Shown in pieces: positions 1 to 64,000 of a stretch of 64,000 nt of DNA. Every line of letters begins with the position of its first letter. The first letter of the stretch is position 1. The DNA is from an uncultured Litoreibacter sp. (GTDB lineage Bacteria > Pseudomonadota > Alphaproteobacteria > Rhodobacterales > Rhodobacteraceae). Under the pieces are notes generated by a model. It searched no databases and had not been told where the DNA came from. It saw only the letters and a program-made list of their open reading frames with translations. The stretch lies in the NCBI GenBank assembly GCA_947504205.1, contig CANNGL010000002.1, forward strand, positions 124,001 through 188,000, given 5' to 3'. The position numbers and the translations under genes are program-made.

Positions 1-1236
1 GTCACGTGCGTCACATAGTTCATTCACAACGCCGATGGCTTGCGCGTAGGAATTGGGCCGGTTGCCGGGTTTGACGTTCTCGGCAACGTACTCATTCCAC
101 TTTGACCGCTCTGCCTGCGCATGCGAGGTCCAGTCCGACGGCGCGCGATAGCCCTCCAAGCCCTTTGTCAGAGAGACGAGGCCATGTTTGGCGTCACCAA
201 TCACCGGCAAAGACATGTGTTTTTGTGCATCGTGACGCGCGAAATTCAGACCAATGAACTTGGCCTCTTTGGAAAATGCCGTCCATGACCCGGTGGTGAA
301 ATCCTGCAGGCGTGTCCCGACCGCTAGAATAACATCTGCCTGCTCGGCAATTGCATTTGCGGAATCTGAGCCCGTTACGCCGACTGGTCCGATATTCAAC
401 GGATGGTCCCAGAGCATGTTGGCCCGTCCCGCTATGGTCTCAACCACGGGTATGTCGCTGGTTTCAGCCAAGTCGGTCAGTTCCTGAACGGCGTCGGCAT
501 ATTGCACACCGCCGCCCGCAATAATCATCGGGCGCTTAGCTGATCGAAGCAGGGCAATCGCCTCCTCGACCTCCCGTGGGTCCGGCAAAGGTTGGCGGAT
601 GCGGTAAACCTTCTTGGCGAAGAAGGACTTGGGATAATCATAGGCCCAGCCCTGAACGTCTTGCGGCAGACCAATGAAGGCCGGACCGCAATCAGCGGGA
701 TCCAACATTGTGTTAAGCGCTGCAGGCAATGACTGAACGATCTGAGCCGGATGGGTGATGCGATCCCAGTAGCGGCTGACTGATTTGAACGCGTCATTCA
801 GGCCGATGGCCGGAGAGTTGAAGTGTTCAAGCTGTTGCAGAACGGGGTCGGGCAGACGCGTCAGGAACGTGTCGCCACAGAGCATCAGAACCGGTAGCCG
901 ATTGGCATGAGCCAAGGCCGCTGATGTCAACAGGTTGGATGTCCCCGGACCCGCCGATGCGGTGCAGAACATAAACCTGCGGCGCAGCCATTGCTTGGTG
1001 TATCCGGCCGCGGCAAAGCCCATGCTTTGCTCGTTTTGACCGCGGTATAATGGTAGCGCTTCACGGTGCTCGTAGAGTGCTTCGCCCAGACAGGGTACAT
1101 TTCCGTGTCCGAATATGCCGAAACCACCACCGCAAACGCGATGCTCCACCCCGTCAATCTCGATATATTGATTGGCAAGCCATTTGATGATGGCCTGCGC
1201 GGTCGTCATGCGAATGGTATCAGGTTCAGTACTCAT
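1..1236 (-). CDS. iolD: 3D-(3,5/4)-trihydroxycyclohexane-1,2-dione hydrolase, partial (C-terminus outside window)
   Basis: This is a thiamine-diphosphate enzyme of myo-inositol catabolism that opens the ring of the diketone formed by IolE. The frame is open for 412 codons from an ATG at 1236 and runs off the left edge, so roughly the last third of a typical IolD of about 600 residues is missing. Near the N-terminus I read GFGIFGHGNVPCLGEALYE, then LYRGQNEQSMGFAAAGY, and later NRLPVLMLCGD followed by PDPVLQQLEHF. Together these are the IolD pattern rather than that of acetolactate synthase. The gene diverges from the iolG-like gene. The shared 121-bp promoter region carries a perfect LacI-type palindrome at 1316-1333. 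Confidence 0.92.
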   Translation of the reverse strand, partial: MSTEPDTIRMTTAQAIIKWLANQYIEIDGVEHRVCGGGFGIFGHGNVPCLGEALYEHREALPLYRGQNEQSMGFAAAGYTKQWLRRRFMFCTASAGPGTSNLLTSAALAHANRLPVLMLCGDTFLTRLPDPVLQQLEHFNSPAIGLNDAFKSVSRYWDRITHPAQIVQSLPAALNTMLDPADCGPAFIGLPQDVQGWAYDYPKSFFAKKVYRIRQPLPDPREVEEAIALLRSAKRPMIIAGGGVQYADAVQELTDLAETSDIPVVETIAGRANMLWDHPLNIGPVGVTGSDSANAIAEQADVILAVGTRLQDFTTGSWTAFSKEAKFIGLNFARHDAQKHMSLPVIGDAKHGLVSLTKGLEGYRAPSDWTSHAQAERSKWNEYVAENVKPGNRPNSYAQAIGVVNELCDARD

Positions 1237-1315
1237 CGCGACGCGACCCCTCCCAGGATTTTTGAGCGCTCCCACAGAAATCATCTTGCGAGATTTCGAT
1301 TCTCAAGATACTGAT

Positions 1316-1333
1316 TTTGCAACCGGTTGCAAA
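1316..1333. promoter_or_regulatory. LacI-family operator, perfect 18-bp palindrome
   Basis: The sequence TTTGCAACCGGTTGCAAA is perfectly palindromic with the central CG typical of LacI-family sites. It ends 24 bp before the iolG-like ATG and starts 79 bp before the iolD ATG. An identical 18-mer lies at 10113-10130, beside a lacI gene. Binding by that regulator is inferred. Confidence 0.75.
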
Positions 1334-1357
1334 CATATTTCCGCGGGAGGATTGCGA

Positions 1358-2461
1358 ATGGCCGAGATTGGGATCGGGATCCTTGGCGGCGGGTATATGG
1401 GCAAAGCGCATTCCGTTGCGATGTCTGCGGTTGGTGCGATCTTCGATACATCGCTCAGACCCAAACTGGAAATGATCTGCACCTCGACCGCTGACAGCGC
1501 CGAACGTTATCGCAAGGCCTATGGCTTCAACCGCGCAACCGCCGACTGGCAGGTCCTCGTCGAAGATCCGAAGGTGGAAGCGATCATCATCGCAACACCA
1601 CAGGAAACCCATCGCGAGATTGCTGAAGCGGCCTTTGCGTTTGGCAAACCTGTCATGTGCGAAAAACCAATGGGGTTGGGCTTGGATGACGCCACAGCAA
1701 TGGTTGCGGCGGCTGAAGCCTCGGGATGCGCCAATATGGTGGCTTATAACTACATCCGGACGCCAGCATCGCAGTTTGCCCGCAAACTGATTGCCAACGG
1801 GGAGATCGGCCAAATCACCTGGTTTCGCGGTGAGCATACGGAAGATTTCTATGCGGACCCTACCGCCCCCGGCACGTGGCGGATGCATGGTGATGCCAAC
1901 GGCTGCATCGGCGATCTGGCGCCCCATATCTTCAATGCCGCGCGCGCACTTATTGGCCCCATCGCCGAGCTGAGCGCCGTCGTCGAAACTGTGCATGAAA
2001 CCAGAGGCGGCGAGATCGCAACCAACGATGATCAGGTGCAGGTCATGTGCCGGTTCGAAAATGGCGTGCATGGCCATCTGTTCGGCAGCCGGATCGCGAC
2101 CGGCCGCAAGATGGGCTATGCCTATGAAATTACTGGAACAAAAGGAGCCATTCGGTTTGATCAGGAAGATCAGAATGCGATCTGGCTCTATCGCGCAGAA
2201 GGCCCGGAGGCCGAGCGCGGCTTTCGCAAGATCCTGACCGGTCCTGCGCATCCAGACTATCTGCCATTCTGTCAGGGTCCGGGACATGGCACGGGCTATC
2301 AGGATCAGATCATCATCGAAGCGCGGGATTTTCTGGAAGCCATCGCCACAGGCGACCCCGTTTGGCCGACATTCCGCGAAGGGTTGGAAGTGCAGCGCAT
2401 CGTGGCCGCTGCGCGCGCATCAAGTGAAACGCGAAGCTGGCAAAACGTCAGCGATTTCTGA
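1358..2461 (+). CDS. Gfo/Idh/MocA oxidoreductase, inositol 2-dehydrogenase-like
   Basis: This is an NAD(P)-dependent dehydrogenase of 367 residues. The N-terminal Rossmann motif GILGGGYMG is at about residues 7-15 and the family catalytic EKP motif at 102-104 (CEKPMG). It begins at the ATG at 1358, which has GGGAGG just upstream. An earlier in-frame ATG would place the coding region across the LacI operator and lacks family similarity. It is divergent from iolD and 11 bp ahead of the IolE-like gene, so oxidation of myo-inositol or a related inositol to the inosose is the likely role. The exact substrate is not decided by sequence, since this family covers many sugars. Confidence 0.85.
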   Translation: MAEIGIGILGGGYMGKAHSVAMSAVGAIFDTSLRPKLEMICTSTADSAERYRKAYGFNRATADWQVLVEDPKVEAIIIATPQETHREIAEAAFAFGKPVMCEKPMGLGLDDATAMVAAAEASGCANMVAYNYIRTPASQFARKLIANGEIGQITWFRGEHTEDFYADPTAPGTWRMHGDANGCIGDLAPHIFNAARALIGPIAELSAVVETVHETRGGEIATNDDQVQVMCRFENGVHGHLFGSRIATGRKMGYAYEITGTKGAIRFDQEDQNAIWLYRAEGPEAERGFRKILTGPAHPDYLPFCQGPGHGTGYQDQIIIEARDFLEAIATGDPVWPTFREGLEVQRIVAAARASSETRSWQNVSDF

Positions 2462-2472
2462 GGATTACGACT

Positions 2473-3366
2473 ATGACGATACGCATCGGCAATGCGCCCT
2501 GCTCATGGGGTGTGGAATTCGCAAATGATCCACGCAACCCGGAGTGGCGGACGGTTCTCAAGGAGAACGCGGCGGCTGGCTACAAGGGGATCGAGTTGGG
2601 TCCTGTCGGGTTCATGCCTGAAGACCCTGCCCTGCTGTCAGAGGCCCTGGATGAGTTTGGCCAAGAGCTGATCGGTGGCGTGGTTTTTCGACCGTTCCAC
2701 GATCCCGACGCGTGGGACGATGTGATGGATGGGTCCGTGCGGACCTGCAAGGCTCTGGTCGCGCATGGTGCGCAACACCTTGTTTTGATTGATTCAATTT
2801 CACCAAGACGCGCGCCTACCGCCGGGCGTGCCGATGAGGCCGAACAAATGGATCAAGCAGAATGGTCAGCCTATCGCGACCGTATCGCCACCATCGCGAA
2901 GATGGGCGCCGAGGAATTCGGGCTGACCGTCGGCATCCATGCCCACGCGGCGGGGTTCATGGATTTTGAGCCTGAGCTGGAGCGCCTGTTGGACGAGGTG
3001 GATCAGACGATCCTGAAGATCTGCTTTGATACAGGCCATCATTCTTATGCCGGTTTTGATCCCGTTGCCTTCATGAAGCGGCACATGGATCGAATTTCCT
3101 ATATGCATTTCAAAGATATAGACCCCAAGGTGAAGGCTGATGTGATCTCCAATCGCACCGGCTTCTATGACGCCTGCGGGCAAGGCATCTTCTGCAATCT
3201 GGGGGATGGCGATGTTGATTTCCCCGCGGTGCGTCAGGTGCTTCTGGACAGCGAATTTGAGGGTTGGTGCACGGTCGAACAGGATTGCGACCCGACACTG
3301 GATCCCGACCCGCTGGGAGATGCAAAGCTCAACCGCGCCTACCTTGAGAGCATCGGTTTCGCTTGA
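2473..3366 (+). CDS. IolE/IolI-like sugar phosphate isomerase/epimerase (TIM barrel)
   Basis: This is a 297-residue AP-endonuclease-2-type TIM-barrel protein that starts with the GNAPCSWG strand typical of inosose dehydratase-like proteins. Metal-ligand patterns visible along the chain are GIHAHAAGF, CFDTGHHSYAG, MHFKDID and, near the end, WCTVEQD. It follows the iolG-like gene by 11 bp in the same direction, so a shared transcript is likely. In context it probably acts as 2-keto-myo-inositol dehydratase (IolE) or an inosose isomerase (IolI). I do not assign a symbol because the N-terminal motif differs from the better known Bacillus IolE. Confidence 0.8.
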   Translation: MTIRIGNAPCSWGVEFANDPRNPEWRTVLKENAAAGYKGIELGPVGFMPEDPALLSEALDEFGQELIGGVVFRPFHDPDAWDDVMDGSVRTCKALVAHGAQHLVLIDSISPRRAPTAGRADEAEQMDQAEWSAYRDRIATIAKMGAEEFGLTVGIHAHAAGFMDFEPELERLLDEVDQTILKICFDTGHHSYAGFDPVAFMKRHMDRISYMHFKDIDPKVKADVISNRTGFYDACGQGIFCNLGDGDVDFPAVRQVLLDSEFEGWCTVEQDCDPTLDPDPLGDAKLNRAYLESIGFA

Positions 3367-3376
3367 TCAAAACGGT

Positions 3377-3413
3377 GTAGGTTTTCTGTAGTTCTTTCGT
3401 AGTTTTTCCGTAG
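3377..3413 (+). repeat. Four GTAG direct repeats at exact 11-bp spacing
   Basis: GTAG occurs at 3377, 3388, 3399 and 3410, separated by T-rich 7-mers (GTTTTCT, TTCTTTC, TTTTTCC). The array lies between the IolE-like gene and the next Gfo/Idh/MocA gene, ending 55 bp before that ATG. The helical-turn spacing suggests an array of protein half-sites at a promoter. The binding protein is unknown. Confidence 0.55.
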
Positions 3414-3468
3414 CTACACGCGTCATACATTGGGGCATCGAAACACCCCACCCTGAGGAGGATACATC

Positions 3469-4602
3469 ATGGCGAAACTGAATTGGGGGATGATCGGGGG
3501 CGGCAAGGGCAGCCAGATCGGACCGGCTCACCGACTAGGCGCACAAGCGGACGGGTTGTTCACATTGGCAGCGGGGGCGCTTGATCACGACCCCGATGCG
3601 GGGCGTGCCTATGCGCAGGAGTTGGGTGTGGCCGACGACCGTGCCTACGGCAATTGGCAGGAGATGCTGGAGGGCGAGAAGAACCGCGACGACCGGGTCG
3701 ATCTGGTGACAGTTGCCACGCCGAACGCCACCCATTTCGAGATCACCAAGACCTTTCTGGAAGCCGGGTTCAATGTGTTGTGCGAGAAGCCTATGACGAT
3801 GACGGTCGAGGAAGGCGAAGAGATCGTGAAGGTCGCCAAATCTTCCGGCAAGATTTGTGCGGTGAACTATTGCTACTCGGCCTATCCGATGGTGCGCGAG
3901 ATGCGCGATATGGTGCGGCGTGGAGAGGTTGGAAAAGTGCGCCTTGTGGTGGCTAATTTCAGCCACGGCCATCATGGGGATGCGGGGGACGCTGACAATC
4001 CGCGGGTGCGCTGGCGCTATGACCCAGCGATGGCGGGTGTCTCTGGCCAATTCGCGGATTGCGGCATTCATGCGCTGCATATGGCAAGTTTCATCGCGGA
4101 CGATCAGGTGCGCACATTGTCTGCCGATTTCGCCTCGACCATTGCCAGCCGGGTGCTGGAAGATGATGCGATGGTCAATTTCCGAATGGAGGGTGGTACC
4201 GTCGGGCGGCTCTGGACATCATCCGTGGCCATCGGGCGTCAGCATGGCTTCGATATTCAGGTCTTTGGTGAGACGGGCGGGATGCGCTGGGCGTCCGAGC
4301 AGCCGAACCAAGTGTATTACACGCCTGTCGGTGGCCGGACGCAGATCATGGAAAAAGGCGAAGGCGGGCTGTCTTCGGAGGCGACCCGACTGAGCCGCGT
4401 CGCGATTGCACATCCCGAGGGCTTCCCGCTGGCCGTGGCAAACATCTATGTCGATCTTGCCGCTGCGATTAAGGGCGAGATGCGGGACGGCCTGCCAACG
4501 GCGGAGGACGGGTTGAGGTCAATGGCGGCTGTGCATCAGGCCGTGGCGTCAGCCAAGGCCGACGGCGCATGGGTCGATGCCAGGCCCCCGAGTTTACGGT
4601 GA
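3469..4602 (+). CDS. Gfo/Idh/MocA family oxidoreductase
   Basis: This is a 377-residue NAD(P)-dependent oxidoreductase with the Rossmann motif MIGGGKGSQIG at residues 8-18 and the EKP catalytic motif at 106-108 (CEKPMTMT). A GAGGAGG ribosome site precedes the ATG. It lies 102 bp downstream of the IolE-like gene, and the gap holds a phased GTAG repeat array, so it may have its own promoter. The GGGKGS N-terminus and length resemble dehydrogenases often found in inositol and sugar clusters, for example scyllo-inositol dehydrogenase-like proteins. The substrate is inferred only from the neighbours. Confidence 0.82.
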   Translation: MAKLNWGMIGGGKGSQIGPAHRLGAQADGLFTLAAGALDHDPDAGRAYAQELGVADDRAYGNWQEMLEGEKNRDDRVDLVTVATPNATHFEITKTFLEAGFNVLCEKPMTMTVEEGEEIVKVAKSSGKICAVNYCYSAYPMVREMRDMVRRGEVGKVRLVVANFSHGHHGDAGDADNPRVRWRYDPAMAGVSGQFADCGIHALHMASFIADDQVRTLSADFASTIASRVLEDDAMVNFRMEGGTVGRLWTSSVAIGRQHGFDIQVFGETGGMRWASEQPNQVYYTPVGGRTQIMEKGEGGLSSEATRLSRVAIAHPEGFPLAVANIYVDLAAAIKGEMRDGLPTAEDGLRSMAAVHQAVASAKADGAWVDARPPSLR

Positions 4603-4693
4603 GATTGCGGGTTTGCGGACAATTCTGCCGTTCGATCGTTGTCGTATCGTTCATTCCTCGATACGGTCTTTGTGTCTATCAGTGGAAAAAAGC

Positions 4694-5296
4694 ATGGGGA
4701 CTTTAACAATTGCTACTTCTCTCGCATTGCTCGGCGCAACCTGCGTCATGGCCGAGGAACGATCCACGATAACCATGAAGACGTTTTCTGTCGTATCGAA
4801 AATCGCTCCACCTCCTTGGGCGACAGGCCGGGACTTTGGTGAGCTTTTTCGGGATGAAGGAACTACTACGTCCGGTCATAAATTCTTTATCTGGGAGGCA
4901 ATTCCAAGCGGAGAAAAATTTGATAACTGGACAAGGTTATATGCAATAACCGCCGAAAACCCTTCGAATGGTGAGATTGACGACTACGTGAATGGCCAAA
5001 TCAATAGGTTCAGCGAGGCCTGTTCTGATGTTGCGGTCCAGTTTTCCGAAACTACTCCTCCAAACCAAAAAATCTTCATAGTCTACTGCGAGGCGTACAA
5101 GGATCGACCTGAGCTTGGTGAAGTCGCGTTCTTAAATATGCAATTAGTTAATCAAACTTTGGTAAAGAACTATCTGCACATCCGCGGGCCTAAGTTTCAG
5201 ATCCGAAACGCATCTCATGCCCCGTTTCCAATGGAGCAAATGCGTGATGCAATCTACCGTGTCGGGCAACTAAAGCTAATGCCGCTTCCGGACTGA
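4694..5296 (+). CDS. Secreted protein of unknown function
   Basis: This is a 200-residue protein I do not recognise. The chosen ATG at 4694 gives a short hydrophobic signal-like segment (TIATSLALLGATCVMA) with likely cleavage before EERST. The frame is open upstream to 4577, overlapping the previous gene, but that extension is not signal-like. The mature part has two cysteines (in EACSDV and VYCEAY) that could pair in the periplasm. Base composition is visibly richer in A+T than the flanking genes, which may indicate recent acquisition. No operon partner is evident. Confidence 0.6.
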   Translation: MGTLTIATSLALLGATCVMAEERSTITMKTFSVVSKIAPPPWATGRDFGELFRDEGTTTSGHKFFIWEAIPSGEKFDNWTRLYAITAENPSNGEIDDYVNGQINRFSEACSDVAVQFSETTPPNQKIFIVYCEAYKDRPELGEVAFLNMQLVNQTLVKNYLHIRGPKFQIRNASHAPFPMEQMRDAIYRVGQLKLMPLPD

Positions 5297-5316
5297 CGTT
5301 CGCCATTGTCCACTTT

Positions 5317-5331
5317 GGGCTCTAAGCGGAC
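5317..5331. repeat. Short dispersed repeat, copy 1
   Basis: The 15-mer GGGCTCTAAGCGGAC at 5317-5331 is found again at 8281-8295. Similar CCGTTCG text follows in both places. Each copy lies in a gene-poor gap. It may be a remnant of an intergenic repeat family. Confidence 0.4.
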
Positions 5332-5522
5332 GAAGTTGCCGTTCGCTGCAATTGATCGGTCCACGCTGCATCTGCGCAACGTTCCTCAGGTCGGATAGAG
5401 AGCGGACATTCGCTATGCTCTTAGATCAATGATAAGGCCTTAAAGAAAGCGTCATCGGCGGTCTGCTTGGATATCAACGCGGGGGCTTACCTGACAACGG
5501 CTCGATTTTCTACAAGCAAACT

Positions 5523-5560
5523 GGGGCATCCTACCGCAACACTTCGTGCGAGGATGCCCC
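5523..5560 (-). terminator. Hairpin downstream of the TPR gene
   Basis: GGGGCATCCT (5523-5532) pairs perfectly with AGGATGCCCC (5551-5560), and the loop itself can form a CGCA/TGCG stem. It lies 10 bp past the stop of the minus-strand TPR gene. The following T run on the minus strand is short, so termination efficiency is uncertain. Confidence 0.5.
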
Positions 5561-5569
5561 TGAACCCAT

Positions 5570-7060
5570 TCAGTTTCCTGAAGCTTCGGCGATCCCTTCA
5601 ATGGACCGGCGACGATTGGGCGAAATAACAAGCGCCGCTTGGTAAGACGAGACAGCAGACTCAGCGTCATTGATCAAGCGCTGCATGTCGCCAAGTTGTT
5701 CGCGGATAGGAAGAACATGGCTTGGCGTGACAGGAGCCTTTCCAACGGAGTCCTCCACATCAGCAGCGGCCTGCATCATCGCAAGCGCGTTGGAGTCGCC
5801 GGATTCGTACGCCTGCCACGCTTCGATGGCCCCACGTTGTGCGCCAGCAAGCGTGACCCAGTACTTCATTCCACGATCATTCATCGTTTCAGAAAAGTCA
5901 GCGAGACGGGCCAGAGCTGTCTCGACGCCCTTCGCATTGCCGCTTCGCGCGACACCAATGCCTTGCGCGAAGGCCACAATGGCAAGTGCATGCGGGTAGC
6001 GTCCCCATTCCAGACCTTCATAGGGAATGTCCGGCAATGCCGCAGCGGCTTCCCAATCTTCCTGCTCCAACGCAAGCCGGGCTGGCGCGGCTGCCACGGC
6101 ATAGGCCGTTCCAAACACATCTTGCATGTCAGCCGTGCTGAGCAAGGTCGCAACTGTTTGGGACGCTTCTTCCACTTCTCCCATCTGCAACAAGGCATAG
6201 GTCAGGTAGTCAAGCGCGTGGGGGTAATGGTTAGAGACCGTCCCACCAATCATCGGCTGAGCAAGTACTGCCGCAGCAGATCGGCGGTTGAGGTCCGCGG
6301 CCTCTTCCCATCGACCAAGCCGCGTCATGATGTGGGACGGCATATGAAGCGCGTGGGGGTTCTCGGGTGCGAGTTCCAGATAGGCCTGAACGAAAGGCAA
6401 AGCGGCTTCCGCTAACGGCGGATGATCGTAGGCATGGATCAGATAGTGCAATGCTCCGGGGTGCTGCGGAGCCTTATCGTGCAGCCTTTCCAGCAGCGCG
6501 CCGGCCTCCCTCTGAAGCTCTAGCGACCTGTCACCTGGCGATGCAATCGCCAGCGTGGCCAAAGCTGCGAACGCAGCCGCATCGTCATTGTCAGGGTAGT
6601 CCGCGTAAATCTGGCGTTGGGCCTCTGCCCAGGCAGCTTTTCTCTCTGGATAGGTCTCAAGACTCGGGTCGTAGAAGGTTGACGCGGCGGCCAGGTAAGC
6701 CTCTTCAAGCGCGGTACCAGCATCAAGCCCGGCGGCCTGCTCAATTGCGGCCAAGCCTTTCTCGCGCTCGGGAGGCGATTGAATGCCGGGCCAAAGCGGA
6801 TGAAAGTTGCTCATCGCAATTCCCCACTGTGCCATTGCGCAACTTGGGTCCGTTTCAGCAGCCGCTTCAAAACGGGCGCTGGCCATCTGATACATCATGT
6901 GGTGCAGAAGCAGCGTGCCCTCAGACACGATGTTTTGGGCAGATGGGGCGCAGCTCGTTGGGAAATCAATCTGGCCCAGCTTGGAGGTATCCGCGTGCGC
7001 CGCAAAAGCTCCCATCGATAGACTCAATGCAATTGAACCAGCAAGAATTGGATATTTCAT
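5570..7060 (-). CDS. Exported tetratricopeptide-repeat protein
   Basis: This is a 496-residue protein starting MKYPILAG, with an N-terminal signal peptide ending near AFAAHA. The start at 7060 has AAGGAGA upstream; an in-frame extension to 7132 is less likely. Most of the chain is helical, with TPR-like blocks such as MASARFEAAAETDPSCAMAQ, AQRQIYADYPDNDDAAAFAALA and VQAYLELAPENPHALHMPSH. It resembles a family of periplasmic TPR proteins of unknown role with a conserved HHMMYQMA and MAQWGIAMSN start. It is transcribed away from the LysR gene at 7157, so that regulator is a candidate for its control. Confidence 0.78.
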   Translation of the reverse strand: MKYPILAGSIALSLSMGAFAAHADTSKLGQIDFPTSCAPSAQNIVSEGTLLLHHMMYQMASARFEAAAETDPSCAMAQWGIAMSNFHPLWPGIQSPPEREKGLAAIEQAAGLDAGTALEEAYLAAASTFYDPSLETYPERKAAWAEAQRQIYADYPDNDDAAAFAALATLAIASPGDRSLELQREAGALLERLHDKAPQHPGALHYLIHAYDHPPLAEAALPFVQAYLELAPENPHALHMPSHIMTRLGRWEEAADLNRRSAAAVLAQPMIGGTVSNHYPHALDYLTYALLQMGEVEEASQTVATLLSTADMQDVFGTAYAVAAAPARLALEQEDWEAAAALPDIPYEGLEWGRYPHALAIVAFAQGIGVARSGNAKGVETALARLADFSETMNDRGMKYWVTLAGAQRGAIEAWQAYESGDSNALAMMQAAADVEDSVGKAPVTPSHVLPIREQLGDMQRLINDAESAVSSYQAALVISPNRRRSIEGIAEASGN

Positions 7061-7130
7061 AGTCTGTCTCCTTGTTTTTTGCTCAAAGCTGCGTCTTCCA
7101 AATCCTCCTGACAAACGAGATTGCTTTAGC

Positions 7131-7150
7131 ACTTGGGCAAGTTAAACTTG
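7131..7150. promoter_or_regulatory. Overlapping dyads upstream of lysR, candidate LysR box
   Basis: ACTTG-GG-CAAGT (7131-7142) overlaps CAAGTT-A-AACTTG (7138-7150). The pair lies immediately before the LysR ATG at 7157, in the 96-bp region divergent with the TPR gene. Autoregulation is inferred from position. Confidence 0.4.
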
Positions 7151-7156
7151 TGTCAA

Positions 7157-8110
7157 ATGTCTGAACGCCTCCCATCTCTGAAGGCCTTACGCACGTTTGA
7201 AGCCGCTGCCCGACACCGGAGCTTTGCAAAGGCTGCAAGCGAGTTGGCCGTGACACCTGCCGCTGTAGGGTTTCAAATCAGGCAGTTGGAAGACGACCTT
7301 GGCGGGGCGTTGTTTCTGAGAAAGCACCGCGCGGTTGAACTCACTTCTCGCGGGCGTCAATTATCAACTGAATTGGGCCCAGCATTCAAAGATATTGAAA
7401 ATGCGTGGAGGGCGGCGCAATCGCCGATGGAACAGTCGCGCCTCAACGTGACCGGCCCGACACGGGCACTCCAGGATTGGATTTTGCCAGGCGTTTCGAG
7501 AGCCGAAAGAGACATCGATCTGCAATTTTCGTGGGATATGACCAAGGAAATGCGCGACTTGGCAACAGGTCAGGCTGATCTGGCCATACGCTGGGCAAGG
7601 GAGCCAACGTCAGACCTCCATTGGGAACCATTGCTTCGGACTTGGTTCACACCACTCCTCAGGCCAGATGTGGCGCGATACGTTGAACATCCCCAAGATC
7701 TTTGCCAGGCTGGCTTGATCGGGGTGGACTATCGTGTCGATGAAAGCGAGCAAGAGACAATGTGGTCCGCTTGGCATCGCCTGAACAACCTTAAGACGCC
7801 TTCAGAATTCGCGCTTAACTGCACGGATACTGCAAGTGCTGTAGAGGTGGCGGTATCCACTGGGCACGCGGCTATAGCTGGTTCGTTCTTGGCGCTTGAG
7901 CATCTAGAAGACGGTAATCTTGTCGCCCCGTTCGAGACTGCCGTTGCACCATTTTCCCGATTCTGGTTGGTATGCCGAAAAGGAACTGAAAGCACCGATA
8001 GCTACCGATGGTTTCTTGACGCTGCCCGAGAAAGTGGTGAGCGGATCAACGGTTTTGCAGCGCGACTGCGTGTCTATCATCCCGATGGAAGTGAGGCGGC
8101 CCTGCTATGA
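7157..8110 (+). CDS. LysR-family regulator, GcvA-like
   Basis: This is a 317-residue DNA-binding regulator. The N-terminal winged helix-turn-helix reads LPSLKALRTFEAAARHRSFA then AASELAVTPAAVGFQIRQLE, followed by a LysR substrate-binding domain. The LPSLKALRTFEAAAR start is characteristic of the GcvA/AmpR-like subgroup. The ATG at 7157 is preferred because the in-frame ATG at 7133 would place extra, non-family residues in front. It is divergent from the TPR gene and has palindromic sites at its own start, so autoregulation and control of the TPR gene are plausible. The ligand is unknown. Confidence 0.88.
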   Translation: MSERLPSLKALRTFEAAARHRSFAKAASELAVTPAAVGFQIRQLEDDLGGALFLRKHRAVELTSRGRQLSTELGPAFKDIENAWRAAQSPMEQSRLNVTGPTRALQDWILPGVSRAERDIDLQFSWDMTKEMRDLATGQADLAIRWAREPTSDLHWEPLLRTWFTPLLRPDVARYVEHPQDLCQAGLIGVDYRVDESEQETMWSAWHRLNNLKTPSEFALNCTDTASAVEVAVSTGHAAIAGSFLALEHLEDGNLVAPFETAVAPFSRFWLVCRKGTESTDSYRWFLDAARESGERINGFAARLRVYHPDGSEAALL

Positions 8111-8280
8111 CGGCACGCGCTCCCCTACCGTACATGCGCCTCTCGGCTGTAAAACGAAACCCAAGCTTTTCGGCACCGAGACAACGGTTCAACCAATTGG
8201 CCAGCTTCCGTTTTGGACCAGTCAAAACCGAGGTGTCTTTCTGTCCGAGCAACACTCTGCAAATGCAAACGAAGTGGTAA

Positions 8281-8295
8281 GGGCTCTAAGCGGAC
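8281..8295. repeat. Short dispersed repeat, copy 2
   Basis: This is an exact second copy of GGGCTCTAAGCGGAC (first at 5317-5331), in the 199-bp gap between the LysR gene and the orphan at 8310. I see nothing else in that gap. Confidence 0.4.
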
Positions 8296-8309
8296 TTTGC
8301 AGCCGTTCG

Positions 8310-8855
8310 TCAATCCAGCTTTACACCATCCGATAGTCGGAATTTTTGGATTGTACCCATCACATCTAATTCGACAGTTTGTTCTTCGATAGCGAAGCTC
8401 CAAGGCGGCTCTACAAAGGTAGACCACAGTTTTTTGCCGGACTCATTCCAAACACCAAACTCCAGTTCAGCAGACATCAAAACATATGATCCCGATTTAC
8501 TCCAACTCCAAAAACCGCAGCCGGTTTCATCCTCCCAAAGCCTGGCTTTCCCTTCGAGATCATAGCATAGCAAGCGTTCCCCCGCCCCTAGGAAAACAAG
8601 CGAAGTATCAGGAACCACAAGAAATCCAGGGCTGAAAGTCTGTCGATGATCTTGATACTTTTGGACGATTACGAGAGATGGCCAGCCGTTGTTTGTTGCA
8701 CCTTTGGAGATACCGACAAAGAGAAATCGTCCTTCATCATTGTTCACGTCAATCTGATCCACAAATTCCGCGTTCTTGAGGTACGATGTAAAGATGGACG
8801 GCAAGCTTCCATCCTCCATCTGCAAATCCCAGTCTTCCATACTGATCGAAATCAC
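8310..8855 (-). CDS. Hypothetical protein, beta-rich
   Basis: This is a 181-residue protein I cannot name. The GTG at 8855 has GGAG 8 bp upstream, which favours it over the ATG at 8840. There is no signal peptide or membrane segment. The chain alternates short hydrophobic strands with many aromatic residues (GFWSWSKSG, FGVWNESGKKLWSTF, LLCYDLEGKARLWEDE), reminiscent of beta-propeller blades. A scaffold or binding role is possible but not shown. It stands alone between the LysR and LacI genes and is somewhat A+T rich for the region. The 203-bp stretch between it and the lacI stop shows no feature I can support. Confidence 0.55.
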   Translation of the reverse strand: MISISMEDWDLQMEDGSLPSIFTSYLKNAEFVDQIDVNNDEGRFLFVGISKGATNNGWPSLVIVQKYQDHRQTFSPGFLVVPDTSLVFLGAGERLLCYDLEGKARLWEDETGCGFWSWSKSGSYVLMSAELEFGVWNESGKKLWSTFVEPPWSFAIEEQTVELDVMGTIQKFRLSDGVKLD

Positions 8856-9058
8856 TTGTTAAGCTCCAAGCGTGCTTGCGTCGTTACGGCACTGAACCGG
8901 ATGAAGCACGAAAGGTCAATCTGGGCTCGTAGCTGACCTCTTGGCAGAGGCTGGACAAGCGGCGGGTGGCGGCCTTTGGTCCGGACGTTTCGGCACGCCC
9001 GGCGCGGGAGCTGTCTTATTGCAAACCGGTCGACTGGTTGGCGGGGGTGGCGTCCGCC

Positions 9059-10060
9059 CTATTGTCTGGGTTTCAGCGTGCCACGATCGATAATCTTGCA
9101 AGGGAACAGGCGGGCTTCGGGGTAGCGGTCAGGTTCTTCGAGCATGGCGACCATCAGTTCAACGGAGGACGAGATAATCTGACGGATTGGTTGGCGGATT
9201 GTTGTCAGGTTGATGTTCTGCCAGCCTGCCATTTCCATATCGTTGAGACCGATCAGGCCGATATCCTCGGGGACGGACAGACCGAAATCCTTGATCGCGG
9301 ACAGCGCGCCGATGGACAGAACGTCATCGCCACAGAAATAAGCCCCGGCCCGGTGACCCTGTTTGAGCAGGCGGGTCATCTCCTTGCGACCTGCATCGAA
9401 GGAGTAATCTTCGGCAAAGGAGTGACTGGTGCTGATCTTGAAATGGCGGGCCATCTCGTCGGAGAAGCCTGCGAGACGATCCTGCGTCGAGGTCGCTTTT
9501 TCCGGACCACCCAGAAACGCCACAGAGTCGTAGCCGCGCTCGACCAGTTCGCGGGCGGCCATGCGACCGCATTCGCGGTTGTCGATGCCGACCACGTGAA
9601 CCTCTGGTGCGCTGGCATGGCGACCAAAGCTGTGCACGACCGGCACGCCTGCGTCACGGAAGGCCTTGGCGAAGCCGACTGGCAGGGTCGAGGAGGCCAC
9701 GACCACGCCATCGACTGAGTATTGTTGCAGCATCCGCACGGAATTGTCCGGGTCGACCTCGTCCGACAGGTTCACCAGAAGCGGGCGCAAACCGCGATCC
9801 TGCAAGCCACGGGTGAACAGATCGAAGACTTCGAGGAAAATCGGGTTGTGAAAGTTGTTCGACACAAGACCGATCAACTTGGTGCGCCGCGTTGTCAGCG
9901 ACCGGGCGAGGAAGTTCGGGCTGTAGCCCAATTCCTTGGCTGCCTTTTCAACCTTGCGGCGCATTTTTTCGGAGACCGAAGCGCCATCTGTGAAGGTGCG
10001 AGACACGGCTGAGGTCGAGACCCCTGCCCGTTCTGCCACGTCCTTTAAAGTTGCCGCCAT
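9059..10060 (-). CDS. LacI-family transcriptional regulator of the adjacent sugar transporter
   Basis: This is a 333-residue repressor. The helix-turn-helix ATLKDVAERAGVSTSAVSRTF is at the extreme N-terminus, then the hinge KAAKELGYSPNFLARSL, then a periplasmic-binding-protein-like effector domain ending around TTIRQPIRQI. The ATG at 10060 is chosen because it directly precedes the helix-turn-helix; the open frame to 10129 would run over the operator. It is divergent from the sugar ABC operon. The 18-bp palindrome between them (10113-10130) is identical to one between iolD and iolG, which suggests this repressor controls both and itself. The likely inducer is an inositol or another substrate of the transporter (inferred). 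Confidence 0.9.
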   Translation of the reverse strand: MAATLKDVAERAGVSTSAVSRTFTDGASVSEKMRRKVEKAAKELGYSPNFLARSLTTRRTKLIGLVSNNFHNPIFLEVFDLFTRGLQDRGLRPLLVNLSDEVDPDNSVRMLQQYSVDGVVVASSTLPVGFAKAFRDAGVPVVHSFGRHASAPEVHVVGIDNRECGRMAARELVERGYDSVAFLGGPEKATSTQDRLAGFSDEMARHFKISTSHSFAEDYSFDAGRKEMTRLLKQGHRAGAYFCGDDVLSIGALSAIKDFGLSVPEDIGLIGLNDMEMAGWQNINLTTIRQPIRQIISSSVELMVAMLEEPDRYPEARLFPCKIIDRGTLKPRQ

Positions 10061-10112
10061 AGCCTCGTCCCTCTCGACGCCTTGGCTTAGAGTATGAAAA
10101 AGCTCGGAGCAA

Positions 10113-10130
10113 TTTGCAACCGGTTGCAAA
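10113..10130. promoter_or_regulatory. LacI-family operator, identical to the iol site
   Basis: TTTGCAACCGGTTGCAAA lies 52 bp before the lacI ATG and 87 bp before the ATG of the sugar-binding protein. It is the same 18-mer as at 1316-1333, which links the two loci. The central ACCGGT core is common in LacI-family sites. Confidence 0.8.
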
Positions 10131-10217
10131 AATTCGGCATGTGTGCTTTTGTGTGAGTCGAAGTGGCGGGTTTCGCCTTTTCAGAACAAAGATCCAAAGA
10201 TCTACTGGGAGGAGATC

Positions 10218-11171
10218 ATGAAAACATTCTTCAAAGGCCTGGCAGTTGCAGCGGTTGCGGCGATGCCGTTCACCACGACAAGTGCATCGGCCGATGGTCA
10301 CGGCGATCTGAGCTACGTGCTGGTGAGCCATGCGCCTGACAGCGACACTTGGTGGAACACGATCAAGAACGGTATTGCGTTGGCTGGCGAACAGGTCGGT
10401 GTCAGCGTTGAATATCGCAACCCGCCCACCGGCGATATCGCTGATATGGCGCGCATCATTGATCAGGCGGCTGCCTCTGGCCCGGACGGGATCATCACAA
10501 CCCTGGCCGATTTTGACGTGCTCAAAGGCCCAATCATGAATGCGGTCGATCAGGGCATCGACGTCATCATCATGAACACAGGCACACCAGAGCAAGCCCG
10601 CGAAGTGGGTGCGCTTATGTATGTTGGTCAGCCTGAATATGATGCTGGTTTTGCCGCTGGTCAGCGTGCGAAAGGCGAAGGCGTTACGAAGTTTCTTTGC
10701 GTGAACCACGCCATTCAGCAGCCAACAGTTGGCGAGCGTTGCCGCGGTTATGCCGACGGTCTTGGCATCGATCTGGGCGACGCGATGATGGATTCAGGTA
10801 CTGACCCATCGGAAATCAAGAACAAGGTTCTGGCCTATCTGTCCGCCAATACCGACGTTGACGGCATCCTGACCCTTGGTCCGGTATCTGCTGACCCAAC
10901 CATTGCCGCACTGCAAGAAAACGGCATGGCCGGTGACATTCACTTCGGCACGTTCGACCTTGGCGAAGAGATCGTCAAAGGCATCAAGGGTGACATCATC
11001 AAGTGGGGCATTGACCAGCAGCCATTCCTGCAGGCCTATATGCCTGTCGTGATCCTGGCCAACTGGGACCGCTATGGCGTGCTTCCGGGCAACAACATCA
11101 ACTCGGGCCCGGGCTTTGTGACTAAAGACGGCCTTGCGAAAGTTGAAGAATTCGCTGGCGAATACCGCTAA
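10218..11171 (+). CDS. Sugar ABC transporter substrate-binding protein (CUT2 type)
   Basis: This is a 317-residue periplasmic binding protein with a signal peptide (MKTFFKGLAVAAVAAMPFTT, cleavage near ASA-DG). The start at 10218 follows GGGAGGAG. The fold is of the ribose/galactose-binding type, with visible motifs HAPDSDTWWNTIKNGI, DGIITTLADFD, VGQPEYDAGFAAGQRA and FGTFDLGEEIVKGI. It is the first gene of a three-gene transporter and is followed by a strong hairpin, so it may be made in excess over the permease and ATPase. Given the operator shared with iolD/iolG, inositol is a reasonable substrate, but fructose or ribose cannot be excluded because the other subunits resemble FrcC and FrcA. 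Confidence 0.88.
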   Translation: MKTFFKGLAVAAVAAMPFTTTSASADGHGDLSYVLVSHAPDSDTWWNTIKNGIALAGEQVGVSVEYRNPPTGDIADMARIIDQAAASGPDGIITTLADFDVLKGPIMNAVDQGIDVIIMNTGTPEQAREVGALMYVGQPEYDAGFAAGQRAKGEGVTKFLCVNHAIQQPTVGERCRGYADGLGIDLGDAMMDSGTDPSEIKNKVLAYLSANTDVDGILTLGPVSADPTIAALQENGMAGDIHFGTFDLGEEIVKGIKGDIIKWGIDQQPFLQAYMPVVILANWDRYGVLPGNNINSGPGFVTKDGLAKVEEFAGEYR

Positions 11172-11185
11172 GCGACAAAAGCCAA

Positions 11186-11217
11186 GGGCGGCCCTGCAAA
11201 GTGGCCGCCCTTTTTTT
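11186..11217 (+). terminator. Intra-operon rho-independent terminator/attenuator
   Basis: GGGCGGCC (11186-11193) pairs perfectly with GGCCGCCC (11203-11210) and is followed by seven T. It lies between the binding-protein gene and the permease gene of one transporter, so partial read-through would set a high binding-protein to permease ratio. Confidence 0.85.
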
Positions 11218-11244
11218 CTCTGATTTCTAGCCGGGAGAGCCTAA

Positions 11245-12357
11245 ATGGCTGATACGTCTCAGACGGACGAACGCGTCAAAGAGATATCCGCGTTCCGAAA
11301 AGCCATGATCCGACCCGAACTGGGCGGGATTGTCGGCACTGTGGCCGTCTTTACCCTGTTTGCCCTTTTCGCCTTCGATAGCGGCATGTTCCAGGCGCAG
11401 GGCGTGATGAACTGGTCGATTGTATCAGCGCAGTTCATGATCATTGCGGTGGGGGCTTGCCTGTTGATGATCGCTGGCGAGTTTGATCTCTCGGTGGGTT
11501 CGATGATTGGCTTTGCGGGCATGATGATCGCCGTTTTCGGCGTGGTTTTGGCATGGCCGATGTGGATCGCCATCATCATGACATTCGTCATCTGTTGCAC
11601 GCTTGGGGCGTTAAACGGCTGGATCGTTGTGCGCACGGGCTTGCCCAGCTTTATTGTGACGCTGGCCTTCCTGTTCATCCTGCGGGGCTTCACGATCTAC
11701 ATTCCGCAAACCATCGAGCGCAAAACCATCATCGGTGGCATCCGCGACGCGGCCGAAGGGGATTGGCTGGGCGCGATTTTTGGCGGCAAGATCGGGCAAC
11801 CGGTGTTTCAGTGGCTGGGCGATGCGGGGATTATCGGCGTGTTCGAGCGCGGCTCGCGCGCCGGGCAACCGGTGGTTGACGGCATACCGATGCTGATCGT
11901 CTGGGCAATTCTGCTAATCATCTTCGGCCATGTCGTGCTGACGAAAACGCGGTTCGGCAACTGGATCTTCGCTGCAGGCGGTGATGCCGAGGCTGCACGA
12001 AACTCAGGCGTGCCGGTCAACAAGGTTAAGATCCTGATGTTCGTCTTTACGGCCTTCTGTGCCACGGTTTTCGCGACCTGTCAGGTGATGGAGTTCGGTT
12101 CAGCCGGGGCTGATCGGGGTCTTCTGAAAGAGTTCGAGGCGATCATTGCCGTGGTGATCGGCGGAGCGCTTTTGACGGGCGGATATGGCTCGGTTCTGGG
12201 GGCGGCGTTGGGCGCGTTGATCTTCGGAGTTGTACAGCAGGGCTTGTTCTTTGCCGGTGTTGAATCAAGTTTGTTCCGCGTATTTCTGGGCGTGATCCTT
12301 TTGGCGGCGGTGATCCTGAACACCTATATTCGCCGCATCATTACGGGGGAGCGTTGA
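11245..12357 (+). CDS. Sugar ABC transporter permease (FrcC/IatP-like)
   Basis: This is a 370-residue inner-membrane permease of the CUT2 (branched-chain-like) family with about 8-10 hydrophobic segments. Family motifs visible are [16 protein letters not shown] after the second helix, [18 protein letters not shown], and near the end [27 protein letters not shown] split across helices. A periplasmic insert between about residues 150 and 210 ([13 protein letters not shown] onward) is as seen in FrcC-type permeases. It starts 73 bp after the binding-protein stop, past a terminator-like hairpin, and ends 1 bp before the ATPase ATG. Confidence 0.88.
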
Positions 12358-12358
12358 G

Positions 12359-13138
12359 ATGACTGAACCCATCATTCAGATGAAGAATATCGAGAAGCAT
12401 TTCGGTTCGGTCATTGCCTTGGCCGGTGTGTCGGTCGATGTGATTCCGGGCGAATGCCACTGCCTTTTGGGCGATAATGGTGCAGGCAAATCGACCTTCA
12501 TCAAAACCATGTCGGGCGTGCACAAGCCAACGGCGGGAGAGATCATCTTCGAGGGCAAGCCCCTGGATTTCGCGGATCCGCGCGACGCGATGGCCGCAGG
12601 CATCGCTACGGTGCACCAGCATTTGTCGATGATCCCGCTGATGTCAGTCAGCCGGAACTTCTTCATGGGAAATGAGCCTGTAAAGAAGATCGCGGGCATT
12701 CCGTTTTTCGATCATGATTATGCCAATCGCGTCACCATGGAAGAGATGCGCTCGATGGGGATCAACCTGCGCGGTCCGGATCAGGCCGTCGGAACATTGT
12801 CGGGCGGTGAACGTCAGACGGTGGCGATCGCCCGTGCGGTGCATTTCGGGGCGAAAGTTCTGATCCTGGACGAGCCGACATCAGCGCTTGGAGTGCGGCA
12901 AACCTCAAACGTTCTGGCGACCATCGACAAGGTACGCAAACAGGGCATCGCGGTGGTCTTCATCACCCACAATGTGCGTCATGCTATGGCCGTAGGTGAT
13001 CGGTTTACCGTTCTGAACCGAGGTCAGACCCTTGGCACCGCGCTGAAGGGCGAGATCACACCCGAAGAACTGCAAGACATGATGGCAGGCGGTCAGGAAA
13101 TGGCCCAGCTTGAAGGCAGCCTCGGCGGGACGGTGTAA
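12359..13138 (+). CDS. Sugar ABC transporter ATPase (single-domain, FrcA-like)
   Basis: This is a 259-residue cytoplasmic ATPase. Walker A is GDNGAGKST, the signature is LSGGE, Walker B is [12 protein letters not shown] and the switch histidine lies in FITHN. Most CUT2 ATPases carry two fused nucleotide-binding domains of about 500 residues in total. This one has a single domain, as in the rhizobial fructose transporter FrcA, so it presumably works as a homodimer with the permease. Its ATG is 1 bp after the permease stop, implying translational coupling. A terminator-like hairpin follows at 13158-13187. Confidence 0.9.
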
Positions 13139-13157
13139 CATCAGGCAAACTGCGCTA

Positions 13158-13187
13158 GACTCCCTTTCATTCGAGAGGGGGTCTTTT
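13158..13187 (+). terminator. Terminator-like hairpin overlapping the next ribosome site
   Basis: GACTCCCT (13158-13165) pairs with AGGGGGTC (13176-13183, one G-T wobble) and is followed by TTTT. The 3' arm AGAGGGGG is also the only good ribosome-binding site for the DUF2461 gene starting at 13189. The element could therefore end the transporter transcript and also hide that start on read-through RNA. Confidence 0.5.
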
Positions 13188-13188
13188 C

Positions 13189-13839
13189 ATGTCCGATGGT
13201 TTTTCCGAGATGCTGGTAACAGCAAACGGCTTTTTCAAGAAACTGGCCGCCAACAATGCCAAGCCGTTCTATGAAGAACACAAAGCCTTCTATGTCAGTG
13301 AGATCAAGAAACCGGCGGAGCTGTTGGCAGATTTACTGGCAGAGGATCTGGCCCGGCTGACCGGCGTTGCGCATAAACCCAAGGTGTTTCGCATCCATCG
13401 GGATGTGCGGTTTTCCAAGGACAAAACACCTTATAACGCCCATCTGCATCTGATGTGGAGCCAGCCGCAGGAAGGAAAACCGGCGTGGTTCTTCGGCTCA
13501 TCGCCGGAGTATATGATCGTGGGGGTCGGGGTCATGGGTCTGCAAGGGGAGCGTTTGACGGCGTATCGGGAATTTGTCGACCGAGAGGGGGACGCATTAA
13601 GCGATGCCTTGGATACAGCGCAAACCACTTTGGGCGCTGAGCTGTCTGATTGGGGGCCTGAGCCTTTGAAGCGGGTGCCCAAACCTTACGATCCCGATCA
13701 TCCTCATGGAGACCTGTTGAGGCGCAAGGCGTTGGCCGTAACTGCCCCGCCCCGCGCGGATTGGAAAGACAACGGATTGGTACCAGCCGTCACCGCCACC
13801 ATGAAAGGTTTGTTGCCCGTCTGGGCCCTGCTCAACACC

Positions 13840-13845
<6 letters not shown>
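13189..13845 (+). CDS. DUF2461 family protein
   Basis: This is a 218-residue cytoplasmic protein of the conserved DUF2461 family (TIGR02453), function unknown. Family hallmarks visible are the N-terminal [18 protein letters not shown], the central [20 protein letters not shown] and [18 protein letters not shown]. The length matches the usual 210-230 residues. It is not obviously related to the sugar transporters on either side. Its 3' end overlaps the convergent MalK-type ATPase gene by 6 bp. Confidence 0.88.
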
Positions 13846-14885
<1,040 letters not shown>

Positions 14886-14886
<1 letters not shown>

Positions 14887-16127
14887 CAGTGCCTCCCTGC
14901 CCATGCGAGCCAGACGGCCGCGGTCCACGTGAAGGAGTTGCCACCGGCGGGATCCCCATTGGTGGGGTCAAAATATTCAGCGAACCCAAAGGTGGAAATA
15001 AGTTGCGCCGTCGCATCGCGCAAAGCGTGGCCTTGCGATTGGTTCATCTCTTCCAGACCCACGCCGATCAGCATGTTCATCACAGCCCAAGTCGGGCCGC
15101 GCCAATAGCGTTTCGCATCGAATTTCGGGCTGGTCGGATCATGACTGGGCACCGGATAGGCCGCCGCGTCCATGATCCGGTCAAGCTGGGCACTCATTTC
15201 CGGTCGCGCGATGCCGGCATACCAGCACAGGAAGGACGCGTTCGATACGCAACCTGCGAATGTATCCGTCTTGGCGTTGCGGCTGTCATAACAGCGCAGG
15301 TCCGGGTTCCAGAGCGTTTCGGCACCCGCTTCAAGAGTGGCGATATCGTCTGGCAGGCTGGAGGTGTCGAGCCCAAGCTCTGTTCCGATCGCAAGCAAGT
15401 CGCGCGCGGTGCGCAGCAGGGTGAAGGTCATGGTGGGATCTGCAATACGGAACGGGTTTTCCTCCAGCAGCCTTGCTTCGTTCCACCCCAGCCTGTTGCC
15501 AAGCTGGACCAGCCAGATGTAACGATCGTAGTCGTACTTGGTCGGGCGCATTTCCGGGTTCACATGGCCGGTGTCACGGCGGGTGTAGTCGCCAACCCCT
15601 TGTGGATCGATCATCGCCATGGCGCTGTCCCAGTCTGGCGCGTTGTCACGGCCCGCCTCCCAAGGATGGGTGATGCAGACCGCCCCGCGATCCAGTCGCC
15701 AATCCATGAACCAGCGCACCCAGGCCAGCATCTTTGGGTAAAGCGCGCGCAGTCGGGCTTCCCCCGCAGCGCGGTCCTTGGCCCAGATCATCCGGGCAAA
15801 ACTGGGTGCAATGGGAGGCTGGGAGATACCGGAAGAAGGTACAGGCCCGGTGCCGCCCCAGACATCCGGCCCCGGATAGTAACCGGGATCGGGTTTGTGA
15901 AACAGGATATGGGGCACCATGCCGTTGGACCATTGGCCGGAGAACAGCGTTTCAAGCTCCTGCCATGCGCGGTCGATGTCGAATTCCGCGAAACCGAGTG
16001 CGGCAAAGGCACTGTCCCAGTTCCACTGATAGGGATAAAGCCCCTCGGTCGGGATGGTGTAGCCGCCCCGGTCATTTTGCACGAGGATATTGCGCGCTTC
16101 GCGCTCCATGCTGGTTTGCTGGGTCAT
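14886..16127 (-). CDS. GH63-like (alpha/alpha)6 glycoside hydrolase, glucosylglycerate/mannosylglycerate hydrolase type
   Basis: This is a 413-residue enzyme without a signal peptide, so it should act on imported substrate in the cytoplasm. Family patterns are [18 protein letters not shown] at about residues 33-50, [11 protein letters not shown] at 64-74, [14 protein letters not shown] at 154-167 and [11 protein letters not shown] in the C-terminal half. These match the MGH/GGH clan (GH63) of retaining-fold six-hairpin hydrolases. The Asp in the GRDN segment is a candidate general acid (from family knowledge). Its position inside a sugar ABC operon suggests that the imported glycoside, possibly glucosylglycerate, mannosylglycerate or a related compatible solute, is cleaved here. 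The start is 4 bp after the upstream permease stop. Confidence 0.8.
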
Positions 16128-16131
16128 GGGA

Positions 16132-17346
16132 TCATCCTTTCACAGAGCCTGCGGTCAGGCCCTTGGTCATGAATTTCTCAAGTCCGAGGAACAGCACCAT
16201 AATCGGAAGTGTCGCAATCACGGCACCTGCCATCAGATGCTGGCGCGGGATCTCGGACGAATTGAGCATGGCAACGCCTCGGGTCAGGGTGAATTTTGAC
16301 GGATCGTCGAGCAGCATGAAGGCCAGAAGGAACTCGTTCCAGGCAATCATGAAGACATAGAGCGAGACGGAAGCCAGTGCCGGCAGCGACAGCGGCAGCG
16401 TGATTTTCCAGATCACGGCAAGACGGGACAGACCGTCCATGAGACCGGCCTCTTCGACCTCGCCGGGCAACCCGCGGAAATAGCCCTGCAACATGTAAAG
16501 CGCGACAGGGATCGTGGTGACAGGATAGATCATCACGAGGCCGAGGATAGAGTTCCGCAATCCGGTCATGGAAAAGGCGATATAGATCGGCAGAGCCAGC
16601 ACGATCATCGGGACCATGTAGATCAACAGGATCGAGCGGGAGAATGCAGCGCGGCCCCGAAACTTCAGGCGCGCCACAGCGTAGGCGCCCGGCACGCTGA
16701 AGAGCAGCGTGATCAACACGGTCAGGACAGAGACGTAGAAGGACGTCCAAAGATAGCCGCCGAAGCCGAAATCCGCGAACAGTTCGGAATAGCTGCGGAA
16801 CAACCCCCAGCCCTTGTCCCAGTCTAGAGAGAAATCCAGCGGGTTTTGCAAAAGCGCCTGCTGCGATTTCAGCGATGTCATGACCATCACGTAGAAAGGG
16901 ATCAGAACGATGGCGGTAAAGAATATATACCCAAAGCCTGTGAGAAACCGGATCACCGCCTCTTCGAACTCATGTCGGCTGAGCGCGGCTTTTGGCATCC
17001 CCGACAGGATCGCCTCCATCGACCAGATGAAGATGCCCCCAAGCGCGAGGGCTGCAAGGGAGCGTGACCAGACAGACGCGCTCTCCCCGATGATCATTGG
17101 CCCCATGCCAAGAAGAACCAGCCCGGCCAGTGCGACTGCGCCCATGACCGCACCCGGAAGATCGCCGATGCGTTGCGAAATTCCGAAACCGATGATTGCA
17201 CCCCAAACCAAACTCCAGAGAATGGCGGGACGGAACGGATCGCCCGTGGCAAATGACATCGCGACTGCAATTATCGTCGACAGGATCACCAACCAGAGTG
17301 CCCCCAAAACCGGCCCCGTTACATATCCGTAGCGCAGGTAGCTCAT
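16132..17346 (-). CDS. MalG-type sugar ABC permease with extra N-terminal membrane domain
   Basis: This is a 404-residue inner-membrane permease. The normal MalG-like body begins near residue 130 (RFLTGFGYIFFTAIVLIPFY) and includes the coupling-helix EAA motif in EEAGLMDGLSRLAVIWKITL followed by PLSLPAL. In front are about 125 extra residues with four predicted membrane spans (roughly 11-31, 40-57, 63-87, 92-112). CUT1 permeases of this type are usually about 280 residues, so the extension is unusual. The ATG at 17346 has GAAGGGGG upstream. It pairs with the permease at 17444; the gap between them holds two perfect hairpins. Confidence 0.85.
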   Translation of the reverse strand: MSYLRYGYVTGPVLGALWLVILSTIIAVAMSFATGDPFRPAILWSLVWGAIIGFGISQRIGDLPGAVMGAVALAGLVLLGMGPMIIGESASVWSRSLAALALGGIFIWSMEAILSGMPKAALSRHEFEEAVIRFLTGFGYIFFTAIVLIPFYVMVMTSLKSQQALLQNPLDFSLDWDKGWGLFRSYSELFADFGFGGYLWTSFYVSVLTVLITLLFSVPGAYAVARLKFRGRAAFSRSILLIYMVPMIVLALPIYIAFSMTGLRNSILGLVMIYPVTTIPVALYMLQGYFRGLPGEVEEAGLMDGLSRLAVIWKITLPLSLPALASVSLYVFMIAWNEFLLAFMLLDDPSKFTLTRGVAMLNSSEIPRQHLMAGAVIATLPIMVLFLGLEKFMTKGLTAGSVKG

Positions 17347-17389
17347 CGGGCCCCCTTCCCATGTTTCAAAATATCCCCGCCGGAGGCCT

Positions 17390-17435
17390 CAGATTTCGAG
17401 ACGAAATCTGCTCTCAAATTTTCGGAGAAAATTTG
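17390..17435. repeat. Two adjacent perfect hairpins between permease genes (REP-like)
   Basis: CAGATTTCG (17390-17398), loop AGA, CGAAATCTG (17402-17410) is followed four bases later by CAAATTTTC (17415-17423), loop GGA, GAAAATTTG (17427-17435). Both stems are 9 bp and perfect. They lie in the 97-bp gap between two permease genes of one operon. They could stabilise or process the mRNA, or be a dispersed repeat element. Confidence 0.65.
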
Positions 17436-17443
17436 CCCTTGTC

Positions 17444-18679
17444 TCATAATCCTTCCTCCCGGCTGACATATTTGAAGAAGAAGACTGAAAAGAGGATCAG
17501 GCAGGCGAAGATAACAACGGCGACTGCAGCCCCTGCCCCAATGTTGGAGATGGCGAAGGCCTGCTCGTAGACATTCACTGTCAAGGTACGAGTGCCCGCG
17601 TTGCCGCCGGTCAGCAGGAAGATGTCGTCGAACTTGTTGAAGGTCCAGATAAAGCGCAGCAGGAACAGGACGCTGAGAATGCCGAGCAACTGCGGCATCG
17701 AGAGATACCAGAATTTCTGGAAGGGACTGGCGCCGTCCATATCCGCAGCCTCATACATATCGGTGTCGATGGATTGCATCCGGGCCAGAATGAACAGGAA
17801 CGACAGCGGGAAATACCGCCAGATTTCGAAGATCGTCACCATGATCAAGGCGAGCGGGCGCTGACCGAAAAAATTGATCGCCTCCTGGGTGACGCCCATC
17901 TGGATCAGCAAGGCGTTGGCCGAGCCTGAAAACGGATCGAAAAGCGTGATCCAGGTGAAGGCTACGGCGATCACGGGTGCGACATAAGGAAAAAGATAGA
18001 GGCCCCGCAGGATACCTTGGCCCTTGAAGCTCTTGTTCAGAAGCATGGCGGCGAAAAGCCCGAAGACCAACGCCCCGACCGTGCCGAAAACGGTGTAAAA
18101 CAGCGTCACCCAGAGGACGAACCAGAATTCGTCGCCATCAAAGATACGGGCAAAATTTTCCAGCGAAAACTCGCTATTGGTCAGAATTGAATCAGAGATT
18201 GCCGATGCATCCGGTTTGCTGCCTTCCGCGGCATCTTCCAGCGCGTCGGGGTCGCCCTGAAGGGTTACGTCGATCTGAAAGCGATCCCGCCATCCCCCTT
18301 CGACATCGCCAAAGGCACAGGTCAATGTCTGATCGTCCAGCGCACAGGCCTCCGGTAGGGGACCGGCGATCGACAGGCCATCTGGCAGCGTATCGACGAA
18401 ACGGACATCTCCCAGGGGTTTGTCCTGTGAGGAGTTGCGGATGCGGTAATCCAGTTGATAGGCCCCATCCCGACCCCGCAGGCTTTCGCGCAGAACAGGC
18501 GCAGGTGGGCGCAGATCGGCCAGACCAACAGGCTTGAAGCTGATCCAGAAGATCGCAAGCAAGGGCAGTATCACAACCAGCGAAACGCTGAGGATGGTGG
18601 GGAGCAGCAGCCCCCATGCGAGGCGCGCCTCGCGTTTGGCGAGTGCGCCGCGACCAGTGGGTGGGGTCACGGATGTCAT
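17444..18679 (-). CDS. MalF-type sugar ABC permease with DUF11-like periplasmic insert
   Basis: This is a 411-residue inner-membrane permease (ATG at 18679; an in-frame TTG at 18715 is less likely). The first membrane span is at about residues 21-47, and the coupling-helix EAA motif is in YEAADMDGASPFQKFWYLSM. Between spans 1 and 2 lies a loop of roughly 130 residues. Within it, residues about 61-143 read like a DUF11/conserved-repeat beta-sandwich: YQLDYRIRNSS, VRFVDTLPDGLSI, a Cys-containing LTCAFGDVEGG and FQIDVTLQG. Insertions at this place are known in MalF (the P2 loop, which contacts the binding protein), but a DUF11-like one is unusual. The two cysteines (EACALDD, LTCAF) could pair. 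It follows the binding-protein gene by 54 bp. Confidence 0.85.
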   Translation of the reverse strand: MTSVTPPTGRGALAKREARLAWGLLLPTILSVSLVVILPLLAIFWISFKPVGLADLRPPAPVLRESLRGRDGAYQLDYRIRNSSQDKPLGDVRFVDTLPDGLSIAGPLPEACALDDQTLTCAFGDVEGGWRDRFQIDVTLQGDPDALEDAAEGSKPDASAISDSILTNSEFSLENFARIFDGDEFWFVLWVTLFYTVFGTVGALVFGLFAAMLLNKSFKGQGILRGLYLFPYVAPVIAVAFTWITLFDPFSGSANALLIQMGVTQEAINFFGQRPLALIMVTIFEIWRYFPLSFLFILARMQSIDTDMYEAADMDGASPFQKFWYLSMPQLLGILSVLFLLRFIWTFNKFDDIFLLTGGNAGTRTLTVNVYEQAFAISNIGAGAAVAVVIFACLILFSVFFFKYVSREEGL

Positions 18680-18733
18680 CTCAATAAATCCCGGTGTCGG
18701 ACCGGTGACGGTCAAGCCGCCACCGGAGCGCGT

Positions 18734-20095
18734 TTAGTTGACCTTGGACAACTCGTCGTTCATCGCCGCAACCGCAGCGGCCGCATCAATTTCGTCGTCG
18801 ATATACTGACGCACGACGCGATTGATCGCTTGGCTGTTGATGATCTTGGAGGCAAGCGACAGCTGTCCTTCGCTGACACCCCAGCGCTGGGCCACATCAA
18901 GACCACCGACGATCTCGTCAATCATCGATTGCTCGTAAAGCTCACCCAGTGGCGCTTTGCGATCCACACCCACGGGCAGTTCAGCCCAGGCTTTCGAGAA
19001 CTTTGCAGGATCTTCCGCATTGCCGCGCCGCACCGGGAACTTGCCTTCTGGTGCGATCGACAGGGTCGAGGTGTAGCCGTCATCCATGGAGAACTTCACG
19101 AACTCCATGGCCGCGTCTGTATCCGCATCGGACGTGATGCCAAAGTAGCGCACGTCGCCCCACGCCGCGCCTGATGGGTTTGAGGGACCCGAGAAGGTCG
19201 TGACAATACCAGTCGCCGCGGCCAGATCGCGGGTGGTTGGATCATCGTTGATCGTAGGCGGGGCGCTGTCGCGCAGACCGGCCAGCTCATCAAGAATGAA
19301 CGGCGACCAGATAATCATCGCGGCCTGCCCGGCAAAATAGAGTTCGCGAGACTGCTTCCAATAAAGCTCACCCGGCGGAGATGCTTTGGCGATTGCCTTA
19401 TAGAAATCCAGGACTTCGGTTGTCGCAGCTTCGTCGAGCGCTTTGAAGCCATTTTCGTCTACGGGTGAGACACCATTGGCGAGGAACACATGTTCCAAGA
19501 CCTGGCTCATAAAGTTCTCGTCCACCTTGGTGGCCGCGACGAACCCATACATCTCTGGCGGGTTATGCAGTTTTTCGATCGCAGCCAGAACGTTGGCGTA
19601 GGAGGTCGGGGCTTCAAGGCCCGCCTCGTCAAACTTGTCCTTGCGGTAGACAACCATCTGGGTCCAGCCATCAACAGGAACGGCGGCATAGCCGTCGTCG
19701 GTTGCAGCCATTGTCAGAGCGCCGGAGGCGAAGGTGTTGTCGCCCAGTCCGTTGACAACTTCGGTCGCGGCAACTGTGTCCAGGATTCCGGCCTCGGTCC
19801 AAGGCAGTGCATATTGCAGCGGGTGGTAGATCACGTCAGGCAGATCGCCCGCAGCAAATGCGGCCGTTGCACGCGTGCCGAGATCGGTTTCGGTGACCGG
19901 GATCACTTCAACCTCGGTGCCGGTCGCAGCTTTGAAAGCGTCGGCCATTTCCTGTTGCTTTGCCAGACGCTCCGGTTGTTCTTCAGTTGTCCAGAAGCGG
20001 ATTGTATCCGCCGAGACGCCCATGGCAGACATCGCTACAGCAAACGAGGCCCCCAGAAGCAGGCGACCGGTGGTGGTCTTTGCGTGAATGGTCAT
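18734..20095 (-). CDS. Extracellular sugar-binding protein (CUT1 ABC transporter)
   Basis: This is a 453-residue periplasmic solute-binding protein of the MalE/UgpB type. It has a signal peptide ending around MGVSA-DTIRFW, then the family start TIRFWTTEEQPERLAKQQEMA. Further family patterns are FAAGDLPDVIYHPLQYALPW, VPVDGWTQMVVYRKD and YFAGQAAMIIWSPF. The ATG at 20095 has GGGAGGA just upstream; the open frame to 20176 lies inside lacI. It is the second gene of the lacI-led operon, 19 bp after the lacI stop, and should deliver the glycoside to the two permeases downstream. Confidence 0.92.
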   Translation of the reverse strand: MTIHAKTTTGRLLLGASFAVAMSAMGVSADTIRFWTTEEQPERLAKQQEMADAFKAATGTEVEVIPVTETDLGTRATAAFAAGDLPDVIYHPLQYALPWTEAGILDTVAATEVVNGLGDNTFASGALTMAATDDGYAAVPVDGWTQMVVYRKDKFDEAGLEAPTSYANVLAAIEKLHNPPEMYGFVAATKVDENFMSQVLEHVFLANGVSPVDENGFKALDEAATTEVLDFYKAIAKASPPGELYWKQSRELYFAGQAAMIIWSPFILDELAGLRDSAPPTINDDPTTRDLAAATGIVTTFSGPSNPSGAAWGDVRYFGITSDADTDAAMEFVKFSMDDGYTSTLSIAPEGKFPVRRGNAEDPAKFSKAWAELPVGVDRKAPLGELYEQSMIDEIVGGLDVAQRWGVSEGQLSLASKIINSQAINRVVRQYIDDEIDAAAAVAAMNDELSKVN

Positions 20096-20114
20096 ATTGT
20101 TCCTCCCAATAAAT

Positions 20115-21254
20115 TCACCTGTTTTTCGCTGCGATATATGCAGCAAGCTCGGATGGAGATCGCCGGGGCGGCCCATCGGATTGGCGGGGCACGAGCGTAG
20201 CTGGAGCCAGTTCGCGCAAAGTGTCGACTGAAGCGTCTTCCCGGATTTGACTGATCAACATTTGGGCAAGGCGCTCCCCTGCCCGTCGGCTGTCGACCGA
20301 AAACGTTGTCAGGGCCGGGCGTGCAAATACACCCTCCGGGATGCCGTCATAGGCGATGATCGAAAGGTCTTTGCCCAGCTCAAGGCCAAGCTTTTCACAA
20401 GCGACATAGGCGCCCATTGCGGCCTCATCCGTCGAAAACACGATGGCGGTGGGCGGCATGTCGGCGCGCATCAGCGCTTCGGTCGCTTCTGCACCATCGG
20501 TGGCCAGCCGGACGTTCTCGCGGATCAGATCCTGTGAGTAGGTCAGATCGAGCGCTCTGAGCCCATCGCAATACCCTTGCTTGCGCAGGTGGCTGTAATT
20601 GTATTCCGAGCCACCGCCCACAAACGCAATGCGCCGGTGGCCAAAGCCATGCAGACGCAGCACCGCATCGCGCATCGCATCTTCCCCGGAGATATCAAAC
20701 CAGCTTGCATTGTCCTGATACGTCTTGTCTCCGAAGCCGCTGCGCCCGAACAGAATGAACGGAACGTTCATGGCGTGTAGAAATTCGACCCTTGGGTCTG
20801 CAACGCGGGTGCGCGGCAGAATGAAGCCATCCGCCTTGTGCTCGTCCACCAGCCGCCCAAGTGTTTCCTGCATATGGGCATCGGATTTTGCGGTGGCCAC
20901 AGCAAGGGTCCAGCCCAGTTCCGTCGCCGCTTGGGTCACGCCCGCCAGAAAGTCTGTCAGGAACGGAGCGTGGGCGTCATGTTCGTCGATCTGCAAGACA
21001 AGACCCAGTGAGCGGACGCGCCCGGTCCGTATGGCCTGAGCGTGACTGAGCGGACGGTAGCCCAGACGTTCCGCCGCCCTTTGCACCCGAAGACGGGTCG
21101 TCTCGGAGATGTCGGAATAGCCATTCAATGCCCGCGAAACGGTGCCCTTGGTCAAGCCGAGCGTCGAGGCCAGATAGGTAATCGTCACACGACCCGAGCG
21201 CGCGGCTCTGGGGCGCTGTGCGGATGCGTTTGATGATGGTTGAGCAGAGGGCAT
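20115..21254 (-). CDS. LacI-family regulator, first gene of the glycoside operon
   Basis: This is a regulator of 379 residues with the ATG at 21254. It has a nonstandard N-terminal tail of about 22 residues (MPSAQPSSNASAQRP) before the helix-turn-helix VTITYLASTLGLTKGTVSRAL, then the hinge QRAAERLGYRPLSHAQAI and a LacI effector domain containing FGHRRIAFVGG. The open frame extends to 21380, but that would place a 16-bp palindromic operator (21272-21287) inside the gene and there is no ribosome site there. Being the first gene of the transporter operon, it probably represses its own transcript. The inducer is presumably the imported glycoside or its product. Confidence 0.87.
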   Translation of the reverse strand: MPSAQPSSNASAQRPRAARSGRVTITYLASTLGLTKGTVSRALNGYSDISETTRLRVQRAAERLGYRPLSHAQAIRTGRVRSLGLVLQIDEHDAHAPFLTDFLAGVTQAATELGWTLAVATAKSDAHMQETLGRLVDEHKADGFILPRTRVADPRVEFLHAMNVPFILFGRSGFGDKTYQDNASWFDISGEDAMRDAVLRLHGFGHRRIAFVGGGSEYNYSHLRKQGYCDGLRALDLTYSQDLIRENVRLATDGAEATEALMRADMPPTAIVFSTDEAAMGAYVACEKLGLELGKDLSIIAYDGIPEGVFARPALTTFSVDSRRAGERLAQMLISQIREDASVDTLRELAPATLVPRQSDGPPRRSPSELAAYIAAKNR

Positions 21255-21271
21255 GTGCGTTAGCAGAAGCT

Positions 21272-21287
21272 CCGAAACCGGTTTCGG
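21272..21287. promoter_or_regulatory. LacI-type operator, perfect 16-bp palindrome
   Basis: CCGAAACCGGTTTCGG is fully palindromic with the ACCGGT core of LacI-family sites. It lies 17 bp before the lacI ATG at 21254 and 91 bp before the divergent LysR ATG. It differs from the 1316 and 10113 sites, so a different repressor is expected, most simply the LacI encoded next to it. Confidence 0.7.
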
Positions 21288-21378
21288 CAAGGGTTTTTTC
21301 CGCTGCATCGCAGCACAAAGCAGATTGGGCGCCGATTGAGGTTGCGTCTCAGGCAGGCCCGGCTCTAGCGTGCGGCCC

Positions 21379-22251
21379 ATGTCGATGTCGCTTCTGGAAA
21401 CACTGATCTGCGTTGCAGATAAGGGCAGCTTTGCTGCTGCCGCCGATCAGCTTGGGGTTAGTCAGGCCGCCATTGGACAACAGATGAAGCGGCTGGAAGA
21501 AAAAAGTGGTCAGACCCTGTTTGACCGCAGCACAGGGCGGCCGGTTTTGACCAAATCCGGCTTGGATCTGGTCGCACGGTCGCGGGTGCTGGCTCAGGAG
21601 TATCGCGAAATCCTGTCTCCGATTCTCGAGGATCAGGGGCTCAGCGGAGAGCTGAAACTGGGGGCGGTGCCTTCCACTTTGACCGAGCTTGTTCCCGCTG
21701 CCATCACCCGGCTGGTGGCCGCCAATCCGGATTTGCAACTTCGGATTGTATCGGGCTTGTCAGTGGACCTTCTGGGGCAGATCGAACGGGGTGATCTGGA
21801 CGCGGCCCTGACCTCCCATCCCGGTACATTGCAAGCGGGTCTGGTCTGGCAGGAACTGGCCCATGAGGCGTTGGTTCTGATCTCTTCCGAACCGGTGGAC
21901 ACGGAGCGCCTGAAGGATGTGCTGCGCGAGCGGCCATATATTCGCCACACGCGCCGGTCGGATGCTGGGCGGCTGGCGGAGAATTGGCTGGCGCAGCAGC
22001 GCATCCAGCTGAGACCTGCGATGGAACTGGAGTCGCTCGAAGCGGTGGCAACGATGGTCTCCCACGGCTTGGGCGTTGCCTTGGTGCCGGATATCTGCGT
22101 GCCGAACTATCTGTTTCGCAACCTGCATCGTGTGCCTTTGGGCGCCCGTGCAGGGGGGCGGACACTTGGCTTGTTGAGCCGGACACAAGATCGGTTGACG
22201 CAGGAGCTTGTCGGGCAGCTTGCTGATGTCATTTTATCCGCGCAAAGGTAA
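21379..22251 (+). CDS. LysR-family regulator
   Basis: This is a 290-residue regulator (a GTG at 21370 would add three residues). The N-terminal winged helix-turn-helix is SLLETLICVADKGSFAAAAD then QLGVSQAAIGQQMKRLEEKS, and a LysR substrate-binding domain follows (GELKLGAVPSTLTELVPAAI). It is divergent from the lacI-led operon and directly upstream of comD in the same direction, with a 96-bp gap. Control of the sulfopyruvate/sulfolactate genes is therefore plausible but unproven. A weak or missing ribosome site makes the exact start uncertain. Confidence 0.85.
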   Translation: MSMSLLETLICVADKGSFAAAADQLGVSQAAIGQQMKRLEEKSGQTLFDRSTGRPVLTKSGLDLVARSRVLAQEYREILSPILEDQGLSGELKLGAVPSTLTELVPAAITRLVAANPDLQLRIVSGLSVDLLGQIERGDLDAALTSHPGTLQAGLVWQELAHEALVLISSEPVDTERLKDVLRERPYIRHTRRSDAGRLAENWLAQQRIQLRPAMELESLEAVATMVSHGLGVALVPDICVPNYLFRNLHRVPLGARAGGRTLGLLSRTQDRLTQELVGQLADVILSAQR

Positions 22252-22347
22252 AATTGAACTTTACCGAAGTGAAGAAATCTTTGTCTTGAGTATTGTACTT
22301 GTTTAGGCCATCAGCCCTGCATACCGTTGCCAGAGGAGGCCAGCCCC

Positions 22348-22845
22348 ATGTCGGTCAATGACAAGATTGTCGCCGATTTCGTCAAACATGACGTCGAATT
22401 TATCACCACAGTGCCCTGCAAACAGTTGGGTGGCGTGATTGATGCCGTTGAGAAGCATCCTGATATTTATCACATCCCGTCGAACAAGGAAGACGAAGGC
22501 ATGGGCCTGTGCGCCGGTGCATATATGGGTGGCAAACGCTCGGCAATCATCATGCAGAACACCGCCATCGGTGTGACGATCAACACGCTGGTTACGCTGA
22601 TCCAATATTACCGTATGCCACTGCCGATGCTGATCTCCTACCGCGGAGAGCTTCTGGAACCCGTGGCCTGTCAGGTCGAAATGGCCGTGCACACCAAGGC
22701 CCTGCTGGCACAGTTGAATATTCCGACTTACCACTTCCACAAACAAGATGATGTCGAGGAATTCGATCGCATCCTGCAATACACCTACATGTCCAACAAG
22801 CCGGTCGCCATTCTGACCGATGCATCCTTCTGGGGAGGCTACTGA
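22348..22845 (+). CDS. comD: Sulfopyruvate decarboxylase alpha subunit
   Basis: This is a 165-residue pyrimidine-binding half of a thiamine-diphosphate decarboxylase. The start at 22348 follows AGAGGAGG. Motifs include VEFITTVPCKQLGG, the catalytic-glutamate segment SNKEDEGMGLCAGAYMGGK and MQNTAIGVTINTLVTL. It pairs with the TPP-binding half encoded 1 bp downstream. Together they convert 3-sulfopyruvate to sulfoacetaldehyde and CO2. In roseobacters this serves breakdown of C3 sulfonates such as sulfolactate and cysteate, rather than the coenzyme M synthesis for which the genes were first named. Confidence 0.9.
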   Translation: MSVNDKIVADFVKHDVEFITTVPCKQLGGVIDAVEKHPDIYHIPSNKEDEGMGLCAGAYMGGKRSAIIMQNTAIGVTINTLVTLIQYYRMPLPMLISYRGELLEPVACQVEMAVHTKALLAQLNIPTYHFHKQDDVEEFDRILQYTYMSNKPVAILTDASFWGGY

Positions 22846-22846
22846 T

Positions 22847-23410
22847 ATGATCCGTTCTGAAGTTCTGAAAACATTGGTTCCGGTCCTGAGCGACCATCTG
22901 ACGATCATGAACATCGGCCTGCCAAGCCAGGAAATGCACATGATGGATGATCAGCCCACAAACTTTTACATGTTGGGCACTATGGGTCTGGCGTCGTCGA
23001 TCGGCTTGGGTGTCGCGTTGGCGCAGAAGGAAAAAGTCGTGGCCATTGATGGCGACGGTTCGATCCTGACCAACATGGGCACCCTGCCCACCATCGCCAA
23101 CAACGTGGCCGACAACTTCGTGCTCGTGATCATCGACAACGGTTCTTACGGCTCCACCGGGGACCAGCCGACCTACGCTGGCAAGAAAACCGAACTGGCC
23201 GATTGCGCAAAAGCCGCTGGATGCGAGAATGTCGTGATCTGCCAGGCCGAAGAGGCCGCTGATACGCTTCAAGCTGCTCTGGACAGCGACAAGATGACCA
23301 TCATGGTGGTCAAATGTGAGAGCGGCAATATCAAGGTGCCGGTGATCACCATGGACCCGGTCGTGATCAAAGACCGTTTCATGAAAACAATCGCTGCGCG
23401 GAACGCTTGA
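22847..23410 (+). CDS. comE: Sulfopyruvate decarboxylase beta subunit
   Basis: This is a 187-residue thiamine-diphosphate-binding half. The cofactor motif runs from GDGSILTNMGTLPTI to IIDNGSYGSTGDQPT (the GDGS to N pattern). Substrate-side segments are NIGLPSQEMHMMDDQPTNFY and LGTMGLASSIGLGVAL. Its ATG is 1 bp after the comD stop, and its stop is 1 bp before the dehydrogenase ATG, so the three genes form a tightly coupled unit. Confidence 0.9.
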   Translation: MIRSEVLKTLVPVLSDHLTIMNIGLPSQEMHMMDDQPTNFYMLGTMGLASSIGLGVALAQKEKVVAIDGDGSILTNMGTLPTIANNVADNFVLVIIDNGSYGSTGDQPTYAGKKTELADCAKAAGCENVVICQAEEAADTLQAALDSDKMTIMVVKCESGNIKVPVITMDPVVIKDRFMKTIAARNA

Positions 23411-23411
23411 G

Positions 23412-24344
23412 ATGAAGCGGGTGGTGATTTCTGAATTCATGGACGAGCGTGCCGTCGAAGATTTGGCGCGCGACCATGAGGTGCTTTATGATCCGGCTCT
23501 GGTCGATGACCCGGACCGGTTGAGCGCGGAAATCGCCACCGCTGACGCAATTATAGTGCGCAACCGGACGCAAGTTCGCGGCGCATTGCTTGAGGCGGCA
23601 CGCAATCTGAAAGCTGTCGGCCGGTTGGGCGTGGGTCTGGACAATATCGACCTTGAAGCCTGTGCAGCACGCAGTATTTCGGTGCATCCCGCCTCGGGTG
23701 CGAATGACCAATCGGTGGCCGAATATGTCCTGACATCCGCCGCTATTTTGTTGCGACGCTCATACACTGGGTTTGACGCAATGGTTGCTGGCGACTGGCC
23801 GCGACAATCCATGGGAACCGGCGGCGAGATGGGTGATCGCGTTATGGGGCTGGTGGGCATGGGCTCCATCGCGCGCGAAACGGCGGCACGTGCCAAGGGG
23901 TTGTCGATGGTCATTCATGGCTATGACCCGTTTGTTCCGGCAGATGATCCCATATGGGCTTCTGTTCATCGTCATGAGGGGCTGGACACATTGCTGGCAG
24001 AGGCGGATGTGATCAGTCTGCATGTCCCGTTGACCGAGGGTACGCGACATCTGATCGGCGCGGACGCGCTGGCCTCAATGAAATCAGGTGCTGTGTTGGT
24101 AAATGCCGCGCGGGGTGGCGTCGTGGACGAAGCCGCCTTAGCCAATGCTCTGGCATCTGGGCAAATTGCGGGCGCAGCTTTGGACGTCTTTGAGACCGAA
24201 CCGCTTACGGCGGAGGCGGGCGAGAAATTCAAAGGTCTTGGCAACATTATCCTGACGCCTCATATCGCCGGCGTGACCGCGGATTCGAACGTGCGCGTTT
24301 CGGCAGTGACGGTGGCCAATGTCCGGGCAGCGCTATCTGACTAG
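23412..24344 (+). CDS. slcC: D-isomer-type 2-hydroxyacid dehydrogenase, probably (S)-sulfolactate dehydrogenase
   Basis: This is a 310-residue NAD-dependent dehydrogenase of the phosphoglycerate-dehydrogenase fold. Visible features are GRLGVGLDNIDL, the nucleotide-binding VGMGSIARETAARAKGL, the catalytic Arg in NAARGGVVDEAAL, the Glu in FETEPL and the His in LTPHIAGVT. Lying directly behind comDE, it most likely oxidises sulfolactate to sulfopyruvate, the role of SlcC. The family fold alone would also fit other 2-hydroxyacids. Its 3' end overlaps the convergent regulator gene by 4 bp. Confidence 0.8.
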   Translation: MKRVVISEFMDERAVEDLARDHEVLYDPALVDDPDRLSAEIATADAIIVRNRTQVRGALLEAARNLKAVGRLGVGLDNIDLEACAARSISVHPASGANDQSVAEYVLTSAAILLRRSYTGFDAMVAGDWPRQSMGTGGEMGDRVMGLVGMGSIARETAARAKGLSMVIHGYDPFVPADDPIWASVHRHEGLDTLLAEADVISLHVPLTEGTRHLIGADALASMKSGAVLVNAARGGVVDEAALANALASGQIAGAALDVFETEPLTAEAGEKFKGLGNIILTPHIAGVTADSNVRVSAVTVANVRAALSD

Positions 24345-25387
24345 TGAAGCGCGCCGAGCAATTTGCTCACAAGCTGCGGTTGGCTCGTCGTTTGGGTTTT
24401 TGCGAAAACCGAGCTGAGATAGGTGCGCACAGAGCGTACGGACAGGCCGAGCCTGTCTGCAATCACCGCCACATCCTGACCCTCGAGCAAGGCCAGTGTC
24501 ACCGACGCTTCGCGCGGGGTGAGGTCATGCACTGCCATCAGCGATAGCGCGGTCCACCGCGCTGCCTGCAGATGGCCTACCTCCACCCAAGCCAATCGCC
24601 ACGGCCCTATCGGCGGTCCGGGGATCAACTGGATCCGGCACGCTCCCGTGTCCCCGGGCGCGACCACCTCTGAGCGATTGCCAGCAATCGCCTGTGCCAG
24701 GGCGTCGTCGAAATCAGGTTGGATTACGGGCGTCACCGTGCGCAACCGACGGCCCGGACCGCCAACCTGAAGCGTGCCGAGGCTCATCCGACCGACCTGG
24801 GACGCGGCAACCCCGACCGGCATGCCGCCAGCATCGACCAGAAAGGCGCTGTAGCTGGGGGCGGATGACTTCACACGCAATTCAAAGGATTGCGCGATCT
24901 GCCGGGTCATCCAGTCAACCTGATACACTTGCGCGAAATCGGCGTCAGGTTGCTGCTCAAGCCCGAAGGATATCGCGCCATAATAGCCAGGCAATGACAG
25001 CATCGCGACCCGGTTGGGTTCCCGCGGTTTGAGCATCTCGTGATAAAACTCGCTCTCGCGGAAGGGCACCATGTCCACGAATTCATCTATCAGCGTGAAC
25101 CGTCGCTGATTGAGCCTTGGCATCGCAGCGATCACCGGGTTTTTGTCAGGCGTCGAGAACTCCCGCGCGAGCCGCTCTTGCACGCTAAGGTCAGAAATCT
25201 GGCATGCGCTTTGAACGAAGGCGCCGTCCGGTTGAATGAAAGCGAGCTGGATGCCGGAACAGCCTTCGATGGCCGTGCTGAGCGCGTTCAGCGCGCGCGT
25301 GGCATCGCCGGTCTCTGCGATCGTCAGCAACCCTTCCGCGAATTCCTGCGTTACCGGATCTGAAAACCCTGCACCTCCAAGTGCCAT
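24341..25387 (-). CDS. LuxR-type helix-turn-helix regulator
   Basis: This is a 348-residue protein with a C-terminal LuxR/NarL-type DNA-binding domain: HDLTPREASVTLALLEGQDV, then IADRLGLSVRSVRTYLSSVFAKT. The N-terminal 270 residues look like a ligand-sensing region without a receiver motif. The start at 25387 (MALGGAG) has an AAGGACGGAGG tract upstream; an earlier in-frame start at 25426 is possible. It converges on slcC, and its partner genes are not clear. It lacks an acyl-homoserine-lactone synthase neighbour, so a quorum role is not supported. Confidence 0.8.
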   Translation of the reverse strand: MALGGAGFSDPVTQEFAEGLLTIAETGDATRALNALSTAIEGCSGIQLAFIQPDGAFVQSACQISDLSVQERLAREFSTPDKNPVIAAMPRLNQRRFTLIDEFVDMVPFRESEFYHEMLKPREPNRVAMLSLPGYYGAISFGLEQQPDADFAQVYQVDWMTRQIAQSFELRVKSSAPSYSAFLVDAGGMPVGVAASQVGRMSLGTLQVGGPGRRLRTVTPVIQPDFDDALAQAIAGNRSEVVAPGDTGACRIQLIPGPPIGPWRLAWVEVGHLQAARWTALSLMAVHDLTPREASVTLALLEGQDVAVIADRLGLSVRSVRTYLSSVFAKTQTTSQPQLVSKLLGALH

Positions 25388-25583
25388 TCCTCCGTCCTTC
25401 CCCTTCCCGACTTCGCCAGCATACACGTAAAATCATACCGCAGACATTTTTCGACATTCGACGATGCGGCGCGTGTCTGACCATCGTCATATGACGATGT
25501 TTGGCCCATCGGTTTCAGTCTAGTCTCAAGGTTCGTTTGGTATGGGCGCGGATCTGGGCGCGGCCTTTTGAAAGGGTAAAGAT

Positions 25584-26414
25584 ATGAAAGCACATTTGAG
25601 AGGGTGCGTATTGGCATCCGCGCTGATTTTTACAGCCGGGATTGGTCAGGCCGCAACCATAGGATATAGCGACTCTGGAGGGCGCGGGGCATCATACGAC
25701 ACGCGCGCCACTGCAGATGTCAGCGGCATTGATCTGACGGAAACTGGATCGAACACACGCACTTTCGAAGATACAAGCGCCAGCGCTTTGAAGTTCAACT
25801 ATTTCGACGCCAGCCTCGGGACATTGACCAGAGTTGATATCGACTACACGCTAACCTCACTTGGCAATAACTCGCTGTCCCACCTGCGCAGGTCCTGCAA
25901 GACTTTCACGACGGCAGCCTGTTCCAGCCATGTCGTTACCGCCAGCGCATCGGTGGGTTATGGCATCACCATCGATCCCTACGTCACATTGCTGCCAGGC
26001 GCTCCCGGCTATCAAGATCCGACAGAACTGGGTGTTGGTGCTGCCGCGAATATCAGCAACCCTACAACTGCACGGGGCATCTTCAGACCGAGAACAAGCG
26101 CGAGCCTGTCAATCACTGATGGTCAAGTCGCCAACTTTATCGGCACCGGTCTATTCGATATCCAACCGATATTCGTTATTCGCAACACAACGGACGTTTC
26201 CTGCCGCTCGCCAGTCACCGGCACTGACCTCACCGGGTGTTCCGGGGACACGCGCGTGACGTTTAACGCCAACTACCGCGTTAATGTAACCTATACCTAT
26301 GATGAGATTGTGGCGCCTCCTCCGGCGGTTCCGCTTCCAGCCGGACTACCTTTGTTGCTGACAGGGCTTTTGAGCCTCGGCTATTTTTCGCGGCGCGCGC
26401 TCAAAAAGACCTAG
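25584..26414 (+). CDS. Secreted VPLPA-CTERM sorting domain protein
   Basis: This is a 276-residue exported protein with an N-terminal signal peptide (LASALIFTAGIGQAA) and a C-terminal sorting tail: VPLPAGLPLLLTGLLSLGYF, then a basic RRALKK end. This tail matches the VPLPA-CTERM signal processed by an exosortase (XrtD class, from family knowledge). The mature part is rich in Ser, Thr and short strands and has four spaced cysteines in two pairs (SCKTFTTAACSS; SCRSPVTGTDLTGCSG). It is probably a surface or extracellular-matrix protein. It is a single gene followed by a strong terminator. Confidence 0.85.
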   Translation: MKAHLRGCVLASALIFTAGIGQAATIGYSDSGGRGASYDTRATADVSGIDLTETGSNTRTFEDTSASALKFNYFDASLGTLTRVDIDYTLTSLGNNSLSHLRRSCKTFTTAACSSHVVTASASVGYGITIDPYVTLLPGAPGYQDPTELGVGAAANISNPTTARGIFRPRTSASLSITDGQVANFIGTGLFDIQPIFVIRNTTDVSCRSPVTGTDLTGCSGDTRVTFNANYRVNVTYTYDEIVAPPPAVPLPAGLPLLLTGLLSLGYFSRRALKKT

Positions 26415-26437
26415 TTCGTTTCGTTTCGCGCCGTATC

Positions 26438-26464
26438 AGGCCGCTCTTCGGGGCGGCCTTTTTT
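26438..26464 (+). terminator. Rho-independent terminator
   Basis: GGCCGC (26439-26444) pairs with GCGGCC (26453-26458) and six T follow. It lies 25 bp after the VPLPA-CTERM gene stop and insulates it from the glycine cleavage operon. Confidence 0.85.
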
Positions 26465-26497
26465 CGTGTGGCGGTCTGGTGAAGCTGAAAATCCGCC

Positions 26498-26526
26498 TTG
26501 CCGGAATCAAAATCCCATCGTATGCA
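26498..26526 (+). promoter_or_regulatory. Possible sigma-70-type promoter for the gcv operon
   Basis: TTGCCG (26498-26503) and TATGCA (26521-26526) are separated by 17 bp, just upstream of the first glycine aptamer. The match is by eye only. Confidence 0.3.
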
Positions 26527-26529
26527 ACG

Positions 26530-26690
26530 GTACACGTAACGGGAGAACCAGTTCGCTGGTGCCGAAGGAGCAACCGCCCCGGAAACTCTCAGGCCACGGG
26601 ACCGCTGCGTCTAAGAAACACTCTGGAGAGAGGTGCGGATTGCACCCGCCGAAGGGATAACGATCTCAGGCGAAAGGACAGAGGGGGCAT
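26530..26690 (+). ncRNA. Tandem glycine riboswitch
   Basis: There are two successive aptamers. The first has GGGAGAA near 26541, GCCGAAGGAG near 26561 and ACTCTCAGGCC near 26585. The second has GGAGAGAGG near 26625, GCCGAAGGG near 26648 and ATCTCAGGCGAAAGGACAG from about 26663. This two-aptamer arrangement ahead of gcvT is the well known glycine riboswitch, which usually turns the glycine cleavage genes on when glycine is abundant. The 350-bp stretch from 26415 to the gcvT ATG is filled by a terminator, a possible promoter and this element. Open frames across it are not genes. Confidence 0.93.
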
Positions 26691-26764
26691 TTATCGGTGC
26701 GTGTGACGTGCCGGAGATGCCGCGCTTTTCAGAGTTGAGATGCCGGCCCCAACGGAGGAACGGT

Positions 26765-27877
26765 ATGAGCGATCTGAAACAGACAGTCTTTCATGATCTT
26801 CATGAGAAAGCCGGCGCGAAAATGGTGCCGTTTGCCGGGTACTCGATGCCGGTCCAGTATCCGCTGGGGGTGATGAAAGAACACCTGCATTGCCGTGCGG
26901 CGGCGGGTTTGTTTGATGTCAGCCATATGGGCCAAGTGATCCTGCGTGGGCCAAACGTGGCTGCTGCACTGGAAGCCCTGATCCCGCAAGATGTCATCGG
27001 ACTTGCCGAAAGGCGGCAGCGTTACGGCTTTTTTACCAATGAGACGGGCGGCATCAAAGACGATTTGATGTTTGCCAATCGCGGCGATCATATTTTCATG
27101 GTTATCAACGCCGCCTGCAAAGAGGGCGATCTGGCCCATATGCGGGCGCATCTCGACGGCGTCGAGATCGAGGAGATCACCGACCGCGCACTTCTGGCCT
27201 TGCAGGGCCCAAAAGCGGAAGCGGTGCTGTCGCGGCTCAATCCGGACGTCGCAGGAATGCGGTTTATGGATGTCGCAACGCTTGAGCTTGTTGGCGCAGA
27301 ATGCTGGGTCTCCCGCTCGGGCTATACCGGTGAGGATGGTTACGAGATTTCCGTTCCCAATGCGCAAGCCATTGCTCTGGCCGAAGCGCTTCTTGCCGAT
27401 GAAGCGGTGGAGGCGATCGGGCTCGGCGCGCGCGACAGTTTGCGACTGGAGGCCGGACTTTGCCTCTACGGTCAAGATATGGATGAAGGCCTGAACCCGG
27501 TCGAAGCCTCGCTGACCTGGGCCATTCAGAAAGTGCGCCGGGCGGGTGGCGCGCGGGCGGGTGGTTTTCCCGGAGACGACACAATCCTCAAGGCGCTTGA
27601 GACCGGCGTGGATCGGCATCGGGTTGGCCTGAAGCCCGAGGGCCGCGCACCGATGCGGCAGGCCGTGCCGTTATTTCAATCCGAAGACAGCTCTGAGCAG
27701 ATCGGTTTCGTCACCTCTGGCGGGTTCGGCCCGACTGTTGAGGGACCCGTCGCGATGGGCATCGTAGCAGACAGTCTGCACGAACCCGGTACCGTTCTTT
27801 ACGGCGAACTCAGGGGGAAACGTCAGCCAGTGACTGTGACCTCCCTGCCCTTCACGCCCGCGAATTTCAAAAGATAA
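26765..27877 (+). CDS. gcvT: Glycine cleavage system T protein (aminomethyltransferase)
   Basis: This is a 370-residue tetrahydrofolate-dependent aminomethyltransferase that releases ammonia and forms methylene-THF from the lipoyl arm of GcvH. Motifs are VPFAGYSMPVQYPLGVMKEH, LFDVSHMGQV, SRSGYTGEDGYEI and near the end LPFTPANFKR. The ATG at 26765 follows GGAGG; an earlier in-frame ATG at 26633 lies inside the riboswitch. It is the first gene of gcvT-gcvH-VOC-gcvP. Confidence 0.96.
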   Translation: MSDLKQTVFHDLHEKAGAKMVPFAGYSMPVQYPLGVMKEHLHCRAAAGLFDVSHMGQVILRGPNVAAALEALIPQDVIGLAERRQRYGFFTNETGGIKDDLMFANRGDHIFMVINAACKEGDLAHMRAHLDGVEIEEITDRALLALQGPKAEAVLSRLNPDVAGMRFMDVATLELVGAECWVSRSGYTGEDGYEISVPNAQAIALAEALLADEAVEAIGLGARDSLRLEAGLCLYGQDMDEGLNPVEASLTWAIQKVRRAGGARAGGFPGDDTILKALETGVDRHRVGLKPEGRAPMRQAVPLFQSEDSSEQIGFVTSGGFGPTVEGPVAMGIVADSLHEPGTVLYGELRGKRQPVTVTSLPFTPANFKR

Positions 27878-27895
27878 CCCAACAGGAGACCACCC

Positions 27896-28255
27896 ATGAA
27901 ATACACCGAAGAACACGAATGGCTGCTGGCCGATGGCGATCTTGTCACGGTCGGGATCACCGAACACGCCTCGACCCAGCTTGGGGATATCGTTTTCGTT
28001 GAATTGCCCGAGGTCGGCACCGAGGTGGCGAAGGATGACGAGGCCGTCGTGATCGAATCCGTAAAAGCCGCGTCGGACATTCTGGCGCCCCTGGACGGTG
28101 AAATTGTCGAAGTGAACGAAGCACTGGCTGACAATCCCGCGCTGGTGAACGAAGACGCGATGGGCGACGGCTGGTTCTTCAAGATCAAGGCGAGCGATCT
28201 CAGCCCGATGGACGATTACATGGATGAAGCGGCCTACAAGAAAATGATCGACTGA
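27896..28255 (+). CDS. gcvH: Glycine cleavage system H protein
   Basis: This is a 119-residue lipoyl carrier protein that shuttles the aminomethyl group from GcvP to GcvT. The lipoylation lysine is Lys57 in [15 protein letters not shown], and the N-terminus KYTEEHEWL is typical. It follows gcvT by 18 bp with CAGGAGA as ribosome site. Its stop codon shares one base with the start of the VOC gene (TGATG). Confidence 0.97.
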
Positions 28256-28617
28256 TGGCGATTGTCCGGATTGTGACTGACCTTGACTGTCCGGACCCGG
28301 AGAAGACGGCGACATTCTATGCGCGCCTGTTTGGTTTGAACCGGGTCATGGACCAAGGCTGGATCATCACGCTGGCGCAGAATGCCCGCCAAGATATCCA
28401 GCTTAGCCTTGCCAGTGAAGGTGGCTCTGGAGCTCCCGTGCCCGCCATCTCGGTCGAGGTCGACGATCTGGAAGAGACCTTTGCGCGCGCCACAGAAATG
28501 GGCGCGGACATCGCCTACCCACTCACTGACGAACCTTGGGGCGTGCGCCGGTTTTTCGCGCGCGACCCGGACGGAAAACTCATCAACATCCTGTCACATG
28601 CCTCCGCGGAGAACTGA
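28255..28617 (+). CDS. VOC/glyoxalase-family protein inside the gcv operon
   Basis: This is a 120-residue vicinal-oxygen-chelate fold protein (glyoxalase/bleomycin-resistance type). It starts VRIVTDLDCPDPEKTATFYARLF split over the first strands and has the typical second half AISVEVDDLEETFARATEMG and WGVRRFFARDPDGKLINIL. It is translationally coupled to gcvH and lies 3 bp before gcvP, so it is expressed with glycine cleavage. Many VOC proteins bind metals or aldehydes; nothing in the sequence fixes its substrate. Confidence 0.88.
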   Translation: MAIVRIVTDLDCPDPEKTATFYARLFGLNRVMDQGWIITLAQNARQDIQLSLASEGGSGAPVPAISVEVDDLEETFARATEMGADIAYPLTDEPWGVRRFFARDPDGKLINILSHASAEN

Positions 28618-28620
28618 CTT

Positions 28621-31464
28621 ATGACTTTCAAGCCGACTGACTATCTGCCGTATGATTTCGCCAATCGCCGCCATATCGGGCCCTCCCCGGTTGAAATGGA
28701 CGAGATGCTGAAAACTGTAGGGGCCGAGGACCTGCATGCGTTGATTGATGATACGCTGCCAAAATCGATCCGCCAGAAAGAGCCGCTGGACTTCGGCAAA
28801 GCCAAATCGGAGCGCGAGCTTTTGCACCACATGCGGGTCACTTCGGCAAAGAACAAGGTTCTGACCTCGCTCATCGGGCAAGGCTATCACGGGACGGTCA
28901 CACCCCCTGCTATCCAGCGTAATATCCTTGAAAACCCGGCTTGGTACACCGCCTATACGCCCTATCAGCCCGAGATCTCCCAAGGTCGGCTTGAGGCGCT
29001 TTTGAACTTCCAGACAATGGTCTCTGATCTGACAGGTCTGGAGATTGCCAATGCCTCGTTGCTCGACGAGTCAACCGCCTGCGCCGAAGCCATGACCATG
29101 GCGCAAAGGGTGGCAAAATCGAAGGCCGGTGCATTCTTTGTTGATGAAAACTGTCACCCACAGAATATCGCGGTCATTCAGACGCGGGCGGCTCCATTGG
29201 GAATCGAGGTGATTGTGGGATCGCCCGATGATCTTGAGCCTGAAAAGGTTTTCGGTGCGATTTTTCAATATCCCGGAACTCATGGCCATCTGCGCGATTT
29301 CTCGGCAGAGATTGCGGCACTGCACGACGCAAAGGCGATTGGCGTGATCACTGCCGATCCGTTGTCGCTGACGCTTCTCAAAGAACCCGGTGCCATGGGA
29401 GCCGATATTGCGGTCGGCTCGACCCAGCGCTTTGGCATCCCGGTGGGCTATGGTGGACCGCATGCGGCGTACATGGCGACCAAGCAGAACTACGCGCGCA
29501 ACATGCCCGGCCGATTGGTTGGCGTGTCGGTCGACAGCCACGGCAACCGGGCGTACCGACTGTCCCTGCAAACCCGCGAGCAGCATATCCGGCGCGAAAA
29601 AGCCACGTCCAACGTATGTACCGCACAGGCGCTTCTGGCCGTCATGGCAGGCTTCTATGCAGTGTTTCATGGCCCAGAGGGCCTGAAGGCCATCGCTCAG
29701 CGCATCCATCGCAAAACCGTGCGGCTGGCGCGCGGTTTGGAGGAAGCCGGTTTCAAGGTGGAACCCGAAAGCTTTTTTGACACCATTACGGTTGATGTGG
29801 GTCTGTTGCAGCGCGGCGTGATGCAAGCGGCGGTACAGGAAGGCATCAACCTGCGCCGTGTCGGGCGCACCAAGGTTGGCATCACTTTGGACGAAGCAAC
29901 ACGTCCGGCGACGTTACGGGCCGTCTGGCGCGCCTTTGGCATTGTGGATCGCGACACCGGGCTAACGGCAGAATACCGGATCCCGGATGAGATATTGCGG
30001 ACCTCGAAATATCTTGAGCATGACGTGTTCCACATGAATCGGGCCGAGACCGAGATGATGCGCTATATGCGGCGTCTGGCAGATCGGGACTTGGCGCTGG
30101 ATCGCGCGATGATCCCGCTGGGCTCTTGCACGATGAAGCTCAATTCAGCGGCTGAAATGATGCCGGTGAGTTGGCGGGAGTTCTCACGCATCCACCCCTT
30201 CTGCCCCGATGATCAGGCGTTGGGATACAAAGAGATGATCGACGATCTGTCCGCCAAGCTCTGCGATATCACGGGCTACGACGCGATCTCCATGCAGCCC
30301 AATTCCGGGGCGCAGGGCGAATATGCAGGGCTTTTGACCATTGCAGCCTATCACCGAGCGAACGATCAGGGTCATCGCAATATCTGTCTGATCCCGATGA
30401 GCGCACATGGCACCAATCCGGCGTCTGCGCAGATGGTGGGTTGGAAGGTTGTTGCGGTCAAATCAGCGGAGAACGGAGATATCGACGTCGAAGACTTCAA
30501 GGCGAAGGCTGCCGAACATGCGGACAACCTGGCTGGCTGCATGATCACCTATCCTTCGACCCATGGCGTGTTCGAGGAAACGGTGACCGAGGTGTGCAAG
30601 ATCGTGCATGACAATGGCGGTCAGGTTTATATCGATGGGGCCAACATGAACGCGATGGTGGGCCTGTCACGCCCCGGCGATCTTGGGGGCGACGTGAGCC
30701 ACCTGAACCTGCACAAAACCTTTTGCATTCCACATGGCGGTGGCGGCCCGGGCATGGGCCCGATCGGAGTGAAAGCACATCTGACGGAGCATTTGCCCGG
30801 CCATCCGAACGGGGGCCAAGGCGCGGTGTCTTCGGCACCTTTCGGGTCACCGTCGCTGCTGCCGATCTCTTGGGCGTATTGCCTTCTGATGGGAGGCGAA
30901 GGCCTGACGCAAGCGACACGCGTGGCTATTTTGAATGCCAACTATATCGCCAAACGCTTGGAAGGCGCCTTTGACGTGCTTTACAAAGGACCGACCGGCA
31001 GGGTTGCGCATGAGTGCATCATTGATACGCGGCCCTTTGCTGACAGCGCCGGTGTCACGGTGGACGACATTGCGAAACGCTTGATCGATAACGGGTTTCA
31101 CGCCCCGACAATGAGCTGGCCCGTGGCCGGGACCCTGATGATCGAGCCGACCGAATCCGAGACGAAAGCCGAGCTAGACCGGTTCTGTGATGCGATGCTG
31201 GCGATCCGGGCTGAGATCGAGGATATCGAGAAAGGTCGCGTGGATGCGCAGAACAACCCTCTGAAAAATGCACCACATACGATGGAAGATCTCGTGAAGG
31301 ACTGGGATCGACCCTACACCCGAGAGCAAGGCTGCTTCCCACCCGGTGCGTTTCGCGTCGACAAGTACTGGCCGCCAGTCAACCGGGTCGACAATGTTTA
31401 TGGGGATCGCAATCTGGTCTGCATCTGCCCACCGATGGAAGACTACGCCGAAGCGGCTGAGTAG
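28621..31464 (+). CDS. gcvP: Glycine dehydrogenase (decarboxylating), P protein
   Basis: This is a 947-residue PLP enzyme that decarboxylates glycine and loads the aminomethyl group onto GcvH. It is a single full-length chain (both halves fused, as in proteobacteria and mitochondria). The PLP lysine is Lys699 in [18 protein letters not shown]. Other marks are the N-terminal FANRHIGPS and the [12 protein letters not shown] motif. It is last in the riboswitch-controlled operon and is followed at once by a strong terminator. Confidence 0.97.
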
Positions 31465-31470
31465 AATTAG

Positions 31471-31504
31471 AAAGGGCCAACCTCGTGTTGGCCCTTTTGT
31501 TTTG
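31471..31504 (+). terminator. Rho-independent terminator of the gcv operon
   Basis: AAAGGGCCAA (31471-31480) pairs perfectly with TTGGCCCTTT (31488-31497), and the T-rich TGTTTT follows. It sits 6 bp past the gcvP stop. Confidence 0.9.
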
Positions 31505-31505
31505 G

Positions 31506-31793
31506 TTAGTGTCGCTGGCGCAAGGCTTCTATCGAGTTCGGTTCAACACGATCATGTAGTATCGCGTCGGGTACGAGACCGGGCAGGTAGGCGGCAAAGA
31601 GTTCCACCATCATTTCAGAACTCCGGCGCTGCCAGTCCTCCCAGAAGGTAGGCTGCTGTTTGGATTCCCCGATCCGGGTCGGCAACTGCTTGCGATCCGC
31701 GCGCTCCGCAGCCACGCTCAGGGCCGATGCGGCCATGAAGGCCAAAACCACGCAAAGCCAAAATAATCGCAAAATATTTCTCAGCTTGCGCAT
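31506..31793 (-). CDS. Small membrane-anchored or secreted protein, unknown function
   Basis: This is a 95-residue protein. A basic N-terminus (MRKLRNILR) is followed by a hydrophobic stretch (LFWLCVVLAFMAASALSVAA) that can be a signal peptide or anchor. The mature part is short and charged, with no motif I recognise. AAAGG lies 9 bp before the ATG. It is the second gene of a pair with the similarly sized membrane protein at 31818-32189. Confidence 0.6.
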   Translation of the reverse strand: MRKLRNILRLFWLCVVLAFMAASALSVAAERADRKQLPTRIGESKQQPTFWEDWQRRSSEMMVELFAAYLPGLVPDAILHDRVEPNSIEALRQRH

Positions 31794-31817
31794 GGATACT
31801 GCCCTTTCCGAGACGTG

Positions 31818-32189
31818 TCAGGGGCCCGAGAACCCGAGCTTGGACATCATGCCACCCCAAAACTCCATCTCGGCCATGGCTGAATCCATTTGGCGCTCAG
31901 AAGCGCTTTTCGCGTTGTAAGCCTGTCGCTTGCGCAGCGAGGCGAGATCGGATTTCGGGCCATCTTCCTTGCCAAGCAGGCCCATGAAGAAGACACGTGT
32001 ACTTTCGACGAAGGTTGGCGCGGTTTCACCCATGCGATCTACGGAGCCTGATCGACCCACAAATTTGGACTGAACGCCCGTGTCAAACGCGGCTGAGTGC
32101 TGTGTTGTGTAGTAAGCATGTCCAACAAAAGCCAGAATGGCAAAGCCTGTCAGCGCGAAGACAATGCGAAGCGTGCGCAAGATAATCAT
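31818..32189 (-). CDS. Small membrane-anchored protein, unknown function
   Basis: This is a 123-residue protein with one N-terminal membrane span (MIILRTLRIVFALTGFAILA) and a polar remainder containing DTGVQSKFVGRSGSVDRMGE and a basic, probably helical segment (SLRKRQAYNAKSASERQMDS). The ATG at 32189 has GGGAG upstream; a start at 32204 is also open. It is cotranscribed with the gene at 31506. I do not recognise the family. Confidence 0.65.
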   Translation of the reverse strand: MIILRTLRIVFALTGFAILAFVGHAYYTTQHSAAFDTGVQSKFVGRSGSVDRMGETAPTFVESTRVFFMGLLGKEDGPKSDLASLRKRQAYNAKSASERQMDSAMAEMEFWGGMMSKLGFSGP

Positions 32190-32330
32190 CGGTACTTCTC
32201 CCACCGGTTATATGCCGAAATTGTCGCAACCGAATGGGGCTGAACTGTGTAATTTCCTTAAAATTTTTGTGCAAATCCGCAATTGAAGTGTAACGGATAG
32301 GCCATGCGTACATAGCCTATCCGTACGATT

Positions 32331-33425
32331 TCAGCTCGCTTTCGACAGGCAGCTTTCGATGCTGTCTGCCAAAGCTTCGATGAGCCCGGTGTAGGAAGCG
32401 CTTTCGGGCAGGTTCACGCCAATCGGATCGAGCCGACCAATTTGCGTGCCGCTGCCCTCAAGGGCGACCTCAAGGGCAGACGAGTCCAACTGGGGTTCCG
32501 CAAAGGCGCAGGCGACGCCTTCGCTACGCACCATCTCCTGCAGTTCGCTCAGGCGTGCAGGGCTTGGGTCCGTCGCATCGCTTTCAGAAACAGAGCCGGC
32601 GACGCTGAGATCGAACCGTTCCACGAAGTAGCCGAACGCATCGTGCAAAAACATCAGGGGCGCCGAGGAATACGGGGCAAGTTGCGCGCTGACCTTGGCG
32701 GTCGTCGCAGCGATGTCGTCACTGAGTTGTGACGCGTTGCTGCGATAGAGATCCGCGTTTTCCGGATCAAGTTCAGCGATCTGTTCTGCGATGGCGCTTG
32801 CCCAGATACGTGCATTCTCCGGATCAAGCCAAAGATGGGGATCTGTCCCGCCATGCGCGTGGGCGTGGTGATCATGGTCGTCTGCCTCGCTGTGCTCCTC
32901 GTGCTCAGCGTGCTCTTCATGTTCACCGTGCTCGTCCTTGTGGTGGTCTGCCTCTTCATGTTCGGCGTGCTCGTCGTGGTGGTCGTCCTTATGCCCCGCT
33001 TCCTTATGCTCATCGTGATCAGCATGATCTTCATGCTCGGCATGTTCTTCGTGCTCGGCATGTTCTTCGTGATCGTCGTCCTCCCCATCTTCATCGAACT
33101 CACGCAATGTGAGCCCCTCGACGTCCATCAGCTCCATTTTCTGGGCATTGGCCGCCAAGCTGTCGATCCCCTTCTCAAGCCATGGTGTCAGGCCTTCTCC
33201 GACCCAAATGACCAGATCGGCAGAGCTGAGAAGACGTGCCTCCGAGGGCCGCAAAGCGTAGTCATGAGGCGATGCACCGGGCGGCAGAAGACGGTCTGGC
33301 GTACCTGCCCCGGCCATAATCTGTGTGACAATGGAATGCACAGGCGCAATATCGGCGACAACCTTTGGTGGCTCGGCCCATGCGGGCGCGGCGAGGCAGG
33401 TTGCGGCGAAAAAAAATCTGATCAT
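32331..33425 (-). CDS. znuA: Zinc ABC transporter substrate-binding protein
   Basis: This is a 364-residue periplasmic zinc-binding protein with a signal peptide ending in APAWA. Zinc-site patterns are VAPVHS-like (ADIAPVHSIV), LLPPGASPHDYALRPS with His54, and DPHLWLDPENARIW after the loop. Residues about 112-192 form a very long run of His, Asp and Glu, much longer than in E. coli ZnuA. Such loops are thought to capture zinc. An in-frame ATG at 33437 is an alternative start; neither has a strong ribosome site. It is divergent from zur-znuC-znuB across a Zur-like palindrome. Confidence 0.94.
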   Translation of the reverse strand: MIRFFFAATCLAAPAWAEPPKVVADIAPVHSIVTQIMAGAGTPDRLLPPGASPHDYALRPSEARLLSSADLVIWVGEGLTPWLEKGIDSLAANAQKMELMDVEGLTLREFDEDGEDDDHEEHAEHEEHAEHEDHADHDEHKEAGHKDDHHDEHAEHEEADHHKDEHGEHEEHAEHEEHSEADDHDHHAHAHGGTDPHLWLDPENARIWASAIAEQIAELDPENADLYRSNASQLSDDIAATTAKVSAQLAPYSSAPLMFLHDAFGYFVERFDLSVAGSVSESDATDPSPARLSELQEMVRSEGVACAFAEPQLDSSALEVALEGSGTQIGRLDPIGVNLPESASYTGLIEALADSIESCLSKAS

Positions 33426-33449
33426 GGGACGGTCCATTTTGCTTGAAAC

Positions 33450-33466
33450 ATGTTACTTTATAACAT
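33450..33466. promoter_or_regulatory. Zur box between znuA and zur
   Basis: ATGTTA-CTTTA-TAACAT is a 17-bp inverted repeat in the 77-bp gap between the divergent znuA and zur genes. The A+T-rich palindrome with TGTTA/TAACA arms fits alphaproteobacterial Zur/Fur-family operators, so zinc-dependent repression of both directions is expected. Confidence 0.75.
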
Positions 33467-33502
33467 ATCAAATTTTTTGACTTCAAGTGAGGAAATATAG
33501 CC

Positions 33503-33976
33503 ATGTCAAACGGGTTTCAGAACCACGATCATGCGCGATGCGTATCGGGCGGTATTTCCGAGTTGGAACACTATTGCGCCGGCGAGGGTCTGCGCCTCAC
33601 ACCCGTCAGAAAACGCGTTTTCGAGCTGCTGTCGTCAGCCCACCGCGCGATGGGCGCTTATGAGTTATTGGATCACCTGCGCGCCGAAGACCTTGGATCA
33701 CAACCCCCGGTGATCTACCGAGCCTTGGATTTTCTGACCTCGCACGGGTTTGCTCACAAGATTGAGGGTCTCAACGCATTTGTTGCCTGCACCAATCCCG
33801 GTGCAGATCATGATCCGGCCTTCATGATTTGCCGAAAATGCGACAGAGTGGCAGAAAGCAACACCTCCCCCGGCCAATTGAACCAAATGGCGTCGGATGC
33901 GGGGTTTGAGATCGAACACAAGGTCGTCGAAGTCTTGGGCGTTTGCCCGGATTGCAACGTGCAGGAGCCTTCATGA
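33503..33976 (+). CDS. zur: Zinc uptake regulator, Fur family
   Basis: This is a 157-residue metal-responsive repressor. The winged-helix region reads LRLTPVRKRVFELLSSAHRA and then PPVIYRALDFLTSHGFAHKI. The C-terminal structural zinc site is formed by CRKC and CPDC. Its stop overlaps the znuC start (ATGA), so it is translated as part of zur-znuC-znuB. It binds the palindrome just upstream by inference. Confidence 0.93.
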   Translation: MSNGFQNHDHARCVSGGISELEHYCAGEGLRLTPVRKRVFELLSSAHRAMGAYELLDHLRAEDLGSQPPVIYRALDFLTSHGFAHKIEGLNAFVACTNPGADHDPAFMICRKCDRVAESNTSPGQLNQMASDAGFEIEHKVVEVLGVCPDCNVQEPS

Positions 33977-34728
33977 GTTTGATAGAGCTGGAAAATGTCT
34001 GCCTGATGCGCGGCAATGCAGAGGTGCTGCATGACATTAGCCTGTCTGTTGAGCCCGGCGAGATCGTAACGATATTGGGGCCAAACGGTTCGGGCAAATC
34101 GACACTTCTGAAGGCCGTAATTGGTGCCATTGAACCCAGTCATGGCAAAATACGCCGAGGTCCGCAGCTGCGTATCGGCTATGTGCCGCAGCGACTTCAT
34201 GTTGATCCCAGCCTGCCGGTCACCGTGCGGCGTTTCTTGGGCCTGCCAAAGCGAATTTCAAAGGCCCAGGCGGTTGAGGCGCTGGACCGGGCGGGTGTGC
34301 CTGAGTTGGCAGAGCGGCAATTGATTGACCTGTCGGGCGGGCAACTCCAGCGGGTTCTGCTGGCGCGCGCCTTGATGGATGGTCCCAACCTGCTTTTGTT
34401 GGACGAGGCGACACAAGGTCTGGATCAGCCCGGATCGGCCGCGTTCTACAAGCGCATCGAGCAGGTGCGCAACGAAACAGGCTGCGCGATCATGATGGTC
34501 AGCCATGAATTGCACGTCGTTATGAGCGCGTCAGACAGGGTAATATGCCTGAATGGCCATATCTGTTGTCACGGCACGCCGGAGATTGTGGCGTCTGCCC
34601 CCGCATATCGGGAACTGTTCGGCACTGGCACTGAGGGCGCATTGGCGCTGTACCGGCATCATCACGATCATGATCACACCCATGATCACCACCATCATGC
34701 GCATCATGATCATAAGGCCGCTGAATAA
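33973..34728 (+). CDS. znuC: Zinc ABC transporter ATPase with His-rich tail
   Basis: This is a 251-residue ATPase. Walker A is GPNGSGKST, the signature LSGGQLQRVLLAR and Walker B LLLLDEATQGLD. The last 25 residues are dominated by His and Asp (HHHDHDHTHDHHHHAHH), a probable zinc-sensing or zinc-buffering tail that complements the His-rich loop of ZnuA. The ATG at 33973 overlaps the zur stop and follows CAGGAG. The gene's own stop overlaps the znuB ATG by one base. Confidence 0.94.
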   Translation: MSLIELENVCLMRGNAEVLHDISLSVEPGEIVTILGPNGSGKSTLLKAVIGAIEPSHGKIRRGPQLRIGYVPQRLHVDPSLPVTVRRFLGLPKRISKAQAVEALDRAGVPELAERQLIDLSGGQLQRVLLARALMDGPNLLLLDEATQGLDQPGSAAFYKRIEQVRNETGCAIMMVSHELHVVMSASDRVICLNGHICCHGTPEIVASAPAYRELFGTGTEGALALYRHHHDHDHTHDHHHHAHHDHKAAE

Positions 34729-35519
34729 TGCTCGATGACTTTTTGGTGCGATCCGCCCTTGCAGGGATCGGCGTGGCAATCGCAACAGCCCCGCTAGGCT
34801 GCTTCGTGGTCTGGCGCCGCATGGCCTATTTTGGCGATGCCGCGGCCCATGCGGCCATTCTGGGTGTCGCGCTGGCTTTAGCCTTTGAGATGTCGATCTT
34901 CATCGGCGTCATGACAACCGCGATGGCAATGGGGCTGGCTGTATCCTCCCTTTCGCAACGCGGGCTGAGCTTCGACAGTGCGCTTGGCGTATTGGCGCAT
35001 GGCGCGCTGGCCGCAGGTCTGGTTGCGGCGGCCCTCCTGACCGATACGCGCATTGATCTGATGGCCTTTTTGTTCGGTGATATTCTGACCGTGACACGGA
35101 CGGATCTTCTGGTGATCTGGGGCGGTGCAGCGCTGATCATTGCGATGATGCTGTGGCGATGGTCAGCCTTGTTGACGGTCACCCTGAACCCCGACCTCGC
35201 CCGCGCCGCTGGTCTGTCCCCCCGCCGCGAAGAGCTGATTTTGACATTGGCAATTGCCGTCACTGTCGCCGTTGCTTTGAAGGTCGTCGGTGCCATGCTG
35301 ATATCTGCGATGTTGATTATGCCTGCCGCGGCAGCCAGAAACTTCTCCCGCTCCCCAGAGGTCATGGCCGGGATCGCTGCGATCATTGGCATCGCCTCCA
35401 CCTTGGGCGGACTTCAGGCCTCCATTATTCTGGATGCACCAACCGGTCCGATGATCGTCTGTGTGGCCGCGGCTTTGTTCATGATCTCCCTTTCGCTTCG
35501 GCGCCTTACCACTCAGTGA
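34728..35519 (+). CDS. znuB: Zinc ABC transporter permease
   Basis: This is a 263-residue inner-membrane permease of the ABC-3 (ZnuB/MntB) family with about eight hydrophobic helices. Family patterns are GCFVVWRRMAYFGDAAAHAA near the N-terminus and LKVVGAMLISAMLIMPAAAA near the coupling region. It starts on the last base of the znuC stop. It completes the importer with ZnuA and ZnuC. Confidence 0.94.
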   Translation: MLDDFLVRSALAGIGVAIATAPLGCFVVWRRMAYFGDAAAHAAILGVALALAFEMSIFIGVMTTAMAMGLAVSSLSQRGLSFDSALGVLAHGALAAGLVAAALLTDTRIDLMAFLFGDILTVTRTDLLVIWGGAALIIAMMLWRWSALLTVTLNPDLARAAGLSPRREELILTLAIAVTVAVALKVVGAMLISAMLIMPAAAARNFSRSPEVMAGIAAIIGIASTLGGLQASIILDAPTGPMIVCVAAALFMISLSLRRLTTQ

Positions 35520-35623
35520 GATAACGCTGCCAGACACATGAGCGCTGCAGCCAAGTCGCCTTTTTCGTTGTGCTTCCGACCGCTCCCGGGCCATATCACC
35601 GTAATGGCCGAGGGAGGCAGAGA

Positions 35624-36520
35624 ATGACAAACATCGCTGTATTTGGATTGGGCTCGATGGGCTATGGTATGGCGGCGTCTTGCCTTCGCGCGGGGCACGC
35701 AGTGCATGGTTTCGATGTGGTGCCTGCGCAGGTCAGCCGGTTTCAGGACGAAGGCGGCACCCCCGGTGAGATGACCGATATCGCGGGCGCATTGGACGTG
35801 GTCGGTGTCGTCGTTCTGAATGCGGCACAAACCGAGGCGGTGCTGTTCGGGTCGACAGGCGTCGTGCCGCATCTGCGGGCGGGTGCGGTCGTTGTGTCAT
35901 GCGCGACCGTGCCCCCTGATTTCGCCCGCGCCATGGCAACGCGCTGCGGCGAATTCGGCGTGCTTTATCTCGATGCTCCCATTTCCGGCGGATCCATCAA
36001 AGCCGCTGCCGGGCAGCTATCGATCTTGGCCTCGGGATCGGTTGAGAGCTTTGACGCGGCGCGTCCCTTTCTTGAGGCCACCGCGGAAACCGTATTCGAA
36101 CTTGGCGACGAGATCGGCAAAGGGTCGGCGATGAAGTCAGTGAACCAATTGCTCGCCGGCACCCACATTGCCGTCATGGCCGAGGCGCTGACCTTTGGCA
36201 TCAGCCAAGGCATCGAACCTCAGCAATTTCTGGACGTCATCAGCAAATGCGCAGGCTCCAGCTGGATGCTGGAGAACCGAGCGCCACATATTGTGGATGG
36301 AGATTACGCGCCGCATTCTGCTGTTGATATCTGGCTCAAGGATTTGGGGATCGTGCTGGACATTGCCAAGGGCGCGAAGTTTTCTGCGCCGGTCGCTGCT
36401 GCGGCGCTCCAGCAATTTGTGGCAGCATCGGGCCAAGGGCTTGGCGCGCAGGATGATGCAGCCGTTGCGAAGGTCTATGCGCGAAACGCGGGTTTAAGCC
36501 TGCCGGGAGATAAATCATGA
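35624..36520 (+). CDS. 3-hydroxyisobutyrate dehydrogenase-family oxidoreductase, L-threonate dehydrogenase (LtnD)-like
   Basis: This is a 298-residue NAD-dependent beta-hydroxyacid dehydrogenase. It has N-terminal NIAVFGLGSMGYGMA, the substrate-binding LDAPISGGSIKAAAGQL and the catalytic Lys region GSAMKSVNQLL. The ATG at 35624 has AGGGAGG upstream. The GLGSMGYG, HAVHGFD and KAAAGQLSILASG features are closest to LtnD-type enzymes. Its stop overlaps the kynureninase start (ATGA), an unexpected pairing. The substrate is not certain. Confidence 0.82.
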   Translation: MTNIAVFGLGSMGYGMAASCLRAGHAVHGFDVVPAQVSRFQDEGGTPGEMTDIAGALDVVGVVVLNAAQTEAVLFGSTGVVPHLRAGAVVVSCATVPPDFARAMATRCGEFGVLYLDAPISGGSIKAAAGQLSILASGSVESFDAARPFLEATAETVFELGDEIGKGSAMKSVNQLLAGTHIAVMAEALTFGISQGIEPQQFLDVISKCAGSSWMLENRAPHIVDGDYAPHSAVDIWLKDLGIVLDIAKGAKFSAPVAAAALQQFVAASGQGLGAQDDAAVAKVYARNAGLSLPGDKS

Positions 36521-37704
36521 GTGTTTTATGCAAAGAGATGTTCGAACTGCCCGAAGGGATCATTTACCTGGATGGTAATTCCCTTGGCGCCTTGCCTAAG
36601 GGTGCTGCGGCACGCGCCGTAAAAACCATCGAAGACGAGTGGGGGGCAGAGCTGATCCGGGCGTGGAACGTGGCGGGCTGGATGGATCTGCCACGGGTTG
36701 TCGGCAATCAGATCGTACCTTTGATCGGTGCCCCCAAGGACAGTGTCGCAACTGGCGACACGCTGTCGATCAAGGTTTATCAGGCCTTGGCGGCAGGGTT
36801 GCAGATGCGGCCGGATCGCCGGGTCATCCTGTCGGACACAGGGAATTTTCCGTCTGATCTTTACATGGCGCAAGGACTGACCGGTCTGCTCGGCCAAGGC
36901 TACGAATTGCGCACTGTTTCCCCCGAAGAGGTCGCGAACGCCATCAGCGATGAGGTGGCTGTCGTTATGCTGACCCACGTGGATTATCGCACGGGCCGAC
37001 TGCACGATATGAAGGCGATCACTGAGCTTGCTCATCAGAAAGGTGCCGTGATGCTATGGGATCTGGCCCATTCCGCTGGTGCCGTCCCTGTCGATATAAC
37101 CGGATGTGCCGCTGAGTTCGCGGTGGGATGTACCTATAAGTATCTCAATGGTGGCCCCGGCGCGCCCGCCTTCATCTATGTCAGACCCGATATTGTGGAG
37201 GCCATTCAACCGGCTCTGTCAGGATGGCTGGGCCACGACGCGCCATTCGCGATGGAACCGGGCTACAGACCTGCCATGAAAACCGAGCGTATGCGCGTTG
37301 GTACGCCCGCAATCTTGCAACTGGTGGTGCTGCAAGAAGCCCTGAAAGCATGGGAGGGCGTCGCTATGTCAGAGTTGCGTGCCGCCTCGATTGCCCTGTC
37401 AGAGCGCTTCATCAGCGGTATCGAAGACACCTGCCCGATGCTGACACTTGCCTCCCCGCGCGATCCTGAACGCCGGGGCAGTCAGGTGTCCTTCGCCTTT
37501 CCAGAGGGATATGCCGCGATGCAGGCGGTGATCGACAAGGGTGTTATCGGTGACTTTCGTGCACCAGATATCATGCGGTTCGGCTTCACACCTCTTTATC
37601 TCGACGAGGCAGATATCGACTCAGCCGTTGCGCGAATTGCGGAAGTTATGACCTCCGAAAGCTGGCGCGAGGCGAAATATCAAACGCGGTCGCGGGTGAC
37701 CTGA
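36517..37704 (+). CDS. kynU: Kynureninase
   Basis: This is a 395-residue PLP enzyme that splits kynurenine (or 3-hydroxykynurenine) to anthranilate and alanine in tryptophan breakdown. Motifs are IYLDGNSLGALP, the aspartates in LWDLAHSAGAVPVD, and the PLP lysine Lys208 in VGCTYKYLNGGPGAPAF. Length fits the family (about 400). It is translationally coupled to the LtnD-like gene. No tryptophan dioxygenase or formamidase is seen in the window. Confidence 0.92.
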   Translation: MSVLCKEMFELPEGIIYLDGNSLGALPKGAAARAVKTIEDEWGAELIRAWNVAGWMDLPRVVGNQIVPLIGAPKDSVATGDTLSIKVYQALAAGLQMRPDRRVILSDTGNFPSDLYMAQGLTGLLGQGYELRTVSPEEVANAISDEVAVVMLTHVDYRTGRLHDMKAITELAHQKGAVMLWDLAHSAGAVPVDITGCAAEFAVGCTYKYLNGGPGAPAFIYVRPDIVEAIQPALSGWLGHDAPFAMEPGYRPAMKTERMRVGTPAILQLVVLQEALKAWEGVAMSELRAASIALSERFISGIEDTCPMLTLASPRDPERRGSQVSFAFPEGYAAMQAVIDKGVIGDFRAPDIMRFGFTPLYLDEADIDSAVARIAEVMTSESWREAKYQTRSRVT

Positions 37705-37707
37705 ACT

Positions 37708-38406
37708 CTATTCGGGATCTGTTAAACGCAGCGATATGCCCGCGAAACCATCAATCCCACCGGTGATCTCGTCGCCTGCAACAACCGGGCCCACGCCCGC
37801 TGGCGTGCCCGTCAAGATGAGATCGCCCGGGCGCAAATGATAGTATTGCGACAGATGGCAAATGATCTCCTCGACGCTCCAAACCATGTCGGCGAGCGTG
37901 GCGTCCTGACGGCACTCGCCATTGACCTCAAGATGGATGCGTTGGGTCGAAACGCGGCCAAAATCACTTGCTCTGGTTAGTGGCGCGACCACTGCGGAAT
38001 TCTCGACATCCTTGCCCAACGACCATGGCCTGCGGTGATCCTTGCCGTCCTGCTGGCGATCACGTCTGGTCATGTCCAAAGCACAGGCATAGCCGAAAAC
38101 GGCCTTTTCCGCCTCTTCGGGTGACGCTTTGAATGCATCCGTTCCAATCGCAACGGCCAACTCCATCTCGTGATGATAATTCGAGGTGCCGGGCGGGTAA
38201 GGAACTGAGGAGCCAGAGGCGCAAAAGGCGAAGGCGGACTTGGTAAAATACCAGGGCGCTTCACGATCCACCTCGCCCCCCATTTCGGCAGCGTGGGCTG
38301 CATAATTGCGACCCACACAGAAGATACGGGCGATGGGATAGCTTGCGCCTTCTCCTGAAATTTCGAGCTGTGGCAATGCAGGGGTCGCAAATACGGGATT
38401 GGTCAT
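37708..38406 (-). CDS. Fumarylacetoacetate hydrolase-family protein
   Basis: This is a 232-residue metal-dependent C-C hydrolase. It has the family patterns IFCVGRNYAAHAAEMG, the metal-binding HHEMELAVAIG, GYACALDMTRRD and LILTGTPAGVGPV. The ATG at 38406 has AAGGAAGG 7 bp upstream; the TTG at 38412 is unlikely. Close relatives act as fumarylpyruvate hydrolase in gentisate degradation or as oxaloacetate decarboxylase-like enzymes. It converges on kynU with a 3-bp gap, so a link to aromatic breakdown is possible. Confidence 0.87.
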   Translation of the reverse strand: MTNPVFATPALPQLEISGEGASYPIARIFCVGRNYAAHAAEMGGEVDREAPWYFTKSAFAFCASGSSVPYPPGTSNYHHEMELAVAIGTDAFKASPEEAEKAVFGYACALDMTRRDRQQDGKDHRRPWSLGKDVENSAVVAPLTRASDFGRVSTQRIHLEVNGECRQDATLADMVWSVEEIICHLSQYYHLRPGDLILTGTPAGVGPVVAGDEITGGIDGFAGISLRLTDPE

Positions 38407-38536
38407 CAACAAGCCTTCCTTACGTTGACCGCGACCCTACCCGGCATTGTCCGGAAGACGCAATCCGGCAGCAGACATTGCATGTCATTCTGCGGCAGGT
38501 AGAGTGCGGCCGAGCATTCCAAACGGAGCCAAGATT

Positions 38537-39508
38537 ATGGAGCTGACCCGCGAAGATCTGAAAGCTGCCGCCGCGCTGGTGTACACGCAGATGGACCCCA
38601 CGCCGCAGTATTCCTGGCCCTTGTTAAATGACAAGATCGGGCTTGAGGTCTGGGTTAAGCACGAGAACCACGGCCCAACCGGAGCGTTCAAGGTTCGTGG
38701 CGGGATCACGTTCATTGACTGGCTGAAACGCACGCAACCTGACTGCCCGGGCATCTGCACAGCCACTCGGGGCAATCACGGTCAAAGCCAGGCGCGGGCA
38801 GCGGTCAAGGCTGGCCTGCGGGCATTGGTATATGTGCCGCATGGCAATTCGGTCGAAAAGAACGCCGCAATGAAAGCCTTCGGCGCGGAACTGGTGGAAT
38901 TCGGAGACGATTTTGACGAAGCGCGTATCGAGGCTTTTCGCGTGGCAGAGGTCGAGGGTCTGCAGATCGTTCCGCCCTTTCATCCCGAGCTTGTGCGCGG
39001 TGTGGCGACCTATGCGTATGAGCTATTCACCTCGGCCCCGGAACTCGACACGGTTTATGTGCCAATTGGATGCGGTTCAGGTGTTTGCGGCACCATTCTT
39101 GCGCGCGATGCGCTCGGCCTGAGCACCAAGGTTGTCGGTGTTGTTTCAGAGCATGCGCAGTCGGCGAAGCTGTCAGTTGAGGCCAACGCGCTGATCGAGA
39201 CCGACAGCGCGACAACCTTTGCCGATGGCATGGCAGTTCGGGTGCCGGTGCCGGAAGCGATGGCCATTTACAGCAAGGGGGCTGACCGGATCGTCACCGT
39301 CAGTGAAGACCAGATCGCGCAGGCCATTCGGGACTATTATCACTGCACTCATAATCTGGCCGAAGGCGCAGGCGCCGCCCCTCTCGCCGCATTGACGCAG
39401 GATGCAGAGCACATGGCAGGCAAGCGCTGCGGGGTCATTTTATGCGGCGGCAACATCGACACCGATTGGTTTCTGAAGGTCATGGCCGGGGAAATTCCGA
39501 AACCCTGA
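38537..39508 (+). CDS. Fold-type II PLP enzyme, threonine dehydratase-like
   Basis: This is a 323-residue PLP protein. The PLP lysine lies in GPTGAFKVRGG near residue 55, the asparagine loop is TATRGNHGQSQA and the glycine-rich phosphate loop is PIGCGSGVCG. The length, lacking a C-terminal regulatory ACT domain, fits catabolic threonine/serine dehydratases or hydroxy-aspartate-type lyases. The start at 38537 has GGAG 10 bp upstream. It is a single gene between the FAH-family gene and the deacetylase. The substrate is inferred from the family only. Confidence 0.85.
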   Translation: MELTREDLKAAAALVYTQMDPTPQYSWPLLNDKIGLEVWVKHENHGPTGAFKVRGGITFIDWLKRTQPDCPGICTATRGNHGQSQARAAVKAGLRALVYVPHGNSVEKNAAMKAFGAELVEFGDDFDEARIEAFRVAEVEGLQIVPPFHPELVRGVATYAYELFTSAPELDTVYVPIGCGSGVCGTILARDALGLSTKVVGVVSEHAQSAKLSVEANALIETDSATTFADGMAVRVPVPEAMAIYSKGADRIVTVSEDQIAQAIRDYYHCTHNLAEGAGAAPLAALTQDAEHMAGKRCGVILCGGNIDTDWFLKVMAGEIPKP

Positions 39509-39519
39509 CTGCGCAAGCC

Positions 39520-40665
39520 TTAAATCCTTGCAGCGAGCCGCTTTATTGTGGCGCGAATTTCGTCACGGATCGGTCCGGTTCGTGGCGGGTCGCGCAACGT
39601 CCTGAACCAGTGATCGGGCGGGTTTTTTCCACGTCGGTTGTTGGGGAATTCTAGCTTGCCCAGAACCTCAGTGGCCTCCGCTGGCAATTCATCGGGAATT
39701 TCCACCCCTAGCACCGTCGCCCAAACCCCTGTCCACAAGCGTCCAACCGACCACGGGTTATACCCACCGCCACCCAGCACAAGATACCGGGGTGCGACGC
39801 CCTTGAGGGCCTCGACAATGGCCCAATGCGCGTTATTCGATAGCTTGAGATGTGAGAGCGGGTCTTCCTCCACCGCGTCAGCACCACATTGCAAAACAAC
39901 CGCATCTGCCTTGAACGACGTCACTGCGGGCAAGATCAACTGGTCCCGGATCAGGGCCATTTCATCATCATTCAAGTCGCGCGGAACCGGGCAATTCAGC
40001 GCCGAGCCACCATATGTGTCGTCAATTGTTCCGGTTCGCGGCCAAAGCCCTGCTTCGTGAATGGAAATCATCAGTGTATCCGGATCGCCTGAGAACCCGT
40101 GATTCACCCCATCGCAATGATGCGCGTCGATATCGACATAGGCGATCCGCTTGGCCCCGTTGCGCCGCAGCGAAAGCATCGCGAGAACAGGATCATTGAG
40201 ATAGCAGAACCCGTTGGCATGGCCCGGCATCGCATGGTGTGTGCCGCCAGCCGGATGGTAGATCATTCCTCCATGGCGCAATAATTCTCCCGCCAGAAGC
40301 GACCCACCTGCCGATGTCGCGGGGCGGCGCCATATCTCCGGAAATATGGGATTTGTTACATTGCCAAGGTTGAACTTTCTCAGAGCGTCTTCTGGCAGTT
40401 CCCCAGCCTGTTCGGCGTGTTGCAATGCCGCCAGATAGTCGGCCTTATGCCAGATTTTCAGCGCCTCGGCCTTGGCACGCGGTGCCCGAATATAGCCCTC
40501 CGCCAACCACCCCATCGCTTTGCTCAGATCAAGCACTGTCGAGACGCGCGGAATGCGCAAAGGATGCCAACGCCCATAACTGGAATGCCGATAGATTTCG
40601 TGAGCAATCATGCGGGGCGGCTCGCTCACCTCAGGCGCGGCACGGGTCACGACCGTCTCATCCAT
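39520..40665 (-). CDS. AcuC-type histone deacetylase-family protein
   Basis: This is a 381-residue zinc-dependent deacylase of the arginase/deacetylase fold. The catalytic double His is in AGGTHHAMPGHANGFCYLND, zinc ligands are in VDIDAHHCDGV, and there is a second acidic ligand in QCGADAVEEDPL and the GGGGYNP loop. Bacterial relatives include acetoin utilisation protein AcuC and acetylpolyamine amidohydrolases. The start is uncertain; an ATG 18 codons in (40611) is possible because no clear ribosome site precedes 40665. Confidence 0.87.
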   Translation of the reverse strand: MDETVVTRAAPEVSEPPRMIAHEIYRHSSYGRWHPLRIPRVSTVLDLSKAMGWLAEGYIRAPRAKAEALKIWHKADYLAALQHAEQAGELPEDALRKFNLGNVTNPIFPEIWRRPATSAGGSLLAGELLRHGGMIYHPAGGTHHAMPGHANGFCYLNDPVLAMLSLRRNGAKRIAYVDIDAHHCDGVNHGFSGDPDTLMISIHEAGLWPRTGTIDDTYGGSALNCPVPRDLNDDEMALIRDQLILPAVTSFKADAVVLQCGADAVEEDPLSHLKLSNNAHWAIVEALKGVAPRYLVLGGGGYNPWSVGRLWTGVWATVLGVEIPDELPAEATEVLGKLEFPNNRRGKNPPDHWFRTLRDPPRTGPIRDEIRATIKRLAARI

Positions 40666-40759
40666 TTGTCAGCGCGTCTGGGCATCATCACTCGTCTGGG
40701 CTCTTCAAAAGATGAAAAAATAAGGCTATAGTCCGGAAAAACAAGGAAAATAGAGGTCG

Positions 40760-41263
40760 ATGCAGACGCCTCGATCAAAGGGTAAAATGTCGCTGGTTCG
40801 GCTCAAACAGGCACCTCTTCGCATGCAAGCGGCGCGGAAACGTGACGTCCGCAGCCAATTCGCGGCGCTGTGTTATCGCATCCAGAATGAAGAGGCACAG
40901 GTGCTGTTGATCACCAGCCGGGCCTCTCGGCGGTGGATCCTCCCCAAGGGCTGGCCAATGCCTGGCGAAACCCCCGCAGAAGCGGCGCTGACCGAAGCCT
41001 TTGAGGAAGCGGGCGTCGTCGGGCGGCCTTTCAATGTCTGCATCGGGCTTTATTCCTACACCAAGGTAATGGAAGGAGAGGCAAACCTGCCCTGCGCGGT
41101 CTCTGTCTTCCCCGTCAAAGTCAAAAAGCTCAAACGCACCTATCCGGAAGCCAATGAACGCCGCCGCAAATGGTTTTCGCTCAAGAAGGCCGCCGCGCGT
41201 GTCCGAGAGCCGGAGTTGCGTAAAATCCTGAAGCATTTCGATCCCAAACTGCTCGAGGGGTAA
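40760..41263 (+). CDS. Nudix hydrolase
   Basis: This is a 167-residue pyrophosphohydrolase. The Nudix box runs from GWPMPGETPAEAALTEAFEE to AGV. The Glu and Gly positions fit Gx5Ex7REUxEExGU, but the usual Arg of the REU motif is Thr. The surrounding WILPKGWPM is typical of alphaproteobacterial Nudix proteins related to diphosphoinositol-polyphosphate phosphohydrolases. The basic N-terminal 30 residues are likely disordered. The substrate is unknown. Confidence 0.88.
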   Translation: MQTPRSKGKMSLVRLKQAPLRMQAARKRDVRSQFAALCYRIQNEEAQVLLITSRASRRWILPKGWPMPGETPAEAALTEAFEEAGVVGRPFNVCIGLYSYTKVMEGEANLPCAVSVFPVKVKKLKRTYPEANERRRKWFSLKKAAARVREPELRKILKHFDPKLLEG

Positions 41264-41342
41264 GCGATTATCTGAGGTCCGGCTATTGCTGCCCGGCCCG
41301 GACTGCCTATGTTATGACCTGCCAAACAAATGAGAGTTGGAG

Positions 41343-41762
41343 ATGATCCGCTACGCCCTGACATGTTCGAATGACCACGCCTTTGAAAGCTGGTTCCAGT
41401 CCGCCGATGCGTTCGACAAGCTGAACGCGACCGGCATGCTGAGCTGCTCGGTGTGCGGTGATCCGTCAGTGAAAAAGTCTGTGATGGCCCCGCGCGTGGC
41501 CAAACATACCAAAGCGCCGCGCCCGCTCTCCGCCCCGGCCACGGCAGCTGAACAAGCCGTTCGCGAACTCCGTGCCCAGATTGAAGCAAATTCCGAAGAT
41601 GTCGGTGAAAAATTCGCCGATGAAGCCCGTGCAATTCACGCAGGCGATGCACCTGAGCGATCAATATTTGGCCAAGCCAAGCCGAAAGAAGCGAAAGCTC
41701 TGATCGAGGACGGAATACCCGTCACACCTCTTCCCTTCTCGGTCTCGCGCAAAAATAACTGA
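41343..41762 (+). CDS. DUF1178 family protein
   Basis: This is a 139-residue conserved alphaproteobacterial protein of unknown function. It begins IRYALTCSNDHAFESWFQSA, with a cysteine pair (TCSNDH and MLSCSVCGD) that looks like a small zinc-ribbon site. The C-terminal GDAPERSIFGQAKPKEAKAL is also characteristic. The ATG at 41343 follows GTTGGAG. It lies 79 bp after the Nudix gene in the same direction, a common neighbourhood in related genomes (from memory). Confidence 0.87.
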   Translation: MIRYALTCSNDHAFESWFQSADAFDKLNATGMLSCSVCGDPSVKKSVMAPRVAKHTKAPRPLSAPATAAEQAVRELRAQIEANSEDVGEKFADEARAIHAGDAPERSIFGQAKPKEAKALIEDGIPVTPLPFSVSRKNN

Positions 41763-41832
41763 TCCTCCGCTACATTTGTCATTTGACTAATGCCCCATTT
41801 GATCGACCATTAGGGGTCAGGAGGGGAACGAT

Positions 41833-42663
41833 ATGCGCATCTTACTTCTACTCATTGCACTTTTTGCTGCAGGGTCAGCCGCAGCACAGGACCGACGCCC
41901 GAGCCATTGTATAGCGCTGGCGCAGTCGGCGCCCGGAATAACCTATCTCCATCAAGCAAGTTGGTCCGAGCCCGTTCCCGAGAACTCCGTTCGAATAAAT
42001 TACATCGACCATGCGACCTTCCTCATCCAGACCGAAGGCGGGCTGAACGTGGCGACTGATTACACCGGCTATCTGGGGCAGGCCGATTTGGTTCCCGATG
42101 TGGTGACGATGAACCACGCCCATGACACACACTGGACCGCCAACCCCGATCCACGCATTCCTCACCCCCTACGCGGATGGGCGGATGCCGATGGAACACC
42201 GGCAGACCACCACCTTGATCTCGGCGAAATGCTTGTGCGCAATGTTCCGACCGATATCCGTTCGCGCTATGCTGATGGGGTAGAAAAAGACGGGAATTCC
42301 ATTTTCATCTTTGAGGTTGCGGGTCTGTGTATCGGGCATCTGGGGCATCTCCATCATGAACCCGACCAAGCGCAGTATTCGGCACTCGGGCGGCTGGATG
42401 TCGTCATGGCTGCGGTTGATGGTGGCGTGTCCCTTGACTTGCCCACCATGCAGCGCGTGCTGAAACGGCTCAGGGCGTCGATTGTCATTCCCATGCACTG
42501 GTGGGGAACGGTGTCCCTCAACAGCTTTCTGCGTGGAATGAGCGATCAGTATCTGATCGACCGTGATGCAGGCACCTTTGTCGAGGTGTCTCTTCGCTCG
42601 TTGCCCAGTCGCCCCACCATCGTGGTTCTGCGCCCGCAATATCTGCGTATGCTCGACGAATAG
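41833..42663 (+). CDS. Exported metallo-beta-lactamase-fold (UlaG-like) protein
   Basis: This is a 276-residue protein with a signal peptide (LLLLIALFAAGSAAAQ). The fold is suggested by INYIDHATFLIQTEGGLNVA, the putative metal motif MNHAHDTHWT, GLCIGHLGHLHHEP and the late VIPMHWWGT. The first motif reads H-A-H-D-T-H instead of the usual HxHxDH, so the second metal site may be altered. It stands alone between DUF1178 and the FAD oxidase. The substrate is unknown. Confidence 0.8.
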   Translation: MRILLLLIALFAAGSAAAQDRRPSHCIALAQSAPGITYLHQASWSEPVPENSVRINYIDHATFLIQTEGGLNVATDYTGYLGQADLVPDVVTMNHAHDTHWTANPDPRIPHPLRGWADADGTPADHHLDLGEMLVRNVPTDIRSRYADGVEKDGNSIFIFEVAGLCIGHLGHLHHEPDQAQYSALGRLDVVMAAVDGGVSLDLPTMQRVLKRLRASIVIPMHWWGTVSLNSFLRGMSDQYLIDRDAGTFVEVSLRSLPSRPTIVVLRPQYLRMLDE

Positions 42664-42702
42664 GGATACCCTCTGGAAAGTCCTGCCGTTAGGACTGTTC
42701 TC

Positions 42703-44121
42703 ATGTTGAATCCCGTCGATGATAAGCTTCGTGGCGCTTTGTCCGCTGCCCTGCCAGCCAGCGCCTTTCCAGAACTCACAGAGCAATATTTAGTCGAGCC
42801 CCGCGGCCGCTATCATGGCAGCGGTGGATTGCTGGTTGCTCCCGAGACCACAGAACAGGTTGCCGCCGTCATAAAGGCTTGTCGGGAGGCGCAGGTTGGC
42901 GTTGTGCCCTATGGCGGCGGGACTGGTCTTGTGGGCGGTCAGATCATCGAAGATGACAGCGCCGCGCCGGTCATCCTGTCCTTGGAGCGCATGGACAAGA
43001 TCCGCGCCATCAATCCAGAGGAAAACGTCATCGTCGCTGAGGCGGGCGTAATCCTTCAAACGGTCCAAGAGGCCGCGGACGGCGTCAACCGGCTGTTTCC
43101 GTTGACGCTGGCCTCACAAGGATCCGCGCGCATCGGTGGCAACCTCTCTACAAACGCGGGCGGAGTGAACGTTCTGCGCTATGGCAATGCCCGCGATCTG
43201 TGTCTGGGGTTGGAAGCGGTGATGCCCGATGGCTCGGTTTGGAACGGCCTGTCGGCGCTGCGCAAGAATAACACCGGCTATGATCTGCGGCACCTGCTGA
43301 TCGGCGCAGAGGGAACCTTAGGCATTATCACAGCGGCTTCTTTGAAACTGTTTCCAAAGCCCGCGCAGATGGGCACCGCGTTGTTTGCCGTGCCAGACCC
43401 TTCGGCGGCCTTGGATCTGCTCTCACTGGCCGGTGACATCATTGGCACGGAAGTATCGGCTTTTGAGCTGATGCATAAAACCGGTCTGGATTTTCTGGCA
43501 GAGGTCGGCCCCGAGGTGCGACCACCCTTCGCCCGGACGCCTGATTGGATGGTTCTGGTCGATGTCGGAAGTTCTGCGGCGCGTGATCCACAAGCCGCGC
43601 TGGAACGCCTGTTCGAAGCCGCGTCTGAACGCGATCTGGTGTCAGATGGTGTAATCGCGCAATCGCTACAACAGCGCAACAATCTGTGGGCCATTCGTGA
43701 AAGCATCCCCGAGGCAAACCGCCGGATTGGTTCGGTGTCGTCCCACGACATTTCCGTCCCCATCAAGAGCATCCCGGATTTCATCAAGGCGGGGCGTCAG
43801 GCTTTGTCCGCGCTGTCAGATTTTCGGATCAATTGCTTTGGACATGTCGGCGACGGAAACCTTCACTACAATGTCTTTCCAGTGCCCGGAAAATCACGCG
43901 AAGACTACGAGACAGAGCGACCCCGGGTGAAGGAAATCGTGCACGATCTTGTGCACCAGTTCAGTGGCTCGATCTCCGCTGAACATGGCATCGGGCGTCT
44001 GAAGACGGGCGATCTGGAGAAATACGGGGATCCGGCGAAACTGGCGGCCATGCGCGCCATCAAATCTGCACTCGACCCAGTGGGCATTATGAACCCGGGA
44101 GCGGTGATCCCTGACAAGTAG
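42703..44121 (+). CDS. FAD-linked oxidase, GlcD/D-2-hydroxyglutarate dehydrogenase-like
   Basis: This is a 472-residue flavoprotein. The PCMH-type FAD-binding domain includes VVPYGGGTGLVGGQI and GSARIGGNLSTNAGG. The C-terminal cap contains the substrate and metal motifs FGHVGDGNLHYNVFPV and SAEHGIGRLK. It should oxidise a D-2-hydroxyacid such as D-2-hydroxyglutarate, D-lactate or glycolate and pass electrons to the membrane chain or ETF. No glcE/glcF partners are adjacent, which favours the single-subunit D-2-hydroxyglutarate/D-lactate group. Confidence 0.88.
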   Translation: MLNPVDDKLRGALSAALPASAFPELTEQYLVEPRGRYHGSGGLLVAPETTEQVAAVIKACREAQVGVVPYGGGTGLVGGQIIEDDSAAPVILSLERMDKIRAINPEENVIVAEAGVILQTVQEAADGVNRLFPLTLASQGSARIGGNLSTNAGGVNVLRYGNARDLCLGLEAVMPDGSVWNGLSALRKNNTGYDLRHLLIGAEGTLGIITAASLKLFPKPAQMGTALFAVPDPSAALDLLSLAGDIIGTEVSAFELMHKTGLDFLAEVGPEVRPPFARTPDWMVLVDVGSSAARDPQAALERLFEAASERDLVSDGVIAQSLQQRNNLWAIRESIPEANRRIGSVSSHDISVPIKSIPDFIKAGRQALSALSDFRINCFGHVGDGNLHYNVFPVPGKSREDYETERPRVKEIVHDLVHQFSGSISAEHGIGRLKTGDLEKYGDPAKLAAMRAIKSALDPVGIMNPGAVIPDK

Positions 44122-44151
44122 AGGCAGCGGACGCGGCGTGGCCGACCTCTG

Positions 44152-44679
44152 TCAGGCGCCCTCAAAAGCACAGAGCGCATGAACGTCCTGCCCCAAGGCT
44201 TCCAGCTTTCCACGGCCACCCAGCTCGGGCAGATCAATGACAAAGGCACATCCGATCACTTCGGCACCAAGCTTTTCGATCAGCTTGATGCCCGCCTCCG
44301 CAGTTCCGCCCGTTGCAAGAAGGTCATCAACAAGCAGCACCTTTTCACCCGCTTCGAGGCTGTCATCGTGCAGTTCCATCGTGGCTTCGCCGTATTCCAG
44401 CTTGTAATCCTGCTGCACGGTCTTGCCCGGCAGTTTTCCCTTCTTGCGGATCGGAACAAACCCCACGGAAAGCTGATGGGCAATCGCACCACCCAGAATA
44501 AAGCCACGCGCCTCTAGGCCTGCAACCTTGTCGAAGCGCTGGCCGGCATAGGGGTGCAGCAATTGATCGATGGCCATGCGAAATCCGCGCGGGTCGAGAA
44601 ACAGCGTCGTGACATCCCGGAACATAATGCCTTCATGCGGAAAATCTGGGATCGTGCGGATATAGTCTTTGACCTGCAT
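44152..44679 (-). CDS. apt: Adenine phosphoribosyltransferase
   Basis: This is a 175-residue salvage enzyme making AMP from adenine and PRPP. Motifs are [31 protein letters not shown] and the PRPP loop [17 protein letters not shown]. The methylthioadenosine phosphorylase gene two genes upstream on the same strand produces adenine, so the two work in sequence. Confidence 0.96.
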
Positions 44680-44767
44680 TGGCGCTCCAGGAAGTTATTG
44701 AACAAAACCCCGATACCCTAAGCTCGCAAAGGTTAAAAGAAGTTAACCAAAGAGTGCGCATCTTCCT

Positions 44768-45601
44768 TCAGAGGCGGGCTGCCTGAACATGCATCCAGTC
44801 GAAATTCCTCAACCGACCAAGGCTGACCCAGCCTTGTTTTTCCCAGGCTTCCCAGAAATCTGCACAGTCGGGATGAGCAAGATTGGCCCGATCTCTGGAC
44901 CATTTGAGTTGGTTGCGTTCCGGATCAAAATCGATGGCAATGCCCCAAGAATGGGTGGACCACTTGGTGCCTCCGCGCATTTTTCTGGCGTTGTAGTCTC
45001 CGCCAAACAAATCGAACCCAAGCCGTTGAATTTCGGCCAATCCGTAATGCTCATGAATACGTTCAAGAACCTCGGCAAGGCTGTCAGCGACTTTTTCATG
45101 AACAAGAAAGTGGCGACGTATCTGGCTTTTGTTCCATGAGATTTTCAATGGCCAGGGAGACGGCACGCGCACCAATGGTGGCGGAGGCGTCGGGCCAAAA
45201 TTTGCTTTACCGTGCGGGCCATAGTAGCTGACCAGATCTTTTTGCCGCGGCCATTTGTTTGGATTTGCCTCGATCGGCTTCACATCGCGCCACGCATGGA
45301 CAAACCCGATAATCAGCTTTTCTTCCAATGCCTCGGCGGCCCAAGCTGTCTGCGGGCCCCACCAGCCATCGACGCGACCTGCATTGATACCCTCGTCGAG
45401 GCAATATTTCTGCAAAAACGCTATGAAAACACGTTTATCGGACCAGGTCCGCCAGCCCGAAGGCAAACTTCCGGGCAAATCGCGTATGCCCTTTCGCACT
45501 GCGGCGTTCACTCGTGGCCCGCGCTCTCCGTCAACTTTTCCTGTGTAATGTCCCAGCTCACGCAACTTGTGCTGAACGACCCTAATCGCCGCTTTATTCA
45601 T
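44768..45601 (-). CDS. Endolysin-like M15 peptidase with peptidoglycan-binding repeats
   Basis: This is a 277-residue protein with no signal peptide (ATG at 45601 after GGGGC; the open frame to 45664 adds no signal either). The N-terminal half has two peptidoglycan-binding-like repeats, VQHKLRELGHYTGKVDGERG and LQKYCLDEGINAGRVDGWWG. The C-terminal half is an M15-type D-Ala-D-Ala or L-Ala-D-Glu peptidase with STHSWGIAIDFDPERN (His and Asp zinc ligands) and the late FDWMHVQ. The architecture resembles phage endolysins, yet no phage genes surround it. It lies between mtnP and apt on the same strand. Confidence 0.78.
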   Translation of the reverse strand: MNKAAIRVVQHKLRELGHYTGKVDGERGPRVNAAVRKGIRDLPGSLPSGWRTWSDKRVFIAFLQKYCLDEGINAGRVDGWWGPQTAWAAEALEEKLIIGFVHAWRDVKPIEANPNKWPRQKDLVSYYGPHGKANFGPTPPPPLVRVPSPWPLKISWNKSQIRRHFLVHEKVADSLAEVLERIHEHYGLAEIQRLGFDLFGGDYNARKMRGGTKWSTHSWGIAIDFDPERNQLKWSRDRANLAHPDCADFWEAWEKQGWVSLGRLRNFDWMHVQAARL

Positions 45602-45697
45602 ACTAGCCCCTAAAAATACGCACACCAATTCCCCAAGGCTATGCTCGGAGGTCGTGCTTCGCAAAAAGAATTCTTAACTGAAGGCGGTTTCAGCTGG

Positions 45698-46570
45698 CTA
45701 AAGTATGCGACCGGCCACAGCATCAAGCTTTGCCACAAGGGCAGGATCGCGATGCTCCGGCTGAGTGATAACGGCGTATTCCAACGCGCGATCACACCCG
45801 TGTGGACACGGGTTGCGCTCTGCCCCCAGACGCTCCGGCAAACCGCTAACAAGGGCACGCGCTTTATCCGCATTGCCGGTCAACGTCGCGATGATCTGCA
45901 TCACATCCACCTCACCGTGATCGGGATGCCAGCTATCGTAATCCGTGATCATCGCAACGGAGGCATAACAAAGCTCCGCCTCCCGGGCGAGCTTGGCCTC
46001 TGGCATGTTGGTCATGCCGATTACGTCACACCCCCAGACCTCACGGTAGAGCTTCGATTCCGCTAATGTCGAAAACTGCGGGCCCTCCATCGCAAGATAC
46101 GTCCCGCCGTCATGCACGGTGATCCCCGCCGCCTCCGCCGCCGAGATACAAGCCTGCCCCAACCTTGGGCAGGTCGGGTGCGCGACCGACACGTGGGCCA
46201 CACATCCGGTGCCAAAAAAGCTCTTTTCGCGCGCGAAGGTGCGGTCCACGAATTGATCGACAATGACGAAATCGCCGGGAGCCATCTCTTCGCGAAAGGA
46301 TCCGCATGCTGAAACGGATACGATATCTGTCACACCCAAGCGCTTCAGCCCGTCAATATTGGCCCGATACGGCACACTCGTTGGCGACAAGGTGTGACCC
46401 CGCCCGTGGCGCGGCAGAAACACCATATCAACACCGTTCAGCGACCCGGTCAGGACCTGATCGGACATTGACCCCCATGGCCCTTCAACCTGCTGCCATT
46501 CTGCACCTTGAAGGCCATCGATCTGGTAGACACCTGACCCACCAATAATTCCCAGTTTCGTCTGCACCAC
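45698..46570 (-). CDS. mtnP: S-methyl-5'-thioadenosine phosphorylase
   Basis: This is a 290-residue phosphorylase that splits methylthioadenosine into adenine and methylthioribose-1-phosphate. It has N-terminal LGIIGGSGVYQIDGL, the phosphate loop FLPRHGRGHTLSPTSVPYRA, and the base and ribose pocket MEGPQFSTLAE plus IGMTNMPEAKLAREAELCY. A GTG at 46570 with AGGAGG 7 bp upstream is preferred to the open frame to 46603. It is linked functionally to apt downstream. Confidence 0.93.
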   Translation of the reverse strand: MVQTKLGIIGGSGVYQIDGLQGAEWQQVEGPWGSMSDQVLTGSLNGVDMVFLPRHGRGHTLSPTSVPYRANIDGLKRLGVTDIVSVSACGSFREEMAPGDFVIVDQFVDRTFAREKSFFGTGCVAHVSVAHPTCPRLGQACISAAEAAGITVHDGGTYLAMEGPQFSTLAESKLYREVWGCDVIGMTNMPEAKLAREAELCYASVAMITDYDSWHPDHGEVDVMQIIATLTGNADKARALVSGLPERLGAERNPCPHGCDRALEYAVITQPEHRDPALVAKLDAVAGRIL

Positions 46571-46761
46571 AGGTGATCCTCCTGACTCTCGTTTGCGGCG
46601 CATAAAGCCACATAGTTAATGGGATGGAAATGCAACGCACGCCAGAGTTCTAAGATATGCAACGGCTGCAGCGCTGGTATGCCCATGAATACCGTGCAAT
46701 TGGCTGCGAATGTGCTAAGTCGCGCGAAATCTTTAGATCAATGAACCAAAGGCAATGCTGC

Positions 46762-48390
46762 ATGACACGTGTCCGGGCCGCACTCAACAACTCGTCTCTG
46801 CTTAACGATTTGCAGATGGTCCCCGGACCAAAAATGGGCCTCGCACGGTGGCGGATTGAACTGCTCTCTGGTCTGACGGTCGCGCTGGCACTGGTGCCGG
46901 AAGCCGTGGCCTTTGCTTTTGTCGCCGGGGTCCATCCGCTTGTAGGTCTCTATGCAGCCTTCATCGTTGGTTTGATCACTGCGCTGATTGGTGGGCGTCC
47001 GGGCATGATTTCCGGTGCGACCGGTGCCTTGGCCGTGGTGATGGTCTCCCTCGTGGCGCAACATGGTGTCGAGTACCTGTTTGCCACGGTCGTTCTGATG
47101 GGGCTGATCCAGATCGGCGCCGGGATATTCAAGCTGGGAAAATTCATCCGTCTCGTGCCCCATCCGGTTATGCTGGGGTTCGTGAACGGGCTGGCTATCG
47201 TTATTTTCCTCGCCCAACTCAGCCAGTTTCAAGTGCCGGGAACCGCGGAGAGCGCGGGACACGGAATGGCAAACGGCCAGTGGATGACCGGTCTGCCATT
47301 GGCCACCATGTTGGCTTTGACAGTGCTGACCATGGCCATCATCTGGGTGATGCCGAAGCTGACAAATACCATCCCCGCCCCGCTGGCTGGCATCGGTATT
47401 GTCGCCTTGATCGTGATCTTCTTCGGCATTGACGTTCCGAGGGTCGGCGATCTGGCCTCCATCGAAGGCGGTCTGCCGGCATTCCATCTGCCGATGGTGC
47501 CGCTCAATCTCGAAACGATCGAGATCATTCTGCCCTATGCTCTTATTCTGGCCGCCATCGGCCTTATCGAGAGCCTGCTGACACTCAACCTCGTGGGCGA
47601 AATCACCGGGAAACGTGGTGGAGCCTCGCAGGAGTGTGTCGCCCAGGGCGTCGCCAACACCGTCACGGGCTTTTTCGGCGGTATGGGCGGTTGTGCGATG
47701 ATCGGACAATCGATGATCAACGTAAAATCCGGCGGCCGAACCCGCATCGCGGGCGTAGCAGCCGCGGTGTTCCTGTTGATCTTCATTGTCGCAGCCGCTC
47801 CGTTGATCGAGCAGATACCGCTGGCCGCTCTGGTGGGCGTGATGTTCATGGTCGTTATCGGCACATTCGCCTGGAACAGTTTCAACGTCATGCGTCGTGC
47901 GCCCCGAATGGACGCTTTCGTTATCGTATTGGTAACCGTTACGACGGTTATGTATGACCTCGCCATCGCAGTTGTCGTCGGCGTAATCGTGTCCGCACTG
48001 GCCTATGCCTGGAACAACTCGACACGTATCCACGCAAAAACCTACGAGACCCCGGAAGGCGCAAAAGTCTATCAGGTCCAAGGTCCGCTTTTCTTTGGCT
48101 CATCAGACGGCTTTTCCGAGCTGTTCGAGCCAAAGCAGGACCCCGGTGTTGTCGTCATCGATTTCGCTGACAGCCGTGTTGTCGATCAGTCTGCCCTGCA
48201 AGCGGTTGAAGACATAGCTGCGAAATACGAGGCCTTGGGCAAAACGGTACAACTCCGCCACTTGAGCCGTGACTGTCACCAATTGCTGAGCCGCGCAGGT
48301 CAGCTAATGGTCGATAGCGACGATGATCCTGACTACCAGATTGCCGTGGATTACTCTGTCCGGACGGGCGTTATGGCAGGTGGCCACTAG
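46762..48390 (+). CDS. SulP-family anion transporter with STAS domain
   Basis: This is an inner-membrane transporter of about 542 residues (ATG at 46762 with AAGG upstream; in-frame ATGs at 46741 and 46657 are alternatives). The SulP core begins WRIELLSGLTVALALVPEAV and contains GGRPGMISGATGALAVVMVS. The C-terminal about 100 residues form a STAS domain (VYQVQGPLFFGSS, VVIDFADSRVVDQSAL). Substrates in this family include sulfate, bicarbonate and dicarboxylates, and the sequence alone does not decide. A 447-codon open frame on the opposite strand is a shadow. Confidence 0.9.
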   Translation: MTRVRAALNNSSLLNDLQMVPGPKMGLARWRIELLSGLTVALALVPEAVAFAFVAGVHPLVGLYAAFIVGLITALIGGRPGMISGATGALAVVMVSLVAQHGVEYLFATVVLMGLIQIGAGIFKLGKFIRLVPHPVMLGFVNGLAIVIFLAQLSQFQVPGTAESAGHGMANGQWMTGLPLATMLALTVLTMAIIWVMPKLTNTIPAPLAGIGIVALIVIFFGIDVPRVGDLASIEGGLPAFHLPMVPLNLETIEIILPYALILAAIGLIESLLTLNLVGEITGKRGGASQECVAQGVANTVTGFFGGMGGCAMIGQSMINVKSGGRTRIAGVAAAVFLLIFIVAAAPLIEQIPLAALVGVMFMVVIGTFAWNSFNVMRRAPRMDAFVIVLVTVTTVMYDLAIAVVVGVIVSALAYAWNNSTRIHAKTYETPEGAKVYQVQGPLFFGSSDGFSELFEPKQDPGVVVIDFADSRVVDQSALQAVEDIAAKYEALGKTVQLRHLSRDCHQLLSRAGQLMVDSDDDPDYQIAVDYSVRTGVMAGGH

Positions 48391-48553
48391 GCGCTAGGTT
48401 TCAAATCAGGCATCAAAATACCGCTGCCAGGCAAATTGTTTCGAAAAACTGTCTTCGGGACGCGTTTTTTGCCTGATGAGCGGAGTTCCGCTGGACTCGA
48501 CCCGTTCAAATTCGTATCAAAAACCTGATGTTTTTAACGAGTGCGAGGGAAGA

Positions 48554-49264
48554 ATGAAACTCACTGCATTGAAGACTCTTGGCTTGGCTGCTGCGACGAC
48601 CGTCGCGATGGCTGCAAGCGCATTTGCCGCTTCGGTTTATGACGGGACCTATGTCGCGTCTGACGTAACCAATAACGGCATCCACAGCGTCTGGTTTGGC
48701 GACTACGGCTCGCCTTACTCCGGCTCCAAGTCGTGGAAATCCTCAGGCGACACCAAACTGGTCGTAGATGACATGAATGGCATGACCATCGCGCACTACA
48801 CCGGCACGATTTTCCAACACGGCAACGCTGGAAACACCATCAAGGTGGACGCCAAGTTCAAGCTTGAGACAAACTCCGCGAATTTCAACGGCACCAAATG
48901 TGGTGGCGGTTGCGGCGACAGCGCAAACTGGGACCGTTATACGTTCCTTGATGCGACTTTGACTGGCCTCACCGGTGCTGCCTTGGGCGATATTTTTACT
49001 CTGACCAACCGGATCATGGGTAACGGACATCCTGCGCCAATCGCGCAACTTGGCTATGGCGCCAACGATAAGGATGGCGGTCTTGGCTTCTCAACTTGGT
49101 TTGGCTGGAAAGACCAGGACGGCAACACAGGGCATGGCGACATCAACCTGAAGCTGACCGATCGCACCGACAACATTCCGCCGGTTCCACTGCCAGCGGG
49201 TGGCCTGCTTCTGTTGACTGGCCTTGCTGGTCTTGGCGCGGCACGCCGCTTCAAGAAGCACTAA
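48554..49264 (+). CDS. Secreted VPLPA-CTERM sorting domain protein
   Basis: This is a 236-residue exported protein. It has a signal peptide (TLGLAAATTVAMAASAFAA) and a C-terminal tail VPLPAGGLLLLTGLAGLGAA followed by RRFKKH, the VPLPA-CTERM exosortase signal. The mature part is Gly-, Asn- and Asp-rich with a CGGGCG cysteine pair, as in surface or matrix proteins. The ATG at 48554 follows GAGGGAAG; an upstream in-frame start at 48476 is unlikely. It resembles the protein at 25584 only in its sorting tail. A strong terminator follows. Confidence 0.87.
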   Translation: MKLTALKTLGLAAATTVAMAASAFAASVYDGTYVASDVTNNGIHSVWFGDYGSPYSGSKSWKSSGDTKLVVDDMNGMTIAHYTGTIFQHGNAGNTIKVDAKFKLETNSANFNGTKCGGGCGDSANWDRYTFLDATLTGLTGAALGDIFTLTNRIMGNGHPAPIAQLGYGANDKDGGLGFSTWFGWKDQDGNTGHGDINLKLTDRTDNIPPVPLPAGGLLLLTGLAGLGAARRFKKH

Positions 49265-49285
49265 GCAAGACTGCTTAATCTGAAC

Positions 49286-49316
49286 AAAAAAGGCGGCCCC
49301 AGTGGCCGCCTTTTTT
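49286..49316 (+). terminator. Rho-independent terminator
   Basis: GGCGGCC (49292-49298) pairs with GGCCGCC (49304-49310), flanked by A6 and T6. It can act in both directions, serving the VPLPA-CTERM gene and the convergent flavin reductase-like gene. Confidence 0.9.
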
Positions 49317-49330
49317 AGTAATACGCTGCC

Positions 49331-49936
49331 TTACTCACCGGGCCGTTTCAGGCTGAACAACTCCGTCACCCGCGCATAATCGCGGTACCCAAGACGCGCC
49401 AGCGGTTGGAAAGAGGTGACGTCAAACATCCCATCCACAAGGCAATCATCGCGCATATGTATGCCGGTCACCTCGCCGAAGATCACGATATTCGCCTCCC
49501 CCGGCAGATCGACGACCTTGGTCAACCGGCATTCAAGATTGGCCGGCGCATTGACCACACGCGAACAGGGGATCGTTTCACACTCAACCCGTTCGATGCC
49601 CGCTTTTTCGAACTCGTCCACCTCGCGAGGGTAGTTGCCTGAGCTCACATTCATCACATCGCGCGCGGCATATTCGACGACATTGACGCAAAAGACCTCC
49701 GTTTCGAGGATATTGCCAACGCTGTCCTTGCCCTTGTCGCGGTCCGGCTTGCCAGCGGTTGAGGCAAACATCACCTGCGGCGGAACATAGGCCACGGCAT
49801 TAAAGAAGGAATATGGCGCAAGATTTTCGCTGCCATCAGACCCACGGGTCGAAATCCAGCCGATTGGGCGCGGTGTCACAATTGCATTGAAGGGATTGTG
49901 CGGCAGGTTATGGCCGTCTTTGGGTTCGTAAAACAT
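49331..49936 (-). CDS. Flavin reductase-like domain protein
   Basis: This is a 201-residue FMN-binding split-barrel protein of the flavin reductase-like family. Typical segments are HNPFNAIVTPRPIGWISTRG, NLAPYSFFNAVAYVPPQVMF and EVFCVNVVEYAARDVMN. The ATG at 49936 has AGTGAGG 6 bp upstream; in-frame starts 2-4 codons earlier are less well placed. It is a single gene. Its partner oxygenase, if any, is not nearby. Confidence 0.86.
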   Translation of the reverse strand: MFYEPKDGHNLPHNPFNAIVTPRPIGWISTRGSDGSENLAPYSFFNAVAYVPPQVMFASTAGKPDRDKGKDSVGNILETEVFCVNVVEYAARDVMNVSSGNYPREVDEFEKAGIERVECETIPCSRVVNAPANLECRLTKVVDLPGEANIVIFGEVTGIHMRDDCLVDGMFDVTSFQPLARLGYRDYARVTELFSLKRPGE

Positions 49937-50059
49937 TGGCATCCTCACTTTGCGTCAGGCTTAAACTGCTGGCGGAAAAGTGGAAAGCCGCTTGCTGCGC
50001 AATTTGCGGGCCGCCGCATCCCATGCTACCGGACCTGAGGAGGCGGGAGAGCGCAGAAC

Positions 50060-50530
50060 GTGGAAGTCAGTCAGGAAATAGCCAGCGATTGGTGGGAGGT
50101 CGAGGCCCTTTATGATTTGTGCTTTGCTCCGGGTCGCGAGGCTCTGTCATCCTACCGTTTGCGCGATGGCGTCTCCCCTGTTGCTGAGCTTTGCATGACC
50201 GCCAGAGACCCCGATCACATTCTTGCAGGTGCCATTCGCTATTGGCCCATCAAAGTCGCTGATAAGACCGCATTGCTGCTCGGCCCAATCGCAATTCACC
50301 CTACCCGACAGGGCGAAGGCTTGGGTGGATTGCTGATGCAGGAAAGTCTGCAGAAAGCCAAAGATCTGGGTTGGGCGCGGGTCTTACTCGTCGGTGATGC
50401 TCCCTATTACGGCCGCTTCGGCTTCAAACGCCTCACGGGCGTCGCAATGCCTCCCCCCACAAACCCAGAGCGTATTCTGGGGCGCGGAGCGTGGGACGGT
50501 ATTTCTGGCACCGTACGCGCCTTCGCTTGA
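50060..50530 (+). CDS. GNAT-family N-acetyltransferase
   Basis: This is a 156-residue acetyltransferase. The acetyl-CoA-binding region is LGPIAIHPTRQGEGLGGLLM, followed by VLLVGDAPYYGRFGFKRL, a combination common in the YhbS-like subgroup. The GTG start at 50060 has GGGAG 10 bp upstream. It is followed 34 bp later by the EcsC-family gene. The substrate is unknown. Confidence 0.87.
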   Translation: MEVSQEIASDWWEVEALYDLCFAPGREALSSYRLRDGVSPVAELCMTARDPDHILAGAIRYWPIKVADKTALLLGPIAIHPTRQGEGLGGLLMQESLQKAKDLGWARVLLVGDAPYYGRFGFKRLTGVAMPPPTNPERILGRGAWDGISGTVRAFA

Positions 50531-50564
50531 CAGGCTGCGTGCCCCACCCCACCTGATAGGCATC

Positions 50565-51329
50565 ATGACCCAAACAATCCTGCCCCCCGTCAAGCCTGCT
50601 GACCCTCCGGTAGAGGAGCAGATTAAAGAGCTTGCAGTCCGATTGAAGGCCGCCAAGGGTCCGGGCGTGCAATTGTTGAGCGCTTTGGGTGCCACGGCTG
50701 ATGGGCTGCTTGACCGCTTGCCTTCCAAGGTGAAAGACGGGTTGAACGCCACCACGATAAAGGCGCTTGATTTCAGCTTCGATGCCGCCTCCAAAAGCCG
50801 GTCGGGGCTTCCTGATACGGGTCCGTGGCTGACGCGCGCGATAACAACTGGAACGGGCGCGGCTGGCGGTTTTGGGGGCACCACAACCGCACTCGCAGAA
50901 CTGCCTGTCACCACCACGGTCCTTTTGCGCGCGATCCAAGGCATCGCGGTAGAACATGGCTTTGATCCCGAACACCCAGACACGCGTCTGGACTGCCTGC
51001 AAGTCTTCGCGGCGGCTGGCCCGCTTGCCGAGGACGATCAGATTGATGTGGGCTTCCTGACGCTCAGGCTCAGCGTATCGGGATCATCTGTTCAGGCCAT
51101 GCTGAAACAGGTCGCCCCGAAATTTGCGTTTGTTTTGGGCCAGAAGCTGGCCGCCCAAACCGTGCCCATTCTTGGCGCGATCACCGGGGCTGCCATCAAC
51201 TACAGCTTCACCAGCTATTATCAGGACATCGCTCATGTACAATTTGGCCTCAGACGCCTGTCAGAAGACACAGGTCAGGACCGTGCCGCGTTGATTGAAG
51301 CGCTGAAATCCGAATTGACGAAACCCTAG
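50565..51329 (+). CDS. EcsC-family protein
   Basis: This is a 254-residue protein of the EcsC family (unknown function, often membrane-associated). The Gly-rich and hydrophobic centre TGTGAAGGFGGTTTALAELP and the C-terminal LAAQTVPILGAITGAAINYS are characteristic. Only a weak ribosome site precedes the ATG at 50565. Its 3' end overlaps the convergent ptsP gene by 4 bp. Confidence 0.82.
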   Translation: MTQTILPPVKPADPPVEEQIKELAVRLKAAKGPGVQLLSALGATADGLLDRLPSKVKDGLNATTIKALDFSFDAASKSRSGLPDTGPWLTRAITTGTGAAGGFGGTTTALAELPVTTTVLLRAIQGIAVEHGFDPEHPDTRLDCLQVFAAAGPLAEDDQIDVGFLTLRLSVSGSSVQAMLKQVAPKFAFVLGQKLAAQTVPILGAITGAAINYSFTSYYQDIAHVQFGLRRLSEDTGQDRAALIEALKSELTKP

Positions 51330-53572
51330 GACTGCCCGGTAATCCAGTTGATCACGGCGGGCCGTACTGATTGCGCACCGCTCTGGAACGCCTCTTCGAT
51401 GACCGCTTTCGCCTCGTTGAGATCTGTTCGGCGCAAAAGCGACTTCACTGGCCCTATAGAGGCCGGGCGCATCGACAGACTGCGCATCCCAATCGCAGCA
51501 AAGCACATGGCTTCGACCGGACGGCCAGCGTCCTCTCCACAAAAACTCAGCGGCGTGCCGGTTTCGTTGCAACGCTGAACGATCTGCTGAAGAAACGTCA
51601 TGAAACTGACATTGAGCGTGTCATAGCGTTTGCGGACCCGCTCGTTCTCGCGGTCCGCTGCAAAGAAAAACTGTTTGAGGTCGTTGCCACCGATCGAGAT
51701 GAAATCCGCCATCTCGAAAAACTGCCGTGGCGCAAATCCCAACGAGGGCGTCTCAAGCATCGCTCCAATTTCGACCTTCTCGGGCAACACATGGCCCAGC
51801 TTTCGCTCGCGCTCGATTTCATCCAGCAGATGCTGCCGCGCCTCACGAAACTCGTCGAATTGCGCCACAAAAGGGAACATGACAGACAAAGGCCGTCCAT
51901 TTGCGCCCCGGATCAACGCCTGCAACTGCATGCGCATCACGCCCTTTTTGTCCAACCCCACACGGATTGCGCGCCAGCCCATAGCCGGGTTTGGCTCATC
52001 CTGTGGCTTCATATAGGGCAGCACCTTGTCCGACCCGATATCGAGGGTTCGAAACACCACGCGTTTGCCCTGCGCGGCATCCATGACGCTTCCATAGATG
52101 GTAGCCAGCTCGGAGCGGCGCGGGACACGCGCACGGGTCAGGAACTGAAGCTCTGTGCGAAACAGGCCCACGCCTTCAGCACCGGAGTTCTCCAGGGAAG
52201 GCAGATCGGCCATCAGACCGGCGTTCATATGCAAAGATATGGTCGTACCACAAAGCGACTGCGCAGGCTTGTCTCGGATCTCTGCATAGCGCGACAATGC
52301 TTGCGTCTGCATGGCGATCTTGTCACGAAACGCCGCCGCAACAGCATCTTCCGGTCTCAGATGCACGACACCCTGGTCCCCGTCGACAAGGATATGGTCG
52401 CCGTTCAACGCCTCGGTCAGGATGCGCTTCGCATTGATCACCAGCGGGATCGCCCATGCCCGGGCAACGATGGCCGCGTGTGAGCCAACCGAGCCCTCCT
52501 CCAGCACGATACCTTTCAGCTTCTTGCCGTATTCCAACAATTCACCCGGACCGATATTACGCGCGACCAAAATGGGCTGGTCCGGCATCTCTGCGCCCGT
52601 ATCCTTGCCCTGTCCGGTTAGAAGGCGCAGCAGTCTGTTAGACAGGTCGTCAAGGTCATGCAGGCGCTCGCGCAAGTAAGGGTCCGGCACGCTTTCCATC
52701 CGTGTGCGCGTCGCGGATTGTTCTTTTTCAACGGCTGCCTCCGCCGACAACCCCAGCGCAATATCCTCTTCCATCCGGCGCACCCAACCGCGGGAGTTGG
52801 CGAACATCCGATAGGCTTCCAGCACCTTTTGCTGCTCTTTATCGGTTGTTTTTGACACATTCGACAGCATGTCATCGATGGAGCCACGCATGGTTTCCAT
52901 CGCCTGCTCCAACCGGCGCAACTCCTCATGCGGATCTTCGGCAATCGGATTTGTCACAACGACGCGCGGCTCATGCAGATAGACGCGGCCCTCCGCAGCG
53001 CCTTCCTGTGCTGTGCCACCCCGGAACAACGCTTGCTGGGTGTGAAGCGCCTTGAGGGCAGCCCCTTCCCCGACAAAGGCGCCGAGTTCGGTCATTTCCG
53101 CCAGAACCATGGCCACGACTTCGAGCGCATATACTTCGTCTTCAGAATATATCCGCGCCTCTTTCGATTGCACTACCAACACGCCGAGACCTTCGCCAAG
53201 ACGCTGAACCGGCACCCCCAGAAAGGCGGAGAATATCTCCTCCCCCGTTTCAGGCATGAACCTGAAGCCCTTGGCACTTGGTGCATCCGCCGTGTTGACA
53301 GGCGACTTGCTCCGCGCCACCCGGCCAACCAGACCCTCTCCAATCCGCATACGGGTCTGGTGAACGGCTTCCTTGTTCAACCCTTGGGTTGCACATAGCT
53401 CCAGCGTCTCGGCGTCGCGAAACAGATAGATCGAACACACATCCGCACCCATCTGTTCGGCAATAATCTCGGTAATCCGGTCGAGCCTTTCCTGACCCGC
53501 CGATTCCTCAGCCATAAGCGCTCTTAAGCGCCCGAGAAGCTTACGCGATGTGCTTTCGGTTTGACGTACCAT
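51326..53572 (-). CDS. ptsP: PTS enzyme I of the nitrogen system (GAF-domain)
   Basis: This is a 748-residue cytoplasmic phosphotransferase that starts the regulatory nitrogen PTS by moving phosphate from PEP to NPr. A GAF domain (about residues 25-165, ADVCSIYLFRDAETLELCAT) is followed by the enzyme I body. The phosphorylated His is His365 in EEGSVGSHAAIVARA, and the C-terminal PEP-binding barrel has GAEGVGLFRTELQFL and the active Cys in PLSFCGEDAGRP. The ATG at 53572 is chosen over an in-frame TTG at 53584. Confidence 0.94.
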   Translation of the reverse strand: MVRQTESTSRKLLGRLRALMAEESAGQERLDRITEIIAEQMGADVCSIYLFRDAETLELCATQGLNKEAVHQTRMRIGEGLVGRVARSKSPVNTADAPSAKGFRFMPETGEEIFSAFLGVPVQRLGEGLGVLVVQSKEARIYSEDEVYALEVVAMVLAEMTELGAFVGEGAALKALHTQQALFRGGTAQEGAAEGRVYLHEPRVVVTNPIAEDPHEELRRLEQAMETMRGSIDDMLSNVSKTTDKEQQKVLEAYRMFANSRGWVRRMEEDIALGLSAEAAVEKEQSATRTRMESVPDPYLRERLHDLDDLSNRLLRLLTGQGKDTGAEMPDQPILVARNIGPGELLEYGKKLKGIVLEEGSVGSHAAIVARAWAIPLVINAKRILTEALNGDHILVDGDQGVVHLRPEDAVAAAFRDKIAMQTQALSRYAEIRDKPAQSLCGTTISLHMNAGLMADLPSLENSGAEGVGLFRTELQFLTRARVPRRSELATIYGSVMDAAQGKRVVFRTLDIGSDKVLPYMKPQDEPNPAMGWRAIRVGLDKKGVMRMQLQALIRGANGRPLSVMFPFVAQFDEFREARQHLLDEIERERKLGHVLPEKVEIGAMLETPSLGFAPRQFFEMADFISIGGNDLKQFFFAADRENERVRKRYDTLNVSFMTFLQQIVQRCNETGTPLSFCGEDAGRPVEAMCFAAIGMRSLSMRPASIGPVKSLLRRTDLNEAKAVIEEAFQSGAQSVRPAVINWITGQS

Positions 53573-53649
53573 GACCCGACCCAAATCTACCTGTCCGGTT
53601 ATAGGCCAGTTCGCAGTTCTTGGGGAGGGGTGTTCGCCTTACCTTGCGT

Positions 53650-54576
53650 TCAGCTCAACGCGCGCAGCAGAAGACCGCCGGCGATCAGGAAGATCAGCGT
53701 ACCGGCTAGAACTTCGATCATCGGGGCCACCCATTTCAGCGCCGCACTTTCACTCAGCGAAGAAACCAAGCCACCGCGAAGGCTGACCGCAGCAATACCA
53801 ACCGCGACGGTCACAGTGGCAGTGCCAAGTGCCATAGCAAACGCACCAGCAACACCTGCAAGGGCGATGCCCATCTGCCACGTGATGATCAGCACAAACA
53901 GCGCGCCGGTGCAGGGCCGCACGGCAATCCCACCGATCAGGGCGAGGCTGTCGCGCAGCGAATGTGCCTGTTCCAACTCCGCCAGACTGGGGCCGTGTCG
54001 ATGGCCGCAATCTGAACAGACCTCATCCCCAGAATGATTGTGGTGGTGGTGGTGGTGATGACCGTGATGGTGATGTGTGTTTGCCTGGCGAAAGCTCTTT
54101 CGCGCACCACGCCAGATCAACCACGCCCCGATCAACGCAATGGCGCCATAGCTGACGGGTGCCATGATCTGCTCTGTCGTGCCAACAAGGGCGGTCCGGC
54201 CCATGTTGAAAATCCAAATCCCGGCATAGACCAGCACAACCGCCGTGACCGCCTGCCCCAGACTGGACAGAAGCGAGATTATCGACAGCCGCGCCCACGG
54301 AATTGCACGACCCAGACCATAACCGCCGATCAGAACCTTCCCGTGCCCCGGACCCACCGCATGAAAGAACCCATAAGCGAAGCACACTGACATCAGCAGC
54401 CAGAAAGCGCCTGCCTCACCGCTGCGCAGCCCCCGTAAATTCTGAGCAATGCGATTTTGGAACACACGCTGTTCGCCTGCGGCCCAGGCTGCGAGTTGCT
54501 CAAACCCTCCGCTGAGCCATAACCAGCCCAGCAAAACAAAGGCCAGAGCAACAGGAACAATCAGGAGCTTGGGCAT
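53650..54576 (-). CDS. NicO-family nickel/cobalt transporter (RcnA-like)
   Basis: This is a 308-residue inner-membrane protein with about six spans. The family motif AVGPGHGKVLIGGYGLG lies in the second span and the paired RPCTGALFVLI later. A central cytoplasmic loop is very His-rich (NTHHHHGHHHHHHHNHSG) and continues with a CSDCGHRHG cluster, a clear metal-binding segment. It overlaps the upstream DUF1007 gene by 16 bp, the usual partner of this subfamily. Export or import of Ni/Co, or another divalent metal, is inferred. Confidence 0.88.
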   Translation of the reverse strand: MPKLLIVPVALAFVLLGWLWLSGGFEQLAAWAAGEQRVFQNRIAQNLRGLRSGEAGAFWLLMSVCFAYGFFHAVGPGHGKVLIGGYGLGRAIPWARLSIISLLSSLGQAVTAVVLVYAGIWIFNMGRTALVGTTEQIMAPVSYGAIALIGAWLIWRGARKSFRQANTHHHHGHHHHHHHNHSGDEVCSDCGHRHGPSLAELEQAHSLRDSLALIGGIAVRPCTGALFVLIITWQMGIALAGVAGAFAMALGTATVTVAVGIAAVSLRGGLVSSLSESAALKWVAPMIEVLAGTLIFLIAGGLLLRALS

Positions 54577-55211
54577 GAAATCCGCATTTCAGTTGCGAAT
54601 TGTCCACCGATTAACGGTATATCGTTTTCCTCAAGATCGGCACTCGGATCGAGCCTCAGAAGCTGCGCGCGCATCGCGGCGAGTTCTCCGTCGATATCAG
54701 GCTCAATGCGCTCCATATTGCAGGTAGGCGCACCGATAACCTCAAGGGGAAGGCTCAGCTCGTAGGCCGTGTAATAGGTTTCGTCGAAGGCTTTCAGACT
54801 CAACGGATCGCCACCGACCAGCGGGGTTCCAGTGACCTCACGCAAATGGGTCGAGACAATTCGTCCATCTTTCATCGTGGCGGTTGGCTCCAACGGACCT
54901 GAGAGCGTCAGAAGTTGCCCGTCCAGCATGACTTCAAGATCGCCATTAAATCCGGGCACCCAATTGGCATCAAAGCCGCTCATTGTGGCTTCTTCCTGCG
55001 GTGTAAGAGCTCCGTCGCCATCATTGTCGACGCCATAATCTTCGGCGATCAACAGGGAATAGAAGTCATCATAGGCCCATGTCACGCGCACATGGGTCAA
55101 CCTTTGTTGATCGTCGAATACGACAATCAGGCCTGTATCCACAAAAATATGAGGATGCGCCAGCGCTGTGCCGGGCAAACCAAGACAGAGAAGAGTAAGC
55201 CACTTTTTCAT
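54561..55211 (-). CDS. DUF1007 family periplasmic protein
   Basis: This is a 216-residue exported protein with a signal peptide ending in GTALA, followed at once by HPHIFVDTGL, the family hallmark and a likely metal-binding N-terminus once the signal is removed. An EF-hand-like loop (DNDGDGALTPQEE) occurs near residue 65. It is coupled to the NicO transporter by a 16-bp overlap, so it probably delivers or accepts the metal in the periplasm. Confidence 0.88.
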   Translation of the reverse strand: MKKWLTLLCLGLPGTALAHPHIFVDTGLIVVFDDQQRLTHVRVTWAYDDFYSLLIAEDYGVDNDGDGALTPQEEATMSGFDANWVPGFNGDLEVMLDGQLLTLSGPLEPTATMKDGRIVSTHLREVTGTPLVGGDPLSLKAFDETYYTAYELSLPLEVIGAPTCNMERIEPDIDGELAAMRAQLLRLDPSADLEENDIPLIGGQFATEMRISCPSS

Positions 55212-55268
55212 GGTGGAAATCTAGCTCAGAGATGCGCCCGCGACAACCGAGCAGTCAACACATCAGCG

Positions 55269-56507
55269 TCAGGCCGCCTTGTCCAATCCGAACGTGTCAT
55301 GGAGCGCTTGGACCGCCAGTTCCATATACTTGCGATCAATCAGAACCGAGATTTTGATCTCAGAGGTTGTGATAACCTTGATGTTGATCCCATCGTCTTT
55401 CAACGACTTGAACATCTGGGCTGCGACACCTGCATGTGAGCGCATCCCGATCCCCACGACCGACACCTTGGCCACATCTGTATCGGCAACCAGATCGTGG
55501 TAATTGATCTCACCGGAGGATTTCGCGTCCTCCATCGCCTTTTCGGCCCGTTTGACCTGATCAACCGGGCAAGAGAACGTCATATCCGTGCGCCCCTCTT
55601 CCGAGATGTTCTGGACAATCATGTCCACATTCACCCCGGCATCGGCCAAGGGTCCGAATATGGCAGCCGCGATACCGGGCCTGTCAGCGACCGATATCAA
55701 TGTCATCTTTGCTTCATCGCGCGAATAGGCCACGCCAGCCACAACATTGCTTTCCACGATTTCCTCCTCGGCACAGACCAGTGTACCTGCCGTATCACTC
55801 ATTTCTTCAAAGCTGGACAAAACCCGCAAACGGACCCCGTAGCGCATCGCCAGTTCAACCGAGCGCGTCTGCAGAACCTTCGCCCCAAGAGACGCCAGTT
55901 CCAGCATTTCCTCAAACGCGATTTTATCGAGCTTGCGCGCCTTGTCCGTGATCCGCGGATCAGTCGTGTAGACCCCGTCAACATCGGTGTAGATATCACA
56001 GCGCTCAGCCTCAAATGCGGCTGCAAAAGCCACGGCTGTCGTATCCGATCCCCCACGACCAAGCGTGGTGATACGACCTTCCGGGCTCAAGCCCTGAAAA
56101 CCGGCAATCACAGCCACTTTCATGCCCTCAGCGAACTTCGCATCCAGATTTTCCGTAGGAATCTCTTCGATCCGGGCCGACCCATGGGCAGAGGTCGTCT
56201 TCAGCGGCACCTGCCACCCCTGCCAACTGCGCGCCGGTACGTCCATTTCCTGCAATGTCATGGCCATCAGGCCCGCAGTGACGTTCTCTCCGGAAGAGAC
56301 CACAGCGTCATATTCCCGTGCATCGTAAAGCGGTGAGGTCTCGTTCACCCACCCGACCAACTCATTGGTCTTGCCTGACATGGCCGAGACGATAACGATG
56401 ACTTCATAGCCCTTCGCCACCTCGACACCCACGCGCTTCGCTGCACGCTTGATGCGATCAAGATTGGCGACGGAAGTTCCGCCGAATTTCATCACCAGCC
56501 TGGGCAT
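55269..56507 (-). CDS. lysC: Aspartate kinase
   Basis: This is a 412-residue enzyme that phosphorylates aspartate, the first step to lysine, threonine and methionine. The kinase domain starts MKFGGTSVANLDRIKRAA and has TTLGRGGSDTTAVAFAAAFE. Two C-terminal ACT domains follow (about 260-412; SVADRPGIAAAIFGPLADAG and VGIGMRSHAGVAAQMFKSL), implying feedback control by lysine or threonine. It is upstream of the metal transport pair and ptsP on the same strand. Confidence 0.96.
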   Translation of the reverse strand: MPRLVMKFGGTSVANLDRIKRAAKRVGVEVAKGYEVIVIVSAMSGKTNELVGWVNETSPLYDAREYDAVVSSGENVTAGLMAMTLQEMDVPARSWQGWQVPLKTTSAHGSARIEEIPTENLDAKFAEGMKVAVIAGFQGLSPEGRITTLGRGGSDTTAVAFAAAFEAERCDIYTDVDGVYTTDPRITDKARKLDKIAFEEMLELASLGAKVLQTRSVELAMRYGVRLRVLSSFEEMSDTAGTLVCAEEEIVESNVVAGVAYSRDEAKMTLISVADRPGIAAAIFGPLADAGVNVDMIVQNISEEGRTDMTFSCPVDQVKRAEKAMEDAKSSGEINYHDLVADTDVAKVSVVGIGMRSHAGVAAQMFKSLKDDGINIKVITTSEIKISVLIDRKYMELAVQALHDTFGLDKAA

Positions 56508-56571
56508 GGTTGAGGTTCCTGTGCAAATCCGTCCGCTTCCTAAGCGGGCGGGTCAGAAAGGGCAAGACCGG

Positions 56572-57375
56572 TTAACTATCCGCCGGGCTGTCGATCTTGA
56601 AATGATCCCGCAGAAAAGGGAAATAGCGCGCAACTTCCGCAATTTCCTCATCACTCAGCCAATTGGTCTTATGCGGGGTCCGGCTGTCATTGAAATCGTG
56701 AACCGTGCGCAAATAAAATGGCCGCTGCGTGTTGATGACCAGTGACTGATGGTGGTGCGCAATCGCCAGATGCTTGGTCAGGAACGGATGTTTGATGCTG
56801 TCGGCCCGCGATGCGAGCGTCAAACCCAGATTGACCAGCGGAGAGTGCTTGTCCGACAAACTCACGAGCTTGCCGTCCTCCACTTTCAGGCTTTTGCCTC
56901 GTGCGAAGGACAAGAACCAGTTCGGATCATTGTCATGGTCCGAGGCGAGCGCGCGATAGGCTTCATCCTTGCAAATCTCGGTAAAGTCGAACGAGACGGC
57001 GTCGTCGTCATCCAGAACCACCTGGGAGATGAGCGTCTCCGGCGCGTAACTGTTCTGCACATATTCGCGAAAAACGCGCCCAGCCATGCGCGGGGGACGC
57101 GCCAGAATGATCGTGCGGTCTTTGCCCAGCACGTCAAAGCACATTTCTTCGAGACGTTTTGCATAAGCGTCCGGCATCATCATGGCCGTCAGCAGGACGA
57201 GCTTGAAATCCTTGTCGCTCTGATCAGCAAGACAGGCCAGCGTGATCTTTTCAAACAGCTCAAAGCGACGCTCCATCCGGTCTGCCGCAAACAGAAGCTC
57301 CGGATTCTGGCTCGCCTCAGATTGCCAGCCCGATTTGCCGACAAATGAAAAGCGGGTCTCGTAAAGAAGTTCCAT
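56572..57375 (-). CDS. Glycosyltransferase-like protein (putative rhamnosyltransferase family)
   Basis: This is a 267-residue cytoplasmic protein. A nucleotide-sugar-like region contains the acidic VVLDDDDAVSFDF (DxD-type), and before it TLACLADQSDKDFKLVLLTA as in GT-A folds. It fits the group annotated as putative rhamnosyl transferase. The start may be the ATG at 57375 or a GTG two codons earlier; the ribosome site is weak. It is not in an obvious polysaccharide cluster. Confidence 0.68.
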   Translation of the reverse strand: MELLYETRFSFVGKSGWQSEASQNPELLFAADRMERRFELFEKITLACLADQSDKDFKLVLLTAMMMPDAYAKRLEEMCFDVLGKDRTIILARPPRMAGRVFREYVQNSYAPETLISQVVLDDDDAVSFDFTEICKDEAYRALASDHDNDPNWFLSFARGKSLKVEDGKLVSLSDKHSPLVNLGLTLASRADSIKHPFLTKHLAIAHHHQSLVINTQRPFYLRTVHDFNDSRTPHKTNWLSDEEIAEVARYFPFLRDHFKIDSPADS

Positions 57376-57497
57376 AAACACGCACCGTCACTGCACAATG
57401 TCCCATACCAACACCCTTTGAATGTGGCCAGCCCATGGAAAATTTTGGAATTTAGCTGGCCAATCCCAGCACCATTGTCTTCTAGACACCGCTAGGG

Positions 57498-58133
57498 TCA
57501 AAACGGATGGGCATTGCCATCCCAGGTCTCGAAACATCCGGTGGTCGCCAGTGACAGCGCATCAAAACGCTCCACCAACCCCTGACCCGCTTCGTCGACC
57601 GATATTGCGGCACCTGTGCCCCCCATATCGGTCTGGACCCAACCCGGGTGATAGATACCTACAGCAACCCCGTCAGCTTTCATATCCGCGGCCAGATTCC
57701 GCCCCAGATTCAACGCAGCCGCCTTGGACGCCCGATAGATATAGGATCCGCCCGGTGCCCGCTCGCTAGACGCCATTTGCGAGGACATGATCGCAATCTT
57801 GCCTTTGGCCGCCTGCAAGTTGGTCAGCAACGCCTGAATGGTCAGAAAAACACCTGTCACGTTGGTTGCGAAAGTCTCGCCCCACAATCTCGGCTCATAT
57901 CCTGAAATCAGATCATGCCCTTTATCGACATAGACACCCGCATTGCAGATCAGCAGGTCAATCGGCAAATCCTTCTGGGTCTCGGCAAAAGCCCGAACCG
58001 ACGCAGGATCACTGACATCCAGCCGTGGCGCGGCCTTGCGAGAGGTTCCAATGACCTCATCGCCGCGCTCCTGATAGCGCCGCACCAGCTCCGCACCGAT
58101 CCCGCGATTAGCTCCTGTAATGACGACACGCAT
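57498..58133 (-). CDS. Short-chain dehydrogenase/reductase
   Basis: This is a 211-residue NAD(P)-dependent oxidoreductase. It has the cofactor motif TGANRGIGAEL at residues 6-16, ICNAG in the fourth strand, and the catalytic Ser-Tyr-Lys with SYIYRASKAALN. It is smaller than classical SDRs (about 250). Its ATG overlaps the stop of the acetyltransferase gene (TGATG), making it the last gene of the thrC-M16-GNAT-SDR run. Confidence 0.9.
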   Translation of the reverse strand: MRVVITGANRGIGAELVRRYQERGDEVIGTSRKAAPRLDVSDPASVRAFAETQKDLPIDLLICNAGVYVDKGHDLISGYEPRLWGETFATNVTGVFLTIQALLTNLQAAKGKIAIMSSQMASSERAPGGSYIYRASKAAALNLGRNLAADMKADGVAVGIYHPGWVQTDMGGTGAAISVDEAGQGLVERFDALSLATTGCFETWDGNAHPF

Positions 58134-58717
58134 CAGTTCACCTCTGTTTTACCGCGACGGTCCCCGCGCAGATTGGCGTAGAGGACATGGTTGCGCCAGC
58201 GCCCGTTAATTTGAAGGTAGCTCTGGGCCACACCTTCATATTTGAACCCCGATTTTTCCAGCACACCACGCGATGCCGTGTTCTCAGGCAGGCACGCAGC
58301 TTCAATTCGACTTAGGTCCAAATTTGTAAAGGAGTAGTGCACCAGCGCCAAAATCGCCTCCTGCATATATCCCTTGCGCGCATGGACCGCCCCGATCCAG
58401 TAGCCCAGCGTTCCGGCCTGAGAGGGCCCACGGCGAATATTGTCCAATGTGATGGCACCCAATAAGACACCGTCTTCGCGACGCTCAAGAAAAACAGGGA
58501 TCGCACTGTCGGATTTTGCGGATCGCTGAGCCCAATAGACCCGGTTCGTGAAGCTTTTTCGGGTCAGATGGTCTGTCGCCCAAGACGGCTCCCACGGGGT
58601 CAGAAACTCGGTGGACGCGGAACGAAGCGAAGCCCAAGATCGATAATCGCTATGCTCGGGCAATCGGAGCACGAGGCGCTCCGTCACAATCCGAACAGCC
58701 TTCTTGCGTATCAGCAT
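58133..58717 (-). CDS. RimJ/RimL-type GNAT N-acetyltransferase
   Basis: This is a 194-residue acetyltransferase. The opening IVTERLVLRLPEHSDYRSWA is typical of RimJ/RimL proteins, followed by LGYWIGAVHARKGYMQEAIL and SRIEAACLPENTASRGVLEK, the acetyl-CoA and substrate segments. Members acetylate ribosomal-protein N-termini or other substrates. It is coupled by TGATG overlaps to the M16 peptidase upstream and the SDR downstream. Confidence 0.9.
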   Translation of the reverse strand: MLIRKKAVRIVTERLVLRLPEHSDYRSWASLRSASTEFLTPWEPSWATDHLTRKSFTNRVYWAQRSAKSDSAIPVFLERREDGVLLGAITLDNIRRGPSQAGTLGYWIGAVHARKGYMQEAILALVHYSFTNLDLSRIEAACLPENTASRGVLEKSGFKYEGVAQSYLQINGRWRNHVLYANLRGDRRGKTEVN

Positions 58718-59979
58718 CAGGCTGCAAGTCTCCGCGTTATCTCGTCCAGCGATCGTGCTTTGGCGACCGGACCATACAGCGCCATGGCCGCCTGTCCGCG
58801 GCTGGCCATCGAAACCGCAAAGGCCTTGACCGCGGTGGCATCCACCGCATCGATCTTCTCAATCGTCTCCGAAAGCGAGGGCACCCGCCCCCAAATTCCC
58901 ACCAGACGCGCCAGCCGTTCGGCACGCGCCGAGGGGCTCTCCAGCCCCATCAGCAAACCGGCCTTCATCTGCGCGCGGGCACGGTTCACTTCGTCATCTG
59001 CCATATCCTCGGCCGCGCGCTTCAACTCATCCACGGTAATATCGGCCAGCGTCGCAATATCATCACCTGATGTTCCCGAATAGATCGTCATAAGCCCCGT
59101 ATCCGAGTAGCTGCCAACCTGAGCAAAGATCGAATAACACAAGCCGCGCTTTTCCCGCACTTCCTGAAACAGGCGAGAAGACATGCCGCCACCAAATGCG
59201 GTCGAAAAGACCTGCGCGGTGTAGAACTCATCATCACGATATCCCGGCGCTTCCAGGGCCAAGGTAAAGTGCGCTTGCTCCAGCGCTTTGGTTTCGCGAC
59301 GCTCACCGGGCTTGAAGCTGCCTGCCTCGGCCACCAGAGCAGATTGCGCGGGCATGTCACCAAACAGGTCTTCGGCCATGCTCACGATCTGATCATGATC
59401 AATCATTCCCGCCGCCGACAGGATCAACTGCTCAGGGCCATAATGCTCTGCCACAAAGCGTTGAAGATCCTCCCGCGAGAAGGCCGAGACCCGCTCGGTC
59501 GGACCCAGAATTGTGCGACCAATCGGTTGCTCCGGGAACGCGGCCTCCTGCAGCCAGTCGAACACGACGTCGTCTGGTGTATCCAGAGCTTGGCCAATCT
59601 CTTGCAGGATCACGCCGCGCTCAATCTCGATCTCGCGTGGATCAAACACAGGGTTGCGCAGAATATCCGCGATCACATCCAACGCCAGCGGCACATCATC
59701 TTTCAGCACACGCGCGTAGTAAGCCGTCACTTCGCGTGAGGTATAGGCGTTGATGTATCCACCTACATTTTCAATCGCCTCGGCAATCTGCAACGACGTG
59801 CGACGCTTGGTGCCTTTGAAAGCCATATGCTCAAGGAAATGGGCAATCCCGTTCTGCTCAATCCGTTCGTGACGCCCACCGGCATTGACCCAGATCCCGA
59901 TAGAGGCGGATTGCAGGCTCGGCATATGTTCGGTGACGATACGAAAGCCGTTCGGCAAGGTGTGAATGCGTTCGCTCAT
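58717..59979 (-). CDS. M16-family zinc peptidase (processing-peptidase-like)
   Basis: This is a 420-residue metallopeptidase resembling the mitochondrial processing peptidase beta subunit. The inverted zinc motif HFLEH is at residues 47-51 (Glu50 catalytic), with the second zinc ligand in EIERGVILQEI. The late GGGMSSRLFQEVREKRGLCY is also typical. It overlaps thrC by 4 bp (ATGA), a pairing that is common in Rhodobacterales. Confidence 0.93.
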   Translation of the reverse strand: MSERIHTLPNGFRIVTEHMPSLQSASIGIWVNAGGRHERIEQNGIAHFLEHMAFKGTKRRTSLQIAEAIENVGGYINAYTSREVTAYYARVLKDDVPLALDVIADILRNPVFDPREIEIERGVILQEIGQALDTPDDVVFDWLQEAAFPEQPIGRTILGPTERVSAFSREDLQRFVAEHYGPEQLILSAAGMIDHDQIVSMAEDLFGDMPAQSALVAEAGSFKPGERRETKALEQAHFTLALEAPGYRDDEFYTAQVFSTAFGGGMSSRLFQEVREKRGLCYSIFAQVGSYSDTGLMTIYSGTSGDDIATLADITVDELKRAAEDMADDEVNRARAQMKAGLLMGLESPSARAERLARLVGIWGRVPSLSETIEKIDAVDATAVKAFAVSMASRGQAAMALYGPVAKARSLDEITRRLAA

Positions 59980-61361
59980 GCCAGTCGCTCCCGCACAAGC
60001 GCCTTCATATCCTCCACATCGCCCGACACCCGCGTCAGGCGCTCATCGCGTTCGAAGAGATCAGCCATGCGTGGCGGCAAGTCCGGATGATGACCCGTGG
60101 CAGCCTTGACCGCATCCGGGAACTTTGCCGGATGCGCGGTTGCCAGAGTAATCATCGGCGTTGCTCCCAGATGCTGCTCGCCGACGCGCACGCCCACGGC
60201 GGAATGCGGGCACAGCAGTTCACCCGTTTCTTTCAGTGCCCGTGTGATTTCGGCAGAGGTTTCATCTTCCGACACCCGTCCCGACTTGAATGTTTCGCGC
60301 AGCGCCTCGTAAGCCCCTTGGCTCACCTCGAATTTCCCGGTCTCCTTGAGCGCCGACATCTCGGCAGCAACAGCATCACCATCCTCGCCATACGCATAAT
60401 AGAGCGCCCGCTCAAAGTTTGAGGAGACCTGAATATCCATCGACGGGCTGATGGAAGGGATAACCGTATCTGTGGCGTAAGCCCGCGTCTCCATAGTGCG
60501 GTGCAGAATGTCATTCTGATTGGTCGCAATGATGAGATCATCAATCGGCAGACCCATGCGCTTGGCCAGATAGCCCGCAAAAATATCACCAAAATTGCCC
60601 GTAGGCACCGTGAAGCTGACCGACCGATCAGGTGCACCAAGCGATAGCGCCGACGAGAAGTAATAAACCACTTGTGCCAGCACACGCGCAAAGTTGATGG
60701 AGTTCACTCCCGCCAACCGCACCTCGTCCCGGAAGGTGAAATCATTGAACATATCCTTGAGCGCACCCTGGCATGTGTCGAAATCCCCATCGACTGCCAA
60801 CGCATGAACATTGGAGGCGTCAGGTGTCGTCATCTGACGCCGCTGCACTTCTGAGACACGCCCATGCGGGTACAAAATGAACAGGTTCACGGCATCAAGA
60901 CCCTGAAACGCCTCCATCGCCGCAGAGCCCGTGTCGCCAGAGGTCGCCCCGACAATCGTGACGGACTTGCCGGACCGCTTTAACGCGTGCTCGAAAAGCT
61001 GGCCGATAAGCTGCATTGCGAAATCTTTGAACGCCAGCGTCGGCCCGTGAAACAGCTCCAACAGGAAGTGGTTCGCACCCAGTTGCACCAAGGGCGCGCG
61101 CGCAACATGACCAAAGCCGGCATAGGCCTTGGCAATCAGATCCGCAAACTCTGCCTCGCTAAAATTTTCCGCCACGAAAGGATACATCACCCGATGTGCG
61201 ATTTCCTCGTAACTCAGGCCGCGCATTGCCCGAATATCATCAACGCTCAGGCTCGGAATGGTCTCGGGCAGATACAGCCCACCATCTCGGGCAAGCCCGG
61301 TCAGCATAGTGTCCTCGAAATTCAAAGCCGGAGCGGCTCCGCGGGTCGAGATATATTTCAT
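59976..61361 (-). CDS. thrC: Threonine synthase
   Basis: This is a 461-residue PLP enzyme converting O-phosphohomoserine to threonine. The N-terminus MKYISTRGAAP and the PLP lysine Lys112 in HGPTLAFKDFAMQ are typical, as are VGATSGDTGSAAMEAF and VPTGNFGDIFAGYLAKRMGL. It works downstream of the aspartate kinase encoded 4.8 kb away on the same strand. It lies between surf1 and the M16 peptidase. Confidence 0.96.
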   Translation of the reverse strand: MKYISTRGAAPALNFEDTMLTGLARDGGLYLPETIPSLSVDDIRAMRGLSYEEIAHRVMYPFVAENFSEAEFADLIAKAYAGFGHVARAPLVQLGANHFLLELFHGPTLAFKDFAMQLIGQLFEHALKRSGKSVTIVGATSGDTGSAAMEAFQGLDAVNLFILYPHGRVSEVQRRQMTTPDASNVHALAVDGDFDTCQGALKDMFNDFTFRDEVRLAGVNSINFARVLAQVVYYFSSALSLGAPDRSVSFTVPTGNFGDIFAGYLAKRMGLPIDDLIIATNQNDILHRTMETRAYATDTVIPSISPSMDIQVSSNFERALYYAYGEDGDAVAAEMSALKETGKFEVSQGAYEALRETFKSGRVSEDETSAEITRALKETGELLCPHSAVGVRVGEQHLGATPMITLATAHPAKFPDAVKAATGHHPDLPPRMADLFERDERLTRVSGDVEDMKALVRERLA

Positions 61362-61377
61362 GTAAGGTCAGTCCCCT

Positions 61378-62052
61378 TCAGGCGCGTTTCTGCCTGATAC
61401 GCCAAAGCCAAAACGCTGTCATCCCAAACCAGACAATTGCCAGCCCGAACCATGTCACAGCATATTGAAGATGGTCGTTGGGAATAGTTGCGCTGTCCAC
61501 GGGCACCGGCGTCACAAACTGGTCTGATCCCGACTCCTCGCGTACCACGACGAGAACTGGCTCCGTATCCAGCTCAGACGCCATGGCCGGGACATCGCGC
61601 GCAAACCAGATATCACGCGACAGATCGGGCGTCGGTGTGAATTCATCAATTTCGTTGGGCCAATAGAGGTTTCCGACAATGTCCATGTCTTCGGCAGGCC
61701 GCGGGGCCTCTTTCTGATCGATCGGGATATATCCGCGGTCCACCAGAACCCTGCGATCATCTTGGGTAACGTAGCTTGCGATGATCCGGTAACCCGGCCC
61801 TTTGCCCTTCAAAGAAAACAGGATGTGCAGTTCGTCGCCGGTGAACTGCCCTTCCAGCGCGACGGGCAGGTAGCGATCCGCCTCAGGGTCAGGGTCTCCC
61901 GGCAATTCAACCGGGCTCGCCGCGATCCGCGCGTCGATATCGTCAAGAATGGCTGTTTTCCATTCCAAACGCTGCACCTGCCAAACCCCGAGCGAAATCA
62001 GAAACGCGCAACCGACAATCCCAATAACTGATGGAGCGATGTAGCGTAGCAT
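61378..62052 (-). CDS. SURF1 family cytochrome oxidase assembly protein
   Basis: This is a 224-residue inner-membrane protein. A first membrane span (VIGIVGCAFLISLGVWQVQR) is followed by the family GVWQVQRLEWKTAIL, a periplasmic domain with VLVDRGYIPIDQKEAPRPAE, and a C-terminal span (LQYAVTWFGLAIVWFGMTAF). It assists heme a insertion or assembly of cytochrome c oxidase, fitting its place behind cox3. Confidence 0.93.
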   Translation of the reverse strand: MLRYIAPSVIGIVGCAFLISLGVWQVQRLEWKTAILDDIDARIAASPVELPGDPDPEADRYLPVALEGQFTGDELHILFSLKGKGPGYRIIASYVTQDDRRVLVDRGYIPIDQKEAPRPAEDMDIVGNLYWPNEIDEFTPTPDLSRDIWFARDVPAMASELDTEPVLVVVREESGSDQFVTPVPVDSATIPNDHLQYAVTWFGLAIVWFGMTAFWLWRIRQKRA

Positions 62053-62123
62053 CGAGGTCCCTCTAAAGCCGAAGCGCGAGGCCAGACCCCGCGCTTCCTA
62101 ATCTCGCATTATTTGTTGGGCGC

Positions 62124-62924
62124 TTAGCCGCCCCAGATATACACGGCAGCGAACAGGAACAGCCACACCACGTCAACGAAGTGCCAGTACCAAGCTGCAG
62201 CTTCAAATCCGACGTGCTTTTCAGGCGTGAAATGCCCTTTGTAAGCGCGAATCAGGCAGACCGTCAGGAAGATCGTGCCGACCAGAACGTGAAAGCCGTG
62301 GAAGCCCGTCGCCATGAAGAAGTTGGCGCCATAGATGTTGCCCGAGAAGCCGAAGGCTGCATGGCTGTATTCGTATGCCTGAAACGCTGTGAAAAGCGCC
62401 CCCAGCGCGATCGCCAACCACAACCCGCTCTTGAGGTCTTTGCGGTTGTTTTCATGGGCCAGCGCATGGTGCGCCCAAGTAGCAGCCGCACCTGAGCAAA
62501 GCAGGATCAGCGTGTTGATCAGCGGCAGATGCCAAGGATCAAAGGTTTCGATACCCGCAGGCGGCCAGACGCCATCAACGGCAGGGCTGTCGGGCCCCAT
62601 CGGATACATCGCGTGTTTGAAGAAAGACCAAAACCACGCCACGAAGAACATGACTTCCGACATGATGAAGAAGATGAAGCCATAGCGCAGACCAATGCGA
62701 ACCACCGGTGTGTGATCCCCCTGTTGGCTTTCTTCAACGACTTCCGCCCACCAGCTGAACATAACGTAAAGCACGCCAGCAAAGCCTGCGAGGCCAAGCC
62801 AAGGTGATCCGCCCTTCATCCAGAGCACGGCACCCGTCAGCATCAGGAAAGCTGCGACGGCACCCAGAAACGGGTTAATCGACGGTGGCAGGATGTGGTA
62901 GTCGTGGTTTTTAGCGTGTGCCAT
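62124..62924 (-). CDS. ctaE: Cytochrome c oxidase subunit 3
   Basis: This is a 266-residue membrane subunit with seven spans of aa3-type cytochrome c oxidase. Typical sequences are [16 protein letters not shown], the glutamate in [35 protein letters not shown] and the C-terminal [14 protein letters not shown]. It follows ctaG by 21 bp in the assembly operon. Confidence 0.96.
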
Positions 62925-62945
62925 GGATGTCCCTCTTATTCGGAC

Positions 62946-63527
62946 TTAGTTAATATCAGTCTTGGAGCGGGTTGAAAGCGCTGCCTGCACTTCCTCCTGC
63001 TCGATTTCGTAAAACGTGTAGCTCAGTGTGATCTCTTCGACAAATTTGCCGTCTTTGTCTTCGACAATTTCAGGGTCGACATAGAACGTCACAGGCATCT
63101 GAAGGCGCTCACCGGGTTGCAAAATCTGCTCTTCAAAGCAGAAGCAGTCGATCTTGGTGAAGAAACCACCAACAGTGAACGGAAAAACGTTGTAGCTGGC
63201 CGAGCCTGCAATCGGGCGATCTGTCGGGTTGTAAGCCTCGTAGAAGGCCAATCCGGTTTCACCGATTCGAACTTCCATCTCGCGCTGAACGGGCGTGAAC
63301 TTCCACTCCATCCCCTTGGCAAGGGAGCCGTCGAACCGAATCTTGATTGTCTGATCAAGGATCACGTCCGACCCGGCATCGGCCTCAAGCGTCGTGCCAC
63401 CGTAACCCGTTACACGGCAGAACCAGTCGTAAAGCGGAACCGACGCAAAGCCCAATCCACCCATCGTCAGCACCAAAGCGACAAGCGACGCCACTGTGCG
63501 GGATTGGGGGGACAGACGCGCAAACAT
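62946..63527 (-). CDS. ctaG: Cytochrome c oxidase assembly protein CtaG/Cox11
   Basis: This is a 193-residue copper chaperone for the CuB site. It has one N-terminal membrane span (VASLVALVLTMGGLGFASVP), then VPLYDWFCRVTGYGGTT, and the copper-binding Cys pair in KIDCFCFEEQ. The ATG at 63527 has GGAG 8 bp upstream and overlaps the preceding small gene's stop (TGATG). Confidence 0.95.
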   Translation of the reverse strand: MFARLSPQSRTVASLVALVLTMGGLGFASVPLYDWFCRVTGYGGTTLEADAGSDVILDQTIKIRFDGSLAKGMEWKFTPVQREMEVRIGETGLAFYEAYNPTDRPIAGSASYNVFPFTVGGFFTKIDCFCFEEQILQPGERLQMPVTFYVDPEIVEDKDGKFVEEITLSYTFYEIEQEEVQAALSTRSKTDIN

Positions 63528-63715
63528 CAATTGCTCTCCGGCTCAGTGATCGAGGGCCGCACAGCGTGATCAAACCCTTCGATCATTCCGCCATTGCCGA
63601 GCTTGACCATCGTCAGGCCAAAGACGATTGCGACGAAACCAAGCAAAACCAGCCCGACGCCGATATTGCGCCCAGAGCGGCGTTGATGAATCTCGTGTTC
63701 GACCCGAGGCGCCAT
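63527..63715 (-). CDS. Small single-span protein of the cox operon
   Basis: This is a 62-residue protein with one membrane span (NIGVGLVLLGFVAIVFGLTM) after a basic cytoplasmic start (APRVEHEIHQRRSGRN). It lies between ctaB and ctaG and is coupled to both by one-base TGATG overlaps. The position matches the small CoxF-like or oxidase-assembly open frames seen in related bacteria. Its function is not established from sequence. Confidence 0.8.
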   Translation of the reverse strand: MAPRVEHEIHQRRSGRNIGVGLVLLGFVAIVFGLTMVKLGNGGMIEGFDHAVRPSITEPESN

Positions 63716-64000
63716 CAGAACCACGCCTCCATGCCGGCTTTCACCCAGATCGCTTGCAGCAGAAGCGCGCCGAAATGCAGGAACAAATAGCTCAGCGACT
63801 GGCGGAAGTATTTCTTCTCGGCGCGATATTGATCGGCCTCTGCCATATCCTCATCACGCTGCCACAACTTCCATGCCCCCAGCAAAAACTTGGCGTTCAG
63901 GTAAAGCGCGACCGAAAGATAGATCCAGCCGCCGATAGAAGTGAATGCCGTGCCGATCGCCAAGGGCGCCAAAAGCGCCGTGTAGATCAGGATTTGCTTG
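63715..64000 (-). CDS. ctaB: Protoheme IX farnesyltransferase, partial (N-terminus outside window)
   Basis: The C-terminal 95 or so residues of a polytopic membrane enzyme that makes heme o from heme b are present. The visible part starts KQILIYTALLAPLAIGTAF, then GWIYLSVALYLNAKFLLGAW, YFRQSLSYLFLHFGALLL and a last short helix ending GMEAWF. These features and the location before ctaG match CtaB/CyoE. The start lies beyond position 64000. The stop overlaps the small gene by one base. Confidence 0.88.
   Translation of the reverse strand, partial: KQILIYTALLAPLAIGTAFTSIGGWIYLSVALYLNAKFLLGAWKLWQRDEDMAEADQYRAEKKYFRQSLSYLFLHFGALLLQAIWVKAGMEAWF

Follow-up and report, generated by a model that had tools for sequence, protein, structure and literature searches.

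The window, meaning the whole 64,000-nucleotide stretch of DNA analysed here, encodes a CUT1 sugar importer whose first permease carries a DUF11-family (Ig-like) domain, a β-sandwich by prediction, in the loop between its first two membrane spans (TM1 and TM2), and this insert is conserved in a group of mostly marine bacteria. We favor, with a probability of roughly one in two, the reading that the insert is an independently acquired extra docking surface for the solute-binding protein (SBP) of the importer, gained most simply once and then kept. The genes and the features within them are as follows.

20115-21380 (-): LacI-family regulator at the head of the operon (Pfam LacI and Peripla_BP_3)
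18734-20095 (-): SBP, 453 aa (Pfam SBP_bac_1, 80.7 bits)
17444-18679 (-): CUT1 sugar permease, subunit 1 (MalF/UgpA type), 411 aa (Pfam BPD_transp_1 and solved relatives)
18197-18499 (-): predicted DUF11-like β-sandwich insert between TM1 and TM2, permease residues 61-161 (AlphaFold2 and hhalign)
18317-18346 (-): invariant cysteine pair C112/C121, proposed disulfide across a β-hairpin (conservation and predicted strands)
16132-17346 (-): CUT1 permease, subunit 2 (MalG type), 404 aa (Pfam BPD_transp_1 at residues 219-392)
16981-17346 (-): N-terminal membrane extension of permease 2, residues 1-122, with three to four hydrophobic segments (hydropathy)
14886-16127 (-): glycoside hydrolase of the mannosylglycerate/glucosylglycerate hydrolase type, 413 aa (PF22422, 367.8 bits)
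13840-14886 (-): MalK/UgpC-type ATPase (ABC_tran and TOBE_2; NF008653 442.6 bits, cut-off 432)

The gene order, LacI regulator, SBP, permease 1 with the insert, permease 2, hydrolase and MalK-type ATPase, is also seen in other loci and in two annotated records, which name the permeases merely sugar or carbohydrate ABC transporter permease. Elsewhere in the window, inspection of the list of open reading frames turned up an import operon that looks ribose-type (9059-13138), with a divergent LacI-like regulator, binding protein, permease and ATPase, and two frames resembling the subunits of a thiamine-dependent sulfopyruvate/phosphonopyruvate decarboxylase and, after them, a D-2-hydroxyacid dehydrogenase (22327-24344). 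A secreted-looking protein at 25584-26414 (+) ends in a VPLPAGLPLLLTG stretch and a basic end, which we take to resemble a VPLPA/PEP-CTERM sorting signal.

The frame of permease 1 (17444-18679, minus strand) is open over 411 residues and includes the peptide strings quoted in the initial annotation. Its C-terminal half is that of an ordinary CUT1 permease: Pfam BPD_transp_1 matches residues 204-407 with 60.9 bits against a cut-off of 26.4, the closest solved structures are 7cad_A and SugA (8ja7_A), then MalF (2r6g_F), and the EAA-x3-G coupling motif, as its definition is quoted in PMC3150292, is present near the C terminus as EAADMDG (residues 310-316). The protein scores below the NCBIfam MalF equivalog cut-off (68.7 bits vs 392), and the presence of an SBP, a second permease and a MalK-type ATPase in the operon fits the CUT1 assignment. 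With hydrophobic spans at residues 28-46 and 196-214, the TM1-TM2 loop extends from P50 to N175, and its 126 residues agree with the approximately 130 given by the initial annotation. Across 57 permeases fetched as search hits, a non-random sample measured throughout in the same way, this loop is 125-130 residues long in 22 carriers of the insert and 15-21 in 35 other CUT1 permeases, with none intermediate.

The relationship of the insert to DUF11, the family that the initial annotation had rightly named, was established at the level of profiles. Comparing the family profile of the insert by hhalign with DUF11 (PF01345), built from 29 of 30 sequences (L180 was dropped for a stop codon), gave a probability of 95% and a score of 47.7, against a mean of 8.8 and maximum of 11.5 for 60 column shuffles and 9.7 for the reversed profile; the match to DUF7933 (PF25564), whose input contained at least one empty row (L185), reached 94.7%. 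The Pfam search of single copies that the initial annotation had suggested gave a divided answer, the insert of the window itself staying below the cut-offs for DUF11 (14.5 of 24.6 bits) and DUF7933 (17.9 of 26.5 bits), whereas 5 of the 10 orthologous inserts scanned exceeded the DUF11 gathering score (L091, 33.9; L080, 28.5; L074, 27.5; L005, 26.4; and L038, 25.2 bits) and the other five reached at most 24.5 bits. At E ≤ 0.1, DUF11 matches were found in 64 of 75 orthologous inserts. Searched alone against plasmid records, the insert retrieved five permeases and a Streptomyces hypothetical protein at E 7e-3, and its profile gave no match by sequence to solved structures at E up to 5. Judged by titles, we found no literature on a DUF11 domain in an ABC transporter permease.

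Structure prediction agrees with this assignment. AlphaFold2 models residues 61-160 of permease 1 as the β-sandwich that the initial annotation had anticipated, in a block with pLDDT of 85-91, in a model that is otherwise poor (mean 62.2, pTM 0.37). The solved fold neighbors of the predicted domain are Ig-like, a common sandwich, and with rows less than 1 Z apart treated as tied no single family is favored. The two spaced cysteines also noticed at the outset, C112 and C121, are identical in 109 of 109 aligned copies, as are R57 and N82, a count that includes duplicates (L003/L033, L004/L100) and the window itself (L001, L111). Predicted strands 112-115 and 118-126 form a hairpin on which C112 and C121 would face each other, and a C112-C121 disulfide would staple an insert that probably faces the periplasm.

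The distribution of the insert indicates that it is a property of a subfamily. Of 61 related genomes, 14, including the window's own, contain a match of at least 57% identity, and in all 14 it spans the insert; the other matches listed, of 39% identity or less, do not start before residue 161. Searches with a profile of the insert and its flanks detected single copies in 8 genomes at class level (289 searched) and in 9 at phylum level (299 searched). These two sets overlap and both contain the window's genome, and every match lies inside the class, in an open frame of 423-493 residues. When the core alone was used as the probe, all matches of at least 55% identity were carriers (8/8) and all matches of 41% or less were short-looped (14/14). 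In a tree of permease cores, the 22 carriers fall on one side of a single branch (support 100/96), and presence of the insert requires one change compared with 17.6 in shuffles. Because the carriers make up one side of a branch and all close core matches, the insert is the hallmark of a transporter subfamily and not something confined to this locus. The 109 copies, chosen as BLAST matches of at least 43% that start within the first 19 residues, were selected for an N-terminal match and so cannot by themselves prove the insert universal. Three carrier contigs are labelled Granulosicoccaceae (L077, L082 and L107), all of them short metagenome-assembled pieces.

An insert-less Nonomuraea permease adjoins the carriers on the core tree (98/90), followed by a pair made up of Halomarina and one other genome, on long branches in a tree rooted for drawing only. 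The Nonomuraea locus further resembles the window's operon in its SBP (37%) and in a partial hydrolase (39%). The simplest reading is that the insert was gained once, within an importer system that also exists without it: a single DUF11-family β-sandwich would have entered the TM1-TM2 loop in the ancestor of the alphaproteobacterial importer subfamily and been kept thereafter. The initial annotation had taken a segment common to all permeases of the subfamily to speak against its idea, and the survey found the insert to be common to the subfamily (14/14, 8/8); beyond it, the 35 other CUT1 permeases measured, that of Nonomuraea among them, lack the insert.

For type I importers, the standard example of an additional periplasmic domain is the P2 domain of MalF. 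It spans residues 91-271 and touches MalE, according to PMC3150292. The cores of permease 1 and MalF align by hhalign at 99%, from residue 175 and from about residue 262, respectively, which places the insert at the position equivalent to the different insert of MalF, as had been proposed. Homology of the two inserts was considered and at the profile level rejected: with three MalF sequences, hhalign gave a score of 10.1, which is noise, and a probability of 0.08%. Since there is no detectable profile relation to P2, the insert was probably acquired independently; that part of the original suggestion holds, but the acquisition belongs to the whole subfamily and is not singular to the window's gene.

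In the docking reading, the insert would stand on the periplasmic rim of the permease, held by one disulfide, and would offer the SBP an additional docking surface during sugar delivery, paralleling MalF P2 in function and not in homology. If insert and SBP are in contact, they are expected to co-diverge. Operon sets were thinned at an SBP distance of 0.05 (72 to 53, 35 to 32 and 94 to 72 operons). Across 53 operons, insert distances correlate with those of the SBP at r 0.63 and with those of six further regions, including the insert's own polypeptide, at 0.26-0.45, and the partial correlations with the insert given the cores are 0.54 for the SBP, 0.28 for the hydrolase and 0.10 (p 0.06) for the permease 2 extension. 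A residual correlation beyond the cores also links the SBP with the hydrolase (0.32), so such signals need no contact. In 32 hold-out operons the insert tracks permease parts (0.72-0.78) better than the SBP (0.58); the 23 near ones show no preference (SBP 0.41, others 0.36-0.45), nor do the nine far ones favor the SBP (0.79 vs 0.88-0.90). Pooling 72 near operons gave 0.46 for insert and SBP vs 0.20-0.36 for others, with the SBP the best partner of the insert in 162 of 200 random halves but its lead over permease 2 insecure (5-95% range, -0.05 to 0.22).

At the level of sites, 0.87% of insert-SBP pairs exceed 3 sd in mutual information vs 0.31-0.50% for other partners, but the signal is weak at an effective number of 43 and the top single scores join insert and hydrolase. 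The co-divergence could also stem from recombination of a single tract reaching from the SBP into the 5′ part of permease 1. The TM1 segment in between argues against one contiguous tract, since it correlates with the core at r 0.67 but with the insert at 0.26, although it is only 46 residues long. For docking as originally suggested, SBP-specific co-divergence was seen in the set of 53 operons but not in the hold-out set of 32, and because the preference is absent from the latter we count co-divergence as weak; it lends docking mild support. In Nonomuraea and Halomarina the system includes an SBP although the insert is missing, so docking as such does not require the domain.

Permease 2 has a peculiarity of its own that bears on the best-surviving alternative. 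The NCBIfam MalG model covers it from residue 134 onward, and the membrane extension ahead of its core lies outside every Pfam and NCBIfam match obtained. Scored as a frame of at least 100 residues with at least two hydrophobic segments ahead of the core, the extension was found in 108 of 108 readable carriers, with four segments in 80, three in 22, two in 4 and five in 2, and was not found in L126-L130, which include Nonomuraea (L126) and Halomarina (L130). Its rate of evolution exceeds even that of the insert (mean identity 0.384 in 92 relatives), and as a sequence query the window's extension retrieved only three of the five insert-carrying plasmid records. The insert might mainly serve assembly or stability, either by keeping the two permeases associated, perhaps in concert with the extension, or by tethering the importer to another component of the envelope, a role conceivable for the DUF11 domains of surface proteins. 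Joint presence of insert and extension in all 108 readable carriers and joint absence from L126 and L130 are consistent with this, but both may stem from one branch, so their co-occurrence is no independent evidence of interaction, and their distances are weakly linked beyond the cores (the partial r of 0.10 given above); we consider such a role unlikely.

We find it quite improbable that the insert binds sugar or, the other function initially put forward, senses ligand, so as to concentrate or detect substrate at the permease mouth independently of the SBP. Least probable is a tolerated passenger that does little in a permissive loop: the insert evolves fast (mean identity to the window 0.435, compared with 0.855 for the core, in 107 relatives) and its long form is scattered on other gene trees as if swapped between operons, but a dispensable domain is expected to be lost somewhere, and no insert-less permease was found at core identities of at least 55% (8/8 carriers) or in the 14 of 14 genomes, with R57, N82 and both cysteines invariant.

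The long form, with four extra residues near its start (L038, L080, L086, L089, L095, L097, L100, L110 and L125), forms one cluster in the tree of the insert, a result that is partly circular because the label is the insert length itself. On five other gene trees it requires 4-7 changes, of which 1-4 are forced by well-supported branches, and this scatter suggests exchange of the domain between operons. Returning to docking by the insert, a fuller scenario, in which a DUF11 module, of a kind typical of long surface proteins, was recruited once into the importer, convergent with MalF P2 docking and alongside the permease 2 extension, and was later exchanged between operons, is tentative and as a whole rather doubtful.

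The cargo is probably a glycosylglycerate-type solute, as suggested by the type of hydrolase in the operon, which would cleave the solute after import. Solved relatives of the SBP include YcjN (8vqk, E 3.4e-24). E. coli YcjM, encoded beside YcjN, acts on glucosylglycerate. The closest solved structures to the hydrolase include 2z07 (Thermus TTHA0978, E 2.6e-93) and 6g3n (E 2.8e-56), and in the alignment to 6g3n, matched by motif and position, it retains the catalytic Asp and Glu, which PMC6608630 gives as Asp182 and Glu419 in mycobacterial glucosylglycerate hydrolase. A full hydrolase is present in 72 of the 78 carrier loci that reach a MalK. The six otherwise similar operons without it (L061, L064, L069, L079, L091 and L105), with no frame longer than 150 residues seen between permease 2 and MalK in the four inspected, indicate that the substrate or its later metabolism may differ there. 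The importer recurs in Rhodobacter-related genomes (14/61), probably for solutes of this type, and a second unrelated domain at the place of P2, together with insert-free relatives, lets the contribution of such a domain to SBP docking be asked.

Among known systems, the operon hydrolase aligns over nearly its full length with TTHA0978 and mycobacterial glucosylglycerate hydrolase, with the catalytic Asp/Glu kept, but scores below the NCBIfam cut-off for glucosylglycerate hydrolase (NF047898, 304.4 bits vs 550). Importers of the YcjNOP and SugABC types likewise combine an SBP, two permeases and a MalK-type ATPase; the 35 ordinary CUT1 permeases measured have TM1-TM2 loops of 15-21 residues vs 126 here. 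With DUF11/DUF7933 modules the insert shares profile similarity and a predicted β-sandwich, but the copies listed for relatives lie mostly in frames longer than 1,000 aa, whereas the insert is a single copy in a transporter loop and not one of tandem copies in a secreted surface protein. In the window's genome, a 4196-aa frame with two DUF11 matches (G000:C2:492077-496633) is a candidate giant surface protein. MalF, like permease 1, has a folded periplasmic domain directly ahead of the homologous permease core; P2 is the larger domain, and the partner permease here additionally has its N-terminal membrane extension. Both domains evolve faster than their own cores, P2 and core identities being 0.35 vs 0.682 and 0.718 vs 0.897 in two pairs of MalF sequences.
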